Below, piece after piece: positions 1-64,000 of a DNA stretch of 64,000 bases. The first letter of the stretch is position 1. Each line of letters starts with the position of its first letter. The DNA is from Eubacterium ventriosum. GTDB taxonomy: Bacteria > Bacillota > Clostridia > Lachnospirales > Lachnospiraceae. The DNA is taken from assembly GCF_025150745.1 (NCBI RefSeq), contig NZ_CP102282.1, positions 817,501-881,500 of the forward strand, in the 5' to 3' direction. Position numbers and translations under genes: made by a program. The notes beneath the pieces are model-generated. The model searched no databases. It saw only the letters and a program-made list of their open reading frames with translations, and was not told the DNA's origin.

Positions 1-78
1 ACTAGCAGTTTAAATTGCAATTAAATGCCTCAGAATATCCGGAAAAATTTTTTCCAGAATTTTGAAAATTCATCAATT

Positions 79-108
79 TTGATGTGTACATATTCATAAA
101 AGTATAGT
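79..108 (+). promoter_or_regulatory. Promoter (-35 TTGATG, -10 TATAGT)
   Basis: TTGATG at 79-84 and TATAGT at 103-108 are 18 bases apart and face the small gene at 276. A LexA-like palindrome lies just downstream of the expected start of transcription. This is a motif match read by eye. Confidence 0.4.
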
Positions 109-124
109 ATAGTATTATTTGCAA

Positions 125-138
125 CAAACATACGTTCG
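125..138. promoter_or_regulatory. LexA/DinR-like SOS box
   Basis: The sequence CAAACATACGTTCG reads CGAACGTATGTTTG on the other strand. It differs by one base from the Bacillus/Clostridium SOS consensus CGAAC-RNRY-GTTYG. It sits 17 bases downstream of the -10 TATAGT, a usual place for LexA repression. Which gene it controls is inferred to be the small genes downstream. Confidence 0.45.
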
Positions 139-155
139 AACATAAATGATCAGCT

Positions 156-193
156 TGCCAGGGCACTACTCGCAGTGCTACGGAAAACTGGCA
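156..193 (+). other. Nested hairpin in the leader of the first small gene
   Basis: TGCCAG (156-161) pairs with CTGGCA (188-193), and inside it GCACT (163-167) pairs with AGTGC (174-178). It lies between the promoter and the first gene. There is no U-tract, so it is not a terminator. Its function is unknown. Confidence 0.3.
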
Positions 194-275
194 TTTATCT
201 GCAAGATTTATTTCCCTTATCAAGCAGGTATTTATTGTTTAATCAAGAATACTGAATAAAGAAAGTGAAACGAAT

Positions 276-458
276 ATGGAAAGACTTATTGAGATTTCTT
301 TTCGTTTCCATAAGTGTAACAAGCAGATACTTAAGTACTATGGAGGAACTACTAATCTCGTAATGAAGTGCGAGAGATGTAAGAGGATATTAGACCTTAA
401 GAAATTTACACAGGATATGATTGTAAGCAACGCGAAAGATGGAATTTTCAAGATTTAA
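276..458 (+). CDS. Small protein with one Cys-x-x-Cys pair (Com/zinc-ribbon-like)
   Basis: A 60-residue protein. Its middle carries MKCERCKRIL, a CxxC knuckle like the second half of Mu Com-type zinc ribbons. The N-terminal half, where a second CxxC would be expected (around FRFHKCNKQ), keeps only one Cys, so metal binding may be impaired. It is preceded by a promoter with a LexA-like box and a hairpin leader. The next small gene starts three bases after its stop, which suggests a short operon. Small proteins of this kind occur in mobile-element debris of Firmicutes. The function is unknown. Confidence 0.5.
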   Translation: MERLIEISFRFHKCNKQILKYYGGTTNLVMKCERCKRILDLKKFTQDMIVSNAKDGIFKI

Positions 459-460
459 CT

Positions 461-610
461 ATGTTAGAGGAGAAAAAATTGAAGAACAGATTTAAGATTG
501 GAGACCACGTGTATATAGTTGAATGTGGGCTGTATGCAAAAGAAGTGGTAATCGTCGGTATAGCCGGGGGATTTTATCAGATTTGTTTTAATGATAGGCA
601 AATTTGGTGA
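461..610 (+). CDS. Small hypothetical protein, probably C-terminally truncated
   Basis: A 49-residue reading frame starts two bases after the preceding stop and ends inside the EcsC-like fragment. Its core, FKIGDHVYIVECGLYAKEVV, resembles small KOW/SH3-like proteins that are longer in related elements. The end ICFNDRQIW looks like an abrupt loss of frame. It overlaps the next fragment by 20 bases, so the overlap is probably a deletion scar and not translational coupling. It may not be functional. Confidence 0.35.
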   Translation: MLEEKKLKNRFKIGDHVYIVECGLYAKEVVIVGIAGGFYQICFNDRQIW

Positions 611-812
611 AAAAGGAATACTTAACTTGGGAAAATTGGTTCCAGGAGTAGGAGCGGTTATTAATGGTGGGCTTGATTATGCGGAAACAAAAGTAATTGG
701 TAATAGAGCTTATAAAGCATTTTTTGAGGGAGATTTTGATTTTGATGATAAGAACAAGGATAAAGAAATAATTGAGATTGATGAGGATGATATTAAAGAA
801 GCAGAGAGCTAG
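591..812 (+). pseudogene. EcsC-family protein, C-terminal fragment
   Basis: The 73-residue frame contains GKLVPGVGAVINGGLDYAET followed by NRAYKAFFEGDF. This is the conserved C-terminal hairpin of EcsC-family proteins, which are normally 250 residues or more. The N-terminal three quarters are missing and the frame begins inside the preceding small ORF, so this is the 3' end left after a deletion. A perfect 10-bp terminator follows directly. The acidic tail (DFDFDDKNKDKE onward) is typical of the family's variable end. Confidence 0.6.
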
Positions 813-817
813 TATAG

Positions 818-855
818 AATAATCCAGGCGTGATAGTCTGGATTATTTTATATTT
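818..855 (+). terminator. Rho-independent terminator
   Basis: AATAATCCAG (818-827) pairs perfectly with CTGGATTATT (838-847) around a 10-base loop, followed by TTTATATTT. Confidence 0.75.
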
Positions 856-1085
856 GACGACTACAATTATTTCTATTACAATGATGTTGAAGGCATAATC
901 TGTAAAATTATAACATTGTTTATATGTGTTTGGTTTTGTTTATGCAAGTGAGCAAGGGTAAACACCACAAAACAAAGAGTTAAATTTATTTTTTATGGTT
1001 TAATATCAAGTGGCTTAGTGTATCAGTGTACCTATAAGGCTGCTTTATTAGGCTATTTTTATGCCTTCTAATAATTATTTATATT
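856..1085. other. Non-coding gap before the RNase III gene
   Basis: About 230 AT-rich bases with no credible gene on either strand. The leader just upstream of the RNase III gene has short imperfect AGGC/GCCT repeats (1035-1070), too weak to call a structure. Confidence 0.4.
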
Positions 1086-1097
1086 AGGAGGATTTTT

Positions 1098-2237
1098 ATG
1101 AGCGAATTATCATTTGGAGAAGCAGAAAATTGGGTTGATTTTGTAGAAAGACAGATAGGCTATAAATTTGTAAATAGAGATTTATTAGTTCAAGCTTTTG
1201 TCAGAAAGTCATATTCTATGGAAAATGGTGGAGAAAACAACGAAGTATTAGAATTTATTGGTGATAAAGCATTAGACTTATCTGTTGTAAAAACACTAAC
1301 AGACAAATACGGGCACATGATTTCTGATGAACCTGATTATGAGGATGAAGATGATGAATTTTACTGTGAATATTCAGAGGGAAAACTTACGCATCTCAAA
1401 TCGTTGTTAGTACGAAAAGAATATTTATCTGCAAGAATCGATGAGTTGAAGTTGGCACCATTTTTAATAATGAGCAAAGGTGACCTAAAAAATAATATCG
1501 ATAAAAATACATCAGTAAAAGAAGATTTGTTTGAGGCTATTATAGGAGCTGTAACTTTAGATACTCTATGGGATTTTGATAAAATCCAAGATGTAGTAGG
1601 AGTAATGCTTCGTCCGGAATTGATTTTAGATGCAGATGTTACAGACGATAACTATATCAAGTTAATACAGGACTGGGAATCAAAACACTATAATGATCTT
1701 CCGAAGTTTTTATATAAAGAAAGAGGTAGGAATGAGAGTATTCGTGTTGGAAAACAATCACTTTATTGGAGATATGGGAGTTCAACACCGGAGAGCGTGT
1801 ATTATAAGGAAACTTGTTACACATATCCATATGGCAATGAGCATTTGAGATATGAGTGTAAAATGAAACTTTCAGATGATCTGCCGGAGTTCGGTGCATA
1901 TGGAGAATCAAAGAGTGATGCAAGAAGAAAAGTTTGCGAATGTGCATATAAATTTTTAGAGGAAGAAGATCTTCTATGGACAATAAAAGATGAGATTGAG
2001 AATCCTAACAAAGCAGAATCTATTAGTCAGTTAGAGATACTTGCCAGAAGAGGTTATTTCTCAATGCCTGAATATGAATATATAGAGCAATATGATGAAA
2101 ACGGAAATCCGATTTGGAATGTGGAATGTCATATAGAAGAAGAAAAGTATTACTTCGACGCTGAAGCATCTTCGAAAAAAGTAGCAAAAAAACAAGCAGC
2201 ATATGATATGTTGATGTATGTGCTTGGTGAAGAGTAA
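1098..2237 (+). CDS. Accessory ribonuclease III with two dsRNA-binding domains
   Basis: A 379-residue protein predicted to cut double-stranded RNA in the cytoplasm. Residues 10-160 form an RNase III catalytic domain. The signature NNEVLEFIGDKALDL (47-61) supplies E49, E52 and D56, and KEDLFEAIIGA (141-151) supplies D143 and E146. These match the E38/E41/D45 and D114/E117 set of E. coli RNase III, so the active site looks intact. Two dsRBD-like segments follow, near 187-292 (ending GESKSDARRKVCECAYKFL) and 305-379 (ending SKKVAKKQAAYDMLMYVL). Housekeeping Rnc is about 230 residues with one dsRBD and sits next to smc or acpP, so this is a different, accessory protein. The start is set by TTAGGAGGA at 1084-1092. 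It stands alone among mobile-element debris; a role in antiviral defence or dsRNA control is a guess. Confidence 0.8.
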   Translation: MSELSFGEAENWVDFVERQIGYKFVNRDLLVQAFVRKSYSMENGGENNEVLEFIGDKALDLSVVKTLTDKYGHMISDEPDYEDEDDEFYCEYSEGKLTHLKSLLVRKEYLSARIDELKLAPFLIMSKGDLKNNIDKNTSVKEDLFEAIIGAVTLDTLWDFDKIQDVVGVMLRPELILDADVTDDNYIKLIQDWESKHYNDLPKFLYKERGRNESIRVGKQSLYWRYGSSTPESVYYKETCYTYPYGNEHLRYECKMKLSDDLPEFGAYGESKSDARRKVCECAYKFLEEEDLLWTIKDEIENPNKAESISQLEILARRGYFSMPEYEYIEQYDENGNPIWNVECHIEEEKYYFDAEASSKKVAKKQAAYDMLMYVLGEE

Positions 2238-2279
2238 TATTTGTAAAATGATTTATAAGTAAGTACTTAAAGATAAAGG

Positions 2280-2408
2280 ATGAAAAAGAAAGAAATTGAT
2301 AGAAGAGAACATTTACATAAACCCACAGAAGACTTAACAGAATTATATAAAGAATTATGCGTTATTTTTTTTGAATACTATAATGCATTTTCGGAAGAAG
2401 TTGAATGA
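2280..2408 (+). CDS. Small acidic hypothetical protein
   Basis: A 42-residue frame, MKKKEIDRREHLHK to FSEEVE, lies between the RNase III gene and the next hypothetical gene. It is rich in Glu and Lys and probably helical. The AAAGGA before the start is very close, so translation is uncertain. No family is recognised. It may be the remains of a longer gene. Confidence 0.25.
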   Translation: MKKKEIDRREHLHKPTEDLTELYKELCVIFFEYYNAFSEEVE

Positions 2409-2473
2409 ATATTAAGAAACAATATTCTAAATGTAGTACTATTTTGAGAAATGTATAAAAAAGGAGAACATTT

Positions 2474-3067
2474 ATGAGCATAACATTTGAAATAGTCAAA
2501 TTTAAAAAGCCAACAAAAGATGATTTGTCTAATTTACATATGTTTAATCCTTATGGTTCTATTCCAATATTAGATGATGATGGCGATAGCACGGGATGGA
2601 ATATTTATATGTTCAGGGCTAATGATAAGGATATACAGAATATTATAAATAGCAGTTATGCAGTCAAAATGGAACTCCCAGAATGCATTACAGATTATGA
2701 TAGTTTTTTTGAAGATTTGGGATTCCCTAAAGAGGCAGTAAGTAATGGAGATGTTCGCATTATAAAATCCAACTCCAGATATATTACTATTTCTTATGGC
2801 GACAAATCAAAGGAGATAGAAAAAGGCAGACTTGAAAAATATAAGGTGATGGTTCAAACAAAATGTGTTGTTTTGAAGATTAAGGCTTTATGGAACAGCA
2901 GTGAAAATAATTTATATGGTATAGATAAAAAGAAAGCTATAAAGTGTATACCAGATATTGAAAATTATGAATATGTTTCAGTTAATAATAGTATGCTGGC
3001 AAAAGCAGAAATTCCCTTCTTGATATTTGAAAGAAACCGGGGAAAATGTTTTATAGAGATGTATTGA
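2474..3067 (+). CDS. Hypothetical protein, 197 residues
   Basis: No family is recognised. The protein is soluble with no signal peptide or membrane segment, mixed alpha/beta by eye, and has an acidic stretch PILDDDGDSTGWNIYMF (50-67). The start ATG has AAAAGGAGAACATTT upstream, a good ribosome site. The RhuM gene starts 26 bases after its stop and has a nearly identical upstream stretch (GGAACATTTTTATGAGC against GAGAACATTTATGAGC), so the two may be co-transcribed and their leader copied. It lies in accessory DNA. Confidence 0.55.
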   Translation: MSITFEIVKFKKPTKDDLSNLHMFNPYGSIPILDDDGDSTGWNIYMFRANDKDIQNIINSSYAVKMELPECITDYDSFFEDLGFPKEAVSNGDVRIIKSNSRYITISYGDKSKEIEKGRLEKYKVMVQTKCVVLKIKALWNSSENNLYGIDKKKAIKCIPDIENYEYVSVNNSMLAKAEIPFLIFERNRGKCFIEMY

Positions 3068-3093
3068 TAGAATCTAGAGAAAGGAACATTTTT

Positions 3094-4116
3094 ATGAGCA
3101 AAGAATTACAGATAAGAAATAGCACTGTTGATTTCTTGGTTTTCACACGAGATGCAAGAGAAGACGGAATAGAAGTCAGGGTTCAGAATGGTGATGTATG
3201 GCTTACGCAGAAAGCAATTTCGCAGCTTTTTGATGTAGATAGAAGTGTGGTTACAAAGCATCTGAGTAATATTTTTAAAGAGGGCGAATTAGATGAAAAT
3301 TCAACTTGTGCAAATTTTGCACAAGTCGCTGATAATGGAAAAACATACAACTACAAATTTTATTCACTAGCTGCAATTATTGCTGTGGGCTATCGCATTA
3401 ATTCAGAGCGGGCAATGCAGTTTAGAACATGGGCAACAAAGGTATTGGATACATTTACAAAGCAGGGTTATGTTCTTGATAAAAGCAGATTGATTAATGG
3501 ACAGATTTTCGACGAAGATTATTTTGAGCATCTTATTGCTGAGATTCAGGAAATCAGAGCAAGTGAGAGAAGATTTTACCAGAAAATTACAGACATATAT
3601 GCAACAGCAGTTGATTATGATAAGAATTCACAGGTGACAAGAGAGTTTTATGCAACAGTACAGAATAAGATGCATTATGCAGTTCATGGTAATACAGCGG
3701 CAGAAGTGATTGTTGCAAGAGCCAATCATAACAAGAAACATATGGGACTTAAATCATGGAAAAATGCGCCTGATGGTAAAATTGTAAAAACAGATGTGTC
3801 AATTGCAAAAAACTATTTAGAAAAAGAAGAACTTGCAGAATTAAATGAGATTGTGACAATGTATCTTGATTATGCAACAAGACAAGCACGAAGACATATT
3901 CCTATGACTATGGAAGATTGGAAAACAAAGCTTGATGCATTTCTTAGATTTAATGATGCAGAAGTACTTCAGGATAAAGGAAAAGTTACTGCGGCTATTG
4001 CGAAAGAATTTGCAGAAAGCGAATTTGAAAAATACAGAGTTATACAGGATTCACTATATGAAAGTGACTTTGATAAATTGATGAATGATATGGAAAAGAA
4101 TGATGCTATCCATTAG
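3094..4116 (+). CDS. RhuM-family protein
   Basis: A 340-residue member of the virulence RhuM family, known from Salmonella pathogenicity island 3 and many mobile elements, with no established biochemical role. The N-terminal third carries the diagnostic pattern GDVWLTQKAISQLFDVDRS, then VVTKHLSNIFKEGELDE and SLAAIIAVGYRINSERAMQF. This resembles a KilA-N/Bro-like DNA-binding fold. The C-terminal half is helical and charged. The ATG at 3094 is chosen because AAAGGAA lies just upstream; an upstream in-frame ATG at 3046 would overlap the preceding gene and lacks a ribosome site. RhuM genes often sit beside restriction or toxin genes, which fits the accessory setting. Confidence 0.8.
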   Translation: MSKELQIRNSTVDFLVFTRDAREDGIEVRVQNGDVWLTQKAISQLFDVDRSVVTKHLSNIFKEGELDENSTCANFAQVADNGKTYNYKFYSLAAIIAVGYRINSERAMQFRTWATKVLDTFTKQGYVLDKSRLINGQIFDEDYFEHLIAEIQEIRASERRFYQKITDIYATAVDYDKNSQVTREFYATVQNKMHYAVHGNTAAEVIVARANHNKKHMGLKSWKNAPDGKIVKTDVSIAKNYLEKEELAELNEIVTMYLDYATRQARRHIPMTMEDWKTKLDAFLRFNDAEVLQDKGKVTAAIAKEFAESEFEKYRVIQDSLYESDFDKLMNDMEKNDAIH

Positions 4117-4147
4117 TACCTCAAAATTTCTAGTTGCAGAAACATCG

Positions 4148-4233
4148 TCCGGAGATTATAGTTTTCATAGGTGGACTTGCAAACTATCAGATTGTTATTC
4201 TCTGAATAGTAGACAAACCTGCAAGCCACCGGA
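4148..4233 (+). other. Candidate structured RNA or multi-stem palindrome
   Basis: Three stems nest here. TCCG (4148-4151) pairs with CGGA (4230-4233). GTGG and CTTGCA (4171-4181, one bulge) pair with TGCAAG and CCAC (4220-4229). CTAT and AGA near 4184-4191 pair with TCTG and ATAG at 4201-4209. It does not end in a U-tract and lies in a 400-base gap after the RhuM gene. It could be a small RNA, a recombination site or chance. Confidence 0.3.
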
Positions 4234-4401
4234 ACTACATACAATAATGACAATATAGCAGTGGTACTGGATTGGTACTAAAAATGTGTGGAACGAAGAA
4301 TAATGAGTGGAAAAGATGCAAATATCAATACAAAACAGTATAGATAACTATATTGAAATAACCTAAATCAAACTAGATTCTGCGAGTTTGAATAAGGGAT
4401 T

Positions 4402-4452
4402 AAAATGCCGAAAGCCTGTATTTATGCGGGTTTCCGGCATTTGTTTTATCAA
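4402..4452 (+). terminator. Terminator-like hairpin
   Basis: AAATGCCG-AAAGCC at 4403-4416 pairs with GGGTTTCCGGCATTT ending about 4442, with one bulge, followed by TGTTTTATC. It is the probable end of the RhuM transcript or of an element that once ended here. Confidence 0.55.
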
Positions 4453-4520
4453 ATGGCTCTAGTTTGGCTCTATTTGTGGGGAGGGTAATGAGCTAGAATA
4501 TACAGAAGGAGAACGGCGTT

Positions 4521-5390
4521 ATGTCAATCTTGTCAACAAGAGAATGGGCAACATTAATATGGGGATGTATTTTCATGTTATATGTATTATGCCATAGGGA
4601 AATAAGAAAAAGTTTGTGGAATGTCATAGTAATATTTTTTGACAAGAAGTTAAGGATATTATGGGAAATAATATTGCTATATGTTCTAACGATTACAATG
4701 GTATTCTGTTATTTGCCTATTTGGGAGAATATATATATCAAAGATATTATTATATGGTTTCTTTTTTCTGGATTAATATATTGTATGAATGCGGTTTCGA
4801 GTGAAGCTGATGAAACATACATTAAAAAAATCCTTAAAGATAATTTGAAATTTACCATGATTTTAGAATTTTTTATGAGCACATTTACATTTAATATATG
4901 GATTGAACTTGCGATTATTCCAGTTATTACAATAATTACTGTTATGAATGTAATTGCAGAAAGAAAAGAAGAATATAAAAGTGTTCATAAATTATTGGAT
5001 AGTATATTGGCAATCGCTGGATTTTGGATTTTTTATGAGACAATAAAGATTGGGATAAATGAATACAAGCAATTAAATATAATAAATACATTGGTAAGTT
5101 TTATGATACCGATTGTTTATTTAATATTGATAATTCCACTAGAATATCTATTGGAATTATATTCAAAATATGAAGTGTTATTTCTAAGAATGACTTTTAA
5201 AGAAGAAAAAGATAAAAGAATTAGATTGCATCATAGGATAGCTATACTTCGTGTGTGCAATTTTTCAGTTCGCAAGATATTATTATTTCAAACGGAATAT
5301 ATGATACAAATGTATGCTTTAATGAAAGAAGATGAATTTAATCAATTGATGCAAAAATTTAGAAGTGCGTGTAAGAGAATGACATCGTAA
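4521..5390 (+). CDS. Hypothetical multi-pass membrane protein
   Basis: A 289-residue protein with about six or seven hydrophobic segments (near residues 8-25, 42-66, 75-92, 110-150, 160-180 and 190-215). These are followed by a soluble, basic C-terminal tail of about 75 residues (from SKYEVLFLRMTFKEEKDKR). No family is recognised. A membrane core with a charged cytosolic tail is seen in several phage-defence effectors, but there is no motif here to support that. The start is set by AGAAGGAGAACGG. It is a single gene with its own upstream terminator and a strong promoter for the next unit 45 bases beyond its end. Confidence 0.5.
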   Translation: MSILSTREWATLIWGCIFMLYVLCHREIRKSLWNVIVIFFDKKLRILWEIILLYVLTITMVFCYLPIWENIYIKDIIIWFLFSGLIYCMNAVSSEADETYIKKILKDNLKFTMILEFFMSTFTFNIWIELAIIPVITIITVMNVIAERKEEYKSVHKLLDSILAIAGFWIFYETIKIGINEYKQLNIINTLVSFMIPIVYLILIIPLEYLLELYSKYEVLFLRMTFKEEKDKRIRLHHRIAILRVCNFSVRKILLFQTEYMIQMYALMKEDEFNQLMQKFRSACKRMTS

Positions 5391-5435
5391 GTTTGGCATA
5401 AATAGAGTGAGTTTAATGTGTTTATTATAAAATTA

Positions 5436-5464
5436 TTGACATAAGAAGGAATATAGATTAATCT
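5436..5464 (+). promoter_or_regulatory. Promoter of the acetyltransferase attenuator unit
   Basis: A perfect -35 TTGACA (5436-5441) is followed after 17 bases by TAATCT (5459-5464), about 30 bases before the leader-peptide start. Confidence 0.5.
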
Positions 5465-5492
5465 TATAAAAAAGTTGAAGGAGAACATACAC

Positions 5493-5555
5493 ATGAATCA
5501 GAACTTATATTCAAGATGTTATATGTACATGTATTACGGACGTACACGGCTATAA
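5493..5555 (+). CDS. Leader peptide of the acetyltransferase gene (20 residues)
   Basis: MNQNLYSRCYMYMYYGRTRL follows GAAGGAGAACATACAC, a strong ribosome site. It is Tyr- and Arg-rich (five Tyr, three Arg), and its stop codon lies inside the first stem of the attenuator. This arrangement is known from drug-inducible erm, tet and ABC-F genes, where a stalled ribosome changes the RNA fold. The peptide itself is inferred to be a sensor and not a product. Confidence 0.6.
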   Translation: MNQNLYSRCYMYMYYGRTRL

Positions 5556-5702
5556 AAATGCAAGGTTAGTGCATTAGGTTATAGCTTGTAGGTCTTTTAG
5601 TCTAGTGCATAAAACCAGAATATAAGAGAAGATTTTACATACATTGCATCTTATTAAGTTGGAGAAATCGCACTAGACATTGAATGTTTGGTGCGATTTT
5701 TT
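5549..5702 (+). promoter_or_regulatory. Transcription attenuator with competing stems
   Basis: Three pairings compete. Stem 1 is GCTATAA (5549-5555, overlapping the leader stop) with TTATAGC (5579-5585). The terminator is AAATCGCAC (5665-5673) with GTGCGATTT (5691-5699), followed by TTTTATG. The antiterminator is GTCTAGTGC (5600-5608) with GCACTAGAC (5670-5678), a perfect 9-bp match that would destroy the terminator's left arm. This is direct base-pair evidence for conditional read-through into the acetyltransferase gene. Confidence 0.65.
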
Positions 5703-5728
5703 ATGTTTACAAGAGAGAGGTGCAGAAA

Positions 5729-6700
5729 ATGAATGATTTAATTGAACTGAAACTGATAAAAAGAGAGGATGCAGAATGTTTGTATAAACTGCAGATAGAA
5801 GCATTTATGCCCTTATATGAAAAATATCAGGATGATGCTACAAGTCCAGCAAAAGAAAGCCTTGAAATAATAGAGAAAAAGATAGTTGAGGACAAATCAG
5901 ATTTCTATTTTATTTTGTTTAATGGTGAGAAGGCTGGAGCTGTAAGAGTTAAATGGTATAAAGGTGGAAAAGTATATGAGAATGTAAATTGGATAGCTTC
6001 TATTTTTATTATTCCACACTTTCAAAATAAGGGAATTGCCAGCAATATTATTAAGCAATTATTTACTATCTATCCAAATGCTATCGAATGGAGGTTAGAT
6101 ACGATTAAGCAGGAAGAGAGGAATTGTTATTTGTATGAAAAATGTGGATTTGTTAAAACAGGAGATGAAACAGTTGCAAATGAAAATATGACATTGATTG
6201 ATTATGTGAAAAATTGCATTAGGGTGAGGCGATTTAAGGAAGAGGATACCAAAGAGGTCAGAAATCTTATTGTCAGAAATTTCTTAGAGGTTAACAGTAA
6301 AGATTATGGCATATCAGCAATGGAGAAACTTGCAAAGGGTTACGATGTGGAAAAGATTTTGAATGTGGCAAGTTATGCGCATATGTATGTCTTTGAATTT
6401 GATGGAAAAATAATTGGAACAGGTTCTATCTCAAGTTTTTGGGGAAGTGAAACAGAAAGTATACTTTTGTCCATTTTTGTCCTCCCAGAATTTCATGGAA
6501 AGGGTGTTGGAAGAAAAATCATAAATACTTTAGAAACGGATGAATTTTATGTAAGAGCAAGCAGAATAGAGATACCGGCATCCATTACAGCAACTGAGTT
6601 TTATAGAAAATTTGGATATGATTATAAGAATGGTATTAAGGAATTGGATGATGAGCATCATTACAGATTGGAAAAATTTAAGGAGACAGAATTGAAATAA
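5729..6700 (+). CDS. Tandem-domain GNAT N-acetyltransferase
   Basis: A 323-residue protein made of two GNAT folds that transfer acetyl groups from acetyl-CoA to an amine. The N-terminal domain (about 4-155) has the CoA pyrophosphate loop QNKGIAS (99-105) after the beta-4 strand IASIFIIP. The C-terminal domain (about 163-315) has HGKGVGR (256-262) after LSIFVLP. The ATG at 5729 is chosen because an in-frame ATG at 5684 lies inside the terminator, while GAGAGAGGTGCAGAAA precedes 5729. The leader peptide and attenuator upstream suggest induction by ribosome stalling, so resistance to a translation inhibitor is a reasonable guess. The substrate cannot be read from sequence. Confidence 0.75.
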   Translation: MNDLIELKLIKREDAECLYKLQIEAFMPLYEKYQDDATSPAKESLEIIEKKIVEDKSDFYFILFNGEKAGAVRVKWYKGGKVYENVNWIASIFIIPHFQNKGIASNIIKQLFTIYPNAIEWRLDTIKQEERNCYLYEKCGFVKTGDETVANENMTLIDYVKNCIRVRRFKEEDTKEVRNLIVRNFLEVNSKDYGISAMEKLAKGYDVEKILNVASYAHMYVFEFDGKIIGTGSISSFWGSETESILLSIFVLPEFHGKGVGRKIINTLETDEFYVRASRIEIPASITATEFYRKFGYDYKNGIKELDDEHHYRLEKFKETELK

Positions 6701-6793
6701 CAGCAGATAATCAATTATTTTTATTTACTGTACTAGAGTATAGCAGAGGTTCTTCTTAGGAGCAAATAAAAGATTGGTAAATGGAGGGCTTTT

Positions 6794-7144
6794 ATGGAAG
6801 GACAGAAGACAGAATTAAAGATGATACGGATGTCGGAGGTTGAGTCACAGGAAGTGAAATGGCTGTGGTATCCGTTTATACCATATGGGAAGCTGGCAAT
6901 TGTTCAGGGAGATCCGGGCGATGGAAAGACCACATTGGTGTTAAACATAGCAGCAAAGCTGTCAAAGGGAGAAAGTCTCGACAGTGATATGAACGTGCAG
7001 GAGCCAGTGAATTTCATTTATCAGACAGCAGAGGATGGACTGGCAGGACTGTCAGATGATATGGAGTTTTACAAGGGCAAGATTAAGGATATGAGTGATA
7101 GGACAGGCTGTTGCAGGAAAAGGCTGATGATCTGGAGAGTGTGA
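6794..7144 (+). pseudogene. RepA/AAA_25-type ATPase, N-terminal fragment
   Basis: The first ~90 residues match the N-terminus of plasmid/ICE RepA-like AAA ATPases. VKWLWYPFIPYGKLAIVQGD leads into the Walker A loop GDPGDGKTT (39-47). The Walker B segment and the rest of a protein of about 350 residues or more are missing. After KIKDMSDRT the sequence switches to unrelated codons. Another frame across the junction reads RLLQEKADDLESVKRY and on to a stop at about 7220, the C-terminal coil of a different protein. So an internal deletion has joined two mobile-element genes. Confidence 0.65.
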
Positions 7145-7274
7145 AGAGATATGCCGGTGCAGAGCAGATTGATACGATTATTCGTAAGGTAAAGGAACAG
7201 GGCGTACAGAGCAGCAGATAAGGCAGTAAGACAGGTCTTATGGGACAAGATAATGGGAAGGATGGATTGATGAG

Positions 7275-7508
7275 ATGAAATATAATCGAATGGATAATAT
7301 CGTGGAATATGCTTATAACATGGATAACGGCTATGTTGAGGTGTGGTTTACAGATGGAAATATGTTGCGGATAAAGTGTGAAGAAGTGGAGGCTGCTCTG
7401 AGGACAACGGAGCAGTCACTGGCGAAGCTGCATAGGTTGTTGGATAACAAGCCAATAGAGTATGTTGCAATGGCTATGGCCGGGGAGATGCAGGCAGGCA
7501 TATTGTGA
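7275..7508 (+). CDS. DUF6061-like small mobile-element protein
   Basis: A 77-residue protein, starting MKYNRMDNIVEYAYNMDNG and containing VEVWFTDGNMLRIKCEEVEA. This resembles the DUF6061 group of small proteins carried by Firmicutes mobile elements (an N-terminal beta-hairpin with 'DG' turn, then a helical half with PIEYVAMAMAGEMQ). No function is known. It follows the broken ATPase and overlaps a possible next small ORF region, and the base composition here is less AT-rich than its neighbours, which fits imported DNA. Confidence 0.5.
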   Translation: MKYNRMDNIVEYAYNMDNGYVEVWFTDGNMLRIKCEEVEAALRTTEQSLAKLHRLLDNKPIEYVAMAMAGEMQAGIL

Positions 7509-7521
7509 TATTGAGGATGAT

Positions 7522-7629
7522 ATGGTTAAGGGAATGTTTGGGACGATTGTGCAGGGGTATCTGAAGAATGGGTATAACAGGGGTACAGCGGAGATGATGG
7601 CTAGGGAGTTTTTTAGGTATGAGAGTTGA
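7522..7629 (+). CDS. Small mobile-element protein, possibly a fragment
   Basis: A 35-residue frame, starting MVKGMFGTIVQGYLKNGYNR and ending AREFFRYES, begins 13 bases after the previous stop. It is open upstream in the same frame (DIEDD before the Met). Similar small proteins accompany DUF6061 genes in plasmid and ICE cargo. It has no convincing ribosome site of its own. Confidence 0.35.
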   Translation: MVKGMFGTIVQGYLKNGYNRGTAEMMAREFFRYES

Positions 7630-7673
7630 AATAGATGTAAATAAAATAACTATAAGAATGTGAAAAAATGTAG

Positions 7674-7679
7674 TATAAT
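7674..7679 (+). promoter_or_regulatory. -10 box of the methyltransferase/DUF1848 operon
   Basis: A perfect TATAAT lies 30 bases before the start codon, with GGAGGGA (7697-7703) as ribosome site. No good -35 was seen at 17 bases. Confidence 0.4.
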
Positions 7680-7708
7680 TAATAAAGATATGTGTTGGAG
7701 GGAATGAT

Positions 7709-8611
7709 ATGCTTTTATATGATTTGATTGAGAAATGTTCTTACAGAGATGAATATCAGAAGGAACATGAACAATGTGAGTATTGCTCATATGGGGACTG
7801 TTGTCCACGAGATTGTCAAAGTTGTTTACAGTATGTACATTTTCCTCAAAATGCTCCAGCTCCAAGAAAATATGACTGTATACATATGGCAGATTGCTAT
7901 TATTGTAAATATGCATATAAATATGCATCTGAAATGGTGTATGGATTAAGCTGCTTTGCTGAAATTCGAGATAAGAAGAAATTGAATATTATGTCAGTTG
8001 GATGCGGACCATGTACAGAATTGGCTGCAGTTGATTATCTTAGAAATGAGGGGGTGCTTAATTATGACCAATTGGACTATAGGGGAATTGATCCATTAGG
8101 AGATGTATGGAAATGTATTTGGACTGATATTAAAACGTATTTTGGAGATGGAATCCAGTTTTATCCAAATGATATTTTGCAATTAGTAGATATTATAGTC
8201 AAACATAGTTGGGTTCCGGATGTACTGATTTTTCAATATGTATTTTCTGATATGTATAAGCATTCAAACGAAGAAGAGATAATTCAATTTATAAATAAAT
8301 TGGCTGGTTTTTTAAACTTATATGATGAAAAACCAATATATATATTGTGTAATGATATTAATCTTAGCAAATCTATGGGCGGTGGAAGAGAGTTTTTTGA
8401 TATTTTAGAGTCAAAAGTTGAGAATCCCAAAATAGTGAGAAAAATGCATTTTGATAATATTAATAGAGATAGACACTATGAGTACGGAGACCAATATAAT
8501 AGTAATGCACTTGTCTTTAATAATATAACAGATGACATAAGAAACGCATATAACCCATTTGAGAGTTGTGCTAGTGCACAAATACTTATAAAGAAGGAAA
8601 GAAGTGATTAA
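7709..8611 (+). CDS. Cys-rich methyltransferase-like protein
   Basis: A 300-residue cytosolic protein with two parts. Residues 11-75 hold about twelve cysteines, with pairs such as CEYC (24-27), CCPRDCQSC (32-40) and CYYC (63-66), which suggests structural zinc or an Fe-S cluster. Residues 90-300 look like a Rossmann methyltransferase: NIMSVGCGPCTELAAVDYL is motif I (SAM-binding glycine loop), DYRGIDPLG fits motif II, and VPDVLIFQYVFSDMY fits the motif IV/V region. The stop codon abuts the start of the DUF1848 gene (TAAATG), so the two are almost certainly translated together. The substrate is unknown. The Cys-rich N-terminus fused to this fold is unusual. Confidence 0.55.
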   Translation: MLLYDLIEKCSYRDEYQKEHEQCEYCSYGDCCPRDCQSCLQYVHFPQNAPAPRKYDCIHMADCYYCKYAYKYASEMVYGLSCFAEIRDKKKLNIMSVGCGPCTELAAVDYLRNEGVLNYDQLDYRGIDPLGDVWKCIWTDIKTYFGDGIQFYPNDILQLVDIIVKHSWVPDVLIFQYVFSDMYKHSNEEEIIQFINKLAGFLNLYDEKPIYILCNDINLSKSMGGGREFFDILESKVENPKIVRKMHFDNINRDRHYEYGDQYNSNALVFNNITDDIRNAYNPFESCASAQILIKKERSD

Positions 8612-9553
8612 ATGATATTAAGTGTAAGTAGAAGAACGGATATTCCTAATTATTATTCGGAATGGTTCTATAATAGAATAAAAGAAGGATTTTTATATGT
8701 TCGTAATCCTATGAATGCTCATCAGATAAGTGAAATAAAAATCACTCCAGATGTTGTAGATTGCATAGTGTTTTGGACAAAGAACCCTTTGCCAATGATA
8801 AAGAGGTTAGACGAGATAAAAGATTATAATTATTATTTTCAATTCACATTAACTGGATATGGAAATGATGTTGAGGTTAATTTGCCAAATAAAAAAACAG
8901 AAATGATTCCGATATTTCAAGCGTTGTCTGAAAAAATTGGTAAGCAAAGAGTGATTTGGAGATATGATCCTATATTTTTTTCTGATAGATATACAAAAGA
9001 ATATCATTTGAAGGCATTTAAAAGTATTGCAGAGGCTTTAAGTGGATACACGGAAAAATGCGTGATTAGTTTTGTTGATGTATATCCAAAAAATAAAAAA
9101 AATATGGATGGGTTATCAAGCTATGAATTAAATGATGATGAGCTTAGAGAATTCGCTCAGGAATTAAGCAAGATAGCAACTGATAATAATATTAAGATTG
9201 GAAGCTGTGCAGAAAAAATAGATTTGGATGAATGTGGTATAGTTCATAATTGCTGCATAGATAGAGAATTAATTGAAAAAATTATTGGATGTAAACTCAA
9301 TGTTGGCAAAAACAAAAATCAGCGTATAGAATGCGGATGTGTTGAAAGTGTTGAAATAGGTACGTATAATACATGTAAAAATGGATGTGCATATTGTTAT
9401 GCAAATTATAGTTCAAAAAGCGTAGAAACAAATGCTGCCAAATACGATCCATTATCTCCACTTCTATGTGGCAAAGTTCAAGAAGATGACAAAATAACGA
9501 TTAGAAAAGTTGAGTCATTAAAAGAAACACAGCTAAGTATTTTTGATATTTGA
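8612..9553 (+). CDS. DUF1848 protein with C-terminal iron-sulfur-type Cys cluster
   Basis: A 313-residue DUF1848 member. The N-terminus SVSRRTDIPNYYSEWFYNRI, followed by VDCIVFWTKNPLPMI and YFQFTLTGY, is diagnostic. The C-terminal part carries IECGCVESVEIGTYNTCKNG followed by CAYCYANY. That CxxxCxYCYA pattern resembles radical-SAM-like and SplB-related Cys clusters. Members usually end in a short QxSIFD-type tail, present here as QLSIFDI. The biochemical role of the family is unknown. The gene follows the Cys-rich methyltransferase-like gene with no gap, so the pair likely forms one pathway, perhaps nucleic-acid modification or repair. A strong terminator ends the unit at 9741-9790. Confidence 0.75.
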   Translation: MILSVSRRTDIPNYYSEWFYNRIKEGFLYVRNPMNAHQISEIKITPDVVDCIVFWTKNPLPMIKRLDEIKDYNYYFQFTLTGYGNDVEVNLPNKKTEMIPIFQALSEKIGKQRVIWRYDPIFFSDRYTKEYHLKAFKSIAEALSGYTEKCVISFVDVYPKNKKNMDGLSSYELNDDELREFAQELSKIATDNNIKIGSCAEKIDLDECGIVHNCCIDRELIEKIIGCKLNVGKNKNQRIECGCVESVEIGTYNTCKNGCAYCYANYSSKSVETNAAKYDPLSPLLCGKVQEDDKITIRKVESLKETQLSIFDI

Positions 9554-9740
9554 TGGCATTATTTCGTCATGTATTTCCTGAGTATATTTAGCCCTAAAAA
9601 TTTTAGATGAGGTAAACAAAAATGAAAAATAAGATGAATATGAAGAATAAAATACACAAAAATGTACCAAGAAACAGCCAGATAAATCTCTCCGCCCAAG
9701 AGATTGAATAAGCTACAAGCCATGCAAGGCTGAAAAGGAA

Positions 9741-9790
9741 GAAACTCCCAGAAATGCATTTATGGATTTCTGGGAGTTTCTTCTTTTTCG
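9741..9790 (+). terminator. Strong rho-independent terminator
   Basis: A perfect 15-bp stem, GAAACTCCCAGAAAT (9741-9755) with ATTTCTGGGAGTTTC (9766-9780), is followed by TTCTTTTT. It lies just before the left boundary repeat of the defence island. Confidence 0.85.
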
Positions 9791-9805
9791 GTCTTATACG
9801 GCGCC

Positions 9806-9862
9806 AGCCGTCAGTGAGAAGTAGCAAAGCGGAATCGAGCTGAGCATGGCGTAGAAAAACGG
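9806..9862 (+). repeat. Left copy of a diverged ~56-bp direct repeat (island boundary or oriT-like)
   Basis: It starts AGCCGTCAGTGAGAAG, continues AGCAAAGCGGAATCGAGCT and ends AGAAAAACGG. A second copy, about 80% identical, is at 20090-20144 in the same orientation. It lies directly upstream of the relaxase remnant, where an origin of transfer would be expected. The preceding TATACGGCGCC is loosely like MOBQ-type nick regions. The function is inferred. Confidence 0.5.
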
Positions 9863-9887
9863 TGGGAACGTTTACGTTTACCATCTG

Positions 9888-11117
9888 TTGGCTTTTATTA
9901 TTGCATTGCCTGAACCATTCTGTAACATGGACAAACAGAGGGTATTGAAAGATTTTACTGAGCTGTTTAGAAGAACTTACGGAGTAAACTGCATTGCAGC
10001 AATGCATCACAACAAGACAAAAACAAACTTGCACATTCATTTGATACTTTCAGAAAGAGAAGAATTGAAAAATGGCATAAAGAAAATTGCCACAAGAAAC
10101 ATGTTTTATGACGAAACAGGAAAGCATGTAAGGACCAAAAAGGAGATACTGGATGACATGGGAATGTAAGAAAAGACTGTAACATCATAAGAAAAGGTCA
10201 GGTTTATGAGTACAACAGATTTTAAGGCAAGGTCATTTCTAAAGGGAGTAAAAACATTGTACACTGAGCACATCAATTCCTTCTTAAATGATAAAGATAA
10301 ACTGCAGGTGTTTAACAATAAAGATGTTTATCTGCCAACAAAAAAGATTGGAAAGAACAATCCGAAAGCAGAGCAGATAAGAAGAAACAATCAGGTGAGA
10401 ATGAAGTGGAACAGTACAGTTGATGAAGCACTGTTTTATCAGGTCCCAAGAAAATATATCAGAACCATTAAAGAGGAAAAGATACTTAAGAATGTAAATA
10501 AATTTGGAAAGTCGGAAACAAAGACAGTTGGTGGATTAAGGAAAAACAAGTCATCAAGAGAAAGTGTAGGCGTAGGAATATTTTCCAGAGTTTTTGAAAA
10601 GGCTGTTGGAATGGCATGTGATTGTTTAAAGGGACTAATTAGGATATTTAGAGATGCAATTGCACCAAAGCCACCACAACCGGTTAAGGAGTATAAGCAG
10701 TATGCAAAAATGGTTGATGAATTATTGGAAAATCATAGAGCATTAAACAGAACACAGATGGCAATGAGAGAGACAAAAGACCAAATAGATCGAAAAGAAT
10801 ACGGGATGTTTGGAGGAAAGAAAAAGTTAAAGGATGAAATTGTGCAGTTGGAAAGGCAGGAGAAAACGGCAAGGAGTTTAGAAAACAGATTGTTGAAAAA
10901 ATTAAATGGTGACAGTGTGGATGAAGTTATAAAGAAATTTAACCGAATGAGAATGGAAATGGATGCATATAAAAACTTTGTTGACAGGGCAGAGGATGCT
11001 AAAGAAATGCTGGATGAAAATGTCAGAGAATATATGAAAAATGTGCAGGAAAAGGCATTAGCGGAAGATAAAAGTAAAGATAGACGAGGTGAAGAAAAAA
11101 TGGAATTTAGAAGATGA
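9888..11117 (+). pseudogene. MobA/MobL-family relaxase, truncated and frameshifted
   Basis: Two consecutive frames make one broken relaxase. The first (9888-10169) holds IIALPEPFCNMDKQRVLKDF and the metal-binding motif LHIHLILSERE (HxH), the catalytic core of MOBQ-type relaxases, and ends KEILDDMGM. The reading frame then shifts: a short stretch in another frame reads DCNIIRKGQVYEYNRF and stops. The second frame (10206-11117) continues with KARSFLKGVKTLYTEHINSF and DVYLPTKKIGKNNPKAEQIR, the expected next part, and a long basic coiled-coil tail. The N-terminal ~90 residues with the catalytic Tyr are missing. The element is therefore no longer self-mobilizable. Confidence 0.8.
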
Positions 11118-11179
11118 AGATGATATAATATGAGGGAATAAAGTTAATTTACAAAGTAACATGCATAATAGGAGAGAAA

Positions 11180-12298
11180 ATGTTTTGTGATTATATAGGG
11201 AAATTTTCAAAATGGAATAGTTGGGGGTTATATACAGTATCATTAATTTTTACCATTATTTTTTATAAATATGATATTATATCTGTGTTGATTTTGGCAA
11301 TTTTTTTCGTTATTTATTTAGTAAGGATTGTTTATGCTGTAATGCATAACAGTAAGATTAATTCTATAATATATGATGGTGATACAGTAGATTATTCAGA
11401 AAGCAAAAAGGTGTGTGCAGATAATTGTGCTGATATTGTAGCAATGCTAGTTTACGTGATAATATTTTTGAGCAAAAATCCCCAAATTGCTAAATTATTA
11501 ACCAGTGATAGTATTGCTCTTGTGCTATTTTACAGTTTAATATATTTTATGTTTGTATATTATTCTATTAAAAATGATTACGTTATTTTAAAGATATGTA
11601 CGTTATTATGTTCTACAATACAAGGTGTAATGTTTTTATTGGTTATGATTACAATACCACTTCAATCATTAGTTTATAGTATGGAAAATCAAAAATTAAT
11701 AATTGAAACAATTCCTATAGATAGAGATTCGTTTTGTTCAAGTATTATAATAATAGGGCATATGTTAGAAAAACATCCATTATACACATTTATACCTTTG
11801 ATTATATCAATTATATTATATACTGTTTATATTTGTATGAGCCCAGGATTTCAATTAGGAAAAATAAAAATTGCAATGCAAATAGTTAATATTTTAATAG
11901 CTACGATCAGTATTATAATGTTTTTTGGAGCAGATTATTTGAATGAATACGTAAATCAATTTAAAAAAAGCATTATGTTAGGAAATAATAACAATTATGC
12001 TTTTAAGTCATGGGAAATGGAAATATTAAAATATATAAAAAATTTTGAAACAGTAAATATTAAAAATCTAGTATATTTACTTGTTGTACCTTATTCAGGT
12101 GGAATATTATATGCTAATTTAATTGTAGAATTAAAGATAAGGTATATAAAGAGAAAAACAAATACAATACTTGAGAATATGCTAGATAATAAAAAAATTG
12201 AAAATAAAGAAAGAAAAAGATATTTTTATTATGGTGGAGATAAGGTACATTATAAATTGTGTAGAAAATTTGAGGATGAAAAAGATAAAGTGGATTAA
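11180..12298 (+). CDS. Hypothetical multi-pass membrane protein, very AT-rich
   Basis: A 372-residue protein with about seven hydrophobic segments (for example residues 16-32, 36-56, 90-106, 118-136, 146-166, 206-226 and 240-258) and a Lys-rich cytosolic tail ending EDEKDKVD. No family is recognised. The coding sequence is more AT-rich than its neighbours, which suggests separate import. It sits between the relaxase remnant and the restriction/Thoeris operon and is closed by a near-perfect bidirectional hairpin. By position it could be an immunity or defence membrane protein, but no motif supports this. Confidence 0.5.
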   Translation: MFCDYIGKFSKWNSWGLYTVSLIFTIIFYKYDIISVLILAIFFVIYLVRIVYAVMHNSKINSIIYDGDTVDYSESKKVCADNCADIVAMLVYVIIFLSKNPQIAKLLTSDSIALVLFYSLIYFMFVYYSIKNDYVILKICTLLCSTIQGVMFLLVMITIPLQSLVYSMENQKLIIETIPIDRDSFCSSIIIIGHMLEKHPLYTFIPLIISIILYTVYICMSPGFQLGKIKIAMQIVNILIATISIIMFFGADYLNEYVNQFKKSIMLGNNNNYAFKSWEMEILKYIKNFETVNIKNLVYLLVVPYSGGILYANLIVELKIRYIKRKTNTILENMLDNKKIENKERKRYFYYGGDKVHYKLCRKFEDEKDKVD

Positions 12299-12323
12299 AA
12301 TAAAAAATGAAGAGTGAAAATGC

Positions 12324-12370
12324 AAAAAGACAATAAATTATGTGTTCTCATAAATTATTGCCTTTTTTAT
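12324..12370. terminator. Bidirectional terminator
   Basis: AAAAAGACAATAAATTATG (12324-12342) pairs with CATAAATTATTGCCTTTTT (12349-12367) at 17 of 19 positions, with A-tract and T-tract on its two sides. Confidence 0.7.
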
Positions 12371-12401
12371 TGTCATATGATTCCCTTTATGTTAGTATAA
12401 T
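12370..12401 (+). promoter_or_regulatory. Promoter of the restriction-modification/Thoeris operon
   Basis: A perfect -10 TATAAT (12396-12401) lies 28 bases before the HTH gene. The best -35, TTGTCA (12370-12375), is 20 bases upstream, which is long, so an activator or another -35 may be used. Confidence 0.45.
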
Positions 12402-12415
12402 AGAAAGTATGTTCG
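12402..12415. promoter_or_regulatory. LexA-like box overlapping the transcription start
   Basis: AGAAAGTATGTTCG matches CGAAC-RNRY-GTTYG at 12 of 14 positions and shares GAA-x-GTATGTT with the site at 125-138. It directly abuts the -10 TATAAT. This is a weaker match than the first site. Confidence 0.3.
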
Positions 12416-12428
12416 AATGAAGAGAAGA

Positions 12429-12638
12429 ATGATTATAAGTTATAAAAAACTTTGGAAATTGTTAATTGACAAAGATATGATGAAAAAGGAGTTGGCAGAA
12501 AAGGCTAACGTAAGTTCAGCTTCCATTGCAAAACTAGGAAGAAATGAAAATGTGAATACAGATATTTTGTTAAGAATATGTACAGCATTGGAATGTGATT
12601 TTTCTGATATAATGGAAATTGTTAATGATGATAAATAA
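12429..12638 (+). CDS. HTH (Cro/C1-type) regulator of the restriction-modification operon
   Basis: A 69-residue protein that is essentially one helix-turn-helix domain of the YozG/HTH_26 group. SYKKLWKLLIDKDMMKKELA is the first helix pair, ANVSSASIAKLGRNENVNTD the recognition helix and turn, and LRICTALECDFSDIME the C-terminal helices. It begins the operon, 13 bases before the Vsr gene, and is placed like controller (C) proteins that delay endonuclease expression. ATG 12429 is preferred because AAGAGAAGA precedes it; an in-frame ATG at 12417 would add four residues. It probably binds its own promoter. Confidence 0.75.
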   Translation: MIISYKKLWKLLIDKDMMKKELAEKANVSSASIAKLGRNENVNTDILLRICTALECDFSDIMEIVNDDK

Positions 12639-12651
12639 AAGAGGTTAGACA

Positions 12652-13092
12652 ATGGATCGTTTAACAAAAGAACAACGTCATAGGAATATGAGTAACATAA
12701 AAAACAAAGATACAAGTATTGAGATTAAACTAAGAAAAGCATTATGGGAAAAAGGGTATCGATACAGGAAGAACTATAATAAGCTTCCGGGAAAGCCGGA
12801 CATTGTTCTCACTAAGTACAAAATTGTAATATTTTGTGACAGTGAATTTTTTCATGGAAAGGATTGGGAGAAACTAAAGTTACAGTTAAAAAAAGGAAAA
12901 AATTCAGAATTTTGGATTAGTAAAATATCTAAAAATATAGAAAGAGATGAAAAGATTGAAAAAGAACTGGAATTTATGGGATGGACAGTTATTAGATTTT
13001 GGGGAAAAGATATAAATAAAAATGTTGATGAATGCATTAAAGTTATTGAGGAAAAAATATTCGATAATATGACAGCTGATGATTCATTATAG
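12652..13092 (+). CDS. vsr: Very short patch repair (Vsr) mismatch endonuclease
   Basis: A 146-residue Vsr-family nickase that cuts beside the T of T:G mismatches produced when 5-methylcytosine deaminates. The N-terminus TKEQRHRNMSNIKNKDTSIE is typical. The catalytic segment YNKLPGKPDIVLTKYKIVIF contains the Asp that binds magnesium (D51 in E. coli Vsr). VIFCDSEFFHGKDWEK holds the His/Asp region, and EFMGWTVIRFWGKDI the conserved C-terminal strand-helix. It lies directly before the cytosine methyltransferase gene, its usual partner, with a 19-base gap to that gene's start. Confidence 0.9.
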   Translation: MDRLTKEQRHRNMSNIKNKDTSIEIKLRKALWEKGYRYRKNYNKLPGKPDIVLTKYKIVIFCDSEFFHGKDWEKLKLQLKKGKNSEFWISKISKNIERDEKIEKELEFMGWTVIRFWGKDINKNVDECIKVIEEKIFDNMTADDSL

Positions 13093-13111
13093 GACAGAGA
13101 GGAAATATAAG

Positions 13112-14179
13112 ATGAAATATAGAGCAATAGATTTATTTGCCGGAATTGGTGGAATAAGAAAAGGATTTGATAATGCTTTTGGGAAAAATATAGACACGGT
13201 ATTTGTGAGTGAATGGGATGAATATGCACAGAAAACATATAGAGCAAATTACAAAGATAAGTTTGAAATAGCAGGAGATATCACGAAGATTGATGAAAAA
13301 GATATACCTGAGTTTGATATATGCTTAGCAGGATTTCCGTGTCAGGCATTTTCACTTGCAGGAAAGAGAATGGGATTTGATGATGATTACAAGGGAATGT
13401 GCAGAGGTACATTATTTCAGGATGTTGTAAGAATATGCGAATATCACAAACCAAAAGTTATTTTTTGTGAAAACGTAAAAGGTCTTACGATACATGACAG
13501 AGGAAGAACTTTTAAAGTTATTAAGAGTGCCTTTGAACAGATAGGATATACGGTATACGATAAGGTTTTAAACAGCAAAGATTTTGGTGTTCCGCAGAAT
13601 AGGGAAAGAATTTATATAGTTGCATTCAGAAAAGATATTAATTCTGAAAATTTTGAATTTCCGGTAGGAAATAAACCTGATACATGCATACGTGATATTA
13701 TGGAAGAGCAGGAAGTAAGTGTTAAATATTATCTGTCGACAACATATATAGAAACTTTAAAGAGACACAAGGCAAGACATGCGGCCAAAGGAAACGGATT
13801 TGGTTATGAAATAAGAGATTTAGATGGAAAAGCAGGAGCTATTGTTTGTGGTGGTATGGGAAGAGAAAGAAATCTCATCATAGATAATAGACTTACAAAT
13901 TTTGTACCTGTTACTCATATTAAGGGTGAAGTTAACAGGGAAGGAATTCGTAAAATGACACCTAGAGAATGGGCAAGACTGCAGGGATTCCCGGATGATT
14001 TTAAGTTAGAATTGGCGGATACACATTTGTATAAACAGTTTGGTAACAGTGTAACTGTTAATGTCATTGAAGCAATAGCAGATAAAATTAAAGTGATTCT
14101 TGATGCAGATGAAAAGGCAAAATCCGTTGTAGAAACTGTAAATATCAGGCAAACAAAGAAAGAACGCGCTGTAGGATAA
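13112..14179 (+). CDS. DNA (cytosine-5)-methyltransferase, HpaII-type
   Basis: A 355-residue C5-methyltransferase that protects host DNA from the partner nuclease. The motifs appear in order: I DLFAGIGGIRKGF (8-20), IV GFPCQAFSLAG (74-84, catalytic C77), VI FCENVKG, VIII QNRERIYIVAF, the variable target-recognition region, IX around REWARLQGFPDDF, and X GNSVTVNVIEAIADK. All key residues are present. The start at 13112 follows GAGAGGAAATATAAG; an upstream in-frame start at 13079 overlaps vsr and lacks a site. The companion endonuclease is of the HpaII family, so the target is probably CCGG (inferred). Confidence 0.93.
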   Translation: MKYRAIDLFAGIGGIRKGFDNAFGKNIDTVFVSEWDEYAQKTYRANYKDKFEIAGDITKIDEKDIPEFDICLAGFPCQAFSLAGKRMGFDDDYKGMCRGTLFQDVVRICEYHKPKVIFCENVKGLTIHDRGRTFKVIKSAFEQIGYTVYDKVLNSKDFGVPQNRERIYIVAFRKDINSENFEFPVGNKPDTCIRDIMEEQEVSVKYYLSTTYIETLKRHKARHAAKGNGFGYEIRDLDGKAGAIVCGGMGRERNLIIDNRLTNFVPVTHIKGEVNREGIRKMTPREWARLQGFPDDFKLELADTHLYKQFGNSVTVNVIEAIADKIKVILDADEKAKSVVETVNIRQTKKERAVG

Positions 14180-14201
14180 TCAGTAGGGGAGGTACAGTAA
14201 T

Positions 14202-15272
14202 ATGATAAAAGGCAATAAAGGTGAATGGAGTGAACTATATGTGTTATTGAGACTGTTGGCATATGGCAGGATTTATGCAGCGGATGATCAGGTTAAAAAG
14301 ATTGAAAATGTATATTTTCCAATTCTTAAAATAATGCGTGAGGAAGTAAAAGGAAAAAAACTTGAATATAGGATAGGAACTAATGAAGACATTGAAATCT
14401 ATAATAATGATATTAAGATAAAAAGCGTTAGTAGGGAACAGTTAAAAAAAGAGGCGGACTATTTATATAATGAAATAGTAAATATGAAGAGTAGATCATT
14501 TGAGATTGAACATACAGAAAAATTTGCAAATGCTATTGAGTGTTATCGTCTTGCAGCACCATCTAGTGACAAAACAGACATTACAATGCAAATACATGAC
14601 ATACATACAGGATTTGAGCCAATATGTGGGTTTAGTATTAAATCGGAATTAGGGAGTGCTCCAACACTTCTAAATGCATCAGGTGCAACGAATTTTGCAT
14701 TTGAGGTCGAAGGAATTAATGATGAACAGATGGAACAGATAAATGCACTTAATAATCCAAAGAGCAAGATAATGGACAGAATGGAACAGATTTTTTCGCT
14801 TGGAATAGTTAAGTATTCAAAACCATTAAATGAAAAATTTGCAAATAATCTAATGCTTATAGACAGCCGTATGGAAGAGATAATTGCACAGGTGCTAATT
14901 TGTTATTACCGTGATAACATAAGCGATTGTAAAGATATTATAAATAAGCTCGAAGAGGAAAATCCTCTTAGATTTCCAAACAAGGGGTTTTATGAATTCA
15001 AATTCAAGAAGTTTTTATGCTCAGTTGCATTGGGTATGATGCCATCTAAGGAATGGGACGGACACGATGAAGCTAACGGAGGTTACATAATTGTATCTTC
15101 AGACGGAGATGTGTTAGCATATCATATATACAACAGAGATTATTTTGAAAAGTATTTATTGGATAATACCAAACTGGAAAGAGGTTCAACAAGTAGACAT
15201 GGTTTTGCATCCTTGTATAAAGAGGATGGCAAAATATATATGAATCTTAATTTGCAGGTTAGGTTTAAGTAG
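14202..15272 (+). CDS. HpaII-family type II restriction endonuclease
   Basis: A 356-residue protein, the same length as R.HpaII (about 358). The start MIKGNKGEWSELYVLLRLLA matches the HpaII-family N-terminus. Further family features are ECYRLAAPSSDKTDITMQIH, which contains the acidic active-site region, and FSIKSELGSAPTLLNASGAT, with a catalytic-type xExK/IKSE element. The end is WDGHDEANGGYIIVSSDGDV. It cuts unmethylated DNA, by family CCGG. It lies 22 bases after the methyltransferase with GGGGAGGTACAGTA as ribosome site. The set is HTH-vsr-M-R, in the usual order for controlled expression. Confidence 0.85.
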   Translation: MIKGNKGEWSELYVLLRLLAYGRIYAADDQVKKIENVYFPILKIMREEVKGKKLEYRIGTNEDIEIYNNDIKIKSVSREQLKKEADYLYNEIVNMKSRSFEIEHTEKFANAIECYRLAAPSSDKTDITMQIHDIHTGFEPICGFSIKSELGSAPTLLNASGATNFAFEVEGINDEQMEQINALNNPKSKIMDRMEQIFSLGIVKYSKPLNEKFANNLMLIDSRMEEIIAQVLICYYRDNISDCKDIINKLEEENPLRFPNKGFYEFKFKKFLCSVALGMMPSKEWDGHDEANGGYIIVSSDGDVLAYHIYNRDYFEKYLLDNTKLERGSTSRHGFASLYKEDGKIYMNLNLQVRFK

Positions 15273-15337
15273 AAAGTATAGAGGATAAATATAAAATTGT
15301 GAAGAATATAATTGTATAGAAAGAAGGGATATTGTAT

Positions 15338-15889
15338 ATGGTTGTTTCTGAAGAATTAATTGAAATCATAGATAGTGACATAAAGACATGTGAGTTAGCA
15401 ATTCAAAGGGGTAATAAAGATGAATTGTGGGAAGTTCATAGTAGATTGGTGAGTAAATATTCTAATATTATTGACGGGTTTGCAAAAAATTTACAGAGTC
15501 TTTTTTATGATGAAAGCGGAAATATTAAGAAGCAAAATCTTGAAACCATGAGACAGAAGTTAGTTTTATTTAAAGCTATGGGATATAAAAATATATTTTC
15601 TAGTGATGCAAAGGGCACACAGGTTAGTGTTAATAATGTTAATCAAAATACACTATTAAATAATATAAGCTTTGAAGACGCACGTAATAACATAGAAAAT
15701 ATGACGGCCTTAAGAGAAGAAGAAATAAACGACATTTTTGAAAAAATAGATGAGATAGAAAAATTAGTTCTATCAACAGAAAGAAAAACAAAAAAATGGG
15801 AAAAGGCAAAGCCGATTATAAAGTGGATTGCTGATAAAGGTGTAGATGCAGGAATGTTAATGTTGCAATTATTACTTAAAATCGGATAG
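15338..15889 (+). CDS. Unknown coiled-coil protein in the TIR/Thoeris operon
   Basis: A 183-residue protein with no recognised family. Residues 1-60 and 105-155 are helical and charged (for example ALREEEINDIFEKIDEIEKL, a likely coiled coil). The centre is polar with an Asn-rich stretch (SVNNVNQNTLLNN). The C-terminus KWIADKGVDAGMLMLQLLLK is amphipathic to hydrophobic and could touch the membrane. It starts after AAAGAAGGGATATT; an upstream TTG at 15332 is less likely. The TIR gene starts 25 bases downstream, so this protein may sense or assemble with it. That is inference from position only. Confidence 0.5.
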   Translation: MVVSEELIEIIDSDIKTCELAIQRGNKDELWEVHSRLVSKYSNIIDGFAKNLQSLFYDESGNIKKQNLETMRQKLVLFKAMGYKNIFSSDAKGTQVSVNNVNQNTLLNNISFEDARNNIENMTALREEEINDIFEKIDEIEKLVLSTERKTKKWEKAKPIIKWIADKGVDAGMLMLQLLLKIG

Positions 15890-15914
15890 ATTATAGGAAA
15901 TTGAGGAAAAATAT

Positions 15915-16763
15915 ATGTTTGCAGGTTTTAATTTAGAAATTAATGAACATTTTTTTTGTTCACAGAAGAAAACATTTTCTGAATATCAAAAAATAGGAAA
16001 AGAACATCTTGCTTCGCAAGGCAAAGGTGTGGAAAAAGCGTTAAGTGAATATATCAAGAACAATATTGTGGATGGATCAGAAATACAAAAAGATTGGTTT
16101 CCAGAGATTGAAGCAGATATATTTTTATCACATTCAAGTAAGGACACAGAATTAGTGAATGCCATTGCAGGATGGCTTTATGATTCATTTGGTTTAAAGT
16201 GTTTTGTTGACTCGAATGTTTGGTGTTATGCTGGTAATATTGCTGATATGCTCAATTCAGACTACAGTAATAAGAGGTCAGATGTTGATGGTGGATATTT
16301 ATATGATCATAAAAAATGTCTTAAAGTTTCTGAGCATGTTAATACAATGCTGAATGTTGCGCTTCAAAAAATGATTGATAAAAGCGAAAGTGTTTTTTTG
16401 ATTAATACGGATAAGTCTATTCATATAAATCGTGATTCAAATAGCATTGATTTGACATATTCTCCATGGATATATATGGAATTAGTGTGCAGTGAAATTG
16501 TTCGAAAGAAACCATTGTCTTTTTATAGATATGATAAAAAAGTATGTCATGCAATTAGTGAAAAATATCAATTTGATGAAATTAACAATGATTTGACAAT
16601 ATCATATAATGCGCCGACTCAATATTTAATAAAAATAAATCAAGATGTTTTGAAAAAATGGAAAAATCAATTTAATGGGAAACATCCTTTTCCGTTAGAT
16701 ATATTGTATAATGATTATTTTGAATCTGAGGTAGAAAAGAACAAAAAATATTTTAAATATTAA
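15915..16763 (+). CDS. TIR-domain protein (TIR_2 type) of the defence operon
   Basis: A 282-residue protein. An N-terminal helical segment of about 70 residues precedes a TIR domain that begins EADIFLSHSSKDTELVNAIA and continues GLKCFVDSNVWCYAGN. The segment SPWIYMELVCSEIVRKKPLS carries the Glu expected for NAD+-processing TIRs. Such domains make cyclic ADP-ribose-type signals or destroy NAD+ after phage recognition. It differs from the two smaller DUF1863-type TIR proteins downstream, so this operon may have more than one trigger feeding a single effector. The ribosome site is weak (TTGAGGAAAAATAT). Confidence 0.75.
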   Translation: MFAGFNLEINEHFFCSQKKTFSEYQKIGKEHLASQGKGVEKALSEYIKNNIVDGSEIQKDWFPEIEADIFLSHSSKDTELVNAIAGWLYDSFGLKCFVDSNVWCYAGNIADMLNSDYSNKRSDVDGGYLYDHKKCLKVSEHVNTMLNVALQKMIDKSESVFLINTDKSIHINRDSNSIDLTYSPWIYMELVCSEIVRKKPLSFYRYDKKVCHAISEKYQFDEINNDLTISYNAPTQYLIKINQDVLKKWKNQFNGKHPFPLDILYNDYFESEVEKNKKYFKY

Positions 16764-16771
16764 TAGGAGTT

Positions 16772-17272
16772 GTGGAAAAAGATATGTGTAGAGAGGATAA
16801 TATAATCAAAATTGAAGAAATTCATAAAGAAATTGATTTAATTCAAGCATGTATAACAAGAATGGCTCAAAATTCTTTTAAAATTAAAGGATGGTTTGTG
16901 TCAATTTATGCGGTGATTTTAGCGTTGCTTCCTGAAAAAGTAAATGTTTTTTTAGTGTGTATCACATTGATTGCTGTTAATATCATTTTTTGGTATTTGG
17001 ATGGTTTTTTTCTTAGAACAGAAAAAGTATATAGAAAAATATATGATTGGGTATTAGAAAAAAGACCACAAAATAACAGAGAACTAATGTATCAGTTAAA
17101 TCCAAGTAAATTTATTGGGAAAATAGAGAAGGTCGAATCTGTATGGCAAGTTATGTGGTCAAGAACATTGCGATGGTTTTATTTAATTCCGCTTGTAATT
17201 GTAGTAATTGTATTTGCAATTAAGTGTGGACCAACTTTGTGTAAAATAATACAATTTTGTGCATATAAGTAA
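16772..17272 (+). CDS. Small membrane protein paired with TIR genes
   Basis: A 166-residue protein. An N-terminal amphipathic helix (IIKIEEIHKEIDLIQACITR) is followed by two membrane segments (about 43-56 and 60-78, ending FWYLDGFFLRTEKVYRKIYD) and a third near the C-terminus (WFYLIPLVIVVIVFAIKC). This SLATT-like layout, with the WYLDxFFLRxEKxYRKxY pattern, recurs in Firmicutes next to DUF1863 TIR genes and fits a pore or anchor role. The start is uncertain: GTG at 16772 is very close to TAGGAG, and ATG at 16784 is 14 bases away. The next TIR gene starts 18 bases after the stop. Confidence 0.6.
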   Translation: MEKDMCREDNIIKIEEIHKEIDLIQACITRMAQNSFKIKGWFVSIYAVILALLPEKVNVFLVCITLIAVNIIFWYLDGFFLRTEKVYRKIYDWVLEKRPQNNRELMYQLNPSKFIGKIEKVESVWQVMWSRTLRWFYLIPLVIVVIVFAIKCGPTLCKIIQFCAYK

Positions 17273-17290
17273 TATGAAAGAAAGTGGACT

Positions 17291-17857
17291 ATGGGAAAAA
17301 AGATATTTGTTTCGTATAAATATAAAGACAATAATGTGAAGGAATTACCTAATGTAACGCAACCAACATGGCCGTGTGATTACGTTGATTATATTAGGAA
17401 TAATGTTTTAAAAGATGATGATATTTATAAAGGTGAAAATAGTGATGAAGATATTTCTGCATGGAGCGAAGATAAAATTTGGAATCATTTAAAAGGAAAA
17501 ATCTATGATAGTACAATCACTATTGTTTTGGTGTCACCTAATATGAAAGAAGATTGTAAATGGCAACGATCACAATGGATTCCGTGGGAAATTAGTTATT
17601 CGGTTAAAGAAACGACCAGGAATAACCGAATGAGTCATCGGAATGCTCTTCTTGTTGTAGTTTTACCAGATAAATTAGGATCATATAAATATTATGACAA
17701 AAAAAACCTTTTTCCAATATTAAAAAGTAATATTGATAATGGGTATGCTTATGTTGTTACATGGGAAGATTTTTTGAAATATGCAAGCACAGATATAAGC
17801 ATTGCATTTGGCCATAAAGATAGTACACCATCATATGAAATTGTGAAATCTCTTTAA
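17291..17857 (+). CDS. thsB: ThsB-like TIR protein (DUF1863/MTH538 type)
   Basis: A 188-residue protein with a DUF1863 TIR-like domain from its first residues: KKIFVSYKYKDNN is strand A, IYDSTITIVLVSPNMKEDCK strands B and C, and WIPWEISYSVKETTRNNRMS the helix with the conserved Glu used by ThsB enzymes to convert NAD+. HRNALLVVVLPDKLGSYKYY completes the fold. In Thoeris, ThsB senses infection and makes an ADP-ribose-derived messenger that activates ThsA. It lies between the membrane protein and the ThsA-like gene, which fits. About 86 bases separate it from thsA. Confidence 0.8.
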   Translation: MGKKIFVSYKYKDNNVKELPNVTQPTWPCDYVDYIRNNVLKDDDIYKGENSDEDISAWSEDKIWNHLKGKIYDSTITIVLVSPNMKEDCKWQRSQWIPWEISYSVKETTRNNRMSHRNALLVVVLPDKLGSYKYYDKKNLFPILKSNIDNGYAYVVTWEDFLKYASTDISIAFGHKDSTPSYEIVKSL

Positions 17858-17942
17858 TATATTTAAAATTAAAAGTAATGACTATTTTGAAGTAAGATGT
17901 AATATATCTGGGATAAAAACAATGAAAGAAAAGAGGATTAAC

Positions 17943-17954
17943 ATGAATAAGTAA
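17943..17954 (+). other. In-frame nonsense codon at the start of thsA
   Basis: ATG AAT AAG TAA. After the TAA the same frame continues ISSFIDRYVKEIKNNSAAM into the conserved protein, which aligns with the N-terminal helix of known ThsA proteins. Either a point mutation or a base-call error is possible. Confidence 0.7.
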
Positions 17955-18008
17955 ATATCTTCATTTATTGATAGGTATGTAAAAGAAATCAAAAACAATA
18001 GTGCTGCA

Positions 18009-19394
18009 ATGTTTATTGGAGCAGGTTTTTCTAAAAGTGTGGGATATGTTGATTGGAAAAATTTACTTAAAGATGTAGCAGATGATTTGGGGTTGGATAT
18101 AGATAAGGAGTATGATTTAGTTTCTTTAGCTCAGTATTGTTATAATAAAAATAGAAATAGAAGTATTATTAATGATTTGATTTTGGATGAGTTTAATAAA
18201 GAAAAAGGGATTGATGAAAATCATCGTATTATCGCACGTTTACCGATTTTTACATATTGGACAACAAATTATGACTCCTTGATTGAAGACGCATTAGAGG
18301 AAGCTCAAAGGATTGTAGATATAAAGTATAATAATAAACAACTTTCTCTTACAAAACAACACAGGGATGCCGTTATATATAAAATGCATGGAGATAAGAA
18401 CAACCCTGACGAAGCGATATTAATAAAAGATGATTATGAAAAATATTATAGAGAGCATGCACAATTCATTACGGCATTAAGTGGAGATTTGATTTCAAAA
18501 ACATTTTTATTTATCGGATTTAGTTTTTCAGATCCAAATATTGATTATATATTAAGTCGGGTTAGAATTGATTATGGAGAGCAAAATAATAGACAGCATT
18601 ATGCAATTATGCGTAAAGTAAATGAAAAAGATTATGATAATCGAGCAGAGTATGAGTATGCACAACGTAAATATGATTTTTTTATTGAAGACCTTAAACG
18701 CTATAATATACGTGTTCTCCTTATTGATGAGTATGAAGAAATTACGGATATTTTAAATGAAATAGATAAAAGACTGAATCATAATAATGTTTTTATTTCA
18801 GGTAGTGCTCAAGAATATGGCGAGTATACTGAAAAAGAGGCTTTAGAATTTATCGAATCATTAAGTAAAGAATTAATTTTGCAGGATTTTAATATAATTT
18901 CGGGTTTTGGTTTAGGTGTGGGTAGTTCTGTTATTATTGGTGCATTACAAGAAATATATATGAAACGAAAAAGTATAAATGAGGATAGATTACTTTTACG
19001 CCCGTTTCCACAAGGAATAGAGGACAATAATAGTCGGCAGATTTTATGGAAAAAGTATAGAGAAGATATGATTTCTAGGTCTGGTGTGTCAATCTTCTTA
19101 TTTGGTAACAAATTAGTCGATGGAGAAATTGTATTGGCTAATGGTGTGGAATCAGAATTCGAGATTGCTTTAGAACGACATTGTTTGATAGTTCCTGTTG
19201 GATGTACAGGGTATATGGCGAAAGAAATATGGAAAAAAGTGGATTCAAATATGTCAGACTTTTATACGAATGTTGATGATGTATTGATTGAAGCATTTAA
19301 AAAATTAAATTCTAAATCTAGTAAATCAGAACTAATACCTGACATTCTTTCGTTTATTAAATTGTTTGAAAATGGCAAATATAGTCCAAGATAA
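18009..19394 (+). CDS. thsA: ThsA-like SIR2-SLOG NADase, with the native start interrupted by a stop codon
   Basis: This is the effector of Thoeris. The SIR2-type NADase domain comes first: FIGAGFSKSVGYVDWKNLL is the NAD loop, FTYWTTNYDSLIEDAL carries the catalytic Asn, and VIYKMHGDKNNP the catalytic His. FLFIGFSFSDPNIDYILSRV closes the domain. The C-terminal SLOG domain (from NNVFISGSAQEYGEYTEKEA to FLFGNKLVDGEIV) binds the cyclic ADP-ribose signal. The order and spacing match Bacillus cereus ThsA closely. The best ribosome site (AAAGAGGATTAAC) serves an ATG at 17943, but codon 4 of that frame is TAA. The first later ATG is 18009, which would remove the first helix before the NAD loop. Activity may be lost or translation may reinitiate. 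Confidence 0.85.
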   Translation: MFIGAGFSKSVGYVDWKNLLKDVADDLGLDIDKEYDLVSLAQYCYNKNRNRSIINDLILDEFNKEKGIDENHRIIARLPIFTYWTTNYDSLIEDALEEAQRIVDIKYNNKQLSLTKQHRDAVIYKMHGDKNNPDEAILIKDDYEKYYREHAQFITALSGDLISKTFLFIGFSFSDPNIDYILSRVRIDYGEQNNRQHYAIMRKVNEKDYDNRAEYEYAQRKYDFFIEDLKRYNIRVLLIDEYEEITDILNEIDKRLNHNNVFISGSAQEYGEYTEKEALEFIESLSKELILQDFNIISGFGLGVGSSVIIGALQEIYMKRKSINEDRLLLRPFPQGIEDNNSRQILWKKYREDMISRSGVSIFLFGNKLVDGEIVLANGVESEFEIALERHCLIVPVGCTGYMAKEIWKKVDSNMSDFYTNVDDVLIEAFKKLNSKSSKSELIPDILSFIKLFENGKYSPR

Positions 19395-19412
19395 AATGGG
19401 AGGAAAGAAAAT

Positions 19413-20024
19413 ATGGCACATAAGACATTTATTTCGTATAAATGGAGTGAAGCACAGGATTTACGAGATGATATTATAACTGCTCTTGGTGAGGATGCTA
19501 CATACTATAAAGGTGAAACAAGTGAATCACCAGATTTGACGGATACATCGACTGAAAATATTAAAAAGAATTTGAAAGATATGATGTATGATACTTCTGT
19601 TACAATTGTGATTTTATCACCCAACATGAAAGAGAGTAAATGGATTGACTGGGAGATTGAATATTGTTTGAAAGATATAACGCGTAAAGATAGAACTTCA
19701 CATACAAATGGAGTTGTAGCTGTTATTATGAAAGTGGATAATAGTTATGAGTGGTTCAAAAAAAGTGGAACAAATTGTCATGGTTCTTCGACGGTATCAT
19801 ATGAATTAGATAAAGTGTTCGACATTATTTCACAGAATCATTTTAATTCAAATCCGGAACAATGGCATTGTGATAAATGTAAAACATATGATTGGTTAAA
19901 TGGTTCGTATATTACTTTTGTTGAAGAAGAAACATTTTTGGATGATCCGGAAAAATATATTAATAATGCGTATGATAAAAGTGAGAATGATGCGAGTGGA
20001 TATGATCTTGTAAAACAAAGATAA
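19413..20024 (+). CDS. thsB: Second ThsB-like TIR protein
   Basis: A 203-residue DUF1863-type TIR protein. AHKTFISYKWSEAQDLRDDI is strand and helix A, MYDTSVTIVILSPNMKESKW strands B and C, and IDWEIEYCLKDITRKDRTSH the helix with the conserved Glu. HTNGVVAVIMKVDNSYEWF follows. A small C-x-x-C (WHCDKCKTYDW) lies in the C-terminal third and may bind zinc. It begins 18 bases after thsA with GGGAGGAAAG as ribosome site. Thoeris loci often carry several ThsB genes that recognise different phages. It is only distantly similar to the copy at 17291, so this is an old duplication or separate acquisition. Confidence 0.82.
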   Translation: MAHKTFISYKWSEAQDLRDDIITALGEDATYYKGETSESPDLTDTSTENIKKNLKDMMYDTSVTIVILSPNMKESKWIDWEIEYCLKDITRKDRTSHTNGVVAVIMKVDNSYEWFKKSGTNCHGSSTVSYELDKVFDIISQNHFNSNPEQWHCDKCKTYDWLNGSYITFVEEETFLDDPEKYINNAYDKSENDASGYDLVKQR

Positions 20025-20089
20025 ATGTGCATCGTTCTTAAAATTAATGTCGCAAAATTTACTTGAACCATTTGTAATTAAGTGTAGAT

Positions 20090-20144
20090 AGCCGTCGGTG
20101 AGACGAAGCAAAGAGGAATCGAACTAACCATGGTGAGAAAAAGG
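20090..20144 (+). repeat. Right copy of the diverged ~56-bp direct repeat
   Basis: AGCCGTCGGTGAGACG, then AAGCAAAGAGGAATCGAACT and AGAAAAAGG, matches 9806-9862 with scattered changes. With the left copy it brackets the relaxase remnant, restriction system and Thoeris genes. Confidence 0.5.
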
Positions 20145-20550
20145 AGAGTTAGTTTATGTAAAGGTAAATTCTATTGCAAGAGGGCAGATTGGAATTTAAA
20201 AATTTAATTAGGTGAATGACATCATTAAATATAGAGTTTGAGTAATATAATTATTTCATAGATAAGTATTATGACAATAAAATGACAATATTTTTACCAG
20301 AAACTATACGCAAAAATACTAAAACAGTACAGAAATGAACTGCTAAATACAATAAATATCCTGCTTTATAAAGGAGTAAATTTTTGCGAGTAGGAGTTTG
20401 AATAATTTTCAAAAGCTCGCAAAGCCTAGTAAATGGTGTGCTACCCGTCAAGTAGACATTTTAAATAAAGGGCTTTGAACCACATAATTGTATATAATAT
20501 TACCGAGGTGATACCAATATGATACCATTTCGGCAAATATAGGAGAATAA
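20145..20550. other. Non-coding scar between defence island and IS91-like element
   Basis: About 400 AT-rich bases with no gene. GTGCTACCCGTCAAGTAGACA near 20436-20458 reads TGTCTACTTGACGGGTAGCA on the other strand and looks like an insertion-sequence end. A seven-codon frame (MIPFRQI) after GAGGTGATACCAAT at about 20519 is likely chance. Confidence 0.3.
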
Positions 20551-20591
20551 GGCTCCAATGTGATTAATTAGTCACATTGGAGTCTTTTTTT
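20551..20591. terminator. Hairpin at the element end, terminator-like
   Basis: GGCTCCAATGTGA (20551-20563) pairs with TCACATTGGAGTC (20572-20584), followed by TTTTTTTC. On this side it lies at the 3' end of the transposase remnant. Confidence 0.7.
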
Positions 20592-21301
20592 CTTTATAGG
20601 AAAGACCGTAGTTGGCGTTCTGGTAAATTGAAAACAGCCTGCCGGGAGGCGGGCATAGATTCCACCATATCGAATCATTTTAAAGTGCTTTTCAGGGATG
20701 TGTCTGATTAACCGTTTTATGAAATCCATAGTAGGGAGAGTTTCTTCGACATACTTTTCGTCTTCGTGACGATTGTAATGGAAGGTAACGAACACGCCGT
20801 CATAGCTGTAGCCACCTTCAAAAATCAGGCAGTGAATGTGAGAATTCCATTTGAGATCCCTGCCAAAAGTATGAAGAACCATGATATAACCGGGAGTGAA
20901 GTTTTTGGATTTGTTCATTTTAAAGAACATATGGGAAATAACACTGCAACAGAATGGAAAAAACAATGAAGCAGAGTTCTGTCCTGAAGGGAAAAATCAC
21001 GGAGATTTTCATCAATCGTGAAGACGCAGTGTCTGTGATGAACGTTAACCAGTTTAAAAGACATAGATGTAGTACGTTCCATGGAATACTTGTTACCGCA
21101 AGAGGGACAGAAACGGCTGTGGCAGCGAAAAGGAATGAACTTAAGATTTCCACAGTGTGGGCAGCCGTACATAGCACCACCAAAAGGAGGATCACCACAG
21201 TTTATCATCTTTTCGATATTTTCCATCTCAGAAGATCTGTGATGAAGAGTATATTTAATTTCTTCATAATAGTCGGTAAAGATTCTTTGTAAGATATTCA
21301 T
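20568..21301 (-). pseudogene. IS91-family transposase, frameshifted and internally deleted
   Basis: The start MNILQRIFTDYYEEIKYTLH (ATG at 21301-21299) leads into the zinc-binding domain MYGCPHCGNLKFIPFRCHSR and FCPSCGNKYS. Near 20950 the frame shifts, and the protein continues VISHMFFKMNKSKNFTPGYI, then LHTFGRDLKWNSHIHCLIFE with the HxH catalytic motif. After EGGYSYDGVF the central part is missing: it jumps to HYNRHEDEKYVEETLPTMDF and KHFKMIRYGGIYAR, which belong near the C-terminus. The region carrying catalytic tyrosines is damaged, so the element is dead. Confidence 0.8.
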
Positions 21302-21341
21302 ATGTCTATTATGCAGAAAAATGAAGCAAAAGAAAAGCCCA

Positions 21342-21359
21342 CCCCTCAAGATTGAGGGG
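21342..21359. repeat. Tight palindrome at the IS91-like end
   Basis: CCCCTCAA-GA-TTGAGGGG is an 8-bp perfect stem with a two-base centre, 41 bases upstream of the transposase start. It is the likely origin end of the element. Confidence 0.5.
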
Positions 21360-21382
21360 CGAGGGAGTTGAATAGGCAAAGC

Positions 21383-22009
21383 ATGTTTTTATTAGAGGTA
21401 GTACATGACTCAAAATATTTACTTTCTGATAATTATGAAACAATTAAGGCTACAGAAATTTTGGCAAAAGAAGGTTTTGTTGTTATGCCATATATGTATC
21501 CTGACTTAAATGCGGCAAGAGAATTAGCAGATGTGGGAGCAGCATGCGTAATGCCATTAGGTGCCCCAATTGGTTCAAACAAAGGATTGGCAACCAAAGA
21601 TTTTATTCAAATTCTTATAGATGAAATAGATTTACCAATTACTGTTGATGCGGGAATTGGACGTCCATCTCAGGCATGTGAAGCCATGGAAATGGGAACA
21701 ACAGCAGTAATGGCAAATACAGCAATTGCAACAGCAGGAGATGTTCAGGTGATGGCAGAAGCATTTAAGAAGGCAATTGAAGCGCAAAAACTAGGAGCAA
21801 CCTATATAAGTGCAGGTCATATATTTGCTACTGACTGCAAAAAAGATTTACCACCAAGAGGATTGGAGTTTTTAAAAGAGGTTTGCAATAGCGTTACAAT
21901 TCCAGTTTACGCAATTGGAGAAATAAAACTTTCAGATGTACAAATGGATGAAATAATCAAATGCGGTGCCAAAGGCGGTTGTATAATGTCTGGTATGATG
22001 AGCCTATAA
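21383..22009 (+). pseudogene. thiG'-'thiE deletion chimera
   Basis: The first ~135 residues are the C-terminal two thirds of thiazole synthase Thi[61 protein letters not shown] and [20 protein letters not shown]. After KKAIEA the sequence changes in frame to the C-terminal part of thiamine-phosphate synthase Thi[21 protein letters not shown], then [11 protein letters not shown] and [11 protein letters not shown]. In the common order thiS-thiG-thiH-thiE, one deletion would remove the end of thiG, thiH and the start of thiE. The ThiG N-terminus is also lost to the IS91-like element. The product cannot perform either reaction, so thiamine genes here are dead. Confidence 0.85.
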
Positions 22010-22045
22010 TTCTAAAAAATTAGAACACAAATTTAATCTGGTAAA

Positions 22046-22054
22046 TGCTATAAT
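22046..22054 (+). promoter_or_regulatory. Extended -10 promoter of the double-protease gene
   Basis: TGCTATAAT fits an extended -10 (TGnTATAAT), 49 bases before the start codon. AAAAGGAGATTTT is the ribosome site. Confidence 0.5.
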
Positions 22055-22102
22055 GAATATATAATTAAGGTGTAAAAGAATAAATGATTAAAAGGAGATT
22101 TT

Positions 22103-25100
22103 ATGAAAAAAGGGTTTAGTATAATCATGGCGTTTGTTACGGTTATGACAATGCTTTTTAGTGGCGTAACTTTTGCTGATGATACGAATGAAAATACAGA
22201 AAATAAAACAAAAGAAAGTAATTTTACAAATCTTATAGTATTTGCAAGATTTTTAGATGAAGATGAATTTATAGATAATTCTTATAATGGGGAATCTGTT
22301 AGAAAAATTACAGATAATACTTATAACAGTGCATATTTTAATGTTTCGGATTATTATGAAATTGCGTCAAGGGGAAGTCTTAAGATAAATAGCGTGTATT
22401 TGTTTAATAAAGGTGGTTCAGTGCAGTTATCTCATACAAGAGGATACTATGCAGAGTATAGTGAAGAGAATCCTGAAGGTTACAGGGACAACGGAGAGAG
22501 AGCAGAGCGTATGTACGAATTAAAAACAGACTGGTCTGAATCTATAAACAGAGCTATATCAGCGGGTAATGTGATTACAAATTATGATGGTACAAAAAAG
22601 TACAACTTTTCTGAACTTGATAAAAACAATGATGGGGTAATCGATGCAATCACCATTATTTATAAAAATACAACTCAGAGTATCTCTGTGGGTTGGTCCT
22701 CACCTTTGTGGAATTATAAGGATTATGCAGATTACGTAAAAATAAATGCAGATGGAAAAACAATTACAAGTAAAAACTATGTACAGGTAACAAATTCCTA
22801 TAATTATTTATACAAGGATAATCGGGAAAACGTGATTTTGCCTATGGCAGTGGCAACTCATGAAATGGGGCACATTTTAGGATTTAAGGACTTGTACAAT
22901 AGTTCAAATAGTTCGCCGGTATATTATATGTCTGCAATGGCAAAGCATATGTCACCTGTGCCACAGTTTATATCTGTAAAAGAAAGAGAAGCAAAGGGGT
23001 GGCTTACATCTGACAATGTTAAAACAATTTATCAAAATGGACAGTATACCTTAAAGGAAGCATCGACTAGAGGAGATTCACAGATAGTCGGATACAAATT
23101 AAATTTAAAAGGAACCAATAAAACACTGTACTTAGAATATAGAAATTTTGGCACAGGTGGTAATAAGTATGATTGTCAGTCAAAAGAATTGTATAAAACA
23201 GATGGAACGAAGCTAAAAGGATTGATAATTGGTTCAGGACTTGTTTGTTATTTGGTGGACAAAGACACAAAATTCCCAAACAATATGGGATGCGTTGCAG
23301 GAAAGTGGAATTATGAAACATTAGGTGGCACATATGCAACAAAATCTGACGCACCATTAAAACTGAATCAGAGCTTGGAAATAACCGATGATATGTATGT
23401 TGAAGTCACAAACATAACTGATAATCAATTAACATTTAAAATAGAAGGTGATTTTGAAGAACAACAGACTGAAATTAAAGAAATCTCAGACAGGGAAAAA
23501 TATGATGGAAGGGACGATGGCATAGTAACACCAGTAAAAGATCAGGGAGATACCAATTTGTGTTGGGCATATTCAAGCATTGCAGCAGCAGAATCATCCA
23601 TTTTGAAAAGTGGAATTGATCCTACAGTAACAAAAGATACATTATCATTAAATCCGATGGCGGCAGCTTATAGAGTTTTTAAGAGAGAAAGCGATCCATT
23701 GGGAAATACAGATGGAGACTGGCAATCAGTAAATTATTTGACGCAGTCAGGAGACCCACTAAAAATTGCCAAGTTATATTCAATGTGGTGGGCACCGGTA
23801 TCGGGTAATGTGGTTACGACAAACCCATATGAAAATCCATCATATAGATTTGAAAATGCAATTTATATACCTGAAAACAAATCAAATCCGGAAGAATACA
23901 TTAGGTCAATAAAAAAAGCCATAGCAAAATATGGGGCAGTAACATTTCAGTACAACAATGCAAGAGAAACATTATACTACAATTCAAAGAATGAACAGGG
24001 CAGTACAATTTCTCCACATGCATGCACAATCATTGGCTGGGATGACAATATCCCATCAGACAAATTTGTGCCAAATGGTGCTACCCAAAAGGGTGGCTGG
24101 CTTGTAAAAAACAGTTACAAATCATTGGAGTATTTTTGGCTATCATATGACAATACAAGCAGTTGTTCTTATGCATTTTCATTTGCACCAAAGGACAAGT
24201 ATGACTTTAATTATTACTATGATGGAAGCATGGGCGATTTCCCATTAAGAAAAGATAAGTCAGTGGCAAATGTGTTTAAAGCAAAAAAATCTGATGATTT
24301 AAAAGATGAATATATAAAAGCAGTAAATGTGGCTATTGGTGGTGAAAATGTAACCGCTAAAGTGGAGATATACAAAAATGTAGATTATCCTTATGGCGGA
24401 CAGGACAATGTACCAGTTTCAGGTGGTTACCTGGCAAATACTACAACGGCGTATTTTGAAAACAGTGGATATGTAACAATAGAACTGAATCAGCCGGTAA
24501 AGATTGAAAAAGACCAATGGTTCTCTGCAATAGTAAGTGTTTCAAATGAAAATGGCGACGCCAAAATAATGACTTCATATAAAAATGGCAGGGAAATGTC
24601 ATATATAAACAATGGTAGTGGATGGACACAACTTAAAAATTATGTAGGAAGAATAAAGGTATACACAAAATTGGAGAACAAAGTGGAGAATCCAACTATA
24701 GAAGTGCCTACAACGGAAGCACCAACCACAGCGGAAGTGACAACAACATCAGAGCCAACAACGGAAGCACCAACCACAGCGGAAGTGACAACAACATCAG
24801 AGCCAACAACAGAAGCACCAACCACAGCGGAAGTGACAACAACACTAAAGCCAACAACGGAAGTGACAACTACATTAGAACCAACAACTAACGGAAAAAC
24901 TACAACTCGTGTTGACGGTGTAAATAAAAAGAGTTTAAAGCAAACAAAAATTCTAAAAGTAAAAAAACTTAAAAATAGAAAAGTGAGAATTACTTTTAAA
25001 AAGGTAAGTAAGGCTAAAATATATCGGATACAGTATTCAACTGACAGAAAATTTAAGAAAAACGTAAGAACAAAACGTACAGGAAAAACTACATATCTGT

Positions 25101-25219
25101 TAAGAAAATTACGTGTTAGAAAAAGATATTATGTAAGAGTGAGAGCAATAGTTGGAAAAGACAAAGGCAAATGGAGTAGTGTAAAATCTTTTAAAGTGAG
25201 TAAGCGGTTTTATAAGTAA
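22103..25219 (+). CDS. Secreted double protease: M6-type zinc protease fused to papain-like C1 protease
   Basis: A 1038-residue exported protein. A signal peptide (1-25, ending SGVTFADD) comes first. Residues ~45-450 are an M6/immune-inhibitor-A-like metalloprotease with zinc motif HEMGHILGFKD (H253, E254, H257). Residues ~465-700 are a papain-family protease with VTPVKDQGDTNLCWAYSS (Q481, C487), H639 in SPHACTIIGWDD and N670 in GWLVKNSYKS, so both active sites look complete. A C1-associated lectin-like beta domain follows (~705-850), then a 48-bp-repeat Thr/Pro linker (TTEAPTTAEVTTTSEP), and a Lys-rich FN3-like module (950-1038) shared with other proteins in the window. It is a single gene with its own promoter. 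It probably acts on proteins at the cell surface or in the gut lumen. Confidence 0.85.
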   Translation: MKKGFSIIMAFVTVMTMLFSGVTFADDTNENTENKTKESNFTNLIVFARFLDEDEFIDNSYNGESVRKITDNTYNSAYFNVSDYYEIASRGSLKINSVYLFNKGGSVQLSHTRGYYAEYSEENPEGYRDNGERAERMYELKTDWSESINRAISAGNVITNYDGTKKYNFSELDKNNDGVIDAITIIYKNTTQSISVGWSSPLWNYKDYADYVKINADGKTITSKNYVQVTNSYNYLYKDNRENVILPMAVATHEMGHILGFKDLYNSSNSSPVYYMSAMAKHMSPVPQFISVKEREAKGWLTSDNVKTIYQNGQYTLKEASTRGDSQIVGYKLNLKGTNKTLYLEYRNFGTGGNKYDCQSKELYKTDGTKLKGLIIGSGLVCYLVDKDTKFPNNMGCVAGKWNYETLGGTYATKSDAPLKLNQSLEITDDMYVEVTNITDNQLTFKIEGDFEEQQTEIKEISDREKYDGRDDGIVTPVKDQGDTNLCWAYSSIAAAESSILKSGIDPTVTKDTLSLNPMAAAYRVFKRESDPLGNTDGDWQSVNYLTQSGDPLKIAKLYSMWWAPVSGNVVTTNPYENPSYRFENAIYIPENKSNPEEYIRSIKKAIAKYGAVTFQYNNARETLYYNSKNEQGSTISPHACTIIGWDDNIPSDKFVPNGATQKGGWLVKNSYKSLEYFWLSYDNTSSCSYAFSFAPKDKYDFNYYYDGSMGDFPLRKDKSVANVFKAKKSDDLKDEYIKAVNVAIGGENVTAKVEIYKNVDYPYGGQDNVPVSGGYLANTTTAYFENSGYVTIELNQPVKIEKDQWFSAIVSVSNENGDAKIMTSYKNGREMSYINNGSGWTQLKNYVGRIKVYTKLENKVENPTIEVPTTEAPTTAEVTTTSEPTTEAPTTAEVTTTSEPTTEAPTTAEVTTTLKPTTEVTTTLEPTTNGKTTTRVDGVNKKSLKQTKILKVKKLKNRKVRITFKKVSKAKIYRIQYSTDRKFKKNVRTKRTGKTTYLLRKLRVRKRYYVRVRAIVGKDKGKWSSVKSFKVSKRFYK
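24704..24890 (+). repeat. 48-bp tandem repeat coding the Thr/Pro linker
   Basis: About three near-identical 48-base units (GAAGCACCAACCACAGCGGA, then AGTGACAACAACATCAGAGC and onward) plus decayed partial units. They encode TEAPTTAEVTTTSEPT. Copy number is likely variable between strains. Confidence 0.85.
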
Positions 25220-25348
25220 TTGACAGTTATTCCATATTTGTTATAATACCGTCACTTGGTAGCGCAATGGTAATGTCAATTTACACACTTACAGATGCAA
25301 TTGAGGGTGCGGACATTTTCTTGGACTATCTAAGTGACCAATCCAAGT

Positions 25349-25453
25349 CTATGTCTGTACTCTATAGGACTCAAATATCCTAATAGTTTCAGTTACAGAC
25401 TCCGTTTGATGATATATCCGTAGTGCAATATCTTTTTGTTCTTTTGAATACAT
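25349..25453 (-). pseudogene. IS transposase N-terminal remnant (IS3/IS150 OrfA-like)
   Basis: On the minus strand MYSKEQKDIALRIYHQTESV continues TETIRIFESYRVQT and stops. The start resembles the HTH of IS3-type OrfA proteins (KEQ-xxALxxYHQTxSVTE-xIRxLGYP). After the stop, in another frame, the sequence TWIGHLD resembles the next family segment. A GGAGCC-type ribosome site precedes the ATG. Only the first 35-50 codons remain. Confidence 0.5.
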
Positions 25454-25826
25454 AAAAAGGCTCCTTTCTTTAACTACGGCACAATTTACCATTTATCCGA
25501 TAAACTGAGCTTGTACTCTCAGATTGGAGCGTAACCGTCCTACCGTACTGAGGTAGCACCAATATAGTTTAACATATTTGTCGAATGTTATCTAACAATT
25601 CTAACATTTTACGCCAAAATCAAACCCTTATTTTCTCTATGATATAATTAATGTACAAGTAAGATACTTGTTCGATTGAGTATCTGCTTAAACTTTTTCC
25701 TCCAAATTATTAAAAAAAAGTAAGTTCCTTAAAGTAGAAGGGACTTATTTTTTATTATCTTTTTTATTTTTATATTCATATTTCATCATATTAAAAAGGA
25801 ATAAAAAAAATAAGGAGGATACATAA
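25454..25826. other. Gap holding a promoter and a structured leader
   Basis: TATAAT at 25643-25648 is followed by CAAGTA-AGA-TACTTG (25655-25669). This overlaps a second possible stem, AGATAC (25662-25667) with GTATCT (25680-25685), so the two compete. A terminator follows at 25721. No gene was seen from 25454 to 25826. Confidence 0.35.
25721..25754 (+). terminator. Terminator in a leader, possible attenuator
   Basis: TAAGTTCC (25721-25728) pairs with GGGACTTA (25740-25747, one G-U), followed by TTTTTTATT. It lies between the TATAAT at 25643 and the small gene at 25827, with no gene upstream to end. Confidence 0.55.
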
Positions 25827-26175
25827 ATGTATATAAAAAGAAATCAAGCTACAACAGTAGCAGAAGTTGTAGAATTAAATACGGGAATAAAAGCTGAAGA
25901 ATTTATAAAACCATGCAAGTTACCATTTATAAAGAATATAAAAGAAGCTAAAGAAAAAGAAGTCCCTATTAATATAATAGGAGATTATGAGTATTTGGAA
26001 AAGTCCATTGAATTTTGCCAGAAGCAGGGAATGGAAGTATTACTTTGAAGACCACCGGAGAGAAAAGGAAGAAGAAAAGCTGGGATATGATTTTGAAGAA
26101 TATAAAAAATATATGGATAATTTGAGAGAGTTAGAAAAACAAATTCAGGCAGAAAAACAACTGTGGAAAGAATAG
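25827..26175 (+). pseudogene. Chimeric, frameshifted remnant with RecJ/DHH-like N-terminus
   Basis: The first ~50 residues (MYIKRNQATTVAEVVELNTG to PINIIGDYE) resemble the start of DHH/RecJ-type phosphoesterases found on mobile elements, where IIGDYDxDG is the first metal motif. Here the motif breaks after GDY. The sequence goes on with YLEKSIEFCQKQGMEV and stops at 26048. In the next frame it continues YYFEDHRREKEEEKLGYDFE and LRELEKQIQAEKQLWKE to 26175, a coiled-coil C-terminus of another protein. So there is both a fusion and a frameshift near 26035. AAGGAGGATACATAA is a good ribosome site. Confidence 0.45.
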
Positions 26176-26191
26176 AAAGGTGAATAATATT

Positions 26192-26250
26192 AAGGCTGTC
26201 AGAAAATAAAACAATTATTGTAGATGTTTTGTTCTCTGGCAGCCTTTTGT
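26192..26250. terminator. Strong terminator
   Basis: AAGGCTGTCAG (26192-26202) pairs with CTGGCAGCCTT (26236-26246), extended by AAAATAAAAC/GTTTTGTTCT inside, then TTTGT. It ends the scarred region before the carbohydrate locus. Confidence 0.75.
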
Positions 26251-26342
26251 AAATATTATTGTTATGCTCAGAAGACATATAGGCGAAAGAATTTATAAAG
26301 ATAAAATGTTAAGAGCGTAAAAACGATACAACGAGAAAAAAA

Positions 26343-26406
26343 GTCCAAAAGTAATAAAAAATTACCTTAAAGTTCCATAGGCTTAAAACTTTTTATAAAT
26401 TATAAT
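26343..26406 (+). promoter_or_regulatory. Shared tripartite promoter, copy 1
   Basis: AAGTCCA (GTCCA from 26343), CCATAGGCTTAAAA (CCATAGG 26375-26381) and TATAAT (26401-26406). The distance from GTCCA to the second box is 32 bases, and from the second box to TATAAT 26 bases. The same layout occurs at 32065 and 40761. The -35 position is occupied by TAGGCT, a poor match, which suggests an activator. Confidence 0.7.
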
Positions 26407-26453
26407 TATTTTAAACAATGATACAATGCAAAAAAGTGAAAAGGAGGAAAAAG

Positions 26454-28502
26454 ATGAAGAGACATTTAATATCTTTGATTTTAACAGTTGTATTAGTCGT
26501 AGGTGGAGTAAATGTTATTCCGGCAGGGACAAAAGATGTGTCTGCAGCTATGCAGTTAAATGATTTTGAACCATATTATAATGTTGACTTAGCGACAAAA
26601 GGAAATAAAATTTCACAGGGAGCAAAAAGTGGACATGGTTGGAGTGAAAATGAGGATGGAATTATTACAGACGGAAATGATGTCTGGTGGGTAGGCGGAG
26701 CTGATTTATCTCCAGAATTATCAGTATTACGATATAAATTAAAAGAATATAAAGATTTTTCGTTTTCGGTTGAATTTAAGAATCAATATAAAGAGGGAGA
26801 GATACGATATGGAGCCATGATTGGATTTGGAACAAAAGTTAATGCTGATGGTTCTATAAACGGTTGGAATGGTGAGGATACTGGAGTCTGGATGAAGCCT
26901 TGCATGGGAAATGTAATTAAATTAGCAGGAACATTTAAGGATATAAAGAGTGGAAATAAACAGGCAAAGGTACAGTGGACTGACGATGTTGAAGGGCTTA
27001 ATATTGCGGATGAAAAGTGGCATACAATGAAGCTGGAAGTCAAAGAAGGAATTATGAAGATTTTGGTAGATGGAAAGCAGGCATGGGCAAATCAGCCATT
27101 GGCAGTTAGTGATAGTTATAATGGCGGTTATTTGTTCCTGGCATCAAATAATGGTGGCACACAGTTTAAAAATATTGAGATAAAAGAATGCAAAAGTGTT
27201 TTGGCGGATTTTGAACCATATTATAATGTTGACTTAGGGCCTGGAAATATAATTTCACAGGGAGCAAAAAGTGGACATGGTTGGAGTGAAAATGAGGATG
27301 GAACTATTACAGACGGAAATGATGTCTGGTGGGTAGGCGGAGCTGATTTATCTACAGAATTATCAGTATTACGCTATAAATTAAAAGAATATAAAGATTT
27401 TTCACTTTCGGTTGAATTTAAGAACAATATTAGAGGCGACTATAAAGAAGACGGTACAAAGAAAGATAACTGGGAAGTAAGATATGGTGCTTTTGTTGGT
27501 TTTGGCATAAAGGATAGTGAAGGTGGCATTACAGGATGGAAAGGTAATGGAACGGGAACTTTTATAAAACCTTTTGGACCAAGATGTGTAATGATGGCTG
27601 GAAGTTTTGACGACAAAAACAGTGGAAAACATTGTGAATTAGTACAGTGGGATACTTGGCTTGATAAGAGTGTTGATCTTGCAAATGATGACTGGCATAC
27701 GATGAAGTTACAGGTAAACAAAGGAAGTATAAAGATTACTGTAGATGAACAGCAGGCATGGCCGACTCAGCCACTTGGATATTCTGACTGGTATAAGGGT
27801 GGTTATGTAGTAATAGGCTCAAATAATGGTGGTACTCAATTTAGAAATATTCAAATCAGTGAAGTCAAAAAGCCTTCTGTACAGATTGATGGAAAAAAAG
27901 TTGAAATAAGTGATGGTAAAGTAACTCTTGGAGATGCTAAATACGGATACTTATGTGATGGAAAGATGTATGCACCAAATACAACAGTAGAAGTTGTAGA
28001 TGGAATGACCTTTACATCAGTAAATGAATTGTCAGTAACCATGGCAGATGGAGCAGGAATCAGATACATAGGCAATGAAGAAGGAACAGGAGGAATCAGA
28101 TTCCAGGCAAGAATTGCATCAGACAATATGGCTGCAGTAGCATCAAGTGCCATTACCGAGGGAACATTAATTACAGCAAAGGATATTAATGACGCATTTA
28201 AAGAAGAACTGACACTTACATACAGCCATGACAAGATAAATGTTAAGAACAGTGGATGGTTTAATGGGGAAATAGGAACATACTGTGGTTCTATTTGTAG
28301 AGTAAATGAATTAAACTACATCAGAGACTTTACAGCAAGAGCGTATGTAACAATAAATTATGAAAATGCAGATGCAGTAACAATTTACAGTAGCATGGGA
28401 CCAGAAAGAAATATCAGCGATATTGCAAAAGAAGTTAAGAGACAGGGATATCCGGGCATTGCAGAAGAATATTGGTCCGTAATAAATTCATTTATAAAAT
28501 AA
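26454..28502 (+). CDS. Secreted protein with two DUF1080/LamG-like repeats
   Basis: A 682-residue exported protein with signal peptide (1-31, ending GTKDVSA). Repeat 1 starts LNDFEPYYNVDLA (~35), repeat 2 LADFEPYYNVDLG (~250). Each is about 215 residues with the DUF1080 concanavalin-fold signature: YKDFSFSVEFKN, WHTMKLEVKEGI and a closing GGYLFLASNNGGTQFKNIEI. The fold usually binds or cleaves sugars; no catalytic residues could be assigned. The C-terminal ~210 residues (from VQIDGKKVEISDGK) are a separate beta-rich domain found in Lachnospiraceae surface proteins (DGAGIRYIGN, GIRFQARIASD, FTARAYVTINYENAD). ATG 26454 follows AAAAGGAGGAAAAAG, better than 26418. It is the first gene of a three-gene unit. 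Confidence 0.75.
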   Translation: MKRHLISLILTVVLVVGGVNVIPAGTKDVSAAMQLNDFEPYYNVDLATKGNKISQGAKSGHGWSENEDGIITDGNDVWWVGGADLSPELSVLRYKLKEYKDFSFSVEFKNQYKEGEIRYGAMIGFGTKVNADGSINGWNGEDTGVWMKPCMGNVIKLAGTFKDIKSGNKQAKVQWTDDVEGLNIADEKWHTMKLEVKEGIMKILVDGKQAWANQPLAVSDSYNGGYLFLASNNGGTQFKNIEIKECKSVLADFEPYYNVDLGPGNIISQGAKSGHGWSENEDGTITDGNDVWWVGGADLSTELSVLRYKLKEYKDFSLSVEFKNNIRGDYKEDGTKKDNWEVRYGAFVGFGIKDSEGGITGWKGNGTGTFIKPFGPRCVMMAGSFDDKNSGKHCELVQWDTWLDKSVDLANDDWHTMKLQVNKGSIKITVDEQQAWPTQPLGYSDWYKGGYVVIGSNNGGTQFRNIQISEVKKPSVQIDGKKVEISDGKVTLGDAKYGYLCDGKMYAPNTTVEVVDGMTFTSVNELSVTMADGAGIRYIGNEEGTGGIRFQARIASDNMAAVASSAITEGTLITAKDINDAFKEELTLTYSHDKINVKNSGWFNGEIGTYCGSICRVNELNYIRDFTARAYVTINYENADAVTIYSSMGPERNISDIAKEVKRQGYPGIAEEYWSVINSFIK

Positions 28503-28520
28503 TTAAGGAGGAGGATAGAA

Positions 28521-28670
28521 ATGAGAAAATTTTATACAAGCCCAGAGGCGGAAGTCGTAGAATTTAACACAAAAGATGTGATAACAACAAGTTCTAGCAA
28601 CCTTATCATCCCTGATAGTTTTACAGGTGAGTCAGCGAATGAAATACAGGGCTGGACAGGATTATTTTAA
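28521..28670 (+). CDS. Short SPEAE-type peptide (49 residues)
   Basis: MRKFYTSPEAEVVEFNTKDV continues ITTSSSNLIIPDSFTGESAN and ends EIQGWTGLF. It follows AAGGAGGAGGATAGAA, a very strong ribosome site, 18 bases after the preceding gene and 15 before the next. The pattern K-x-Y-x-SPEAE-x-V-x-F-x-T-x-DV-(I/V)-TTS recurs in small genes of Clostridia beside secreted-enzyme genes. There is no signal peptide and no Cys. It may be a modified peptide precursor or a regulator, but no maturation enzyme is nearby. Confidence 0.65.
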   Translation: MRKFYTSPEAEVVEFNTKDVITTSSSNLIIPDSFTGESANEIQGWTGLF

Positions 28671-28685
28671 TAAGGAGAAAATAAA

Positions 28686-31600
28686 ATGATAAAAAGAAAG
28701 AAAAGATTGTGCGCTGTGATACTTACAGCAACGTTGGTTATGACAGGTATACAAATGCCATTAGGTGTACAGCAAGTATCAGCGTATACAGAGGATGATG
28801 CAGTAGAGGCAACATTGAATGATTTTGAATCGTATTATAGTCGTGATTTAGGACAGACAGAGAATTTGTTAGGAACAGTTTCGAAAGAAGAAAAATGGAA
28901 TATTGACGAAAATGGTGTCATTACAGATACTAATAGTACATGGTGGAATTCTGGCGACAATCTCTGGCCGGATATGTCGGTACTGAAATATAATATATCT
29001 CAATACAAAGATTTTACATTAACAGTTGATTTTAAGAATCATATCCGTGGTGATTATGAAGAAGACGGAGTTACCAAAAAAGATAATTGGGAAATGAGAT
29101 ATGGGGCATTTGTTGGTTTTGGTATTAAGAATAATGGTGGTGATATCACAGGTTGGAATGGTGACAATACAGGAATAATTATAAAACCATATGGAACAAA
29201 TTCTATAAAGTTGGCAGGAAGTTTTGATGATATTAATAGTGGAAAGCATGAGTCAGCAACACAGTATGATACAACAATTGATGGCGTTGATATTGCGAAT
29301 GAAGATTGGCATACAATGAAATTAGAGGTCAAAGCGGGAATTATAAAGATTACTGTAGATGAACAGCAGGCATGGCCGACTCAGCCACTTGGATATTCTG
29401 ACTGGTATGAGGGTGGTTATGTAGTAATAGGCTCAAATAATGGTGGCACACAGTTTAAGAATATAAAGATAGCGGGCGATAAAGTAGTGTTAACTTCACA
29501 GGAAGAACGACTGAAGGAGTACAGTGCTTACTACGCTTCTGATTTAGGAACAACAGGAAATATCCTTACATCTGTAAATAAAACGGAAAAATGGTATGTA
29601 GATGATGATGGTGTCATTACAGATATGAATAGTACATGGTGGAATTCTGGCGACGAGCTCTGGAAGGATATGTCGGTACTGAAATATAATATATCTCAAT
29701 ACAAAGATTTTACATTAACAGTTGATTTTAAGAATCATATCCGTGGTGATTATGAAGAAGACGGAGTTACCAAAAAAGATAATTGGGAAATGAGATATGG
29801 GGCATTTGTTGGTTTTGGTATTGAGAATAATGGTAGTGATATCACAGGTTGGAATGGTGACAATACAGGAATAATTATAAAACCATATGGAACAAATTCT
29901 ATAAAGTTGGCAGGAAGTTTTGATGATATTAATAGTGGAACGCATCAGTCAGCAACACAGTATGATACAACAATTGATGGCGTTGATATTGCGAATGAAG
30001 ATTGGCATACAATGAAATTAGAGGTCAAAGCGGGAATTATAAAGATTACTGTAGATGAAAAGCAGGCATGGTCGACTCAGCCATTTGGATATTCTGACTG
30101 GTATGAGGGTGGTTATGTAGTAATAGGCTCAAATAATGGTGGAACACAGTTCAAAAATGTTCAGATTGAGGAATATAATAGCGAGGAAGGGGAACCAACC
30201 AATGACTTTAGTAAAGTAAGCAGTTATTATACAGAAGATAATGCAACTTCTGATTTGAGATTAGCAGAGCCAACAGATTATTGGACTGAGACGAATGGAA
30301 GTTATAAGAGAAAGGCTGTAGAAGATAATCCGGAAGCAAAAGATGCGTTGTATATGGCACAGTTATTCCTTAAAGATAAGCAATATTATGAATTTGAATT
30401 GGAAGCCGACATTAATATAGGAAAGAATAACTGGAGAAGAACGATTATTGGCTTTGGAGCTCAGGAAGGAAGACATTTTCGACAATCAGGTGGTGGAATG
30501 GGTATCTATTTTGATGGTATTGATTCACCGACAGAAGCAAGCGTATGTCATGTAGGAAATTGCTTTAATGATGATGGCGTGTTCAAAAACTGGGACACAT
30601 GGGGAGATCAACATTATAAAGGTATTGATGCAAATGGTACAGTTCATGTAAAAATGATAGTAAAAGACCGTGCTGTTACAATATACGTTGATGATAAGGA
30701 GACACCGACTAAGTTTTCTATTCCATATTGGTATAAAGGAGGATACATTTATCTGGCATCAAACGCTACAGGAGCAAAATTCTCTAATATAACCATTAAG
30801 GAAATCAGTGGAACAATATCAGAAGATACAGAAAGCCCATTATATAAAAAGTCTTCATTGTTCATAGGAGATTCTATCAGTTATGGAGCTGGTGCAGATC
30901 TTGTAAATCCGGTAGGATATTCCTGGGGCGGAATTATTGGTGAGAAAAATGAAATGGATTGGTTGAATGTTTCTGTAGGTGGTGCAACGATAGCAGAAAG
31001 TCCGGCGACAATTATTGAAAATGAATTAAATGCACCATGTGTAGAAAGCAAAGATTGGGATTATATTATTGTAGAAGGTGGAATAAATGATGCTATGAAA
31101 AATACTGAAACGGGAGTTTGTCCATTAGGAACAATAACCCCATCTTTAAATAATAAGTTTGATAAGACAACCTTTGCAGGAGCACTCGAGGCACTATTTA
31201 AAAGATTGATTGTTACATATCCAAATGCTAAAATAGGATATATTGTGACATTTAATATTAAATGGGAACCGGCATATGATTCTGACAAGTATTTTGATTT
31301 AGCAAAGCAGATTTGTGATAAGTGGGGAATTCAGTACCTGAACCTCAGAGATAACAGCATTTTAGACAATGAATCTTTCATGGAGAATCTTTTGATGGAT
31401 GGCTGTCATCCAAGTACACAGGGATATGAAACTTTATCTCCGATTATTGAAGGATGGATGAAGACATTAAAAACAGATAAGATAGATATTCCAAAAGATC
31501 CGGACGAAACAACGAAAGAACCGGTAACAGATGATATAACAACAAAAAATCCTGTAACACAGGAAACTACAACGAATAAGACAGATACTCCGGGTACGAC

Positions 31601-31898
31601 AACACAGAGACAGGTAACGGTTCAGAAACCTGCAAAAGCTGTAATAAAGAAATTGAAAAATACAAAGAAAAAATCAATTAAAATATCTTTAAAGAAAGCA
31701 GTACGTGCTAAAAAGTATCAGATTCAGTATTCGTTGAATAAAAAGTTTAAAAAAGCAAAAATAAAAACTACAACAAAACTTACCTACGTAATTAAGAATT
31801 TGAAAAAAGGAAAAACTTATTATGTAAGAGTAAGAGGAGTTAATGGAACGAAAAACGGAGCGTGGAGTAGAATTAAGAGAGTTAAGATAAAAAAATAA
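28686..31898 (+). CDS. Secreted SGNH/GDSL esterase with three DUF1080/LamG-like repeats
   Basis: A 1070-residue exported protein with signal peptide (1-33, ending QQVSA). DUF1080-like repeats start near residues 43 (LNDFESYYSRD), 276 (YSAYYASDLG) and 507 (VSSYYTEDNA). Repeats 1 and 2 are almost identical at DNA level. Residues ~722-930 are an SGNH hydrolase: SSLFIGDSISYGAG (S730), GGIND (N801) and DGCHP (D905, H908), a complete catalytic set for removing acyl groups such as acetyl from sugars. A Thr-rich linker (EETTKEPVTD and similar) leads to a Lys-rich FN3-like C-terminus (985-1070) like those on the double protease and the large GH31. A terminator follows. Confidence 0.82.
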   Translation: MIKRKKRLCAVILTATLVMTGIQMPLGVQQVSAYTEDDAVEATLNDFESYYSRDLGQTENLLGTVSKEEKWNIDENGVITDTNSTWWNSGDNLWPDMSVLKYNISQYKDFTLTVDFKNHIRGDYEEDGVTKKDNWEMRYGAFVGFGIKNNGGDITGWNGDNTGIIIKPYGTNSIKLAGSFDDINSGKHESATQYDTTIDGVDIANEDWHTMKLEVKAGIIKITVDEQQAWPTQPLGYSDWYEGGYVVIGSNNGGTQFKNIKIAGDKVVLTSQEERLKEYSAYYASDLGTTGNILTSVNKTEKWYVDDDGVITDMNSTWWNSGDELWKDMSVLKYNISQYKDFTLTVDFKNHIRGDYEEDGVTKKDNWEMRYGAFVGFGIENNGSDITGWNGDNTGIIIKPYGTNSIKLAGSFDDINSGTHQSATQYDTTIDGVDIANEDWHTMKLEVKAGIIKITVDEKQAWSTQPFGYSDWYEGGYVVIGSNNGGTQFKNVQIEEYNSEEGEPTNDFSKVSSYYTEDNATSDLRLAEPTDYWTETNGSYKRKAVEDNPEAKDALYMAQLFLKDKQYYEFELEADINIGKNNWRRTIIGFGAQEGRHFRQSGGGMGIYFDGIDSPTEASVCHVGNCFNDDGVFKNWDTWGDQHYKGIDANGTVHVKMIVKDRAVTIYVDDKETPTKFSIPYWYKGGYIYLASNATGAKFSNITIKEISGTISEDTESPLYKKSSLFIGDSISYGAGADLVNPVGYSWGGIIGEKNEMDWLNVSVGGATIAESPATIIENELNAPCVESKDWDYIIVEGGINDAMKNTETGVCPLGTITPSLNNKFDKTTFAGALEALFKRLIVTYPNAKIGYIVTFNIKWEPAYDSDKYFDLAKQICDKWGIQYLNLRDNSILDNESFMENLLMDGCHPSTQGYETLSPIIEGWMKTLKTDKIDIPKDPDETTKEPVTDDITTKNPVTQETTTNKTDTPGTTTQRQVTVQKPAKAVIKKLKNTKKKSIKISLKKAVRAKKYQIQYSLNKKFKKAKIKTTTKLTYVIKNLKKGKTYYVRVRGVNGTKNGAWSRIKRVKIKK
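28914..30166 (+). repeat. 696-bp-spaced intragenic near-identical duplication
   Basis: 28914-29470 and 29610-30166 are nearly identical in DNA, offset by exactly 696 bases (232 codons). Differences are a few scattered bases, for example GATATTAATAGTGGAAAGCA against GATATTAATAGTGGAACGCA. Confidence 0.85.
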
Positions 31899-31943
31899 CA
31901 AATTGATAAAAGGATAAAATAATAAAATTTTTTAATCAAACAT

Positions 31944-31992
31944 AAAAAGGCAGGTCAATATTCGAGGTATAAAGAATGACCTGTCTTTTTGT
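31944..31992 (+). terminator. Terminator of the first repeat-protein unit
   Basis: AAAAAGGCAGGTCA (31944-31957) pairs with TGACCTGTCTTTTT (31977-31990), one mismatch, with T-tract. Confidence 0.8.
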
Positions 31993-32064
31993 GTATTATA
32001 ATTAATCAGATTGATAATGGGAGTCAGGGTTAGGCGATATGCGATTTCGTAAAAAAATAAAAAA

Positions 32065-32128
32065 GTCCATATGAAAAAAAAAAAATACTAAATTGTCTAT
32101 AGGATTTAAATAAGACAGGAGATATACT
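32065..32128 (+). promoter_or_regulatory. Shared tripartite promoter, copy 2
   Basis: AAAAAGTCCATATG (GTCCA from 32065), CTATAGGATTTAAA (CTATAGG 32097-32103), TATACT (32123-32128). The distances are 32 and 26 bases, identical to copy 1. TAGGAT stands at the -35 position. Confidence 0.7.
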
Positions 32129-32187
32129 TACACTAAGGATAAAATAAAGATGCAATATGGATGGAGAACATATTAGGAGGAACAGAA

Positions 32188-34755
32188 ATGAAAAGAAAGA
32201 TAATTTCAATAATGCTAAGTATTGCTATTGTTATTACAGGAATTCAACTGCCAGTAATTAAGAAGGCTGTACTTGCAAAGGAAAATGTGTTAAACAAATT
32301 TGACGCTTATTATACAGCACATAGTGATAATGTAAAAGATTATCCCGCAAAAAAAGTGATAAAATCGGATTATTGGGAGGAAGATGGAGCAGGTGTTATT
32401 ACCAGAACAGCGAAAGATACTACGACGGAAACAAATTCCCAGAATCCTAATTATGACGGAAATCCGTATCCGGATATGGCGATGCTGTATTACAATATTA
32501 AACAATATAAGGATTTTACTGTAGAGGTAGAATATAAAAATCCGAATAAAGGAAGAGGAGCAGCATGGCTGGGATTTGGCGGAAAAGTAACTGGTGATAC
32601 TGCAAATACATGGTGCACAGAAAATGGTGCAACAATATTTGGAACAAGTGGAGAAAAGACGGTCAAACTTATAGGAACTTATATACCATGGCAGAAATCT
32701 AATAAGGGAGCAAAGACTGATGGAAGTACACTTTGGGATACAGATATATCAGGAGCAGACTGGGGAACAGAATGGAACGCAGTTAAGATTATAGTAAAAG
32801 ATGGAGTTATCAATTTTTATACTAAGGTCGGAAGTGAATGGAAAGCAGCATGGGGAGACGACAAATTTTATTATGGAGACTGGTATAAAGGAGGGTATAT
32901 TTTCCTTGCAAGCAACAATGCTGGAACACAGTTTAGAAACTTTAAGATAGAGGAGATTAAAGATACAAATATTCTCAAGAATTTCAATGGTTATTATACA
33001 GAAGATACAAAAGGTAACAGTTCAGTAGCAGATGTTGTCAGCAAAGAAAAATACTGGACGGAAGATGAAAATGGAATTCTAACCAGAACTTCGAAAAATA
33101 CAACAGCAAACGTAGGGGATGCTTATAAAAATATGGCATACTTATTTTATAATGTAAAAGAGTATGAAGAGTTTTCTTTAGAAGTAGACTATAAAAATGC
33201 TGATCCTAAAAAAGGTGGAGCATGGGTAGGATTTGATGGAAAAATAGAAGATGATGTAGCCAAAACATGGTTTGGTGATGGTCAGGGAACTATGATTGCA
33301 GCCAATGGCAAAAACGAGGTGAATCTTGTTGGAACATTTGGTAATGGAGATAAACCAAAGATTACTACCTACAACACAACGAAGAGAGTCTGGAAAACTG
33401 AAGTGGAGGGGGCAGACTGGACCAAAGCAGAATGGAAAACTATAAAAATTGAAGTGAAAAAAGGAAAGATTAATTTTCAAATTAAAAATAATGGAAAATG
33501 GTATACGGTATACGAAAAAGAAGAACTTTTATATGATACATGGTATGATGGCGGATACATATTCCTGGCAAGTAATCATGCGGGAACACAGTTTAAAAAT
33601 TTCAAACTAACAGAGTATAAAGAGTCAGAAGAATTTCGTGAGTTGAAAAAGTTTGAATCATATTATGCAGAAGATATTTATAATGCAGAACCAGTGCCTG
33701 CTTTTACAAAAGACTATTGGACAGAAAATCAGGATGGTATCATAACACGTAAGACGAAAGACGTAGGCACAGAAAATGATGGAAATCCTTACCCCAATAT
33801 GGCGCTGCTTTATTATAATGTATCACAATATAAGGATTTTACATTAGAAGTGGAGATTAAAAATCCAATAAAAGGAAAAGCATCAGCATGGGTAGGATTT
33901 GACGGGACGAAAGGAAAGTCGTGGTTGACATCCTGCAATGGTACGATGATAAGTGCAATTGGAGAAAGTGCCGTAAAATTAGTGGGAAGTTTTGATGCCT
34001 ATGGAATGAATCCGTTTAGATCATCGAAAAGTAAACCTGTCATTTGGGATTATTGGATGGATGATGTGAAAAATTGGGGAACAGATTGGTATAAAGTTAA
34101 AATTCAAGTATTGGATGGCGAAATTAAATTTTTTTATAATACAAGTGGAAAATGGATGAGCGCATGGCCGGAAGAATCATTTACATATGATGAATGGTAT
34201 AACGGAGGTTATGTTTTTCTGGCATGTAATAGTGGTGGCACATCTTTTAGAAACTTTAAAGTCACGAATGCTACTACAAAAAAATCTGTTTTAGACAAAT
34301 TTGAAACATGGTATACAGTGGGATGTGATAAAGAAAAACCAAAGAAGGTATTTACTTCACATTATTGGGAAGCAGATGAGAATGGGGTTATCACAAGAAA
34401 AGGAAGAGATGTAAAAAAAGGTGAAGATGCTAATGATGGTAATCCATATCCGAACATGGCATATCTTTTCTATAATACAAAGAAATATAAAGATTTTAGT
34501 TTGGAAGTCGATATTAAGTCACCTACAGATAAAAGAAGTTCTGCATGGGTTGGATATGATGGCGAAAAAGGAAAAACATGGCTTAACAAATTGGGCGGAA
34601 CAATGTTGAGTACACAGGGAGATCGGGTGGTAAAAATGGTTGGAAGCTTTGATGCATACAATCATAACAAATTCCGCCCGTCAATAAAAACACCAAATAT
34701 CTGGGACTATTGGATGGAGAACGTAGAAAACTGGGCACTGATTGGTATAAATTAA
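32188..34755 (+). CDS. Seven-repeat secreted DUF1080/LamG-like protein, 5' part (frameshifted)
   Basis: This is the N-terminal part of what should be one protein of about 1593 residues. A signal peptide (1-31, ending KKAVLA) is followed by repeats starting near residues 33 (LNKFDAYYTA), 262 (LKNFNGYYTE), 485 (LKKFESYYAE) and 701 (LDKFETWYTV). Each has YKDFTxxVEYKNP, AWxGFDG, a W-rich middle, KIEVKxGxIxF and DWYKGGYIFLASNNAGTQFR. Within repeat 4 the frame breaks at about 34733, where WMENVENWGTDWY is expected and WALIGIN-stop is read. Comparison with repeat 3 (AATTGGGGAACAGATTGG) shows one G missing. ATG 32188 follows TTAGGAGGAACAGAA. There is no catalytic motif; a glycan-binding surface role is likely. 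Confidence 0.75.
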   Translation: MKRKIISIMLSIAIVITGIQLPVIKKAVLAKENVLNKFDAYYTAHSDNVKDYPAKKVIKSDYWEEDGAGVITRTAKDTTTETNSQNPNYDGNPYPDMAMLYYNIKQYKDFTVEVEYKNPNKGRGAAWLGFGGKVTGDTANTWCTENGATIFGTSGEKTVKLIGTYIPWQKSNKGAKTDGSTLWDTDISGADWGTEWNAVKIIVKDGVINFYTKVGSEWKAAWGDDKFYYGDWYKGGYIFLASNNAGTQFRNFKIEEIKDTNILKNFNGYYTEDTKGNSSVADVVSKEKYWTEDENGILTRTSKNTTANVGDAYKNMAYLFYNVKEYEEFSLEVDYKNADPKKGGAWVGFDGKIEDDVAKTWFGDGQGTMIAANGKNEVNLVGTFGNGDKPKITTYNTTKRVWKTEVEGADWTKAEWKTIKIEVKKGKINFQIKNNGKWYTVYEKEELLYDTWYDGGYIFLASNHAGTQFKNFKLTEYKESEEFRELKKFESYYAEDIYNAEPVPAFTKDYWTENQDGIITRKTKDVGTENDGNPYPNMALLYYNVSQYKDFTLEVEIKNPIKGKASAWVGFDGTKGKSWLTSCNGTMISAIGESAVKLVGSFDAYGMNPFRSSKSKPVIWDYWMDDVKNWGTDWYKVKIQVLDGEIKFFYNTSGKWMSAWPEESFTYDEWYNGGYVFLACNSGGTSFRNFKVTNATTKKSVLDKFETWYTVGCDKEKPKKVFTSHYWEADENGVITRKGRDVKKGEDANDGNPYPNMAYLFYNTKKYKDFSLEVDIKSPTDKRSSAWVGYDGEKGKTWLNKLGGTMLSTQGDRVVKMVGSFDAYNHNKFRPSIKTPNIWDYWMENVENWALIGIN

Positions 34756-36968
34756 AGATAGAAGTGTGCGATGGGACAATAAAATATTTTTATAAAGTTA
34801 AAAAAAGCGGGAAATGGAGTCCGTGGCTGAATGCATGGTTAGAGGATGCGTTTACATATGATAAATGGTATGATGGCGGATACATATTCCTGGCAAGTAA
34901 TCATGCGGGAACACAGTTTAGAAATTTAAAAGTTAAAGAAATAAAGAGGAAAAACTCTATATTGGATGATTTTGAGCCGTATTACACAGCAGGATGCGAT
35001 AAGCAAAAACCGAAAGCAACTCGCATGTCTTATTATTGGAAAGCTGATAAGAATGGTGTCATTACAAGAAAAGGTATGGATTTGACAGACAATCTGAAAG
35101 AATGTAATGATGGAAACCCATATCCGAACATGGCTATTCTTTACAGTAAGAAAATTTATAAAGATTTTACTATGAATCTTGAGTATAAAAATCCAGCTGG
35201 AGACCGTGGTGGCGCATGGATAGGATTTGACGGAGAAAAAGGTAAGACTTGGACAGACAAAAATAGTGGAACCATGTGGTGCACTTGTGGAACGAATGGA
35301 ATTAAGATGGCAGGTACATTTACCGCTTATAATGGAGTTAAGTGGGATAGTGCATTATGGGACTACTGGCTTGACAAGGCTGATTTTAATGCCCGCTGGA
35401 TTAAAGCAAAGTTAGTAGTTAAAAATGGCGAGATTAAGTATTATATAAAAATCAAAGGTAAATGGAAGTTGACATGGGATACTGCAGACTATGCAAATCC
35501 ACTCTATTATACTGATTGGTATGATGGTGGAAGGATTTTCTTAGCTGCAAACGAATTAGGCGTTCAGTATAGAAACATCAAAATAAAAGAAGAAAAATCA
35601 ACCAATGATTTTTCAAGATTTAATTCATATTATTCAAAGTGTGTTGAAAATCAGCCGTTGGTAAAGGTTGACCCGGGTAAGTATTGGTATGAAGATAAAG
35701 GTGTTTTGATTAGAAAGAATGAGGAATTAGGAGAGTTTCAAGGAAAAGAATGGAATTTAAGTAATTACCAGCAGAACAAAATGGCATACATGTTTCTTAA
35801 TGGCAACTATGTGTATAGCGATAACTGGCAGTTAGATGTAGATGTTACATTAGGAAATAGTGCATGGAAACGATTCTATATAGGTTATGGTGCCACAGAT
35901 ACTGTTACCTGGCGTAAGCCGAATGGAGGTACAGTATTTTGGACAGATGATAATGGCGGAGTCTGTATGGAAGGTAATTATGCCAGCAATGAACAAATAT
36001 ATGGAGACACAGCAGAAAGTATAAAAAATTTTGAAAAGAATAAAGCACATCATTATAGGATTGTAGCAAAAGCAGGTGTTGTGCATCTTTATATAGATGG
36101 AATTCAAGTAAAAGAATATGTTCAGCAGAAGTATCAGAAAGGCGGACGGGTATTTTTTGCGAGTAATTCAGTAAACACTACATTTTCAAATATCAGTATT
36201 AAAACGCTTGAATCGGATTTCTCCCAGTCATCATGGTCGGGATATAAAGAATATTACTCATCAGATATTACGAAGAATGCATTAACTAAGGTTCAGGAAG
36301 GAACAAACTGGGCAATAGAAGATGGTGTTATCAGACGTAAAGCACAGGAGCCGGGAATGGATGATTGTAGAAATTATCTGGATATGGCATATTTATATTT
36401 AAATGATAAGAAATATACAAATTTCAAGTTGGAACTGGATTATAAAAATGGTAATTCCGGATGGCATAGAGCACCGATAGGTTTTGGAGCAAAAATGGGC
36501 AGACATTTTATGGAAGAAGGTGGAGGAATTACTGCATTAGTACAGCCGGATGGATATGTGCATTTTGACGGAAACAATCAGAGTGATGGCGCATTTGAGG
36601 AACATGTATTTTGGCCGGTTTATGACGAAAAGGGAAATGATGTTTCAACATTAAAGCCGTATGATGAGACAAAATGGCATCATATGGTAATGGAGGTTGC
36701 AGATGGATATGTGACAGTAACAGTCGATGGATTTAAGTATGTGTATGAGATGGCACTTCCGTCATATTATAATGGAGGATATATTTATCTTGCGGCGAAT
36801 TCTGTCTGGGCAGAATATAAAAATATTAAAATTGAAGATTATTCCGAGATGTATAATTCAGATGATAAGGGATGGATACCAAAACGTGAAGATATCGAAT
36901 ATGATTTTGAATACAGAGAAAAGGAAGAAAATAATTCAATATGGTCATGGATTTATAAAGAATTATAA
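34710..36968 (+). CDS. Seven-repeat secreted protein, 3' part (no own start expected)
   Basis: This is the continuation of the gene above in the next frame. It carries the end of repeat 4 (GTDWYKLKIEVCDGTIKYFY), repeat 5 (LDDFEPYYTAGC), repeat 6 (FSRFNSYYSKC) and repeat 7 (SGYKEYYSSDIT), the last two more diverged. A charged tail of about 35 residues (WIPKREDIEYDFEYREKEEN) follows. No ribosome site or signal peptide precedes it, so alone it would not be made or exported. If the missing G is a sequencing error the two parts are one functional gene. The GH31 gene starts 26 bases later. Confidence 0.7.
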   Translation: MDGERRKLGTDWYKLKIEVCDGTIKYFYKVKKSGKWSPWLNAWLEDAFTYDKWYDGGYIFLASNHAGTQFRNLKVKEIKRKNSILDDFEPYYTAGCDKQKPKATRMSYYWKADKNGVITRKGMDLTDNLKECNDGNPYPNMAILYSKKIYKDFTMNLEYKNPAGDRGGAWIGFDGEKGKTWTDKNSGTMWCTCGTNGIKMAGTFTAYNGVKWDSALWDYWLDKADFNARWIKAKLVVKNGEIKYYIKIKGKWKLTWDTADYANPLYYTDWYDGGRIFLAANELGVQYRNIKIKEEKSTNDFSRFNSYYSKCVENQPLVKVDPGKYWYEDKGVLIRKNEELGEFQGKEWNLSNYQQNKMAYMFLNGNYVYSDNWQLDVDVTLGNSAWKRFYIGYGATDTVTWRKPNGGTVFWTDDNGGVCMEGNYASNEQIYGDTAESIKNFEKNKAHHYRIVAKAGVVHLYIDGIQVKEYVQQKYQKGGRVFFASNSVNTTFSNISIKTLESDFSQSSWSGYKEYYSSDITKNALTKVQEGTNWAIEDGVIRRKAQEPGMDDCRNYLDMAYLYLNDKKYTNFKLELDYKNGNSGWHRAPIGFGAKMGRHFMEEGGGITALVQPDGYVHFDGNNQSDGAFEEHVFWPVYDEKGNDVSTLKPYDETKWHHMVMEVADGYVTVTVDGFKYVYEMALPSYYNGGYIYLAANSVWAEYKNIKIEDYSEMYNSDDKGWIPKREDIEYDFEYREKEENNSIWSWIYKEL

Positions 36969-36994
36969 TTTGGTACAGTGGAAAGGAGAAACAG

Positions 36995-39937
36995 ATGAGA
37001 AAAAGTAATAAAATTATTGCATTAGTGCTTTCGATTATTTTGACAGTAAGTATGTCTGCTACAGTTTTTGCTGCTACCAAAGCAAAACCGAACGAGTGGG
37101 ATTCCTTTGGAACAAGTGCAGAAGGTCCTAAGTACCCACAGATTCGTGGAGAGTATAGAACAGTTGACAGTTTAGTTGGAATTAAAAAGAAGCAGAAAGA
37201 ATTTATTTTAGAAGTGAAGGTAGATGGAAAAACAGAAAAATTACATTTGACATTTCCTTCTACCGGAGGATTTCGGTTGACAGGAAGCCATAAAGGATAT
37301 TTTGCTCCGAAAGATGTTCAGGATATAACATATCAAAAGAATGATAAAACAATGATTCAGATGAGAGCAGAAGATGGAACAGCAGTGAGCTTTAAGAAGG
37401 AGGGGAGTGGCTTTCGATTAAGTGTTTTCAACAAGGAAAACAGAAAGCTGTTTGATATTTCTCCGGAGCAGATAGCATTTTCTTTTGAGAATAGCGAGAT
37501 TAAAAAAGTGCGGCTGGAATTGCCATTAGCAAGTGAAGAATCTATATACGGTACAGGAGAACGTTTTAATGAATTAGATCAGACTGGAAAAAGACTTCTC
37601 ATGTGGAATGTTGATGCAGGGTATAACAATGCAACAGGAGCACTCAATGCAGAAAAATGGCGAGGATATAAAAATGTTCCTATCATATATAGCAATAGAG
37701 GATATACTTTGTTTTTTAATTCGTTTTACAGTGGCAGGCTGGATATAGGATATACTAACAGTAAAAAATGTACGATGGAATTTCAGGGTCCTGATTTTGA
37801 TTTTTTTGTATGGACAGGGACTCCAAAAGAAAATATTTCGGGTTACACAAGTCTTACGGGAACATCAATTGTTCTCCCTAAGTGGGGATACCGATATATG
37901 GCGGGAGGTCATTCAAAATTTTGGGAGACATATGGTGGTTCGACAATCGGTTCTATTTTGAAAATGCAGCAAGGCTTTAAAAATATAGGCACTCCTGATA
38001 TAGCAGCAGTATATGTAGAATCGGCCGATATAACAGATGCAAAAATTTATAATGCACTTAAGAAAACAGGAACAAAACTGCTTACCTGGAATTCTCCAGA
38101 CTATAATATAGATACAATGAAGGGATATCTGCCGGGAGTTGATACGAAGAAATTACCGATAACAAAATCGGTAAATAATCCGTTAGCAGATGTTGGATGT
38201 TTTATAGATTTTACAGATCCTATGTCAAAAACAATGCTGAATAATCGTATTGGAAATTATGGAAAATTAGGCTGGGCAGGCGGATTAGTAGACTTTGGCG
38301 AATTAATTCCATTAAGAGCTTTATTTAGAGGAAATGGAAGCACTGGAGCAGAAATGCATAATATGTTTCCTTATTGGGAAACAAAAGTATATAACGAAGT
38401 GTTAAAAGAGAAAACAATAGATGGTAGTGTGACTTTTTCAAGAGCCGGATGTGCAGGAGCGCAAAGTTATTCGGCATTCTTTAATGGAGATCAGGCCAGT
38501 GGAATGAATGGCATGAAAATGCAGTTGATATCTGGTTTATCAGATAGTGCCAGTGGATTTACGATGTGGGGAGCAGATTTAGGAGGACTTGATGGCAGTC
38601 TGAGTAATGAAGTGTACGCAAGAGCAGTTGAATTTTCTGCTTTTCAGCCAATAATGAGAGCACACGGACAAACAAGCAGATTTCCGTGGGATTATGGAAA
38701 AACAGGTGAAAAGACATATCTGAAATATTATTGGTTAAGAGAAAATTTGCTTAATACTATATATAGTGCAGCAATTAAGTCTAATAAAAAGGGAACACCG
38801 GTAGCAACACCACTCACTATGGAGTATCCTAATGAGGCAAAATATGATGGATTATATACTACCTATTTATTCTGTGATGATTTTTTGGTGAGCCCAGTAT
38901 TGGAAGAACAGGCATATTTAAATGATGTGGCTTTTCCGAAAGGAACATGGTATGGACTTTATAATGGAGAAAAAATCGAAGGTGGGAAGACAAAACAGGT
39001 AGAAGCTCCGATAGATGAAATACCTGTGTATCTAAAAGCAGGAGCAACAGTGCCAGTCACAGTGTCAGACAGCCTGAATCTTTCAGACAGTATGCAGGAC
39101 GTGGATAAAGCTGAAGCACTGCTGGTTACAATTCCGGATGAAGAGAGAGAGAACATATTTTATAAAGATGAGAATACTTGTGCTAAATACGTGAGTACAC
39201 GGGTAGATGAAAATACTTTTGAAGTAAAGGCAGACTCAGGAAATGAAACGACTGCTGTGATATTAAAGGGAAGTGCAGCATATTCGGTTGAATTAGATGG
39301 TGAGAAATTAGAGTGTCTGGATAATAAACCAAATTCCAAAGGTGAGAAGGGTTATTTTTGTGAAAATAATGAACAGACCATTATTAATCTTGGTAAAAAA
39401 GATTGGAAAAAAATTAAAATAAGTCTTGGAAAAATTCAAACCAAAAATGTCCTTAAGGATGCAAAGGTAAGTGATAAAAAATTAGCAGCAACAATTGATG
39501 GTGACTATAATTCAAAGTATGTTCTGAGTAATAAAGCAGGAACAGAGGATTTGATTTATGAATTAAAGGAAAAGAATGAAATTCAAAACATTAAAGTGAA
39601 ATGGACTGCTCAGTATTCAGAAAAATACAAAGTATCTGTATCTGAAAATGGAAAAGAGTGGAAAGAGGTTTTAAGTGAAGAAGAAGGTATAGGTGGAATT
39701 AAAGAGATACCATTAAAAGGAACAATAGCGAAATATATAAAGATACATGATGTGGAGAAAAAAACAGGAAGTGTTCCAACGTTGTATGAGGTAGAAGCGT
39801 ATGGAGTACAAGCCACAACGAGTATATGGATCTATGCTATTATAATTGTATTGATATGTATTGTAATTGTTTTGATGATTGTTACACTGAAAGTTTTAAG
39901 GAGGAAGAAACATGAAGATATTGTTTCAAGGAGATAG
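36995..39937 (+). CDS. Membrane-anchored extracellular GH31 glycosidase
   Basis: A 980-residue protein with an N-terminal signal peptide (ending ATVFAAT). A GH31 N-terminal beta domain and (beta/alpha)8 barrel run from about 40 to 790. The nucleophile is D433 in GGLVDFGELIP and the acid/base D499 in FFNGDQASGMNGM. TGERFNELDQ and RFPWDYGKTG are further family blocks. Residues ~820-945 form an F5/8-type (CBM32-like) domain. The C-terminus has one membrane helix (WIYAIIIVLICIVIVLMIV) and RRKKHED, so the enzyme is tethered outside. GH31 includes alpha-glucosidases and alpha-xylosidases; the substrate cannot be fixed here. GGAAAGGAGAAACAG is the ribosome site. The next gene overlaps its end by 26 bases. 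Confidence 0.88.
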   Translation: MRKSNKIIALVLSIILTVSMSATVFAATKAKPNEWDSFGTSAEGPKYPQIRGEYRTVDSLVGIKKKQKEFILEVKVDGKTEKLHLTFPSTGGFRLTGSHKGYFAPKDVQDITYQKNDKTMIQMRAEDGTAVSFKKEGSGFRLSVFNKENRKLFDISPEQIAFSFENSEIKKVRLELPLASEESIYGTGERFNELDQTGKRLLMWNVDAGYNNATGALNAEKWRGYKNVPIIYSNRGYTLFFNSFYSGRLDIGYTNSKKCTMEFQGPDFDFFVWTGTPKENISGYTSLTGTSIVLPKWGYRYMAGGHSKFWETYGGSTIGSILKMQQGFKNIGTPDIAAVYVESADITDAKIYNALKKTGTKLLTWNSPDYNIDTMKGYLPGVDTKKLPITKSVNNPLADVGCFIDFTDPMSKTMLNNRIGNYGKLGWAGGLVDFGELIPLRALFRGNGSTGAEMHNMFPYWETKVYNEVLKEKTIDGSVTFSRAGCAGAQSYSAFFNGDQASGMNGMKMQLISGLSDSASGFTMWGADLGGLDGSLSNEVYARAVEFSAFQPIMRAHGQTSRFPWDYGKTGEKTYLKYYWLRENLLNTIYSAAIKSNKKGTPVATPLTMEYPNEAKYDGLYTTYLFCDDFLVSPVLEEQAYLNDVAFPKGTWYGLYNGEKIEGGKTKQVEAPIDEIPVYLKAGATVPVTVSDSLNLSDSMQDVDKAEALLVTIPDEERENIFYKDENTCAKYVSTRVDENTFEVKADSGNETTAVILKGSAAYSVELDGEKLECLDNKPNSKGEKGYFCENNEQTIINLGKKDWKKIKISLGKIQTKNVLKDAKVSDKKLAATIDGDYNSKYVLSNKAGTEDLIYELKEKNEIQNIKVKWTAQYSEKYKVSVSENGKEWKEVLSEEEGIGGIKEIPLKGTIAKYIKIHDVEKKTGSVPTLYEVEAYGVQATTSIWIYAIIIVLICIVIVLMIVTLKVLRRKKHEDIVSRR

Positions 39938-40532
39938 CATTACAGATTCTAATCGGGATTATGATGATATTCACGATTTAGGAGATGGATATGCACACTA
40001 TGCAGCAGGTTTTATTTCAGAAAAATATCCGGAGTGTACATTTGAGTTTGTGAATCAGGGAATTAATGGAAATAAAACAGAAGATTTATTAAATCGTGTA
40101 CAATCAGATTTGGTTGATATTCAGCCGGACATTGTATCTATTATGATTGGAATTAATGATGTATGGTATTATTCGGAAGATAGGGAATGGCTTTCAAATG
40201 AGGTTTTTGAGGAGAGATACCGTACGATTTTAGAAAATATCAGACAGAAGACAAAAGCACATATCATGATATTAGAGCCATATTTGATGCCGGCTGAGGA
40301 TAAATTGTTTTTTAGAGATGATTTATACGGTAAGGTTCAAATTATTAGAAAACTTGCATACGAATATGCAGATGTATTGGTTCCGACAGAAGGTTTGATT
40401 TATTCGTCTATTTTAGGAGTAGAAGAACAAAAGTTTATTGGAGATGGTGTTCATCCGACAGATTTCGTGGCGAGAGTTATTGGTAAATATTATTGTGAGT
40501 ATATATCAATGATTATTGATAAAATTATATAA
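39912..40532 (+). CDS. Cytosolic SGNH/GDSL esterase
   Basis: A 206-residue hydrolase of the SGNH superfamily. Block I FQGDSITDSNRDY (Ser9), block II FEFVNQGINGNK, block III SIMIGINDVWYY and block V IGDGVHPTDF (Asp and His) are all present. It has no signal peptide, unlike the GDSL protein at 28686, so it probably deacylates imported oligosaccharides inside the cell. The start lies inside the end of the GH31 gene (26-base overlap, with AAGGAGGAAGAAAC as ribosome site), which indicates translational coupling. A terminator closes the unit. Confidence 0.88.
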   Translation: MKILFQGDSITDSNRDYDDIHDLGDGYAHYAAGFISEKYPECTFEFVNQGINGNKTEDLLNRVQSDLVDIQPDIVSIMIGINDVWYYSEDREWLSNEVFEERYRTILENIRQKTKAHIMILEPYLMPAEDKLFFRDDLYGKVQIIRKLAYEYADVLVPTEGLIYSSILGVEEQKFIGDGVHPTDFVARVIGKYYCEYISMIIDKII

Positions 40533-40604
40533 TTGCACAGTCAGAAATACTCCTAGGATCGAAGAGGCACAGAAAAGTAGTTGTTCTTACAAGTCCGTGC
40601 ATTG

Positions 40605-40636
40605 AAAGAGAGTTTGCTTGCAGACTCTCTTTTTTG
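40605..40636 (+). terminator. Terminator of the second unit
   Basis: AAAGAGAGTTTGC (40605-40617) pairs with GCAGACTCTCTTT (40620-40632), one mismatch, then TTTT. Confidence 0.8.
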
Positions 40637-40760
40637 TATGGATAATATTTACTTTTTTAAAGAAAAATAAGAAAAAAAATATAGATGTATGTAGAAAAAA
40701 CACGAAAACCCCTCTTTTTTTTTAGCATAAGGGAATTATCAAAAAGTAAAAAACGAAAAA
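40637..40760. other. AT-rich spacer upstream of the transport operon
   Basis: No gene. There are several A- and T-tracts (for example CCTCTTTTTTTTTAGC) that may bend DNA upstream of the regulated promoter. Confidence 0.35.
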
Positions 40761-40823
40761 GTCCATACGTGACTTTATTGTGAAAAAAAATCTATAGGAT
40801 TTAAAAAGATGTCGATATATAAT
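40761..40823 (+). promoter_or_regulatory. Shared tripartite promoter, copy 3
   Basis: AAAAAGTCCATACG (GTCCA from 40761), CTATAGGATTTAAA (CTATAGG 40792-40798), TATAAT (40818-40823). The distances are 31 and 26 bases. TAGGAT is again at -35. It drives the ABC/GH operon. Confidence 0.7.
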
Positions 40824-40878
40824 TATTGCATAGATATAATTCAGTGCAGAATTAAAGAAATGAAAGGAGTATTATACT

Positions 40879-42396
40879 ATGAGAATCAAGAGAAAATTAT
40901 TGGCAGTAGTGCTTTGTTTGAGCATGGTTACATGCTTGTTTACAGGATGTGGAGGCAGTTCAGAGGAAGAGACAACGAAAGCGGCATCTACGAAAACAGG
41001 TGGAGATTTGGTAATTGAAGGGTTAGGAACCGACCAGAATGCTGACTACTCAGTAGAAGGAACGGTTACGATTGCTGTTGATACGGCGAGAGCTACAGAT
41101 TATGAAGCTCTTTTTGATGCATTGCAGCAGGCTTATCCAAAGTTGGATATTCAGTTTGATTATTTTTCACATACAGATAAGGACAGCGCGGCAGAATATT
41201 TGTCAGCTAAGGCTTCTGCAGGAAAGATGCCTGACATTATCTGGGATGAAGCTGCTACGGATGGTTCGCTGATGACATATATATCACAGGGATGGGTATA
41301 TCCACTGGATGAGTTTGTTAAGGATGATCCGGATTTTAAATATGTACCTGAAAATTTAGTTAAGAATTATACATTTTGTGATAAGTTATATGCGCTTCCA
41401 CATCAGGCACAGTTTGAAGAAATGGTCGTGAATTTAGATGTTCTTGATGCGTTAAATCTTGATATGCCGGAATTAGACTGGACATTAGAGGATTTTGAAA
41501 AATATCTGAAAGCGGCTACAAATTCTACATATTCAGGTATAGAAAAACTTTTCCAGATACCAAGTTTGGTAGTGAGTGCCTATAATCCTAAAGATACTGT
41601 AAATGGATATAATGAAGATACGCATCAGTTTGAAGCAGATGCGTATGTAAAAGCATTGAAATATATGATTAATTTAAGAGCTATTCCAGGGCTTGAAGCG
41701 TGGGCTCTCAGAAGAACATCAACAGGTGATAAGACAGATTATGTTAAAAAATTTGGAACGGATGAAGATAATGCAGCTTTTGATAAAGGACTTACATTGT
41801 TCCATGGTGTAGGTACGTGGGAATTGGCAGATGCTCAGTCCAGATGGTCGGACAAAAACTGGACCAGTTGGACAATACCTCAGAATAAAAAGGCAAAAGG
41901 AGTGATGCCGTACCATGTAGATCACTGTTTTATGACAAGCAGTTGTGAAAATACAAAAGCAGCTTGGCAGGTTCTGAGATTTATTACATATAGTTCTGAG
42001 GGAAATTTGGCAAGACTCAGCATGTATGATGAGACAAATGCAGGAAAATATGCAACAATCAATAAGTTATATTATCCTACAACAACCAATCCTAAGGTGG
42101 CAGAAAAATTTAATAGTTTACCGGGAGTGACAGAGGTAGACAAATATTTGTTTAAAAATATTGATAAGTGCAGACGTATTGATGTGGAAAAAATAGTGCC
42201 ACGGTATAATGACATAATAAAGAACTATTTTGATGAAGCACAGAATCAGGCAACAGACGGAACAAGTTCTAATGTTGAACCGATTATTAAAGAGGCGGTA
42301 GCAAAAGCTAATCCGGAAATGAAAAAAGCCTGGGAAGATTTTGAAAAAAAAGTTTTGAAAGTTCAGAAAGATTTTGAACAAAAACATTCGAAATAG
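40879..42396 (+). CDS. Lipoprotein sugar-binding protein of an ABC importer
   Basis: A 505-residue extracellular solute-binding protein, family 1. Its signal peptide ends in the lipobox LFTGC (Cys24), so it is lipid-anchored. VTIAVDTARATDYEALFDAL opens the first lobe, and ASAGKMPDIIWDEAATDGS, GWVYPLDEFVKDD and YALPHQAQFEEMVVNLDVLD are typical of sugar-binding proteins that deliver oligosaccharides to MalF/MalG-type permeases. It is the first gene of the 23-kb transport operon with the third shared promoter. GAAAGGAGTATTATACT is the ribosome site. No ATPase gene lies in the locus, so a shared MsmK-type ATPase is presumed. Confidence 0.88.
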   Translation: MRIKRKLLAVVLCLSMVTCLFTGCGGSSEEETTKAASTKTGGDLVIEGLGTDQNADYSVEGTVTIAVDTARATDYEALFDALQQAYPKLDIQFDYFSHTDKDSAAEYLSAKASAGKMPDIIWDEAATDGSLMTYISQGWVYPLDEFVKDDPDFKYVPENLVKNYTFCDKLYALPHQAQFEEMVVNLDVLDALNLDMPELDWTLEDFEKYLKAATNSTYSGIEKLFQIPSLVVSAYNPKDTVNGYNEDTHQFEADAYVKALKYMINLRAIPGLEAWALRRTSTGDKTDYVKKFGTDEDNAAFDKGLTLFHGVGTWELADAQSRWSDKNWTSWTIPQNKKAKGVMPYHVDHCFMTSSCENTKAAWQVLRFITYSSEGNLARLSMYDETNAGKYATINKLYYPTTTNPKVAEKFNSLPGVTEVDKYLFKNIDKCRRIDVEKIVPRYNDIIKNYFDEAQNQATDGTSSNVEPIIKEAVAKANPEMKKAWEDFEKKVLKVQKDFEQKHSK

Positions 42397-42467
42397 AACA
42401 GAAACACAACGGGTTACAAAAAAAGTTTGGAACAGAATAGGTTAAATTGTTAGAGGATGGAGGAAAA

Positions 42468-45371
42468 ATGCAAAAAAGAATCAGCTTGTTATTAGTTATA
42501 GTAATGATTGTTACTTCACTTTTAGCGTGTGGAAAGGAAAAATTAAATACAAAGAACGAATCCTATGAAGGAAAGACAGGCGGATTTTATACAAAACAGG
42601 CAATTGAAAACTGGAATTCATATGACGAAGCTGACTGTACAAATATAGAAGCAGAAAATATCCGGCTTAGTGGAAAGAAAGTTTCAAATTATCCGATAAC
42701 TGTAACCAGAAAAGAAAAACTGAAGTTGCGTGTTACGCCTCCAGAGTCAGCAGATTATTGTGTTGTAGCAGAATATCGTCCAGTGGGCGATGTTCTGGCT
42801 ACAGATGCATTGTATGAAGTGAAATTGAATGGAAAAGAAACAAAGCGGACACAGTTACAAATGCTTTGGCATGATTTGACAAGAGAAGCTGTTGATAGAA
42901 GTGGGAACGAATCCGTTAGAAGACAAACAAACTTGGATGAATATGTGAAGAGCACATTTTTAGATTATGGAAATACGGATAGAGAGAAAGTTCAGTGGAA
43001 ATTAGAGAAGGGAAAAACTTATACATTTGAGATAATTCCGGATGAGCAGGGAATAGAAATATCCGGATTAATGCTTTATAAAATAAAAGATACGAAAACA
43101 GAAAAAATGCAAAAAACGGATAATGTTCCGATGATTGTAATTGAAGCAGAAAAATATTCGTTAAAGTCAGATTCTTATATCAGAGCAACATCAGCAAGGG
43201 ACGCATCTCTTTCACCTTATGATACATATCATAAAAAAATTAATTTGATTGACAGTTCTGCATGGGGAACAGCAGGTCAGAAGATTATATGGGAATTTGA
43301 GGCGAAAGAGGAAGGCAATTATCGTTTAGGTCTTCATTTGAAACAAAATGCTGATGTTAATAAGACGGTGTTTAGAACGATAGAGATAGATGGAAAAGTT
43401 ACAGATTCCAGATGGGAGAATGCAAAAGTCCCATATACAGGAACCAGTGGATATCATAATTATACATTTAATGACGAAGAGGGGGATATGACGGTACACC
43501 TGGCGAAAGGAAAACATACTTTGGCAATGGTGGTAACTGTGGGAGATTATAAAGAAATATATTCACAGATTGATGAATTGATGAAAAATGTAAATCAACT
43601 GGGAACTGAGTTACTTCGTATTACAGGCGGGGTGTCCGATGAAAATCGTACATGGGATTTAGAATCTTATATGCCTGATGCAACAGACAGAATAAAGAAA
43701 TACGCAGAACAGGCAGATAAAATATATGAGCAATTAGAAAAAATAGACGGAAAAGAACCGGTATATGCGATGGACTTACAGACAGCGTCCGATAAACTTA
43801 GAAAACTATTGGAGGAACCGGAAAAAATACCAGGGAAAACAGAAGATATTTTCAGAGGTGATGATTCAGCCTCCAAGTATTTAGGAAATGTGTTATCCTG
43901 CCTTACAGGTCAGGGATTATCTTTGGATAAAATTTATCTGTATGGAACAGATGAACTGCCAAAAGAAGATATATCAATATTCAAAACAGCAGGAGAGGCG
44001 ATTAAGCGATTTTTATGGTCATTTACAGACGAAGCAGATAGTGATAATTATGCTGCCAGTGATCAGAATGAAGAAGAACTGGAAGTGTGGGTGGCACAAT
44101 CTACTGTAACAGTTCAGATATTACAACAGTTATTAGATGAGACATATAATAAAGAGCATAATACAAATATTCGTTTGAAAGTTATGCCAAATGAACAAAA
44201 ACTGGTATTGTCCAATGCAACGAATACAAATCCGGATGTGGTGCTCTGTGCAACGGCAGGGCAGCCGTTTACGTTTGCCTGTAGAGGGGCATTAAAGAAT
44301 CTTCTGGACTATGAAGACTTTATGGATGTCTACACAAAAGATTATCAATTGGAATCTTTAGTAGCAACATCTTATGGTGACGGTGTTTATGGCGCTGTGG
44401 ATTCCAGAAACTTTCAGTTATTGTTTTATCGCAAAGATATTCTGGAATCACTACATCTGGAAGTGCCACAGACATGGGATGACATAGAGGCCATGATGCC
44501 GACACTGTTAAGAAATCAGATGAACTGTTATATACCTATTTCACAGAGAGCATCATTAAAGGGTTTAGGAGTTACTACTCCATTTATATACCAAAAGGGT
44601 GCAGAAATATATTCAGAAAAAGGTAATACGACAGCAATTAATAGTACAGAGTCGGTGGATGCTATTACAGAAATGACAGAATTCTACAAAATATACGGAA
44701 TGCAGACTACTGTAGAAAACTTTTATCTGAGTTTTAGATATGGTGAGGTGCCAATCGGAATAGGAGATTTTAATACGTATCTCCAGTTGAAGATGGCAGC
44801 ACCGGAATTGGCAGGACAGTGGGGAGTTGCATTATGTCCGGGAACCAGACAGAAGGATGGAAGTATTCTCAGATATCAGCCGGCTGACACTACGGCATCA
44901 ATGATTTTTGCGAATACAGATAAGCCGGATGAAGCATGGGAATTCCTTAAATGGTGGTTGGACGAGGATACACAGTATGAGTATTCTATCAGAAGATGTC
45001 AAAGTTTAGGTTTAGAATACCAATGGAATACAGCAAATATTGAGGCCTTCAAGAAACTGCCATTTGATTCGGATGTAAAAGAAAAAGCCATAGAACAGTG
45101 GCAGTATCAGAGAGAAGTTACGCCACATCCTGCTTCTTACATTGTGGAGAGAGAGTTAAGCGGTGTATGGAATGATGTGGTTATAGACGGCAGTGATATG
45201 ATGGAATCTTTAGATCAGGCTGTTTTAGTAATAGACAGAGAAATTAAAAGAAAACTTCAGGAATTTGGATATATAGATCAAGATGGAAAATTAATTAAAG
45301 ATTATAATATAGAGATACTAAAAATGCTTTACACAAAAACAGGAAGACGAGGTGCCAAAAATGAAAAGTAA
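42468..45371 (+). CDS. Large lipoprotein: carbohydrate-binding domains fused to a sugar-binding protein
   Basis: A 967-residue lipoprotein (lipobox SLLAC, Cys21). Two beta-sandwich modules come first, about 45-205 and 217-360. The second (MIVIEAEKYSLKSDSYIRAT to KGKHTLAMVVTVGDY) looks like a CBM6/35-type domain. A helical linker (370-470) leads to a complete family 1 solute-binding domain (about 525-960: ELEVWVAQSTVTVQILQQLL, LLFYRKDILESLHLEVPQTW, AWEFLKWWLDEDTQYEYSI). Ordinary solute-binding proteins are about 450 residues, so this is an unusual fusion that could hold the glycan and hand over the product. ATG 42468 follows GGATGGAGGAAAA; the stop overlaps the permease start. Confidence 0.82.
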   Translation: MQKRISLLLVIVMIVTSLLACGKEKLNTKNESYEGKTGGFYTKQAIENWNSYDEADCTNIEAENIRLSGKKVSNYPITVTRKEKLKLRVTPPESADYCVVAEYRPVGDVLATDALYEVKLNGKETKRTQLQMLWHDLTREAVDRSGNESVRRQTNLDEYVKSTFLDYGNTDREKVQWKLEKGKTYTFEIIPDEQGIEISGLMLYKIKDTKTEKMQKTDNVPMIVIEAEKYSLKSDSYIRATSARDASLSPYDTYHKKINLIDSSAWGTAGQKIIWEFEAKEEGNYRLGLHLKQNADVNKTVFRTIEIDGKVTDSRWENAKVPYTGTSGYHNYTFNDEEGDMTVHLAKGKHTLAMVVTVGDYKEIYSQIDELMKNVNQLGTELLRITGGVSDENRTWDLESYMPDATDRIKKYAEQADKIYEQLEKIDGKEPVYAMDLQTASDKLRKLLEEPEKIPGKTEDIFRGDDSASKYLGNVLSCLTGQGLSLDKIYLYGTDELPKEDISIFKTAGEAIKRFLWSFTDEADSDNYAASDQNEEELEVWVAQSTVTVQILQQLLDETYNKEHNTNIRLKVMPNEQKLVLSNATNTNPDVVLCATAGQPFTFACRGALKNLLDYEDFMDVYTKDYQLESLVATSYGDGVYGAVDSRNFQLLFYRKDILESLHLEVPQTWDDIEAMMPTLLRNQMNCYIPISQRASLKGLGVTTPFIYQKGAEIYSEKGNTTAINSTESVDAITEMTEFYKIYGMQTTVENFYLSFRYGEVPIGIGDFNTYLQLKMAAPELAGQWGVALCPGTRQKDGSILRYQPADTTASMIFANTDKPDEAWEFLKWWLDEDTQYEYSIRRCQSLGLEYQWNTANIEAFKKLPFDSDVKEKAIEQWQYQREVTPHPASYIVERELSGVWNDVVIDGSDMMESLDQAVLVIDREIKRKLQEFGYIDQDGKLIKDYNIEILKMLYTKTGRRGAKNEK

Positions 45372-46275
45372 ACTCCTTTCTTTAAAAAAAATTAAAAATG
45401 AATATTCCTCTTTAGTTTTAATGGCACCTTATACATTCCTGTTTATTTTGTTTATTATAATCCCGGTGGGGGCGGCTATTATATTATCATTTACATCATT
45501 TAATGCAATTGGTGCGCCGTCCTTTACAGGGTTAAGCAATTATGTGAATTTGCTTACGAATGATTCGGTATTTATGCAGAAAGTATTGCCGAATACATTG
45601 ATATATGCCATTTTTGTAGGACTTGGTGGTTATGTATTATCATTTTTTTTGGCATGGTCATTATCTCAGATACCAAAAATACCGAGAACAATTATGACCG
45701 TTATATTATATTCTCCGTCTGTAACTGGTGGAGTATTGCTGGCGACTATATGGAGTTCAGTTTTTAGTGGAGACAAGAGAGGCTTGTTGAATTATTTACT
45801 GTTAAAATATGATATTATCGAGAATCCTATTCAATGGTTACAGTCGGGATCATATCTCATGCCGATTATGATTATTGTAGGTCTTTGGAGTTCTATGGGC
45901 ATAGGGTTTCTCTCAATGCTGTCAGGTATTTTGAATACGGATAAAGAAATGTATGAGGCAGCAAGAATAGACGGTGTCAAGAATAGATTTCAGGAAATTA
46001 TCTATATTACGATTCCGGCGATAAAACCGCAAATGATGTTCGGTGCAGTAATGGCGATTGTTAATATCTTTAAAGATGGTGGAAGTGGTGTAACACTTTC
46101 CGGAGCCAACCCCACACCGGATTATGCAGGACAGTTGATAGCAAATCATATTGATGATTATGGATTTATCCGTTATGAGATGGGATATGCTGCGGCAGTT
46201 TCTACAGTATTACTGTTGATGATATTTATATTGTCAAGAGTTGTTTCAAGAGTGTTCAGTAGTGATGGTGAGTAG
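45361..46275 (+). CDS. ABC sugar permease, MalF-type (pair 1)
   Basis: A 304-residue inner-membrane permease with six predicted helices, the first being YTFLFILFIIIPVGAAIILS. The cytoplasmic EAA loop MYEAARIDGVKNRFQEIIYI contacts the ATPase. It overlaps the previous gene by 11 bases (start 45361) and works with the next gene as a heterodimer. The partner binding protein is likely the large lipoprotein directly upstream or the one at 40879. Confidence 0.9.
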   Translation: MKSKLLSLKKIKNEYSSLVLMAPYTFLFILFIIIPVGAAIILSFTSFNAIGAPSFTGLSNYVNLLTNDSVFMQKVLPNTLIYAIFVGLGGYVLSFFLAWSLSQIPKIPRTIMTVILYSPSVTGGVLLATIWSSVFSGDKRGLLNYLLLKYDIIENPIQWLQSGSYLMPIMIIVGLWSSMGIGFLSMLSGILNTDKEMYEAARIDGVKNRFQEIIYITIPAIKPQMMFGAVMAIVNIFKDGGSGVTLSGANPTPDYAGQLIANHIDDYGFIRYEMGYAAAVSTVLLLMIFILSRVVSRVFSSDGE

Positions 46276-46285
46276 GAGGTACTGT

Positions 46286-47173
46286 ATGTTAAAAAGAAAA
46301 AGGCGACATAAATTGGGAACAAGTAATACAGATCCTGCCAGATTTAATAAAAGCCAGATAAAAATATATGGGTATCTGATACCAATATCTATTGTAATGC
46401 TTTTACCAATTATATATATTGTAGTATCTGCATTTAAACCGATGGATGAACTGTTTGCATATCCACCAAGATTTTATGTGAAAAATCCTACATTTGATAA
46501 TTTCAGGAGGTTGTTTGAGGTGTCTTCAGATACTGCAATTTCGGCAGGAAGATATTTATTCAACACTTTCGTGAATACCGTTGTCATTATGTTTTTAAAT
46601 GTGTGGATATCTGTGTGCGTCGGGTTCGTTTTATCTAAGAAAACATTTCGTGGCAAAGATGCATTGCTGCAGGTTAATAATATGGCGTTGATGTTCGTTC
46701 AGACGGCTGTGGCAATACCGACCTATTTTGTTATTGTATATACAGGACTTAGAAACAATTTTCTTGTAGGCATTATACCTGCATTGGTAGTGCCAACAGG
46801 AGTGTTTTTAGTAAAACAGTTTATTGACCAGTTGCCGGATGCATTGATTGAGGCAGCACGTATTGATGGGGCTACGGACTATCAGATTATACGAAAAGTA
46901 GTGTTTCCATTAGTGAAACCGGCGTTAGCTACCGTAATGTTATTAGCATTTCAGGGGGCATGGCTTGATGCAAATGCCTCTACGATGTATTTGGATAGTG
47001 AGACTTTAAAAACATTTGCGTATTATATAGGAACATTGACGGCAGGAGGAAGTGTTATCACACAGGGGATAGCAGCAGCAGGAGCATTAATTATGTTAGT
47101 TCCGAATATTGTTTTATTTATTATTCTTCAGTCAAGAGTAATGAATACTATGGCAAACTCGGGAATTAAGTAG
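46286..47173 (+). CDS. ABC sugar permease, MalG-type (pair 1)
   Basis: A 295-residue permease with six helices, for example YGYLIPISIVMLLPIIYIVV. The EAA loop is LIEAARIDGATDYQIIRKVV. FKPMDELFAYPPRFYVKNPT is the usual MalG periplasmic-type loop. ATG 46286 is chosen for GAGTAGGAGGTACTGT just upstream; earlier in-frame codons at 46241 lie inside the preceding gene. Confidence 0.9.
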   Translation: MLKRKRRHKLGTSNTDPARFNKSQIKIYGYLIPISIVMLLPIIYIVVSAFKPMDELFAYPPRFYVKNPTFDNFRRLFEVSSDTAISAGRYLFNTFVNTVVIMFLNVWISVCVGFVLSKKTFRGKDALLQVNNMALMFVQTAVAIPTYFVIVYTGLRNNFLVGIIPALVVPTGVFLVKQFIDQLPDALIEAARIDGATDYQIIRKVVFPLVKPALATVMLLAFQGAWLDANASTMYLDSETLKTFAYYIGTLTAGGSVITQGIAAAGALIMLVPNIVLFIILQSRVMNTMANSGIK

Positions 47174-47197
47174 TTAACAATATAAATGGAGAAAAAT

Positions 47198-49285
47198 ATG
47201 GCGACAAAATTAAGGAATATATTTTTATTTATAATACTTATTAGTGTTATTTTGTCAGGAAAGACAAATATTGTTTCGGCATCAGAAGGAACAACATACA
47301 CATATACTATTTCTGTAGATGGCGATTATATCAGAACGCAGGAAGCATATTTGGCAAGTACGGTTTATATGCAGAGACAAGGGCTGGTACAGCCAAGTGA
47401 TTTGTTTATATACGGGAAAGAGATATTTATTGCAGATACAGGAAATAAAAGAATCGTAGTTTATAACAAAGAGAATGGAGTTGCCAGAAATATTACAAAT
47501 GATGCATTTGAGGGACCGAGTGGATTGTTTGTGACAGATGAAAGAATGTACATAGCAGATCCGATTGCACAAGCGGTATTTATCTGCGACAGGCAGGGGA
47601 ATATATTGACAACGATTTCCAGACCAAAAGATTCACCTTTGATGAGCAAATCGGCAATATTTAAACCGGTTAATGTAGTTGCTACAGATGACTCCAATAT
47701 TATCGTAGTAGGTGAAGGCTCTTATGATGGTTTAATGCAGTTTGGTGATGATGGCGAGTTTAAAGGGTACTTTGCAGCAAATCAAAGAAGCTTAACACTA
47801 TTAGAACGAATTCAGGAGATGATATATACCAGAGAGCAGAAATCTCAGCTTCAGACAAGGAAACCAAGAGCAATACAAAATATAGACTTATCTGCCAGAG
47901 GTTTAGTTTATAGTGTTACGCAAAGTGCAGAGGTAACTTATTCATGGTCTAAGGCTGAAACGAAAACATCAAACGCATTGAAATTACATAATATGGCAGG
48001 TACAAATATTTTATCACCTAATAAGTTTATGGATGATGAGTGGAATTTCGTGGATGTGACAGCAGGACCATATGGAAATGTGTATGCATTGACGCAGACA
48101 GGGCTGATTTATGAATATGACAATAGCGGAAATCTGCTGTTTTCGTTTGGAGGAAGAGCAGTGTCTAATGACAGATACGGATTGTTTACATCAGCAGCAG
48201 CGATTGATTTAGATGAAGAAGGATTTGTTTATGTATTAGATAAGGAAAGAGGTTTTGTTCAGGTATTTGCCCCTACAGAATTTGCAATGTTGAATCACAG
48301 GGCGATTTATGATTTAGAAAAAGGAAATTATGTAGAAAGCAAAAAAATCTGGCAGGAAATTTTAAGATTAAACGGCATGTCCAAAATAGCTCATATAGGA
48401 TATGGAAAAAGCCTTTTAAGACAGCAGCAGTATGCAGAGGCATTAGAGCATTTTAAGACAGCCAATGATAGAGATAACTATTCGGAGTGTTTCTGGGAAA
48501 TCAGAAATGTAATGATTAATAAATATATTGTATGGGTAATCGCCGGATTATTGATAATATTTGTAATATCACTAATCAAAGGAGCAGTTCGTCCGAAGAA
48601 AAAAAAGAAGCAATATAATACACATGGTATTGCTGAAATACCAGCAAAGGGAATTGGCAGATTAAAGGGTGATTTTAAATATATGGGAACAATGCTGAAA
48701 CATCCTATCGATGCAATTTATTATTTGAAGATTGGAAAAAGAGGAAGTTTGTTGTCAGCGGGGATTATGATAATCGTAACGTTTATCATATATATGGCAG
48801 ACATTTTAGGAAGAGGATTTATCTTTAATCAGAATAGTTTGTCAACGTTGTCACCAATGTTGCTTTCGGCAATTTTCTTTATCATTCTAGGTTTATTTAT
48901 TGGGGGTAATTACATGGTTTCCACAATTAATGATGGCGAAGGAACGATAAAAAACATATTTGTTTCAGTGGCATATTCCATGGTTCCATATATGATAATG
49001 GCACCAATAGCAATTGTGTTGAGTTATGTTTTGACCCAGAACGAGGCGTTTTTGATTACATTAGTGTGGTATATTGGTATTTTATGGTCAGCGGCACTTG
49101 TAATCTTAAGTATATTGAATGTGCATAATTATACATTTAAACAGACAGTGAAAAATGTGTTGCTAACATTGTTTTTTGCAATTGTTGCACTTATTCTGGT
49201 AGCAATTTTATATCTGGTATGGGATAAGTTTATAGAGTTTATAGGAGAGGTAATATCGGAGGTGGAGTATCGTGTACAAATATAA
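47198..49285 (+). CDS. NHL-repeat/TPR protein with Yip1-type membrane domain
   Basis: A 695-residue protein. A signal sequence (1-30) is followed by an NHL beta-propeller outside the cell (about 55-325: QPSDLFIYGKEIFIADTGNK, GPSGLFVTDERMYIADPIAQ, AAIDLDEEGFVYVLDKERGF). A TPR-like helical stretch (375-425, IGYGKSLLRQQQYAEALEHF) and a membrane helix follow, then a Yip1-family five-helix domain (about 490-690). The TPR and propeller face outside and Yip1 sits in the membrane. Such proteins recur between permease genes and DUF5696 genes in Firmicutes carbohydrate loci. Their role is unknown, perhaps glycan sensing or transporter assembly. ATG 47198 has GGAG six bases upstream, better than ATG 47186. 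Confidence 0.8.
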   Translation: MATKLRNIFLFIILISVILSGKTNIVSASEGTTYTYTISVDGDYIRTQEAYLASTVYMQRQGLVQPSDLFIYGKEIFIADTGNKRIVVYNKENGVARNITNDAFEGPSGLFVTDERMYIADPIAQAVFICDRQGNILTTISRPKDSPLMSKSAIFKPVNVVATDDSNIIVVGEGSYDGLMQFGDDGEFKGYFAANQRSLTLLERIQEMIYTREQKSQLQTRKPRAIQNIDLSARGLVYSVTQSAEVTYSWSKAETKTSNALKLHNMAGTNILSPNKFMDDEWNFVDVTAGPYGNVYALTQTGLIYEYDNSGNLLFSFGGRAVSNDRYGLFTSAAAIDLDEEGFVYVLDKERGFVQVFAPTEFAMLNHRAIYDLEKGNYVESKKIWQEILRLNGMSKIAHIGYGKSLLRQQQYAEALEHFKTANDRDNYSECFWEIRNVMINKYIVWVIAGLLIIFVISLIKGAVRPKKKKKQYNTHGIAEIPAKGIGRLKGDFKYMGTMLKHPIDAIYYLKIGKRGSLLSAGIMIIVTFIIYMADILGRGFIFNQNSLSTLSPMLLSAIFFIILGLFIGGNYMVSTINDGEGTIKNIFVSVAYSMVPYMIMAPIAIVLSYVLTQNEAFLITLVWYIGILWSAALVILSILNVHNYTFKQTVKNVLLTLFFAIVALILVAILYLVWDKFIEFIGEVISEVEYRVQI

Positions 49286-51554
49286 GAGAATAATATGTAT
49301 CGGCTTGACATTCATTTTATCTGTAACAGTAACTATGGCGTATGCAGCAAAGAAGGAAGATAATAAAGTATCAGAAATTGATTTTGTTGTACCGGATTCA
49401 TCTGCATTAGATGTAACTTCTGGAAGGTATACACAAATAGAAGAGGTTAGAAAGGTAAAAAACAGACTGGCTGATTTGAAAGGCTTTGAAAAAAAGATGG
49501 AAAGTGATATCCTTGCAGTTTACTATTCAGATGAAACAAAAGGTATTCGTATTTTAAATAAAGAAACAGGGTATGTGTGGGGAGGCTTAAAGGAAACAAA
49601 GGCAGAAGATATGAATAAAAAGTGGTCGTCTATGGCAAATTCAATTATATCCATAGATTATCTGGGTGGAAAATGCCAGTCTGCCAGAGCAACATTGGGA
49701 GATAGTGGAAACTCTATTAATTTTAATTGGAAAGAAAATGAAGCAATTTGTAATGCAAACTTTGTTTTGGCAGGAATATCATTGTCATTTAAGATGAAAC
49801 TGGAAGAAGACCATTTGACAATAGAAGTGTTACAAAACACGGTAAAGGAACTAAAAAATAATAAACTGCAGTCGGTTTGGATATTACCGTTTTTAGGAAC
49901 AGTAAAGGAGGATACTACGCCAGGGTATATGTTTGTGCCGGATGGTTCAGGAGCATTAATCCGCTATAATAAAAAGGGAACTTATACATCGGTGTATGAT
50001 GAAAGAGTTTACGGAAAGGATGCATCTGTAGATGGACTTTCAGAGGCTGGTGATCTGATAGCAAAGCGAAATAATGATTACATGATTGATACACAAAAGG
50101 CTACAATACCAGTTTATGGTGTGGTGCATGGTGCAAATCAAAATGCGTATATGGCAGTAATTGAAGAGGGAGCAGAGTATTCTTCAGTATATGCTTCTCC
50201 GGCAGGAATGGTGACAGATTATAACTGGGTATCTTCCAGATTTGATTACAGACAGGCATATAGTTATCCGGTCAATAAGAGCGGAAAGACAATTATGACT
50301 ACGCAGGATGAAGCAGAAGCATATAACGGCAGAGTTACATTTTATTTTCTGTCGAACGAAAAGGCAGATTATTCCGGAATGGCTGTAAAATATAGAGAAC
50401 TGGTAAAAAATGCAGGAATATTGAAAAGGAATGAACGAGAGGACAAAGAAATTCCTATGTATCTGCATATGATGGCAGGTGTAGTGGAGGAAGGACTTAT
50501 TTTTAATGGATATAATAAGTTGACTTCTGTGAAAGAAGCACAGGATATTGTTGATAATTTGCGGAGAAATGATATTAAAAATATTTCAGTTTCATATGAA
50601 GGATGGCAGAAAAATGGAATCAGCGGACATAAATATGGGACAACCAGTTTAGATTCCGATCTTGGAAATGAGGGAGATTTGAAGGAATTACATAAAATGC
50701 TTGGAGACAATGGTGGAAGATTTTATCTTTACACTAATCTGGTAAGTTTTAATGAAGATCAGGCGAGGATTGCTTCAACGTCAGCTCTTACAATTTCGAA
50801 AAATTATTCTTCATATACTAGAAGTAATACAATGTTAATGTATCCGACAGAGTATTATGCACATCCGTCAGATGTGGTTGATTCACTGGCGGATATGGTA
50901 GAGGATTATCCCGAGTATAATCTGGATGTGGCTAAAGTTGGAAACATGATTTATGGTGATTATTCTAAGAATGAAAAAATATCAAGGCAGAAAAGTAAAC
51001 AAATATTGAGTGAAACTGTTTCAAAAATAAAAAAAGATAAAGTATTAGAAAATCCGAATCAGTATTTGTGGAATGATACATCTGAGTATATAAATATGCC
51101 GTTACAGAATAGTCAATATATGTATGAAACAGATTCTGTTCCGTTTTTACAGATCGTTTTGAAAGGAAGCATAGACTATTATGCACCATATGCGAATCAG
51201 GGATTTTATAATCAGACAAACAAACTAAAGATGATTGAGTATGGCGCGTATCCTTCTTTTATAATTATGTCAGAGAAAAACGAAAAGTTAATAGATACTC
51301 CATTAGAAGATTATTTTTCACTGAATTACAATGATTGGTCTGATGTGATGAAGGAAGTTTATCAATATTTAAATGGTGCACTGAAAGAAGTGGAAGGAAG
51401 TTCTATTATTCAACATAAGATGCTTGATACAGGCGTTGCGGCAGTGTCATATGATAATGGGAAAGTAATTTATATTAATTATTTAAATCGGGAGTATGTG
51501 ACAAAACAGGGAGTACATATTCCAGCAAAGAATTATTTGGTAGCAGATAGATAA
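49272..51554 (+). CDS. DUF5696-family secreted protein
   Basis: A 760-residue protein with a signal peptide ending TMAYAAK. The body matches DUF5696: YSDETKGIRILNKETGYVWG, TTPGYMFVPDGSGALIRYNK, PVYGVVHGANQNAYMAVIEE and LHMMAGVVEEGLIFNGYN. DUF5696 proteins are predicted to include a TIM-barrel and resemble glycoside hydrolases, but no activity is known to me. The start is GTG at 49272, overlapping the previous gene by 14 bases, with CGGAGGTGGAG upstream. With the NHL/Yip1 gene it is wedged between the two permease pairs, a conserved arrangement that suggests a shared role in handling the imported sugar. Confidence 0.82.
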   Translation: MYKYKRIICIGLTFILSVTVTMAYAAKKEDNKVSEIDFVVPDSSALDVTSGRYTQIEEVRKVKNRLADLKGFEKKMESDILAVYYSDETKGIRILNKETGYVWGGLKETKAEDMNKKWSSMANSIISIDYLGGKCQSARATLGDSGNSINFNWKENEAICNANFVLAGISLSFKMKLEEDHLTIEVLQNTVKELKNNKLQSVWILPFLGTVKEDTTPGYMFVPDGSGALIRYNKKGTYTSVYDERVYGKDASVDGLSEAGDLIAKRNNDYMIDTQKATIPVYGVVHGANQNAYMAVIEEGAEYSSVYASPAGMVTDYNWVSSRFDYRQAYSYPVNKSGKTIMTTQDEAEAYNGRVTFYFLSNEKADYSGMAVKYRELVKNAGILKRNEREDKEIPMYLHMMAGVVEEGLIFNGYNKLTSVKEAQDIVDNLRRNDIKNISVSYEGWQKNGISGHKYGTTSLDSDLGNEGDLKELHKMLGDNGGRFYLYTNLVSFNEDQARIASTSALTISKNYSSYTRSNTMLMYPTEYYAHPSDVVDSLADMVEDYPEYNLDVAKVGNMIYGDYSKNEKISRQKSKQILSETVSKIKKDKVLENPNQYLWNDTSEYINMPLQNSQYMYETDSVPFLQIVLKGSIDYYAPYANQGFYNQTNKLKMIEYGAYPSFIIMSEKNEKLIDTPLEDYFSLNYNDWSDVMKEVYQYLNGALKEVEGSSIIQHKMLDTGVAAVSYDNGKVIYINYLNREYVTKQGVHIPAKNYLVADR

Positions 51555-51578
51555 TTTGGCATAGAATAGGAGAAAAAC

Positions 51579-52475
51579 ATGGTAATCAAACCAAAGGGTA
51601 AGGTATCAAAAAACGGAAAATATAAAAAAACAAAATTAACAAATACCATAAAAGGAATATTATTTGTTTCACCATGGCTGATTGGATTTGCTGTGTTTAC
51701 GTTGATTCCTTTTATTAACAGTATTTTATATAGTTTTAATGCAGTATCCATTACTCCGGGAAAGATAAATTTAAAATGGGCAGGTCTTGAATATTATAAT
51801 CATGCGTGGAATGTAAGCACAAGTTTCAAATTAAATCTGTCCTCTTCGGCAATGATGATATGTTGTGCGACGCCGGTTATATTGGTGTTTGCATTGATAG
51901 TAGCGGTGATGCTTAATAATAAATTTCGTGGAAGAGTATTTTTCAGAGCAATATTTTTTATGCCGGTAATTATTATGAGTGGTCCGGTTATAAGTAAACT
52001 TCTTACGGGATATACAGTGAATTTTACGGAAGAAGGTTCCCAAATAATGCTTTTTCTACAGAGCCTTCCAGGTGTGATTAGTAAGCCATGTGTGTTTGTG
52101 TTGGATAATCTGGTACTAATACTCTGGTTTTCAGGAGTACAGATTTTGATTTATTTAGCAGGTCTCCAAAAGGTATCAACCAGTCTTTATGAAGCAGCTG
52201 AAATTGATGGTGCCGGAGCATGGGAAAAATTTTGGAAAATAACATTGCCACATATGGGACCGATTATTTTAATTAATGGAATATATACAGTAGTTACAAT
52301 AGCTAACTATTCAGAACAGGCAATCAATCAGGAAATATCAAATAGTATGTTTAATACATCTATGATGTATAGTTTATCAGCTGCCATGTCGTGGATATAT
52401 TTCTTATTGGTACTTTTAATACTGGCAGTGGTAGGACTGTTGTTTTGGTTTATCAGTAAAAAGGAGAATACATAA
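51579..52475 (+). CDS. ABC sugar permease, MalF-type (pair 2)
   Basis: A 298-residue permease, six helices (GILFVSPWLIGFAVFTLIPF first). The EAA loop is LYEAAEIDGAGAWEKFWKIT. It is only distantly related to the permease at 45361. Its stop overlaps the next start by one base (TAATG), so the two are coupled. A second pair means the operon imports either two products or uses two binding proteins separately. Confidence 0.9.
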   Translation: MVIKPKGKVSKNGKYKKTKLTNTIKGILFVSPWLIGFAVFTLIPFINSILYSFNAVSITPGKINLKWAGLEYYNHAWNVSTSFKLNLSSSAMMICCATPVILVFALIVAVMLNNKFRGRVFFRAIFFMPVIIMSGPVISKLLTGYTVNFTEEGSQIMLFLQSLPGVISKPCVFVLDNLVLILWFSGVQILIYLAGLQKVSTSLYEAAEIDGAGAWEKFWKITLPHMGPIILINGIYTVVTIANYSEQAINQEISNSMFNTSMMYSLSAAMSWIYFLLVLLILAVVGLLFWFISKKENT

Positions 52476-53353
52476 TGAAGAAAAAAAGAAAGATACCAGT
52501 ATCAAAAATATTTGTATATTTTATATTGGCAGGAATTGGATTCGTGTATTTGTATCCGGTTTTATACATGATAGTAAACAGTTTTCTGTCAGCAGGAGAT
52601 TTGACAGATCCCAGCGTGACTTGGATACCTACAGAATTATGTTTTGATAATTTTAGTACTGCATTTGAAACATTGGATTTTTTTAAAAGTTTTGGAATGT
52701 CTATGCTGATGAGTTTGATTCCGGCGGTTCTTCAGACAGCCGTAACAGCTGTTGTTGCCTATGGATTGGCGAGGTTTCATATACCATTTAAAAAAGTAAT
52801 ATTAGTATTGATATTGATAACATTTTTATTGCCGACACAGGTTATGCTTGTACCACGTTATGTGTTGTTTGATACATATCATTTAACAGATACTATTTGG
52901 GCACAGTTTTTGCCAGCCTTGTTTGGTCAGGGACTTAATAGTGCAATATTCATATTTGTTTATTATAGTTACTTTGTTTCCTATCCGGTGGTCTTGGACG
53001 AAGCAGCTGAGATAGATGGAGCAGGAAAATGGAAGATATTTTTAAAGGTGTCACTTCCAATGGCAAAAGGAGCAATTATTCTGAGTATGTTGTTTTCCTT
53101 TGTATTTTATTGGAATGAAACATATTTGAGCAATACATTATGGGGGGGAAAGATACAGACACTGCCATTGAAACTGCAGAGTTTTACATTACAGTATGAG
53201 GCTTTGTATGGAAAAGAGGCAGCAGGTTCTATTAGTGAGTCCGTATCATTAGCAGGAACACTCTTGTCAATATTACCACTTTTAGTGATGTATTTGATTT
53301 TTCAGAGACAGTTTGTAGAAAGTATAGAATCAACAGGAATTACTGGTGAGTAG
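52475..53353 (+). CDS. ABC sugar permease, MalG-type (pair 2)
   Basis: A 292-residue permease, six helices. The EAA loop is LDEAAEIDGAGKWKIFLKVS, similar to its partner. The signature segment YFVSYPVVLDEAAEIDGAG is typical of MalG proteins. It starts in a one-base overlap with the preceding gene. ATAAGGAG-type signals lie in the end of that gene (AAAAAGGAGAATACATA). Confidence 0.9.
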   Translation: MKKKRKIPVSKIFVYFILAGIGFVYLYPVLYMIVNSFLSAGDLTDPSVTWIPTELCFDNFSTAFETLDFFKSFGMSMLMSLIPAVLQTAVTAVVAYGLARFHIPFKKVILVLILITFLLPTQVMLVPRYVLFDTYHLTDTIWAQFLPALFGQGLNSAIFIFVYYSYFVSYPVVLDEAAEIDGAGKWKIFLKVSLPMAKGAIILSMLFSFVFYWNETYLSNTLWGGKIQTLPLKLQSFTLQYEALYGKEAAGSISESVSLAGTLLSILPLLVMYLIFQRQFVESIESTGITGE

Positions 53354-53378
53354 GCACAAAGAAAGGGAAAATAGATTT

Positions 53379-55550
53379 ATGAATATTGAAGAAAGAATAG
53401 AAGAGCTTTTGTCAAAGATGACATTACATGAAAAGGTGGGACAGTTGCATCAGGTAGCACCTTCGAAGGTAGGGGGATTTGAAATACCTGAGGAGGAAGC
53501 TTTTAAATTATATAAAAGCGGTGATATGGATGAGAAGACATATGATGCAATTATTAATCACAAGATGTTGAGTAATCATGAAGACGAAATAAGAAAAGGC
53601 GAAATAGGCTCTTTTATTAGTGTCATGGATGCAGAAACAGCGAACCATTATCAAAAAATTGCGGTGGAGGAGAGCCGGTTGGGAATACCTTTAATCTTTG
53701 GTTTGGATGTTATTCATGGATTTAAGACAATGTTTCCAATACCATTGGCGGAGTCATGTAGTTTTGACGATGAACTTTTTGAAGAGACGGCAAGAGTAGC
53801 AGCAAAAGAATCCGCAGCAGGAGGGGTGAACTGGACATATGCACCTATGGTGGATGTGGCGAGAGATTCCCGTTGGGGACGTGTTGCTGAAGGTGCGGGA
53901 GAGGATACATATCTTGCGTCACGTTTCTCAAGAGCAAAGGTAAGAGGATTTCAGGGAAAGGATTTAACAGAGGAAGATAGAATCGCAGCTTGTGTGAAAC
54001 ATTTTGCAGCCTATGGAGCTGTGGAAGGAGGATGTGATTATGATACGGTAGATATGAGCATGCCAAAGTTTTTTGAGACATATTATCCACCATATGAAGC
54101 TGCAGTTAAAGAAGGATGTGCATCAGTTATGATGGCGTTTAACGACTTATCCGGAGTTCCATGTACGACAAATGAATGGTTGATACAGGATCTGCTACGA
54201 AAAAATTTAGGATTTAAGGGTGTGGTAATCAGTGATGCCAATGCGATTAAGGAATGTGTGAACCATGGAACAGCATTAGATACTGAAGATGCTGTAAAAC
54301 AGTCTATTGAGGCGGGGACCGAAATGGATTTAGGTTCGGATTTGTATGAAACTCTTTTAGAACAAATGGTGCTAGATGGGAAAGTAGAAGAAAAATATGT
54401 TGATGAGGCAGTTAGAAATATATTGAGGCTAAAATTCAAAGTAGGTTTATTTGAAAAACCGTATGCAGATGTAACTAAAAAAGAATGTCTTTTATGTGAT
54501 GAACATAGAGGTATCGCCAGAGATGCGGCAAGAAAATCTATTGTTTTATTAAAAAATGACAATAAGCTTCTTCCATTATCAAAGAAATTAAAAATAGCGG
54601 TTGTAGGTTCAGCAGCTTCAGATAAAGAGCAGATGTATGGATGCTGGTCATTTACAGGAGAATGGGAAAATGCAGTTACTCTTGTAGATGCATTGAAAAA
54701 AGAGGGATATGATTATCAATATGGGAAAGTATGTGGAGAAAAACTGCCATTTGATAAAGAAGAAATGATGAAAACAGTCAAAGATGCAGATGTAATTATT
54801 GCAACGATTGAACATTTGAACAGTGGGGAGGCAGAATCCCTGGCAGATATTACTATTCAGGGACAGCAGTTAGAAATGCTGTCAGAACTAAAAAAATTAG
54901 AAAAACCTATTGTGACAGTATTATTCAACGGAAGACCCCTTGCAATCCCGGAGATTGTTGAAATGTCAGATGCATTGGTTGAGGCATGGCATTTAGGGAG
55001 TGAGGCGGGAAACGCTGTGGCAGATGTATTATTTGGAGATTATAATCCAAGTGCAAGGCTGACAATGACTTTTCCTCATAAATCAGGGGAATATCCGATT
55101 TATTATAATCATCCAAATACCGGAAGACCGGCAGGGGATTATTTCTGGACAAACAAATACATGGATACGCCACAAAAACCATTATTCCCATTTGGATATG
55201 GTTTGGGATATTCAGAATTTGAATATGGCGACTTAGAATTAGAAAAAACACAAGAAGGATTTAAAGCAACTGTAGAGATAAAAAACATTGGAGAATATGA
55301 TGGCACAGAGACAGTGCAACTTTATATCCATAGAAGAAAGGCCACAAGAGTACGACCTGTGAGAGAATTGAAAGGATACAAAAAAGTTACATTGAAATCA
55401 GGTGAAAGCAGGAAAGTATCTTTATGCGTTAATAGAGAAGATTTAGGTTATTATGATACAAGAATGAATTATATTGTGGACGAAAGTGAGTTTGATGTAT
55501 GGATGGCACATGATAGTGGGTGTGGAAGTTGGGCGAGAATAAGCTTATAA
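53379..55550 (+). CDS. Cytosolic GH3 beta-glycosidase
   Basis: A 723-residue GH3 enzyme with no signal peptide, so probably acting on imported oligosaccharides. FGLDVIHGFKTMFPIPLAES and VNWTYAPMVDVARDSRWGRV are diagnostic. The nucleophile is D286 in KGVVISDANAIKECVNHG. KHFAAYGAVEGGCDYD fits the substrate Lys-His-Phe block. The C-terminal half has the alpha/beta sandwich (IVLLKNDNKLLPLSKKLKIA) and the FN3-like tail. It resembles beta-glucosidases with broad beta-linked oligosaccharide range. ATG 53379 is preferred to an upstream GTG at 53346; the spacing from AAAGAAAGGG is long. It suggests the glycan contains beta-linked residues. Confidence 0.9.
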   Translation: MNIEERIEELLSKMTLHEKVGQLHQVAPSKVGGFEIPEEEAFKLYKSGDMDEKTYDAIINHKMLSNHEDEIRKGEIGSFISVMDAETANHYQKIAVEESRLGIPLIFGLDVIHGFKTMFPIPLAESCSFDDELFEETARVAAKESAAGGVNWTYAPMVDVARDSRWGRVAEGAGEDTYLASRFSRAKVRGFQGKDLTEEDRIAACVKHFAAYGAVEGGCDYDTVDMSMPKFFETYYPPYEAAVKEGCASVMMAFNDLSGVPCTTNEWLIQDLLRKNLGFKGVVISDANAIKECVNHGTALDTEDAVKQSIEAGTEMDLGSDLYETLLEQMVLDGKVEEKYVDEAVRNILRLKFKVGLFEKPYADVTKKECLLCDEHRGIARDAARKSIVLLKNDNKLLPLSKKLKIAVVGSAASDKEQMYGCWSFTGEWENAVTLVDALKKEGYDYQYGKVCGEKLPFDKEEMMKTVKDADVIIATIEHLNSGEAESLADITIQGQQLEMLSELKKLEKPIVTVLFNGRPLAIPEIVEMSDALVEAWHLGSEAGNAVADVLFGDYNPSARLTMTFPHKSGEYPIYYNHPNTGRPAGDYFWTNKYMDTPQKPLFPFGYGLGYSEFEYGDLELEKTQEGFKATVEIKNIGEYDGTETVQLYIHRRKATRVRPVRELKGYKKVTLKSGESRKVSLCVNREDLGYYDTRMNYIVDESEFDVWMAHDSGCGSWARISL

Positions 55551-55563
55551 GGAGATATCGCAT

Positions 55564-58500
55564 ATGAAAAGAGTCGAAAAGATAGTATTAATATTGTTGA
55601 TTGTTATTATGTCATTTCACACACCAATAATTTCGTATGGGTATACAGCAGTACCGAGTGATCAGGATCCTTTTGATAGTGGATATAGTCCGGAGTTTCC
55701 ATCAATGGAGGGAATTTATAATACACCGAATAAACTTCTGGGATATGAACAGAAAGACAGAGAATTCTGTTTTACAATAAAAACACCTGATTATATAGTA
55801 CCATTGTCTATATCTTTTCCTAAAATTGGAGGAGTTAGAATACATGGCGAAAAAAAAGGCAGTTTTGAAGCAGCAGAGAATTACAAAATTTCGTATACTA
55901 TTTCAAAATCCGGTGATATTACCATGAAGGGAAATAATGAGACAAAGGTAGTATTCCAAAAAAAAGAAGATGCATTCAAAATACATATTTACAATGGCTC
56001 AGGAGAGCGTATTTTGGGAATAGATTCTACGCAAATGGAATTTGCATTTAATGATGCAGGAGAACTGATAAAATATAATCTGAAGCTTCCGTTAGACAGA
56101 AACAAAGAAGAAATTTATGGTTCAGGGGAGAGATTTAATGAATTAAGTCAGGTAGGAAAGCGTCTTAAGATGTGGAATTTGGATGCCAGTTATCATGGAG
56201 ATGATACTTTAAACGCAGAATTGTGGAGAGGTTACAAGAATATACCATTGCTTCATAGTTCTAAGGGATATACATTATTTTTTAATACATATTATGCGGG
56301 AACATTTGATATCGGTTATTCAGAGGCGAGTAGGATATGTGCAGAGTTTAAGGGAGCAGAATTTGATTTTTATCTTTGGACAGATGCACCAAAAGAAAAT
56401 CTGAAAGCATATACAGAATTGACGGGAAAATCTATCCTTCTTCCTAAATGGGCATATGAGTATAGTGCAGGGGGGAGTATTGGGTTTTGGAATAGTGGTA
56501 AAGGAGTATATGGAAATTCAGTAGATGCTATTAATGGGTATAAGAGAATGGGAACTCCAAATATAGCATCAGTATATTTAGAATCAGCCAGTAAAGAGAC
56601 TCAGAGTGTATACGATTTGTATAAGAGTGCAGGAATTAGAGTATTGAAATGGAATTCCCCCAATATGACACCGAAAGAAATGAAGAGTTATCTTTCAGGG
56701 ATGAGAGAAGATGAATTGCCATATATAAGATATATATGGGACAAAACAGCTAGTTGTGGTGACTTTATAGATTTTACACAGAATACTTCTACAACAGCAT
56801 TGATAGGGCGCTTAAGCAGCGAAGTTCAATGGGGAGCTAAGGGAGGATTAGTAGATTTTGGAGAACTAATTCAGCCATATGCTTATTTTCCGGGAGTAGA
56901 TAAAGATGGAGCAGTAATGCATAATGAATTTGCATATTGGTATTCCAGAAGATATTGTGAGGCTATGTCACAACTTATGGGAAATGGAGATTTTGTACTT
57001 CATTCACGAAGTGCCGCTGCAGGTTCACAAGCGTATACTGCATTTTTTACAGGAGATCAGCAGACTTCAATGGAGGGGCTCAGAAGGCAGCTGGCAGGTG
57101 GAATTAGTGCAAGCGCTAGTGGATTAACAACATGGGGTGGCGATATTGGCGGTTTGTCCGGTGGAGCAGCAGGAGACGGACCAACAACACAGGTGTTTGC
57201 CAGAAGTATGCAGTTTTCAACCTTCCAGCCATTAATGAGGACGCATGGAACAACATCCCGATTTCCTTGGGATTATGGAGCTTTAGGAGAAAGTACATAT
57301 AAGACACATTATTGGCTGAGAGAAAATATATTGAATAAAATATATAGTACAGCGATTGCTGCACATAAAACAGGGAGCACAATCGTTACACCATTAACAA
57401 TGGAATATTCAGATGAACAGTCTTTGGGAAATGTATATGAAACATACTTGTTCTGCGATGACTTTTTGGTAACACCGGTTTTAAAGGAAAATGCATATCT
57501 TTATAATGTAATGTTCCCACAAGGAAACTGGTACAGTTTATGGACAGGTGAAAAAATAAGTGGTTGTGGAGAGAAAACAGTAGAATCCCCAATTGATAAA
57601 TCCCCAATATATCTCAGGGCAGGAGCAATTATCCCGGTGACTGTGGCAAACAGCCTGAATTTAACAGACAGCATGCAGGATGTAAAAAAGACAGAAGCCT
57701 TGTTGGTGACAAAGCCTGATAATGACAGAACAACAACATATTATAGAGATGAAAACACTAGTATTTCTTACAAGAATATGAAAAATGGGAACAATGGATT
57801 TGTTATTTCGGCAGAAACTGGAAATGATACTACGGCACTGATTTTGAAGGGAACAGCCGCAGGAAGTGTAGTTGTTGATGGGAAAAGTCTGAAAAAATTG
57901 ACAAACAGACCAACAGGAGACGGAGAAATTGGATATTACAGTAATGATAATAGGGAGACTATTATTAATATAGGAACAAATGATTGGAGCAGCGTAGAGA
58001 TAGAAAATGCAGATGTTGATAGTGTGAATCTGATGAAAGATAACATTTTAACAGACAATATGAAAGTTACAGCTGATGGAGATTTCAACACGGCATTATC
58101 ATTATCTGAAAAAGAATATGTATTTGAATTGTCTAAGACATCTAATATGAATGAAATTTTAGTGAAGTGGACAGATAAATACGCAAAAAAATTTAAAGTA
58201 GCAGTTTCAGAGAACGGAAATGATTGGACTGTAATCAAAGATGAAGCAAATGGTTATGGCGGTATAACAAATTGCAGCATTGAAAATAAGAATGTAAAGT
58301 ATGTCAAGTTGTATGATATAGAAGCAGGTACAGAAAGTGCACCGGAAATTTATGAAATAGAGGCATATGGAAATAACAGTAATTGCTGTATAACTTATAA
58401 TTTAAAGGGGGGAGCAACCAAAATCGAAGAGAAAACAGTGGTGCTTAATAATTCTCAGTATACATTACCATCAAAAAATCGCTTTACAGCCCCACAGGGG

Positions 58501-61152
58501 AAACAGTTCAAATGGTACCTAATTAATGGAAAGGTTTATAATCCGGGTGATGTGTACAAGGTGATTGGAGATACAACCATATTTTTAGTATGGGAAGATT
58601 ATGTTCCATCGGATGAAAATGACAGTATTTTGGCATCCTTTGACGGTTTTTATAGTAGTAACGCAACTACTTCTAAAAAAGTAAAAACTACAGATTATTG
58701 GAGTGAGAATACAGAGGGAATAATTACAAGAAAAGCTAAGGGAACTGATGGAGCTTTATATAATGGTGACCCGGCCTCTAACATGGCAATGCTTTATTAC
58801 AATGCAAATATTTATAAGGATTTTGTTTTGGAATTAGAGTATAGAAATCCTGTAGCCGGTATGGGAGGGGCCTATGTTGGTTTTGGGGGAAAGATAGATA
58901 ACGGAGTCGCTACGACATGGAAAAGCAGTAATGCAGGAACAATTTTTGGAACAGCGGGGTCTAGTGAAGTAAAACTGGCAGGAAATTTTGAAGCATATGG
59001 TGGAAATAAGCATTCTACAGGTGAAGAAGATTCAAAAGTCTGGACAGACTGGGTAATGGATGCAGACTGGGGAACAGGATGGAATGCTATTAAACTGGAA
59101 GTAAAAAGTGGACATATAAACTGCTATGTGAAAGTTAATGGCAAATGGATACAATCATGGAAAAATGATACTTTTGATATGCCATTTACTTACGGAGACT
59201 GGTACGATGGAGGATATGTATATATCGCATCGAATAATGAAGGAACGCAGTTTCGGAATATTAAAATAAGTGATAGGGATCTTTCAGTGGATGAAACTGT
59301 GGCAGCAGAAAAAAACGAGATAATGAACCAGTTTGATTCGTATTATACAAGTGGTGTAGATAAGAAAAATCCCGAATATGCTGAAATATATAAATATTGG
59401 ACTGCAGATACAGATGGAGTATTAACAAGAAAAGATATAAAAGAATCAGGTGAAAAATTAGGAAATGAAAATAAAGGAAATCCTTATCCGGAAATGGCAA
59501 TATTATATTATGATATTGGAAAGTATAAAGATTTTACCATGACAGTAGATTACTATAATCCTGTGGCTGATAATGGTGGAGCATGGATTGGATTTGATGG
59601 TGAAAAAGGTGAAAGCTGGTACAATCATTCCGGAAATACAATGATTAATACTTCGGAAGGAAATGTTTATCATTTAACCGGAACATTTGATGTAGATGGA
59701 GAAACTTATGAATTACCAAATGCAAATGACATTAAATGGACAGGTTATCTGGAAGATGGAAAATTTAATTCTTTGTGGAATACAGTCAAGATAGAGGTGA
59801 AAGAAGGGAAAATCAAGTTTTTTATTCAAGTAGATAATGAGTGGAAATCACTTTGGAATGAAGAAACGTTTTCCTATGGTGACTGGTATGATGGTGGATA
59901 TATTTTTTTAGTAGCAAATAATGGTGGAACGAAATTTAGAAACCTTCAGATAACAGGAACGCCGATAAAAGAAGTAACGGAATCGGATTTAAAAGATTTT
60001 ACAGCATATTATAGTCCGCATTGTCAAAGATATCCTAGCACAAAAACGAATATTAATACTTACTGGAGTTGTACCAGTGATGGTGTTATTACCAGAAAGG
60101 CGAGAGGAACAACGACAGAAACAGGACCATATGTGGGGAATTGCTGGCCGGATATGTCTATGCTTTATTATGATGTTTCCAGATACAAAGATTTTACATT
60201 AGAAGTGGAATATAGAAATCCGAATGAAAGTATCGGTGGAGCATGGATTGGGTTTGATGGTGAGATAAACGATAGCGGCAGTGCCACCACATGGTATGGT
60301 GATAGTACAGGAACAGTGTTTGCCACAGATGGAAATAACAGTGTACGGATTGCAGGAACTTTTGACTATAACGGAAGAAAACAGACGACGTATAATACGA
60401 GTGATTCTATCTGGAGAGCTGAAATAGCTAATTGTGAGTGGAAAACCAGTTGGATGAAAGCAAAACTGGAAGTAAAGAATGGATTTATTAATTTTTATGT
60501 TGATGTAAATGGGAAATGGGAAACACCATGGGAAAAAGATGCTATAAGATATAGTGGATGGTATGATGGTGGATATGTTTACATTGCTTCGAATAATGAA
60601 GGAACGCAGTTTCGGAATTTTAAAATCACTGGAGAAGCATTAGAAGAGGAAACTACATCAGAAATACCTACGACAAAAGAGGTTCCGACAACGACAAATG
60701 AAACAGTAACATCAACAAAGGTTTCAGAGTCAACAAAGGATATGACAACTGAGACCACGAAAGTAGATATTACTACTGAAATACCAACAACTTATAAAAT
60801 TCATGAAAGTACAACGGGTTATCTTAATCAAATAGAAACAAAGAGGCCTGGCAGAGTGAAGATTAAAAAAATAAATATAAAGAAAAAACACTCTAAAAAA
60901 GTGAAAATTTATCTGTTAAAAGTAAGTGGAGCAAATGGTTATCAAATTAGAATTTATACTTCGAAGAAAAGGGCGAAGAAAAATAAAAAAGCATTGATTA
61001 CCAAGAACATAAAATCTTTTAGAAAAGTGTTTAAATCAAAGAAATTAAAAAATAAAAAAAGACTTTACGTGAAGGCAAGAGCATATAGGAATGTTGGTAA
61101 AATAAAAATTTATGGGCGATGGTCTAAAATAAAAAAAGTCAGAATCAGGTAG
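55564..61152 (+). CDS. Giant secreted GH31 glycosidase with CBM32-like, InlB-repeat and three DUF1080-like modules
   Basis: An 1862-residue exported enzyme. A signal peptide (1-29) leads to the GH31 domain (about 45-800) with nucleophile D431 (GGLVDFGELIQ) and acid/base D498 (FFTGDQQTSMEGL). A CBM32-like domain follows (~820-945), then a Listeria-Bacteroides/InlB repeat (~946-1018: ITYNLKGGATKIEEKTVVLN). Three DUF1080-like repeats start near 1021 (LASFDGFYSSN), 1253 (MNQFDSYYTSG) and 1476 (LKDFTAYYSPH), and resemble those of the seven-repeat protein. A Thr-rich linker (1700-1755) and a Lys-rich FN3-like end (1760-1862) complete it. The catalytic part is the closest relative, by eye, of the membrane-anchored GH31 at 36995. 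AAGGAGATATCGCAT is the ribosome site. Confidence 0.88.
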   Translation: MKRVEKIVLILLIVIMSFHTPIISYGYTAVPSDQDPFDSGYSPEFPSMEGIYNTPNKLLGYEQKDREFCFTIKTPDYIVPLSISFPKIGGVRIHGEKKGSFEAAENYKISYTISKSGDITMKGNNETKVVFQKKEDAFKIHIYNGSGERILGIDSTQMEFAFNDAGELIKYNLKLPLDRNKEEIYGSGERFNELSQVGKRLKMWNLDASYHGDDTLNAELWRGYKNIPLLHSSKGYTLFFNTYYAGTFDIGYSEASRICAEFKGAEFDFYLWTDAPKENLKAYTELTGKSILLPKWAYEYSAGGSIGFWNSGKGVYGNSVDAINGYKRMGTPNIASVYLESASKETQSVYDLYKSAGIRVLKWNSPNMTPKEMKSYLSGMREDELPYIRYIWDKTASCGDFIDFTQNTSTTALIGRLSSEVQWGAKGGLVDFGELIQPYAYFPGVDKDGAVMHNEFAYWYSRRYCEAMSQLMGNGDFVLHSRSAAAGSQAYTAFFTGDQQTSMEGLRRQLAGGISASASGLTTWGGDIGGLSGGAAGDGPTTQVFARSMQFSTFQPLMRTHGTTSRFPWDYGALGESTYKTHYWLRENILNKIYSTAIAAHKTGSTIVTPLTMEYSDEQSLGNVYETYLFCDDFLVTPVLKENAYLYNVMFPQGNWYSLWTGEKISGCGEKTVESPIDKSPIYLRAGAIIPVTVANSLNLTDSMQDVKKTEALLVTKPDNDRTTTYYRDENTSISYKNMKNGNNGFVISAETGNDTTALILKGTAAGSVVVDGKSLKKLTNRPTGDGEIGYYSNDNRETIINIGTNDWSSVEIENADVDSVNLMKDNILTDNMKVTADGDFNTALSLSEKEYVFELSKTSNMNEILVKWTDKYAKKFKVAVSENGNDWTVIKDEANGYGGITNCSIENKNVKYVKLYDIEAGTESAPEIYEIEAYGNNSNCCITYNLKGGATKIEEKTVVLNNSQYTLPSKNRFTAPQGKQFKWYLINGKVYNPGDVYKVIGDTTIFLVWEDYVPSDENDSILASFDGFYSSNATTSKKVKTTDYWSENTEGIITRKAKGTDGALYNGDPASNMAMLYYNANIYKDFVLELEYRNPVAGMGGAYVGFGGKIDNGVATTWKSSNAGTIFGTAGSSEVKLAGNFEAYGGNKHSTGEEDSKVWTDWVMDADWGTGWNAIKLEVKSGHINCYVKVNGKWIQSWKNDTFDMPFTYGDWYDGGYVYIASNNEGTQFRNIKISDRDLSVDETVAAEKNEIMNQFDSYYTSGVDKKNPEYAEIYKYWTADTDGVLTRKDIKESGEKLGNENKGNPYPEMAILYYDIGKYKDFTMTVDYYNPVADNGGAWIGFDGEKGESWYNHSGNTMINTSEGNVYHLTGTFDVDGETYELPNANDIKWTGYLEDGKFNSLWNTVKIEVKEGKIKFFIQVDNEWKSLWNEETFSYGDWYDGGYIFLVANNGGTKFRNLQITGTPIKEVTESDLKDFTAYYSPHCQRYPSTKTNINTYWSCTSDGVITRKARGTTTETGPYVGNCWPDMSMLYYDVSRYKDFTLEVEYRNPNESIGGAWIGFDGEINDSGSATTWYGDSTGTVFATDGNNSVRIAGTFDYNGRKQTTYNTSDSIWRAEIANCEWKTSWMKAKLEVKNGFINFYVDVNGKWETPWEKDAIRYSGWYDGGYVYIASNNEGTQFRNFKITGEALEEETTSEIPTTKEVPTTTNETVTSTKVSESTKDMTTETTKVDITTEIPTTYKIHESTTGYLNQIETKRPGRVKIKKINIKKKHSKKVKIYLLKVSGANGYQIRIYTSKKRAKKNKKALITKNIKSFRKVFKSKKLKNKKRLYVKARAYRNVGKIKIYGRWSKIKKVRIR

Positions 61153-61184
61153 AAGAAGACTTGGTTTGGAAGGGCGGATAATTT

Positions 61185-64000
61185 ATGAATAATAGAACAG
61201 AACAGTATATTTGGATTACATTTGGAAATGAGACAAAAAATGAGCCAATAAATTATTGCAAAAAAAACAGTAATGTTATGATGGGGCTTGGATATCATAT
61301 TAATCCAAAAACAAGAGAATTAGAAAGTAATTATTATTGTAGTTCAAATAGTGTGGAAAGTGATTGGGTAGCAGATAAATATGCTTTTAATCCATTAGTA
61401 GCACATAAAATCAAATTAACGGTAGGAGAAGATGGTTATATTGTATGGGTTGATGGAGAAAGACAGATTGTTTATCCTCTACCCGAAAATTATAAAGGTG
61501 GCTATGTAGGCATAGGTACAGGATATACAAGTACAGAGATAAGAAATTTAAGAATAAATCTAAAAAAAGAAGAGCCAAATAGTTGTACATACTTTACAAA
61601 TTGCCAAAATGAGGGATTTGAGATGCCTATTTCAAGTTTTTATGAAAAGGGGAAGGATGTATATAAGCGAATTTTTAATGGTTCAGGAAGTTTTATTTCT
61701 AATATACCAATTATGTTTTTTGAGGATAAAATGGAAACTTTTGAATTAGAATTTGACTTATTCTTTGCTGAGTCCATAGAAGAGAATGCTCCGGCTTCAA
61801 AAGAATTCGAAGATCCGTTTAGGACATATTCTTTTGGTCCATATCCATTACAACTATTTACAGAGTGGAAACAGTATGATGACGTTTATGAAACCATTTT
61901 ACATAAAGACAGTTTCGAGATTAAGACGAAGTCACCAGAGTGGGATCAAAAGGAACGCTCCTTGTTTATTTCGTGTCCTAATGTAGGTGGAATCAGAATA
62001 TCTTCTGAAGCACCCAAAAATGCAGATGCATCTTATGTAGGAGATACTGCTATATTTGAACCGGAGTACTCACTTGCAATTGATAAAGCAGACTTTAATA
62101 ATGAATTGATAGGAACTGATGGAACAAAAGTAAAAATAATATGCAAGACAGGTTATTGGGGGTTAGAGATATATAATGCTCAAAATCAACTGATACATAC
62201 AATTAACAAATGGAATTTATCACGTTCTGACGACCGATTTGTTACACGTCAATATTCTCTTGAGTTGCCATTGAATAGTGATGAAATTATTTTTGGCACA
62301 GGAGAGAGATATAATCATTTCAATCAACACGGATTGAGAATGTGTTTTTGGAATACAGATATGTGTTATCAGGGATATACATCTCTTGATACACATGAAT
62401 TGTGGAGAAGTTACAAAAATGTTCCGGTAGTTAACAGCAACAAGGGGATTACATATTTTTTCAATACTACTTGTTATGGGGAAGGTGATTTTGGATATAC
62501 GGACAAAACAAGAACGAGAATTTCTTTTGATGACAGCAGAGTAGATTTTTATGTATGGACAGGAACACCAGTAGAAAATATGGTGAAGTATACTGATTTG
62601 ACAGGAAAGCCTGTATTACCACCAAAGTGGGCGTTTCGTTATCAGGCAGGCGGTTCTAATGGCTTTTGGGGACTAGGTCAGAATAGAGGGAAGGAATATC
62701 CAAGAGAAATTACGAGAACGATGATTGAAAAGTTCAGCGAGATGGGAACATTACCGTCTGTTATTTATATGGAAGGCGGAGGTGCTGATGATAAAGTATG
62801 CTATGATATGTGCAACGAAAAAGATATTAAGGTAATGCAGTGGAATTGTGGCGATTTCTGGCCGGAATTTATGCATAAAAATTATCCGGATAAGGATTAT
62901 AAAGAAATGCCGATGGTAAAAAATATATATAATCCGGATGAGGTACACTATTTTGGCGATTTTACGCATAAAGATGCTCTTTCTGTTTTAAAGAAAATTC
63001 ATGGAGAAAGAATCAGGTGGGGACTGCGTGGTGGAATGGTAGATTTTACCGAGTTAGTTCCTATAGATACAAAGTTTGACAATGGATTGATGGGAAATCG
63101 AATGCACAATTTCTGGGTATGGTGGTATGCAAAGGCATATCATGACTTGTATACAGAAATGACAGGTGGGGATTATCTATGTTACATGCGCGGTGCTTGT
63201 GCTGGTTCTCAAAAATGGAATTGTACATGGACAGGAGACCAGATGAATAGCTTTGACGGATTAAAACAACAGATAGTAGGTGGATTAAGTTTGTCGGCGA
63301 GTGGTTTTTCTATTTGGGGAACCGACATGGGAGGTCTTTCAGAAAAACCGGAGGATGAAGTATATATAAGAGCGTATCAGTTTTGCACATTTATGCCAAT
63401 TATGCGTACCGGAGGGGATGCAACGAAACTTCCTTGGGATTATGGTGAAAAGGTTCAGGAAGTGTTTAAGAAATTCTATTGGTTAAGAGAAAATCTTCTT
63501 GATATGATTTATAGTTATGCCATTTATTCTCATAAAACAGGTATTCCAATGACACAGGCAATGGCTCTGGCTTTTCCAGAATGTAAAGAAGCTGCAGGAA
63601 ATGAAGAACAATATGTATTTTGTGACAACATTTTGTTTGCATCTGTATTTGAAAAGGCGGATACGAAGAATGTTTATTTTCCTGCAGGACGGTGGTATTC
63701 ACTCTTTAATGATGAAGTAATTGAGGGAGAAGGATATCAGAAAGTTGCTGCACCACTTGATTATTCTCCGGCATATTTAAGAGATGGAGCGGTGATACCT
63801 GTAACTTTAGGGGCTTCTCTAAAATTGATGGAGGATATGCTGGAAAACAGATATAAAGGTATATTGATTGCACCACCCGAAATAGAGCGCTCAAGTCAGA
63901 TATATAAAGATGAGAACACAAAATTAGTCATGATTAGCAAGCGGATTACGGATCAAAAGTTTACTGTTGAGATTACAGGAGAGAATGATTTTGAAGTGGC
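61185..64000 (+). CDS. Third GH31 glycosidase, no signal peptide, runs off the window
   Basis: The reading frame is open from ATG 61185 to the last base (938 codons), so it is 3'-truncated by the window edge. It begins MNNRTEQYIWITFGNETKNE with no signal peptide. The first ~125 residues are half a DUF1080/LamG-like unit (VGEDGYIVWVDGERQIVYPL, then YKGGYVGIGTG and STEIRNLRINL). The GH31 part follows: FGTGERYNHFNQHGLRM, the nucleophile D620 in GGMVDFTELVP, and the acid/base D685 in WTGDQMNSFDG. RACAGSQKWNCTW and LPWDYGEK are further family blocks. It is distinctly diverged from the two exported GH31s and is probably a cytosolic enzyme for imported fragments. The ribosome site (GGAAGGGCGG) is modest. 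Confidence 0.82.
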   Translation, partial: MNNRTEQYIWITFGNETKNEPINYCKKNSNVMMGLGYHINPKTRELESNYYCSSNSVESDWVADKYAFNPLVAHKIKLTVGEDGYIVWVDGERQIVYPLPENYKGGYVGIGTGYTSTEIRNLRINLKKEEPNSCTYFTNCQNEGFEMPISSFYEKGKDVYKRIFNGSGSFISNIPIMFFEDKMETFELEFDLFFAESIEENAPASKEFEDPFRTYSFGPYPLQLFTEWKQYDDVYETILHKDSFEIKTKSPEWDQKERSLFISCPNVGGIRISSEAPKNADASYVGDTAIFEPEYSLAIDKADFNNELIGTDGTKVKIICKTGYWGLEIYNAQNQLIHTINKWNLSRSDDRFVTRQYSLELPLNSDEIIFGTGERYNHFNQHGLRMCFWNTDMCYQGYTSLDTHELWRSYKNVPVVNSNKGITYFFNTTCYGEGDFGYTDKTRTRISFDDSRVDFYVWTGTPVENMVKYTDLTGKPVLPPKWAFRYQAGGSNGFWGLGQNRGKEYPREITRTMIEKFSEMGTLPSVIYMEGGGADDKVCYDMCNEKDIKVMQWNCGDFWPEFMHKNYPDKDYKEMPMVKNIYNPDEVHYFGDFTHKDALSVLKKIHGERIRWGLRGGMVDFTELVPIDTKFDNGLMGNRMHNFWVWWYAKAYHDLYTEMTGGDYLCYMRGACAGSQKWNCTWTGDQMNSFDGLKQQIVGGLSLSASGFSIWGTDMGGLSEKPEDEVYIRAYQFCTFMPIMRTGGDATKLPWDYGEKVQEVFKKFYWLRENLLDMIYSYAIYSHKTGIPMTQAMALAFPECKEAAGNEEQYVFCDNILFASVFEKADTKNVYFPAGRWYSLFNDEVIEGEGYQKVAAPLDYSPAYLRDGAVIPVTLGASLKLMEDMLENRYKGILIAPPEIERSSQIYKDENTKLVMISKRITDQKFTVEITGENDFEV

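Follow-up and report, generated by a model that had tools for sequence, protein, structure and literature searches.

Ribosome-mediated attenuation of transcription has been described for the bmrB-bmrCD operon of Bacillus subtilis, in which a terminator, an anti-terminator and an anti-anti-terminator are involved, translation of the leader is required, and the inducers are ribosome-targeting drugs (PMC4191407). In the toiL-topAI-yjhQP operon of Escherichia coli, whose products include YjhQ, a putative acetyltransferase, and YjhP, a putative methyltransferase, an upstream ORF senses several classes of translation inhibitors, acting on translation and Rho termination together with a toxin-antitoxin pair (PMC12121999). 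At the erm and cat leaders, the mRNA is switched by an antibiotic-stalled ribosome on a short leader (cited in PMC4191407).

Here, a window of 64,000 nt from the Eubacterium ventriosum genome (contig NZ_CP102282.1, positions 817,501 to 881,500) was analyzed, in which a short leader ORF and an intrinsic terminator precede a gene for a protein with two GNAT domains. This leader defines a new family within an already described type of switch; no report of it, or of leader-controlled GNAT genes in Lachnospiraceae, was found in the open-access literature.

Results

Architecture of the leader region

An initial annotation had proposed that a leader-peptide attenuator controls the GNAT gene, and the leader ORF, its Shine-Dalgarno sequence, a promoter starting at position 5436 and a stem over the leader stop codon (stem 1) were all found where it had placed them (Table 1). 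The 9-bp antiterminator that it described as sharing bases with the terminator is equally apparent: the arms GTCTAGTGC (5600-5608) and GCACTAGAC (5670-5678) are perfectly complementary, and R4 lies within the 5′ arm of the terminator. For the terminator itself, previously given as 5665-5699, a hairpin of 19 pairs was computed at 5662-5702 (−23.7 kcal/mol; z −7.8 relative to dinucleotide shuffles), with U residues directly 3′; a simple terminator scan did not call it. The fold of the whole leader RNA has a z score of −6.6, none of 200 shuffles being equally good, and stem 1 (5538-5555 with 5579-5594) is present in the MFE fold. Further pairings, absent from the initial annotation, join R1b to R3, leader codons 4-7 (P0) to P0c, and codons 10-12 (P0b) to R3. 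No Rfam leader or riboswitch family matched the leader at gathering score.

Table 1. Features of the leader region and the regulated gene (window coordinates)
Feature	Position	Strand	Sequence, partner or extent	Basis or remark
Sigma-70 type promoter	5436-5464	+	TTGACA 5436-5441, 17 nt, TAATCT 5459-5464	Predicted
Shine-Dalgarno sequence of leader	5478-5483	+	AAGGAG	Kept 5′ of leader ATG in relatives
Leader ORF	5493-5555	+	MNQNLYSRCYMYMYYGRTRL and stop	20 codons
P0, leader codons 4-7	5504-5512	+	CUUAUAUUC; partner 5618-5626	C-G to U-A compensations; p<0.0002
P0b, codons Tyr10-Met11-Tyr12	5522-5528	+	UAUGUAC; partner GUGCAUA 5605-5611 without ribosome	Invariant pairs
R1, stem 1 5′ arm	5538-5555	+	Last codons and stop	Folding, comparison of relatives
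R1b, anti-antiterminator	5568-5577	+	Partner R3 once stem 1 is blocked	Folding, comparison of relatives
R2, stem 1 3′ arm	5579-5594	+		Folding, comparison of relatives
R3, antiterminator 5′ arm	5600-5611	+	Also pairs with R1b or leader codons	
P0c, partner of leader codons 4-7	5618-5626	+		Folding and RNAalifold
Intrinsic terminator	5662-5706	+	Hairpin 5662-5680/5684-5702 and U tract	Conserved
R4, antiterminator 3′ arm	5670-5678	+	Inside terminator 5′ arm	
Tandem GNAT gene	5729-6700	+	N domain residues 1-161, C domain 162-323	ATG start

Conservation and covariation of the leader

In bacterial genomes, relatives of the protein were found at 41 loci. The same leader peptide lies 5′ of the gene in L033, L034, L036-L040, L042, L050, L066, and L070, and the same leader lies 5′ of a C-domain-only GNAT gene in L005 and in L043, where the in-frame start has been lost; in L040 the N domain is mostly gone, and the leader and C domain are kept. 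No leader was found in L035, L041, or most single-domain relatives (L044-L048, L051, and the Ruminococcus loci L054-L063), suggesting that the leader is an added module rather than ancestral to the gene. The close-relative consensus is MNQNLHSRRYMYMYYRRxAL, and at most loci a promoter of the form TTGACA-17-TATAyT lies about 28-30 nt 5′ of the leader ATG. The spacing of TTGACA is constant in nearly all relatives, and the −10 element of the window (TAATCT) is a weaker match than theirs. The leader is conserved, as are its promoter, stem 1, antiterminator, and terminator, with compensatory changes; lack of leader conservation, which the initial annotation had listed as counting against its proposal, is thus not observed.

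From an alignment that had not been fitted to structure, RNAalifold predicted 48 pairs, 9 of which show compensatory changes on both sides; compensation is seen in P0, stem 1, and the terminator. The same prediction pairs codons 4-7 with sequence 3′ of R3 and the Met11-Tyr12 codons with R3. In L005, L040, and L070 the sequences of the R3 and R4 arms differ, and their pairing is retained. In a partner-exchange test, each arm was paired with its own partner or with that of another leader (17 leaders less than 80% identical, 5000 permutations). Own partners gave the lower energy for stem 1 (−21.2 vs −15.2 kcal/mol), the terminator (−18.6 vs −14.8), P0 (−12.3 vs −9.1), and R1b:R3 (−12.4 vs −11.0), each with 0 of 5000 permutations as good, and for R3:R4 (−15.8 vs −14.2 kcal/mol, p 0.001); since residual kinship among the 17 leaders is ignored, these p-values are strong but inexact. 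At the peptide level, codon 15 encodes Tyr in 14 of 15 leaders with a variable third base (TAC in 6, TAT in 8), and the terminal Leu is retained through four different codons.

Modeling of ribosome position

The ribosome was modeled codon by codon as a footprint of about 30 nt barred from pairing, on a transcript ended 5′ of R4. Without a ribosome, R3 of the window is paired to the leader (0.73); with the P-site at codons 9-11 it is held by neither the leader nor R1b, the predicted release extending over codons 9-12 (the YMYM stretch); and from codon 13 to the stop it is paired to R1b (0.87-0.96). The comparison of folds with and without a leader ribosome, which the initial annotation had put forward as a check, agrees with its proposal, R3 being free only in mid-leader and the terminator being predicted when the leader is empty or fully translated. 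Similar profiles were obtained for L042, L195, L202, L204, and L207, while L201, L230, and L036 fit the three-state pattern poorly.

When R4 was included at equilibrium, three states were seen in L196, L198, L199, L205, L208, and L228, and L042 and L202 favored R3:R4 at most or all positions. The full-length RNA of the window always favors R3:R4 at equilibrium, which would require a kinetic switch in this RNA; for the window, L042, and L202 alike, the outcome must depend on folding order. In the ON state, a local hairpin limits the free R3 core to about 0.48. In a control in which the downstream part was shuffled, 13 of 300 sequences matched the gain in free R3 of the window at codon 10; hence, the single-sequence model is modest evidence, and the comparative evidence is the main support.

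The region thus combines a promoter, an ORF with a Shine-Dalgarno sequence, an intrinsic terminator, and mutually exclusive antiterminator and anti-antiterminator pairings, and its structure switches with ribosome position in silico (more weakly in L201, L230, and L036). Taken together, sequence comparison and modeling make attenuation by ribosome position very likely.

Range of the leader family and its regulated genes

A covariance model built from 14 leaders, containing no gene sequence, was run against 397 genomes from the family of the window, Lachnospiraceae, at a cut-off of E≤1e-6 (weak matches L213, L215-L221, L231, L232, L257, and L258 were excluded). It matched 23 places in 21 genomes, 18 of them outside the training set; the genome of the window has one copy. 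At 14 of these 18 new places a GNAT gene of one of several types lies directly 3′ of the leader: the tandem form (L195, L202, L203, L208), N-type (L198, L204-L207), C-type (L210, L212), or other GNATs (L200, L201, and L211, whose leader is partial). The initial description of the target as a tandem GNAT is right in that the protein has two GNAT domains, but several other genes carry the leader besides the tandem form.

At the remaining new places are a two-gene ABC exporter 339 nt 3′ of the leader (L197/L241) and, in L235 at 12635, the leader MKHNLHSRRDMDMDLRRIRL followed by a truncated nucleoside phosphorylase gene (12900-13140); L233 is a degraded leader copy, and L209 has a leader without a clear gene. 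The leaders of the ABC exporter (L197) and of a tandem GNAT gene (L195) share 87% identity, indicating that unrelated genes have come under the same attenuator. A second model covered one further genus, where 18 of 79 genomes match: its leader reads MNQRYMYNYMEMMYRxIxL and is followed in 15 of the 18 by a methyltransferase gene or its remnant, in several then by an N-type GNAT gene. Methyltransferase-GNAT operons under the leader are found at L228-L230. A nucleoside phosphorylase gene lies 3′ of the GNAT gene in L193, L199, L207, and L210, and a carbamoyltransferase gene in L192 and L211.

In L004/L227 (1172-1386 and 1501-1698), other coding sequence takes the place of the upstream leader half and R2, R3, R4, and the terminator stay, so that the attenuator contains a joint stemming from recombination or assembly. 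In L206, at about 1700 on the minus strand, the leader start is swapped for sequence ending in GTGGATTGAAAC, like the end of a CRISPR repeat.

No convincing leader match was found in plasmids or phages. The leader motif was absent from 199 phylum-sampled genomes, in a pattern search that would also miss the variant of the window itself. Searches with the pattern TAYATGTAYATGTAYTWY in 391 genomes of the class, and with a TAY-ending form in viral contigs, gave matches of which those translated, apart from that of the window, are unlike the leader; these matches were attributed to chance.

The tandem GNAT protein and its surroundings

The protein of 323 aa has two Pfam GNAT domains with the acetyl-CoA loops QNKGIA and HGKGVG. 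Its N and C halves match separate single-domain proteins in plasmid records, suggesting that two different GNATs were fused; on plasmids only separate GNAT domains occur, with up to 49% identity. In the predicted fold (pLDDT 90.8) both domains are ordinary GNATs, and among the families listed in the fold comparison nothing indicates one particular drug. Among solved structures, the N domain is nearest by sequence to PaiA and spermidine acetyltransferases. Matches of the regulated genes to known resistance families lie far below curated cutoffs, and defense-system models gave no match.

The gene is sporadic, with relatives (E≤1e-20) in 40 of 392 genomes of the order, and sits in a variable region adjoining mobilization and restriction genes. 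Nearby in the window are a protein resembling ribonuclease III that carries a double-stranded RNA binding domain, apparently in a mobile region (1098-2237); an AAA_25 domain protein just 3′ of the GNAT gene, seemingly shortened, perhaps by a frameshift (6794-7144); a MobA/MobL relaxase, apparently in two frames, adjoining the region of the attenuated gene (9888-11117); and a Vsr endonuclease with a C5 cytosine methyltransferase (12652-14179). L235 also has a similar cytosine methyltransferase, about 5 kb 5′ of its tandem GNAT gene.

Discussion

Proposed mechanism and alternatives

Sequence, covariation, and modeling show the elements, the alternative pairings open to them, and a structure that depends on where the ribosome stands; from these we infer stalling in cells, its cause, and the substrate of the GNAT. 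In the proposed mechanism, transcription would start from the predicted promoter. On a leader without a ribosome, the leader codons would pair with R3 and P0c, leaving R3 occupied, and R4 and R5 would form the terminator. A ribosome reaching the stop codon would break stem 1, freeing R1b to pair with R3, again with termination. A ribosome stalled with about codons 9-12 (Cys9-Tyr-Met-Tyr12) in its P-site would cover the codons that mask R3 and leave stem 1 intact, so that R1b would stay masked; R3 could then pair with R4, blocking the terminator, and the GNAT would be made. The most likely cause of the stall would be a small molecule that targets the ribosome, and the same molecule or a related one is what the GNAT would most likely acetylate. 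An antibiotic is a plausible and somewhat favored trigger. The regulated set of GNATs, a SAM methyltransferase, an ABC exporter, and a truncated nucleoside phosphorylase appears to be of the detoxification type, and the occurrence of an exporter and of modifying enzymes unrelated to each other behind one translation-sensing leader fits an inhibitor-induced detoxification set, with bmrB-bmrCD (PMC4191407) and toiL-topAI-yjhQP (PMC12121999) as precedents for inhibitor-sensing leaders; the case for a resistance role of the tandem GNAT is circumstantial. As a whole, an attenuator with an inhibitor-caused stall and a GNAT acting on the inhibitor is the probable explanation.

The position of the predicted ON window, over the YMYM stretch, would also suit an attenuator that senses starvation for tyrosyl- or methionyl-tRNA, with the GNAT handling a related metabolite, and the middles of most leaders are indeed rich in Tyr and Met, including MNQRYMYNYMEMMY from another genus. 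However, such a run is absent from the family leaders MNQRLHSTTHMSIHHRRICL (L201), MQNLHYTTDNMPMCDRRSCL (L210), and that of L235, its pairing with R3 at the RNA level fixes part of it, and no downstream gene serves amino-acid biosynthesis, amino-acid transport, or aminoacyl-tRNA synthesis; more generally, none of the regulated genes is concerned with making or using the amino acid of the leader run. Starvation sensing is therefore unlikely. A further alternative is a general sensor of growth or translation rate for a housekeeping acetyltransferase of the polyamine type, PaiA-like rather than a resistance enzyme: the affinity of the N domain to PaiA and spermidine acetyltransferases would be accounted for, but unrelated enzymes share the same leader and the gene is sporadic, in a variable region beside mobilization and restriction genes, making a housekeeping role quite improbable.

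The peptide might instead be a mere spacer within a riboswitch-like antiterminator answering a ligand or protein, as much of what is conserved in the coding sequence (codons 4-7 and 16-18) can be explained by RNA pairing. This is very improbable given that the Shine-Dalgarno sequence and start codon are conserved, that Tyr at codon 15 and the terminal Leu are kept despite synonymous variation, and that the modeled ribosome position shifts the fold as an attenuator needs, with no Rfam match.

One attenuator, so far confined to Lachnospiraceae and placed 5′ of many unrelated genes of detoxification type (several kinds of GNAT, a methyltransferase, a nucleoside phosphorylase, and an ABC exporter), could mark a hidden, commonly induced resistome against a single class of gut translation inhibitor; this broader reading is offered tentatively and is on balance doubtful. 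The inhibitor might be of nucleoside type, since a nucleoside phosphorylase recurs beside the GNATs and once lies directly under the leader (L235). Were this true, a single RNA leader would serve as a probe listing resistance-like genes of gut Lachnospiraceae that are absent from resistance databases, and one reporter could reveal the common inducer. The interest of the leader family lies in its marking a set of unrecognized genes under one control.

Comparison with known systems

The erm and cat leaders resemble the proposed mechanism in that a ribosome stalled on a short leader switches the mRNA, but they control translation of the resistance gene at its ribosome-binding site, whereas an intrinsic terminator is used here. 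The tet(M), tet(O), and tet(S) genes likewise have a leader ORF and a terminator, there 5′ of a gene that confers resistance to a drug acting on the ribosome; their leader, in contrast, reads ATGCGGCAAGGTATTCTTAAATAA (MRQGILK) and has other stems. A leader of the tet(M/O/S) type was rejected, as the leader model R1 had no match in L222-L225. The toiL operon shares the pairing of acetyltransferase and methyltransferase genes seen at L228-L230, but control of translation and Rho termination and the toxin-antitoxin pair belong to the toiL system; homology to E. coli YjhQ and YjhP was rejected, only short generic motifs being in common. The bmrB-bmrCD operon has, by description, the same control layout, and the leader of L197/L241 also serves a two-gene ABC exporter. 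In contrast to bmrB, which has a GTG start and a terminator inside its coding region, the 20-codon ORF of the present leader ends well 5′ of the terminator, and its targets are mainly GNATs.

Follow-up and report, generated by a model that had tools for sequence, protein, structure and literature searches.

Can one secreted protein of Eubacterium ventriosum hold two complete proteases of unrelated classes and, if so, how would they act together? This question is raised by a gene located within the window, by which we mean the whole stretch of 64,000 nucleotides analyzed here (NZ_CP102282.1, positions 817,501 to 881,500). A sequence-only reading had proposed that this gene encodes a single chain with both an M6-type zinc site and a papain-type (C1) catalytic set. 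The gene (22103-25219, + strand) is one open frame of 1038 amino acids with no internal stops, and the host genome is assembled as a single contig of 2.86 Mb. Both protease sites were in fact found within the uninterrupted frame. The motif HEMGHILGFKD begins at residue 253, and the papain set lies in QGDTNLCW at 481 (C487), HACTIIGW at 639 and VKNS at 668 (N670). An internal start near the linker was also considered and rejected, as no clear ribosome-binding site accompanies any of the ATG/TTG codons there (395, 425 and 431). The features of the gene and its product are collected in Table 1, and the domain evidence for the fused frame is far beyond chance. The C-terminal region, described before as a basic module, is indeed basic but it corresponds to an Fn3 domain (PF00041), whose match was above the Pfam cut-off. 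A search of the host's own genome matched this module at about 33 other places, and it is present on many secreted host proteins, including the neighbouring GDSL esterase.

Table 1. Features of the fused protease gene and its product (positions of the window).
Feature	Residues	Position	Strand	Basis
Extended -10-like promoter element TGCTATAAT, upstream of the gene (weak candidate)		22046..22054	+	By eye; not flagged by consensus scan
Ribosome-binding site AAAGGAG, ATG 5 nt further on		22091..22097	+	By eye
Signal peptide MKKGFSIIMAFVTVMTMLFSGVTFA	1-25	22103..22177	+	By inspection
M6-type metzincin domain and C-terminal beta-sandwich	39-452	22217..23458	+	Profiles, model, structure alignment
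Zinc site HEMGHILGFKD, followed by Met-turn M279	253-263	22859..22891	+	Invariance in M6 alignment
12-residue junction QQTEIKEISDRE	~453-464	23459..23494	+	M6 end IEGDFEE; C1 profile from 465
Papain-type C1A cysteine protease domain	465-690	23495..24172	+	PF00112, model, Cwp84 fold
Lectin_like domain (PF18560)	704-858	24212..24676	+	Pfam (7.5e-12); Cwp84 fold
Thr/Pro-rich repeat linker PTTEAPTTAEVTTTSE	862-940	24686..24922	+	Translation
Basic Fn3 domain	951-1027	24953..25183	+	PF00041 (2e-5); own-genome search

The NCBIfam model of the M6 domain, TIGR03296, matched residues 68-349 (E 5.8e-18) with a score of 65.8 bits, below the curated cut-off of 110.8; the N-terminal half is a divergent M6-like branch placed outside the curated model. 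A profile search of PDB sequences led from this half to InhA2 (4yu5, E 2.7e-17). In the first structure run the M6 part was poor, having only three M6 rows aligned, and for this reason no placement of the M6 domain with respect to the C1 domain is claimed. Residues 27-455 were then modelled by AlphaFold2 with a 20-row M6 alignment that left out the Lachnospira eligens row, giving a pLDDT of 78 and a pTM of 0.83. With Foldseek this model gave no significant match in the PDB, but VIA-align run on the Foldseek candidates did match it to 4yu5, with Z 20.3 and an rmsd of 3.6 A over 357 residues at 18% identity, the aligned range starting at residue 11 of the model and residue 160 of InhA2. The next VIA-align entries beyond InhA2 had Z of at most 9.1 and came from further metzincins, among them the O-glycopeptidase OgpA. 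The M6 half keeps every residue that is invariant across the 20-21 aligned M6 sequences (H253, E254, H257, D263, Y265, P272, M279, E345 and R347), with the HExxHxxGxxD motif and the Met-turn present. Its nearest relatives are stand-alone proteins of Roseburia inulinivorans (52% identity), genome G436 (56%) and L. eligens (54%). This range of identity, together with the InhA-type fold, sustains the M6 assignment. The model predicts an InhA-type M6 metzincin fold for residues 27-455, whose zinc-dependent peptidase activity is putative.

For the C-terminal half, Peptidase_C1 (PF00112) matched residues 465-673 with an E value of 1.9e-7 and 31.8 bits against a gathering score of 20.7. The lectin-like domain expected behind it was recovered as Lectin_like (PF18560) directly after the C1A domain, at 704-841 (E 7.5e-12, 46.1 bits against 27). 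The residues Q481, C487, H639 and N670 are in papain order and aligned with those of the C1 family. The pLDDT of the C1 and lectin model was mostly 80-95, and residues 463-858 aligned with Cwp84 (4d59) over 350 residues covering both domains, with Z 35.3 and 21% identity; cathepsin and papain chains aligned with the C1 part with Z of about 15 over about 185-190 residues. A papain fold is thereby predicted for the C1 part by the model, and its cysteine peptidase activity is putative. Taken with the InhA2 match, these results agree with the reading that a single secreted chain combines proteases of two unrelated classes, each folded in its own way; neither fold was missing when the models were checked.

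The C1 and lectin half is a member of a common family whose proteins normally lack M6. Among other members observed, a C1 and lectin-like peptidase of Mycoplasmopsis gallopavonis (L116:2863-5079) is 32% identical to this half of the window protein. Two long C1 and lectin proteins of genomes G578 (L091:473-4504) and G647 (L093:343-5754), of 1344 and 1804 amino acids, have about 950 and 1285 N-terminal residues, respectively, without any Pfam match.

M6 and C1 proteases had been held to be normally separate, and in all the other genomes examined they were on separate proteins. Among about 990 distinct genomes searched, the window gene was the sole frame with M6 and C1 plus lectin, so the architecture is not common; this survey covered genomes of the family, the order and the phylum, and an archaeal control, Methanosarcina acetivorans, matched both families. 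At family level, an M6 alignment search found the M6 domain in 18 of 397 genomes, and apart from that of the window none of these 18 had a C1 domain in the same frame. At order level the fused profile matched 98 of 295 genomes, nearly all through the C1 and lectin part, and the window gene alone spanned both parts; no M6 domain was found in 20 long C1 and lectin frames from this order. At phylum level (299 genomes), 18 M6 places and 21 C1 places overlapped at the window gene alone. The fusion was not found in plasmids or IMG/VR, nor among phage records when these were queried with the C1 and lectin half alone. A description of an M6 and C1 fusion was not found in the papers searched either, and a survey of the papain family leaves peptidase M6 unmentioned and cites a fusion with lectin as the only one (PMC10380794). 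Both halves are of known kinds, but their combination looks new and rare.

Co-occurrence of both families in the same genomes was also considered as functional evidence and discarded, since M6 and C1 plus lectin were present in 18 and 43 genomes of the family and together in 2 at the thresholds used, which is about what chance would give. A hint at a functional link comes instead from adjacency. In genome G152 (L089:9357-15471) an M6 gene (L089:9357-12677) is followed 10 nt on by a gene encoding C1 and lectin, in a setting of glycosyltransferase-like genes, and both proteins end in Big_2 and four DUF4214 modules. A pair of this type was not seen in the sister species G987, the sole one with a complete flank; two other sister contigs end early.

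The junction between the halves is exact. The M6 part ends in IEGDFEE and is followed by 12 residues and then by C1. In the alignment with the stand-alone M6 protein of G436 (FRIEGDFEEHIHTGGEATC in G436, FKIEGDFEEQQTEIKEISDREKYDGRDDGIVTPVKDQG in the window) both agree through GDFEE. Past this point the G436 protein continues with a Cys-containing segment, an Ig/X2-like domain, a T-rich spacer and a membrane segment, whereas the window protein continues with C1.

The region around the gene is varied. Upstream, a Thoeris-type defence cluster (13079-20024, +) includes ThsA (SIR2-STALD, 18009-19394), three TIR ThsB-like genes (15915, 17291 and 19413) and a PDC-M50A candidate (16772), and is adjoined by a type II restriction-modification pair (13079-15272). 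It is followed by a broken IS91-type transposase (20568-21379, -), in two overlapping frames with Zn_Tnp_IS91 and Y2_Tnp pieces, and by a hybrid remnant (21368-22009, +) in which the C-terminal part of ThiG (profile 92-230) runs into that of a TenI/ThiE protein (105-179). The position of this hybrid beside the transposase remnant makes it a likely deletion scar. A perfect 12/12 sigma-70-type promoter with an extended -10 begins immediately behind the stop codon of the protease gene (25220-25753, +), and a terminator-like hairpin lies downstream of it at 25715-25753. No Rfam match and no long open reading frame were found between them; the segment may be a small RNA, or the promoter may have belonged to an element since lost and pointed outward from it. 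On the opposite strand (25349-25492), a frame of 47 amino acids, MYSKEQKDIALRIYHQTESVTETIRI, resembles by eye the beginning of OrfA from an IS3-type transposase and had no Pfam match. Further downstream (26418-61152, +) a long run of secreted glycan-acting genes encodes laminin-G-like proteins, a GDSL esterase with Fn3, a GH31 with F5/8, a solute-binding protein, permeases, DUF5696 and GH3.

With about an even prospect of being right, we propose that the gene encodes a secreted and surface-retained compound protease, predicted from its architecture, in which two known modules are exactly joined to give two specificities on one scaffold. The chain starts with an M6 metzincin that resembles InhA and is of the type found as stand-alone proteins in Roseburia and Lachnospira, but is deprived of the C-terminal anchor tail of these relatives. 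A Cwp84-type C1A and Lectin_like unit fills the place of that tail, and a T-rich spacer followed by the host's usual basic Fn3 module completes the protein. Both catalytic sites would be active, and the lectin-like and Fn3 parts may tether the enzyme to the cell surface or to a glycosylated substrate. The two specificities would then be directed in parallel at a single target, for instance a surface protein or glycoprotein, with neither domain serving as activator of the other. The absence of a second genome with the fusion among those searched counts against this proposal, as do the divergence of the C1 half, which may be weak or inactive, the chance-level co-occurrence of the two families and the absence of the G152 gene pair from G987. 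If both sites work, the protein would be a ready-made surface protease of two specificities. To our knowledge, natural proteins with two catalytic peptidase domains of different classes seem rare.

Successive processing of one substrate by the two domains, one suggestion made from the sequence, is a putative function. Activation of the C1 domain by the M6 domain, which had been suggested as well, is not supported as it was stated, because the roughly 12 residues from the M6 end to the C1 start contain no C1 propeptide to be removed. There is likewise no room for an InhA-type propeptide between the signal peptide and the catalytic domain, either in the window protein or in its M6 relatives, and the lack of the usual propeptides in both enzymes makes it less likely that M6 simply takes off a propeptide. 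A cut by M6 within the linker of about 12 residues would still be possible. Built on such a cut is an explanation that we consider unlikely, in which the M6 domain would occupy the place of the Cwp84 propeptide, shut the C1 cleft and cut the linker in cis or in trans, leaving mature C1, lectin and Fn3. In Cwp84 the mature N-terminus, S92, precedes the catalytic Cys, C116, by 24 residues and corresponds to about residue 463 of the window protein, the end of the linker; autocatalytic activation of Cwp84 has been reported as unlikely, so that another protease is needed (PMC4089489). However, besides the shortness of the linker and the lack of any propeptide-like segment, the host has a C1 and lectin paralogue with Cu_amine_oxidN1 directly before C1. 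This places M6 where an N-terminal neighbour belongs, and a folded domain at this position is nothing unusual and does not have to act as an activator. A self-contained protease pair, with M6 as both the latency and the maturation module of C1 and lectin by cutting the linker at about 463, is distinctly unlikely in our opinion. If the M6 half did mature the C1 half, a Cwp84-type protease could carry its own activator.

It is also doubtful that the M6 half is the working enzyme while the C1 and lectin half is decaying or binding-only and serves mainly as a targeting scaffold. This half is the most diverged of the 24 compared: measured against its 23 relatives, it is changed in 18 of the 43 strongly conserved columns of C1 and in 13 of the 28 of the lectin part, while the other rows have no more than 11 and 12. 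In addition, the NSWGxxFGxxG loop past the catalytic Asn has lost about five residues in length, and just before the catalytic His the window protein has Pro where the relatives have Asn. Nevertheless, the catalytic Gln, Cys, His and Asn are all kept, as would be expected if selection acts on catalysis, and the domain was modelled with good confidence. The remaining alternative, and the least likely, is a recent chimera that is neutral in function, or else a fault of the assembly, with no role of its own. The presence of the fusion in one genome only, and the IS91-type transposase remnants upstream in a rearranged region, would fit this very improbable reading. On the other hand, the 1038-residue frame is open in a single-contig genome, and GC3 is 0.27 in the M6 part, 0.29 in C1 and 0.27 in the lectin part. 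These values resemble each other and those of neighbouring genes, so none of the parts has the look of a fresh import. Moreover, the closest relatives found of the C1 part share 31-38% identity with it, and if it diverged after the joining the fusion is not recent.

Comparison of the proposed compound protease with known systems places each half separately. InhA2 (M6; PDB 4yu5 and 4yu6) has the same metzincin and beta-sandwich fold, HExxHxxGxxD motif and Met-turn, but it lacks a C1 domain, and there is no space for a propeptide in the window protein. The M6 proteins of R. inulinivorans (L029:5947-8208) and L. eligens (WP_012740400.1, on a megaplasmid) are also without a propeptide, and differ in carrying a Cys-containing segment and an Ig/X2-like domain after the M6 part instead of C1; the L. 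eligens tail, like that of G436, adds a T/E-rich spacer and a C-terminal membrane segment. The stand-alone paralogue of the host (G000:C1:2713374-2714567, L049) shares C1 and Lectin_like with the window protein, and has an N-terminal membrane segment and Cu_amine_oxidN1 (62-167) in the place of M6, with C1 at 180. Cwp84 of Clostridioides difficile (PDB 4ci7 and 4d59) has the same C1A and lectin-like core in the same order and is likewise secreted and surface-retained, retention being predicted for the window protein. Cwp84 carries a propeptide (33-91) and three PF04122 cell-wall-binding repeats (PMC4089489). In the window protein M6 precedes C1, and the T-rich linker and Fn3 occupy the C-terminal end, with no Pfam match to PF04122. 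Although it has a Cwp84-type core, the window protein is not an orthologue of Cwp84, because the propeptide before C1 and the PF04122 repeats are both missing. Finally, the adjacent genes of G152 have the same two protease classes as the window protein but encode two proteins, the M6 one being of a distant subfamily; they represent an unfused pair with a common kind of tether.
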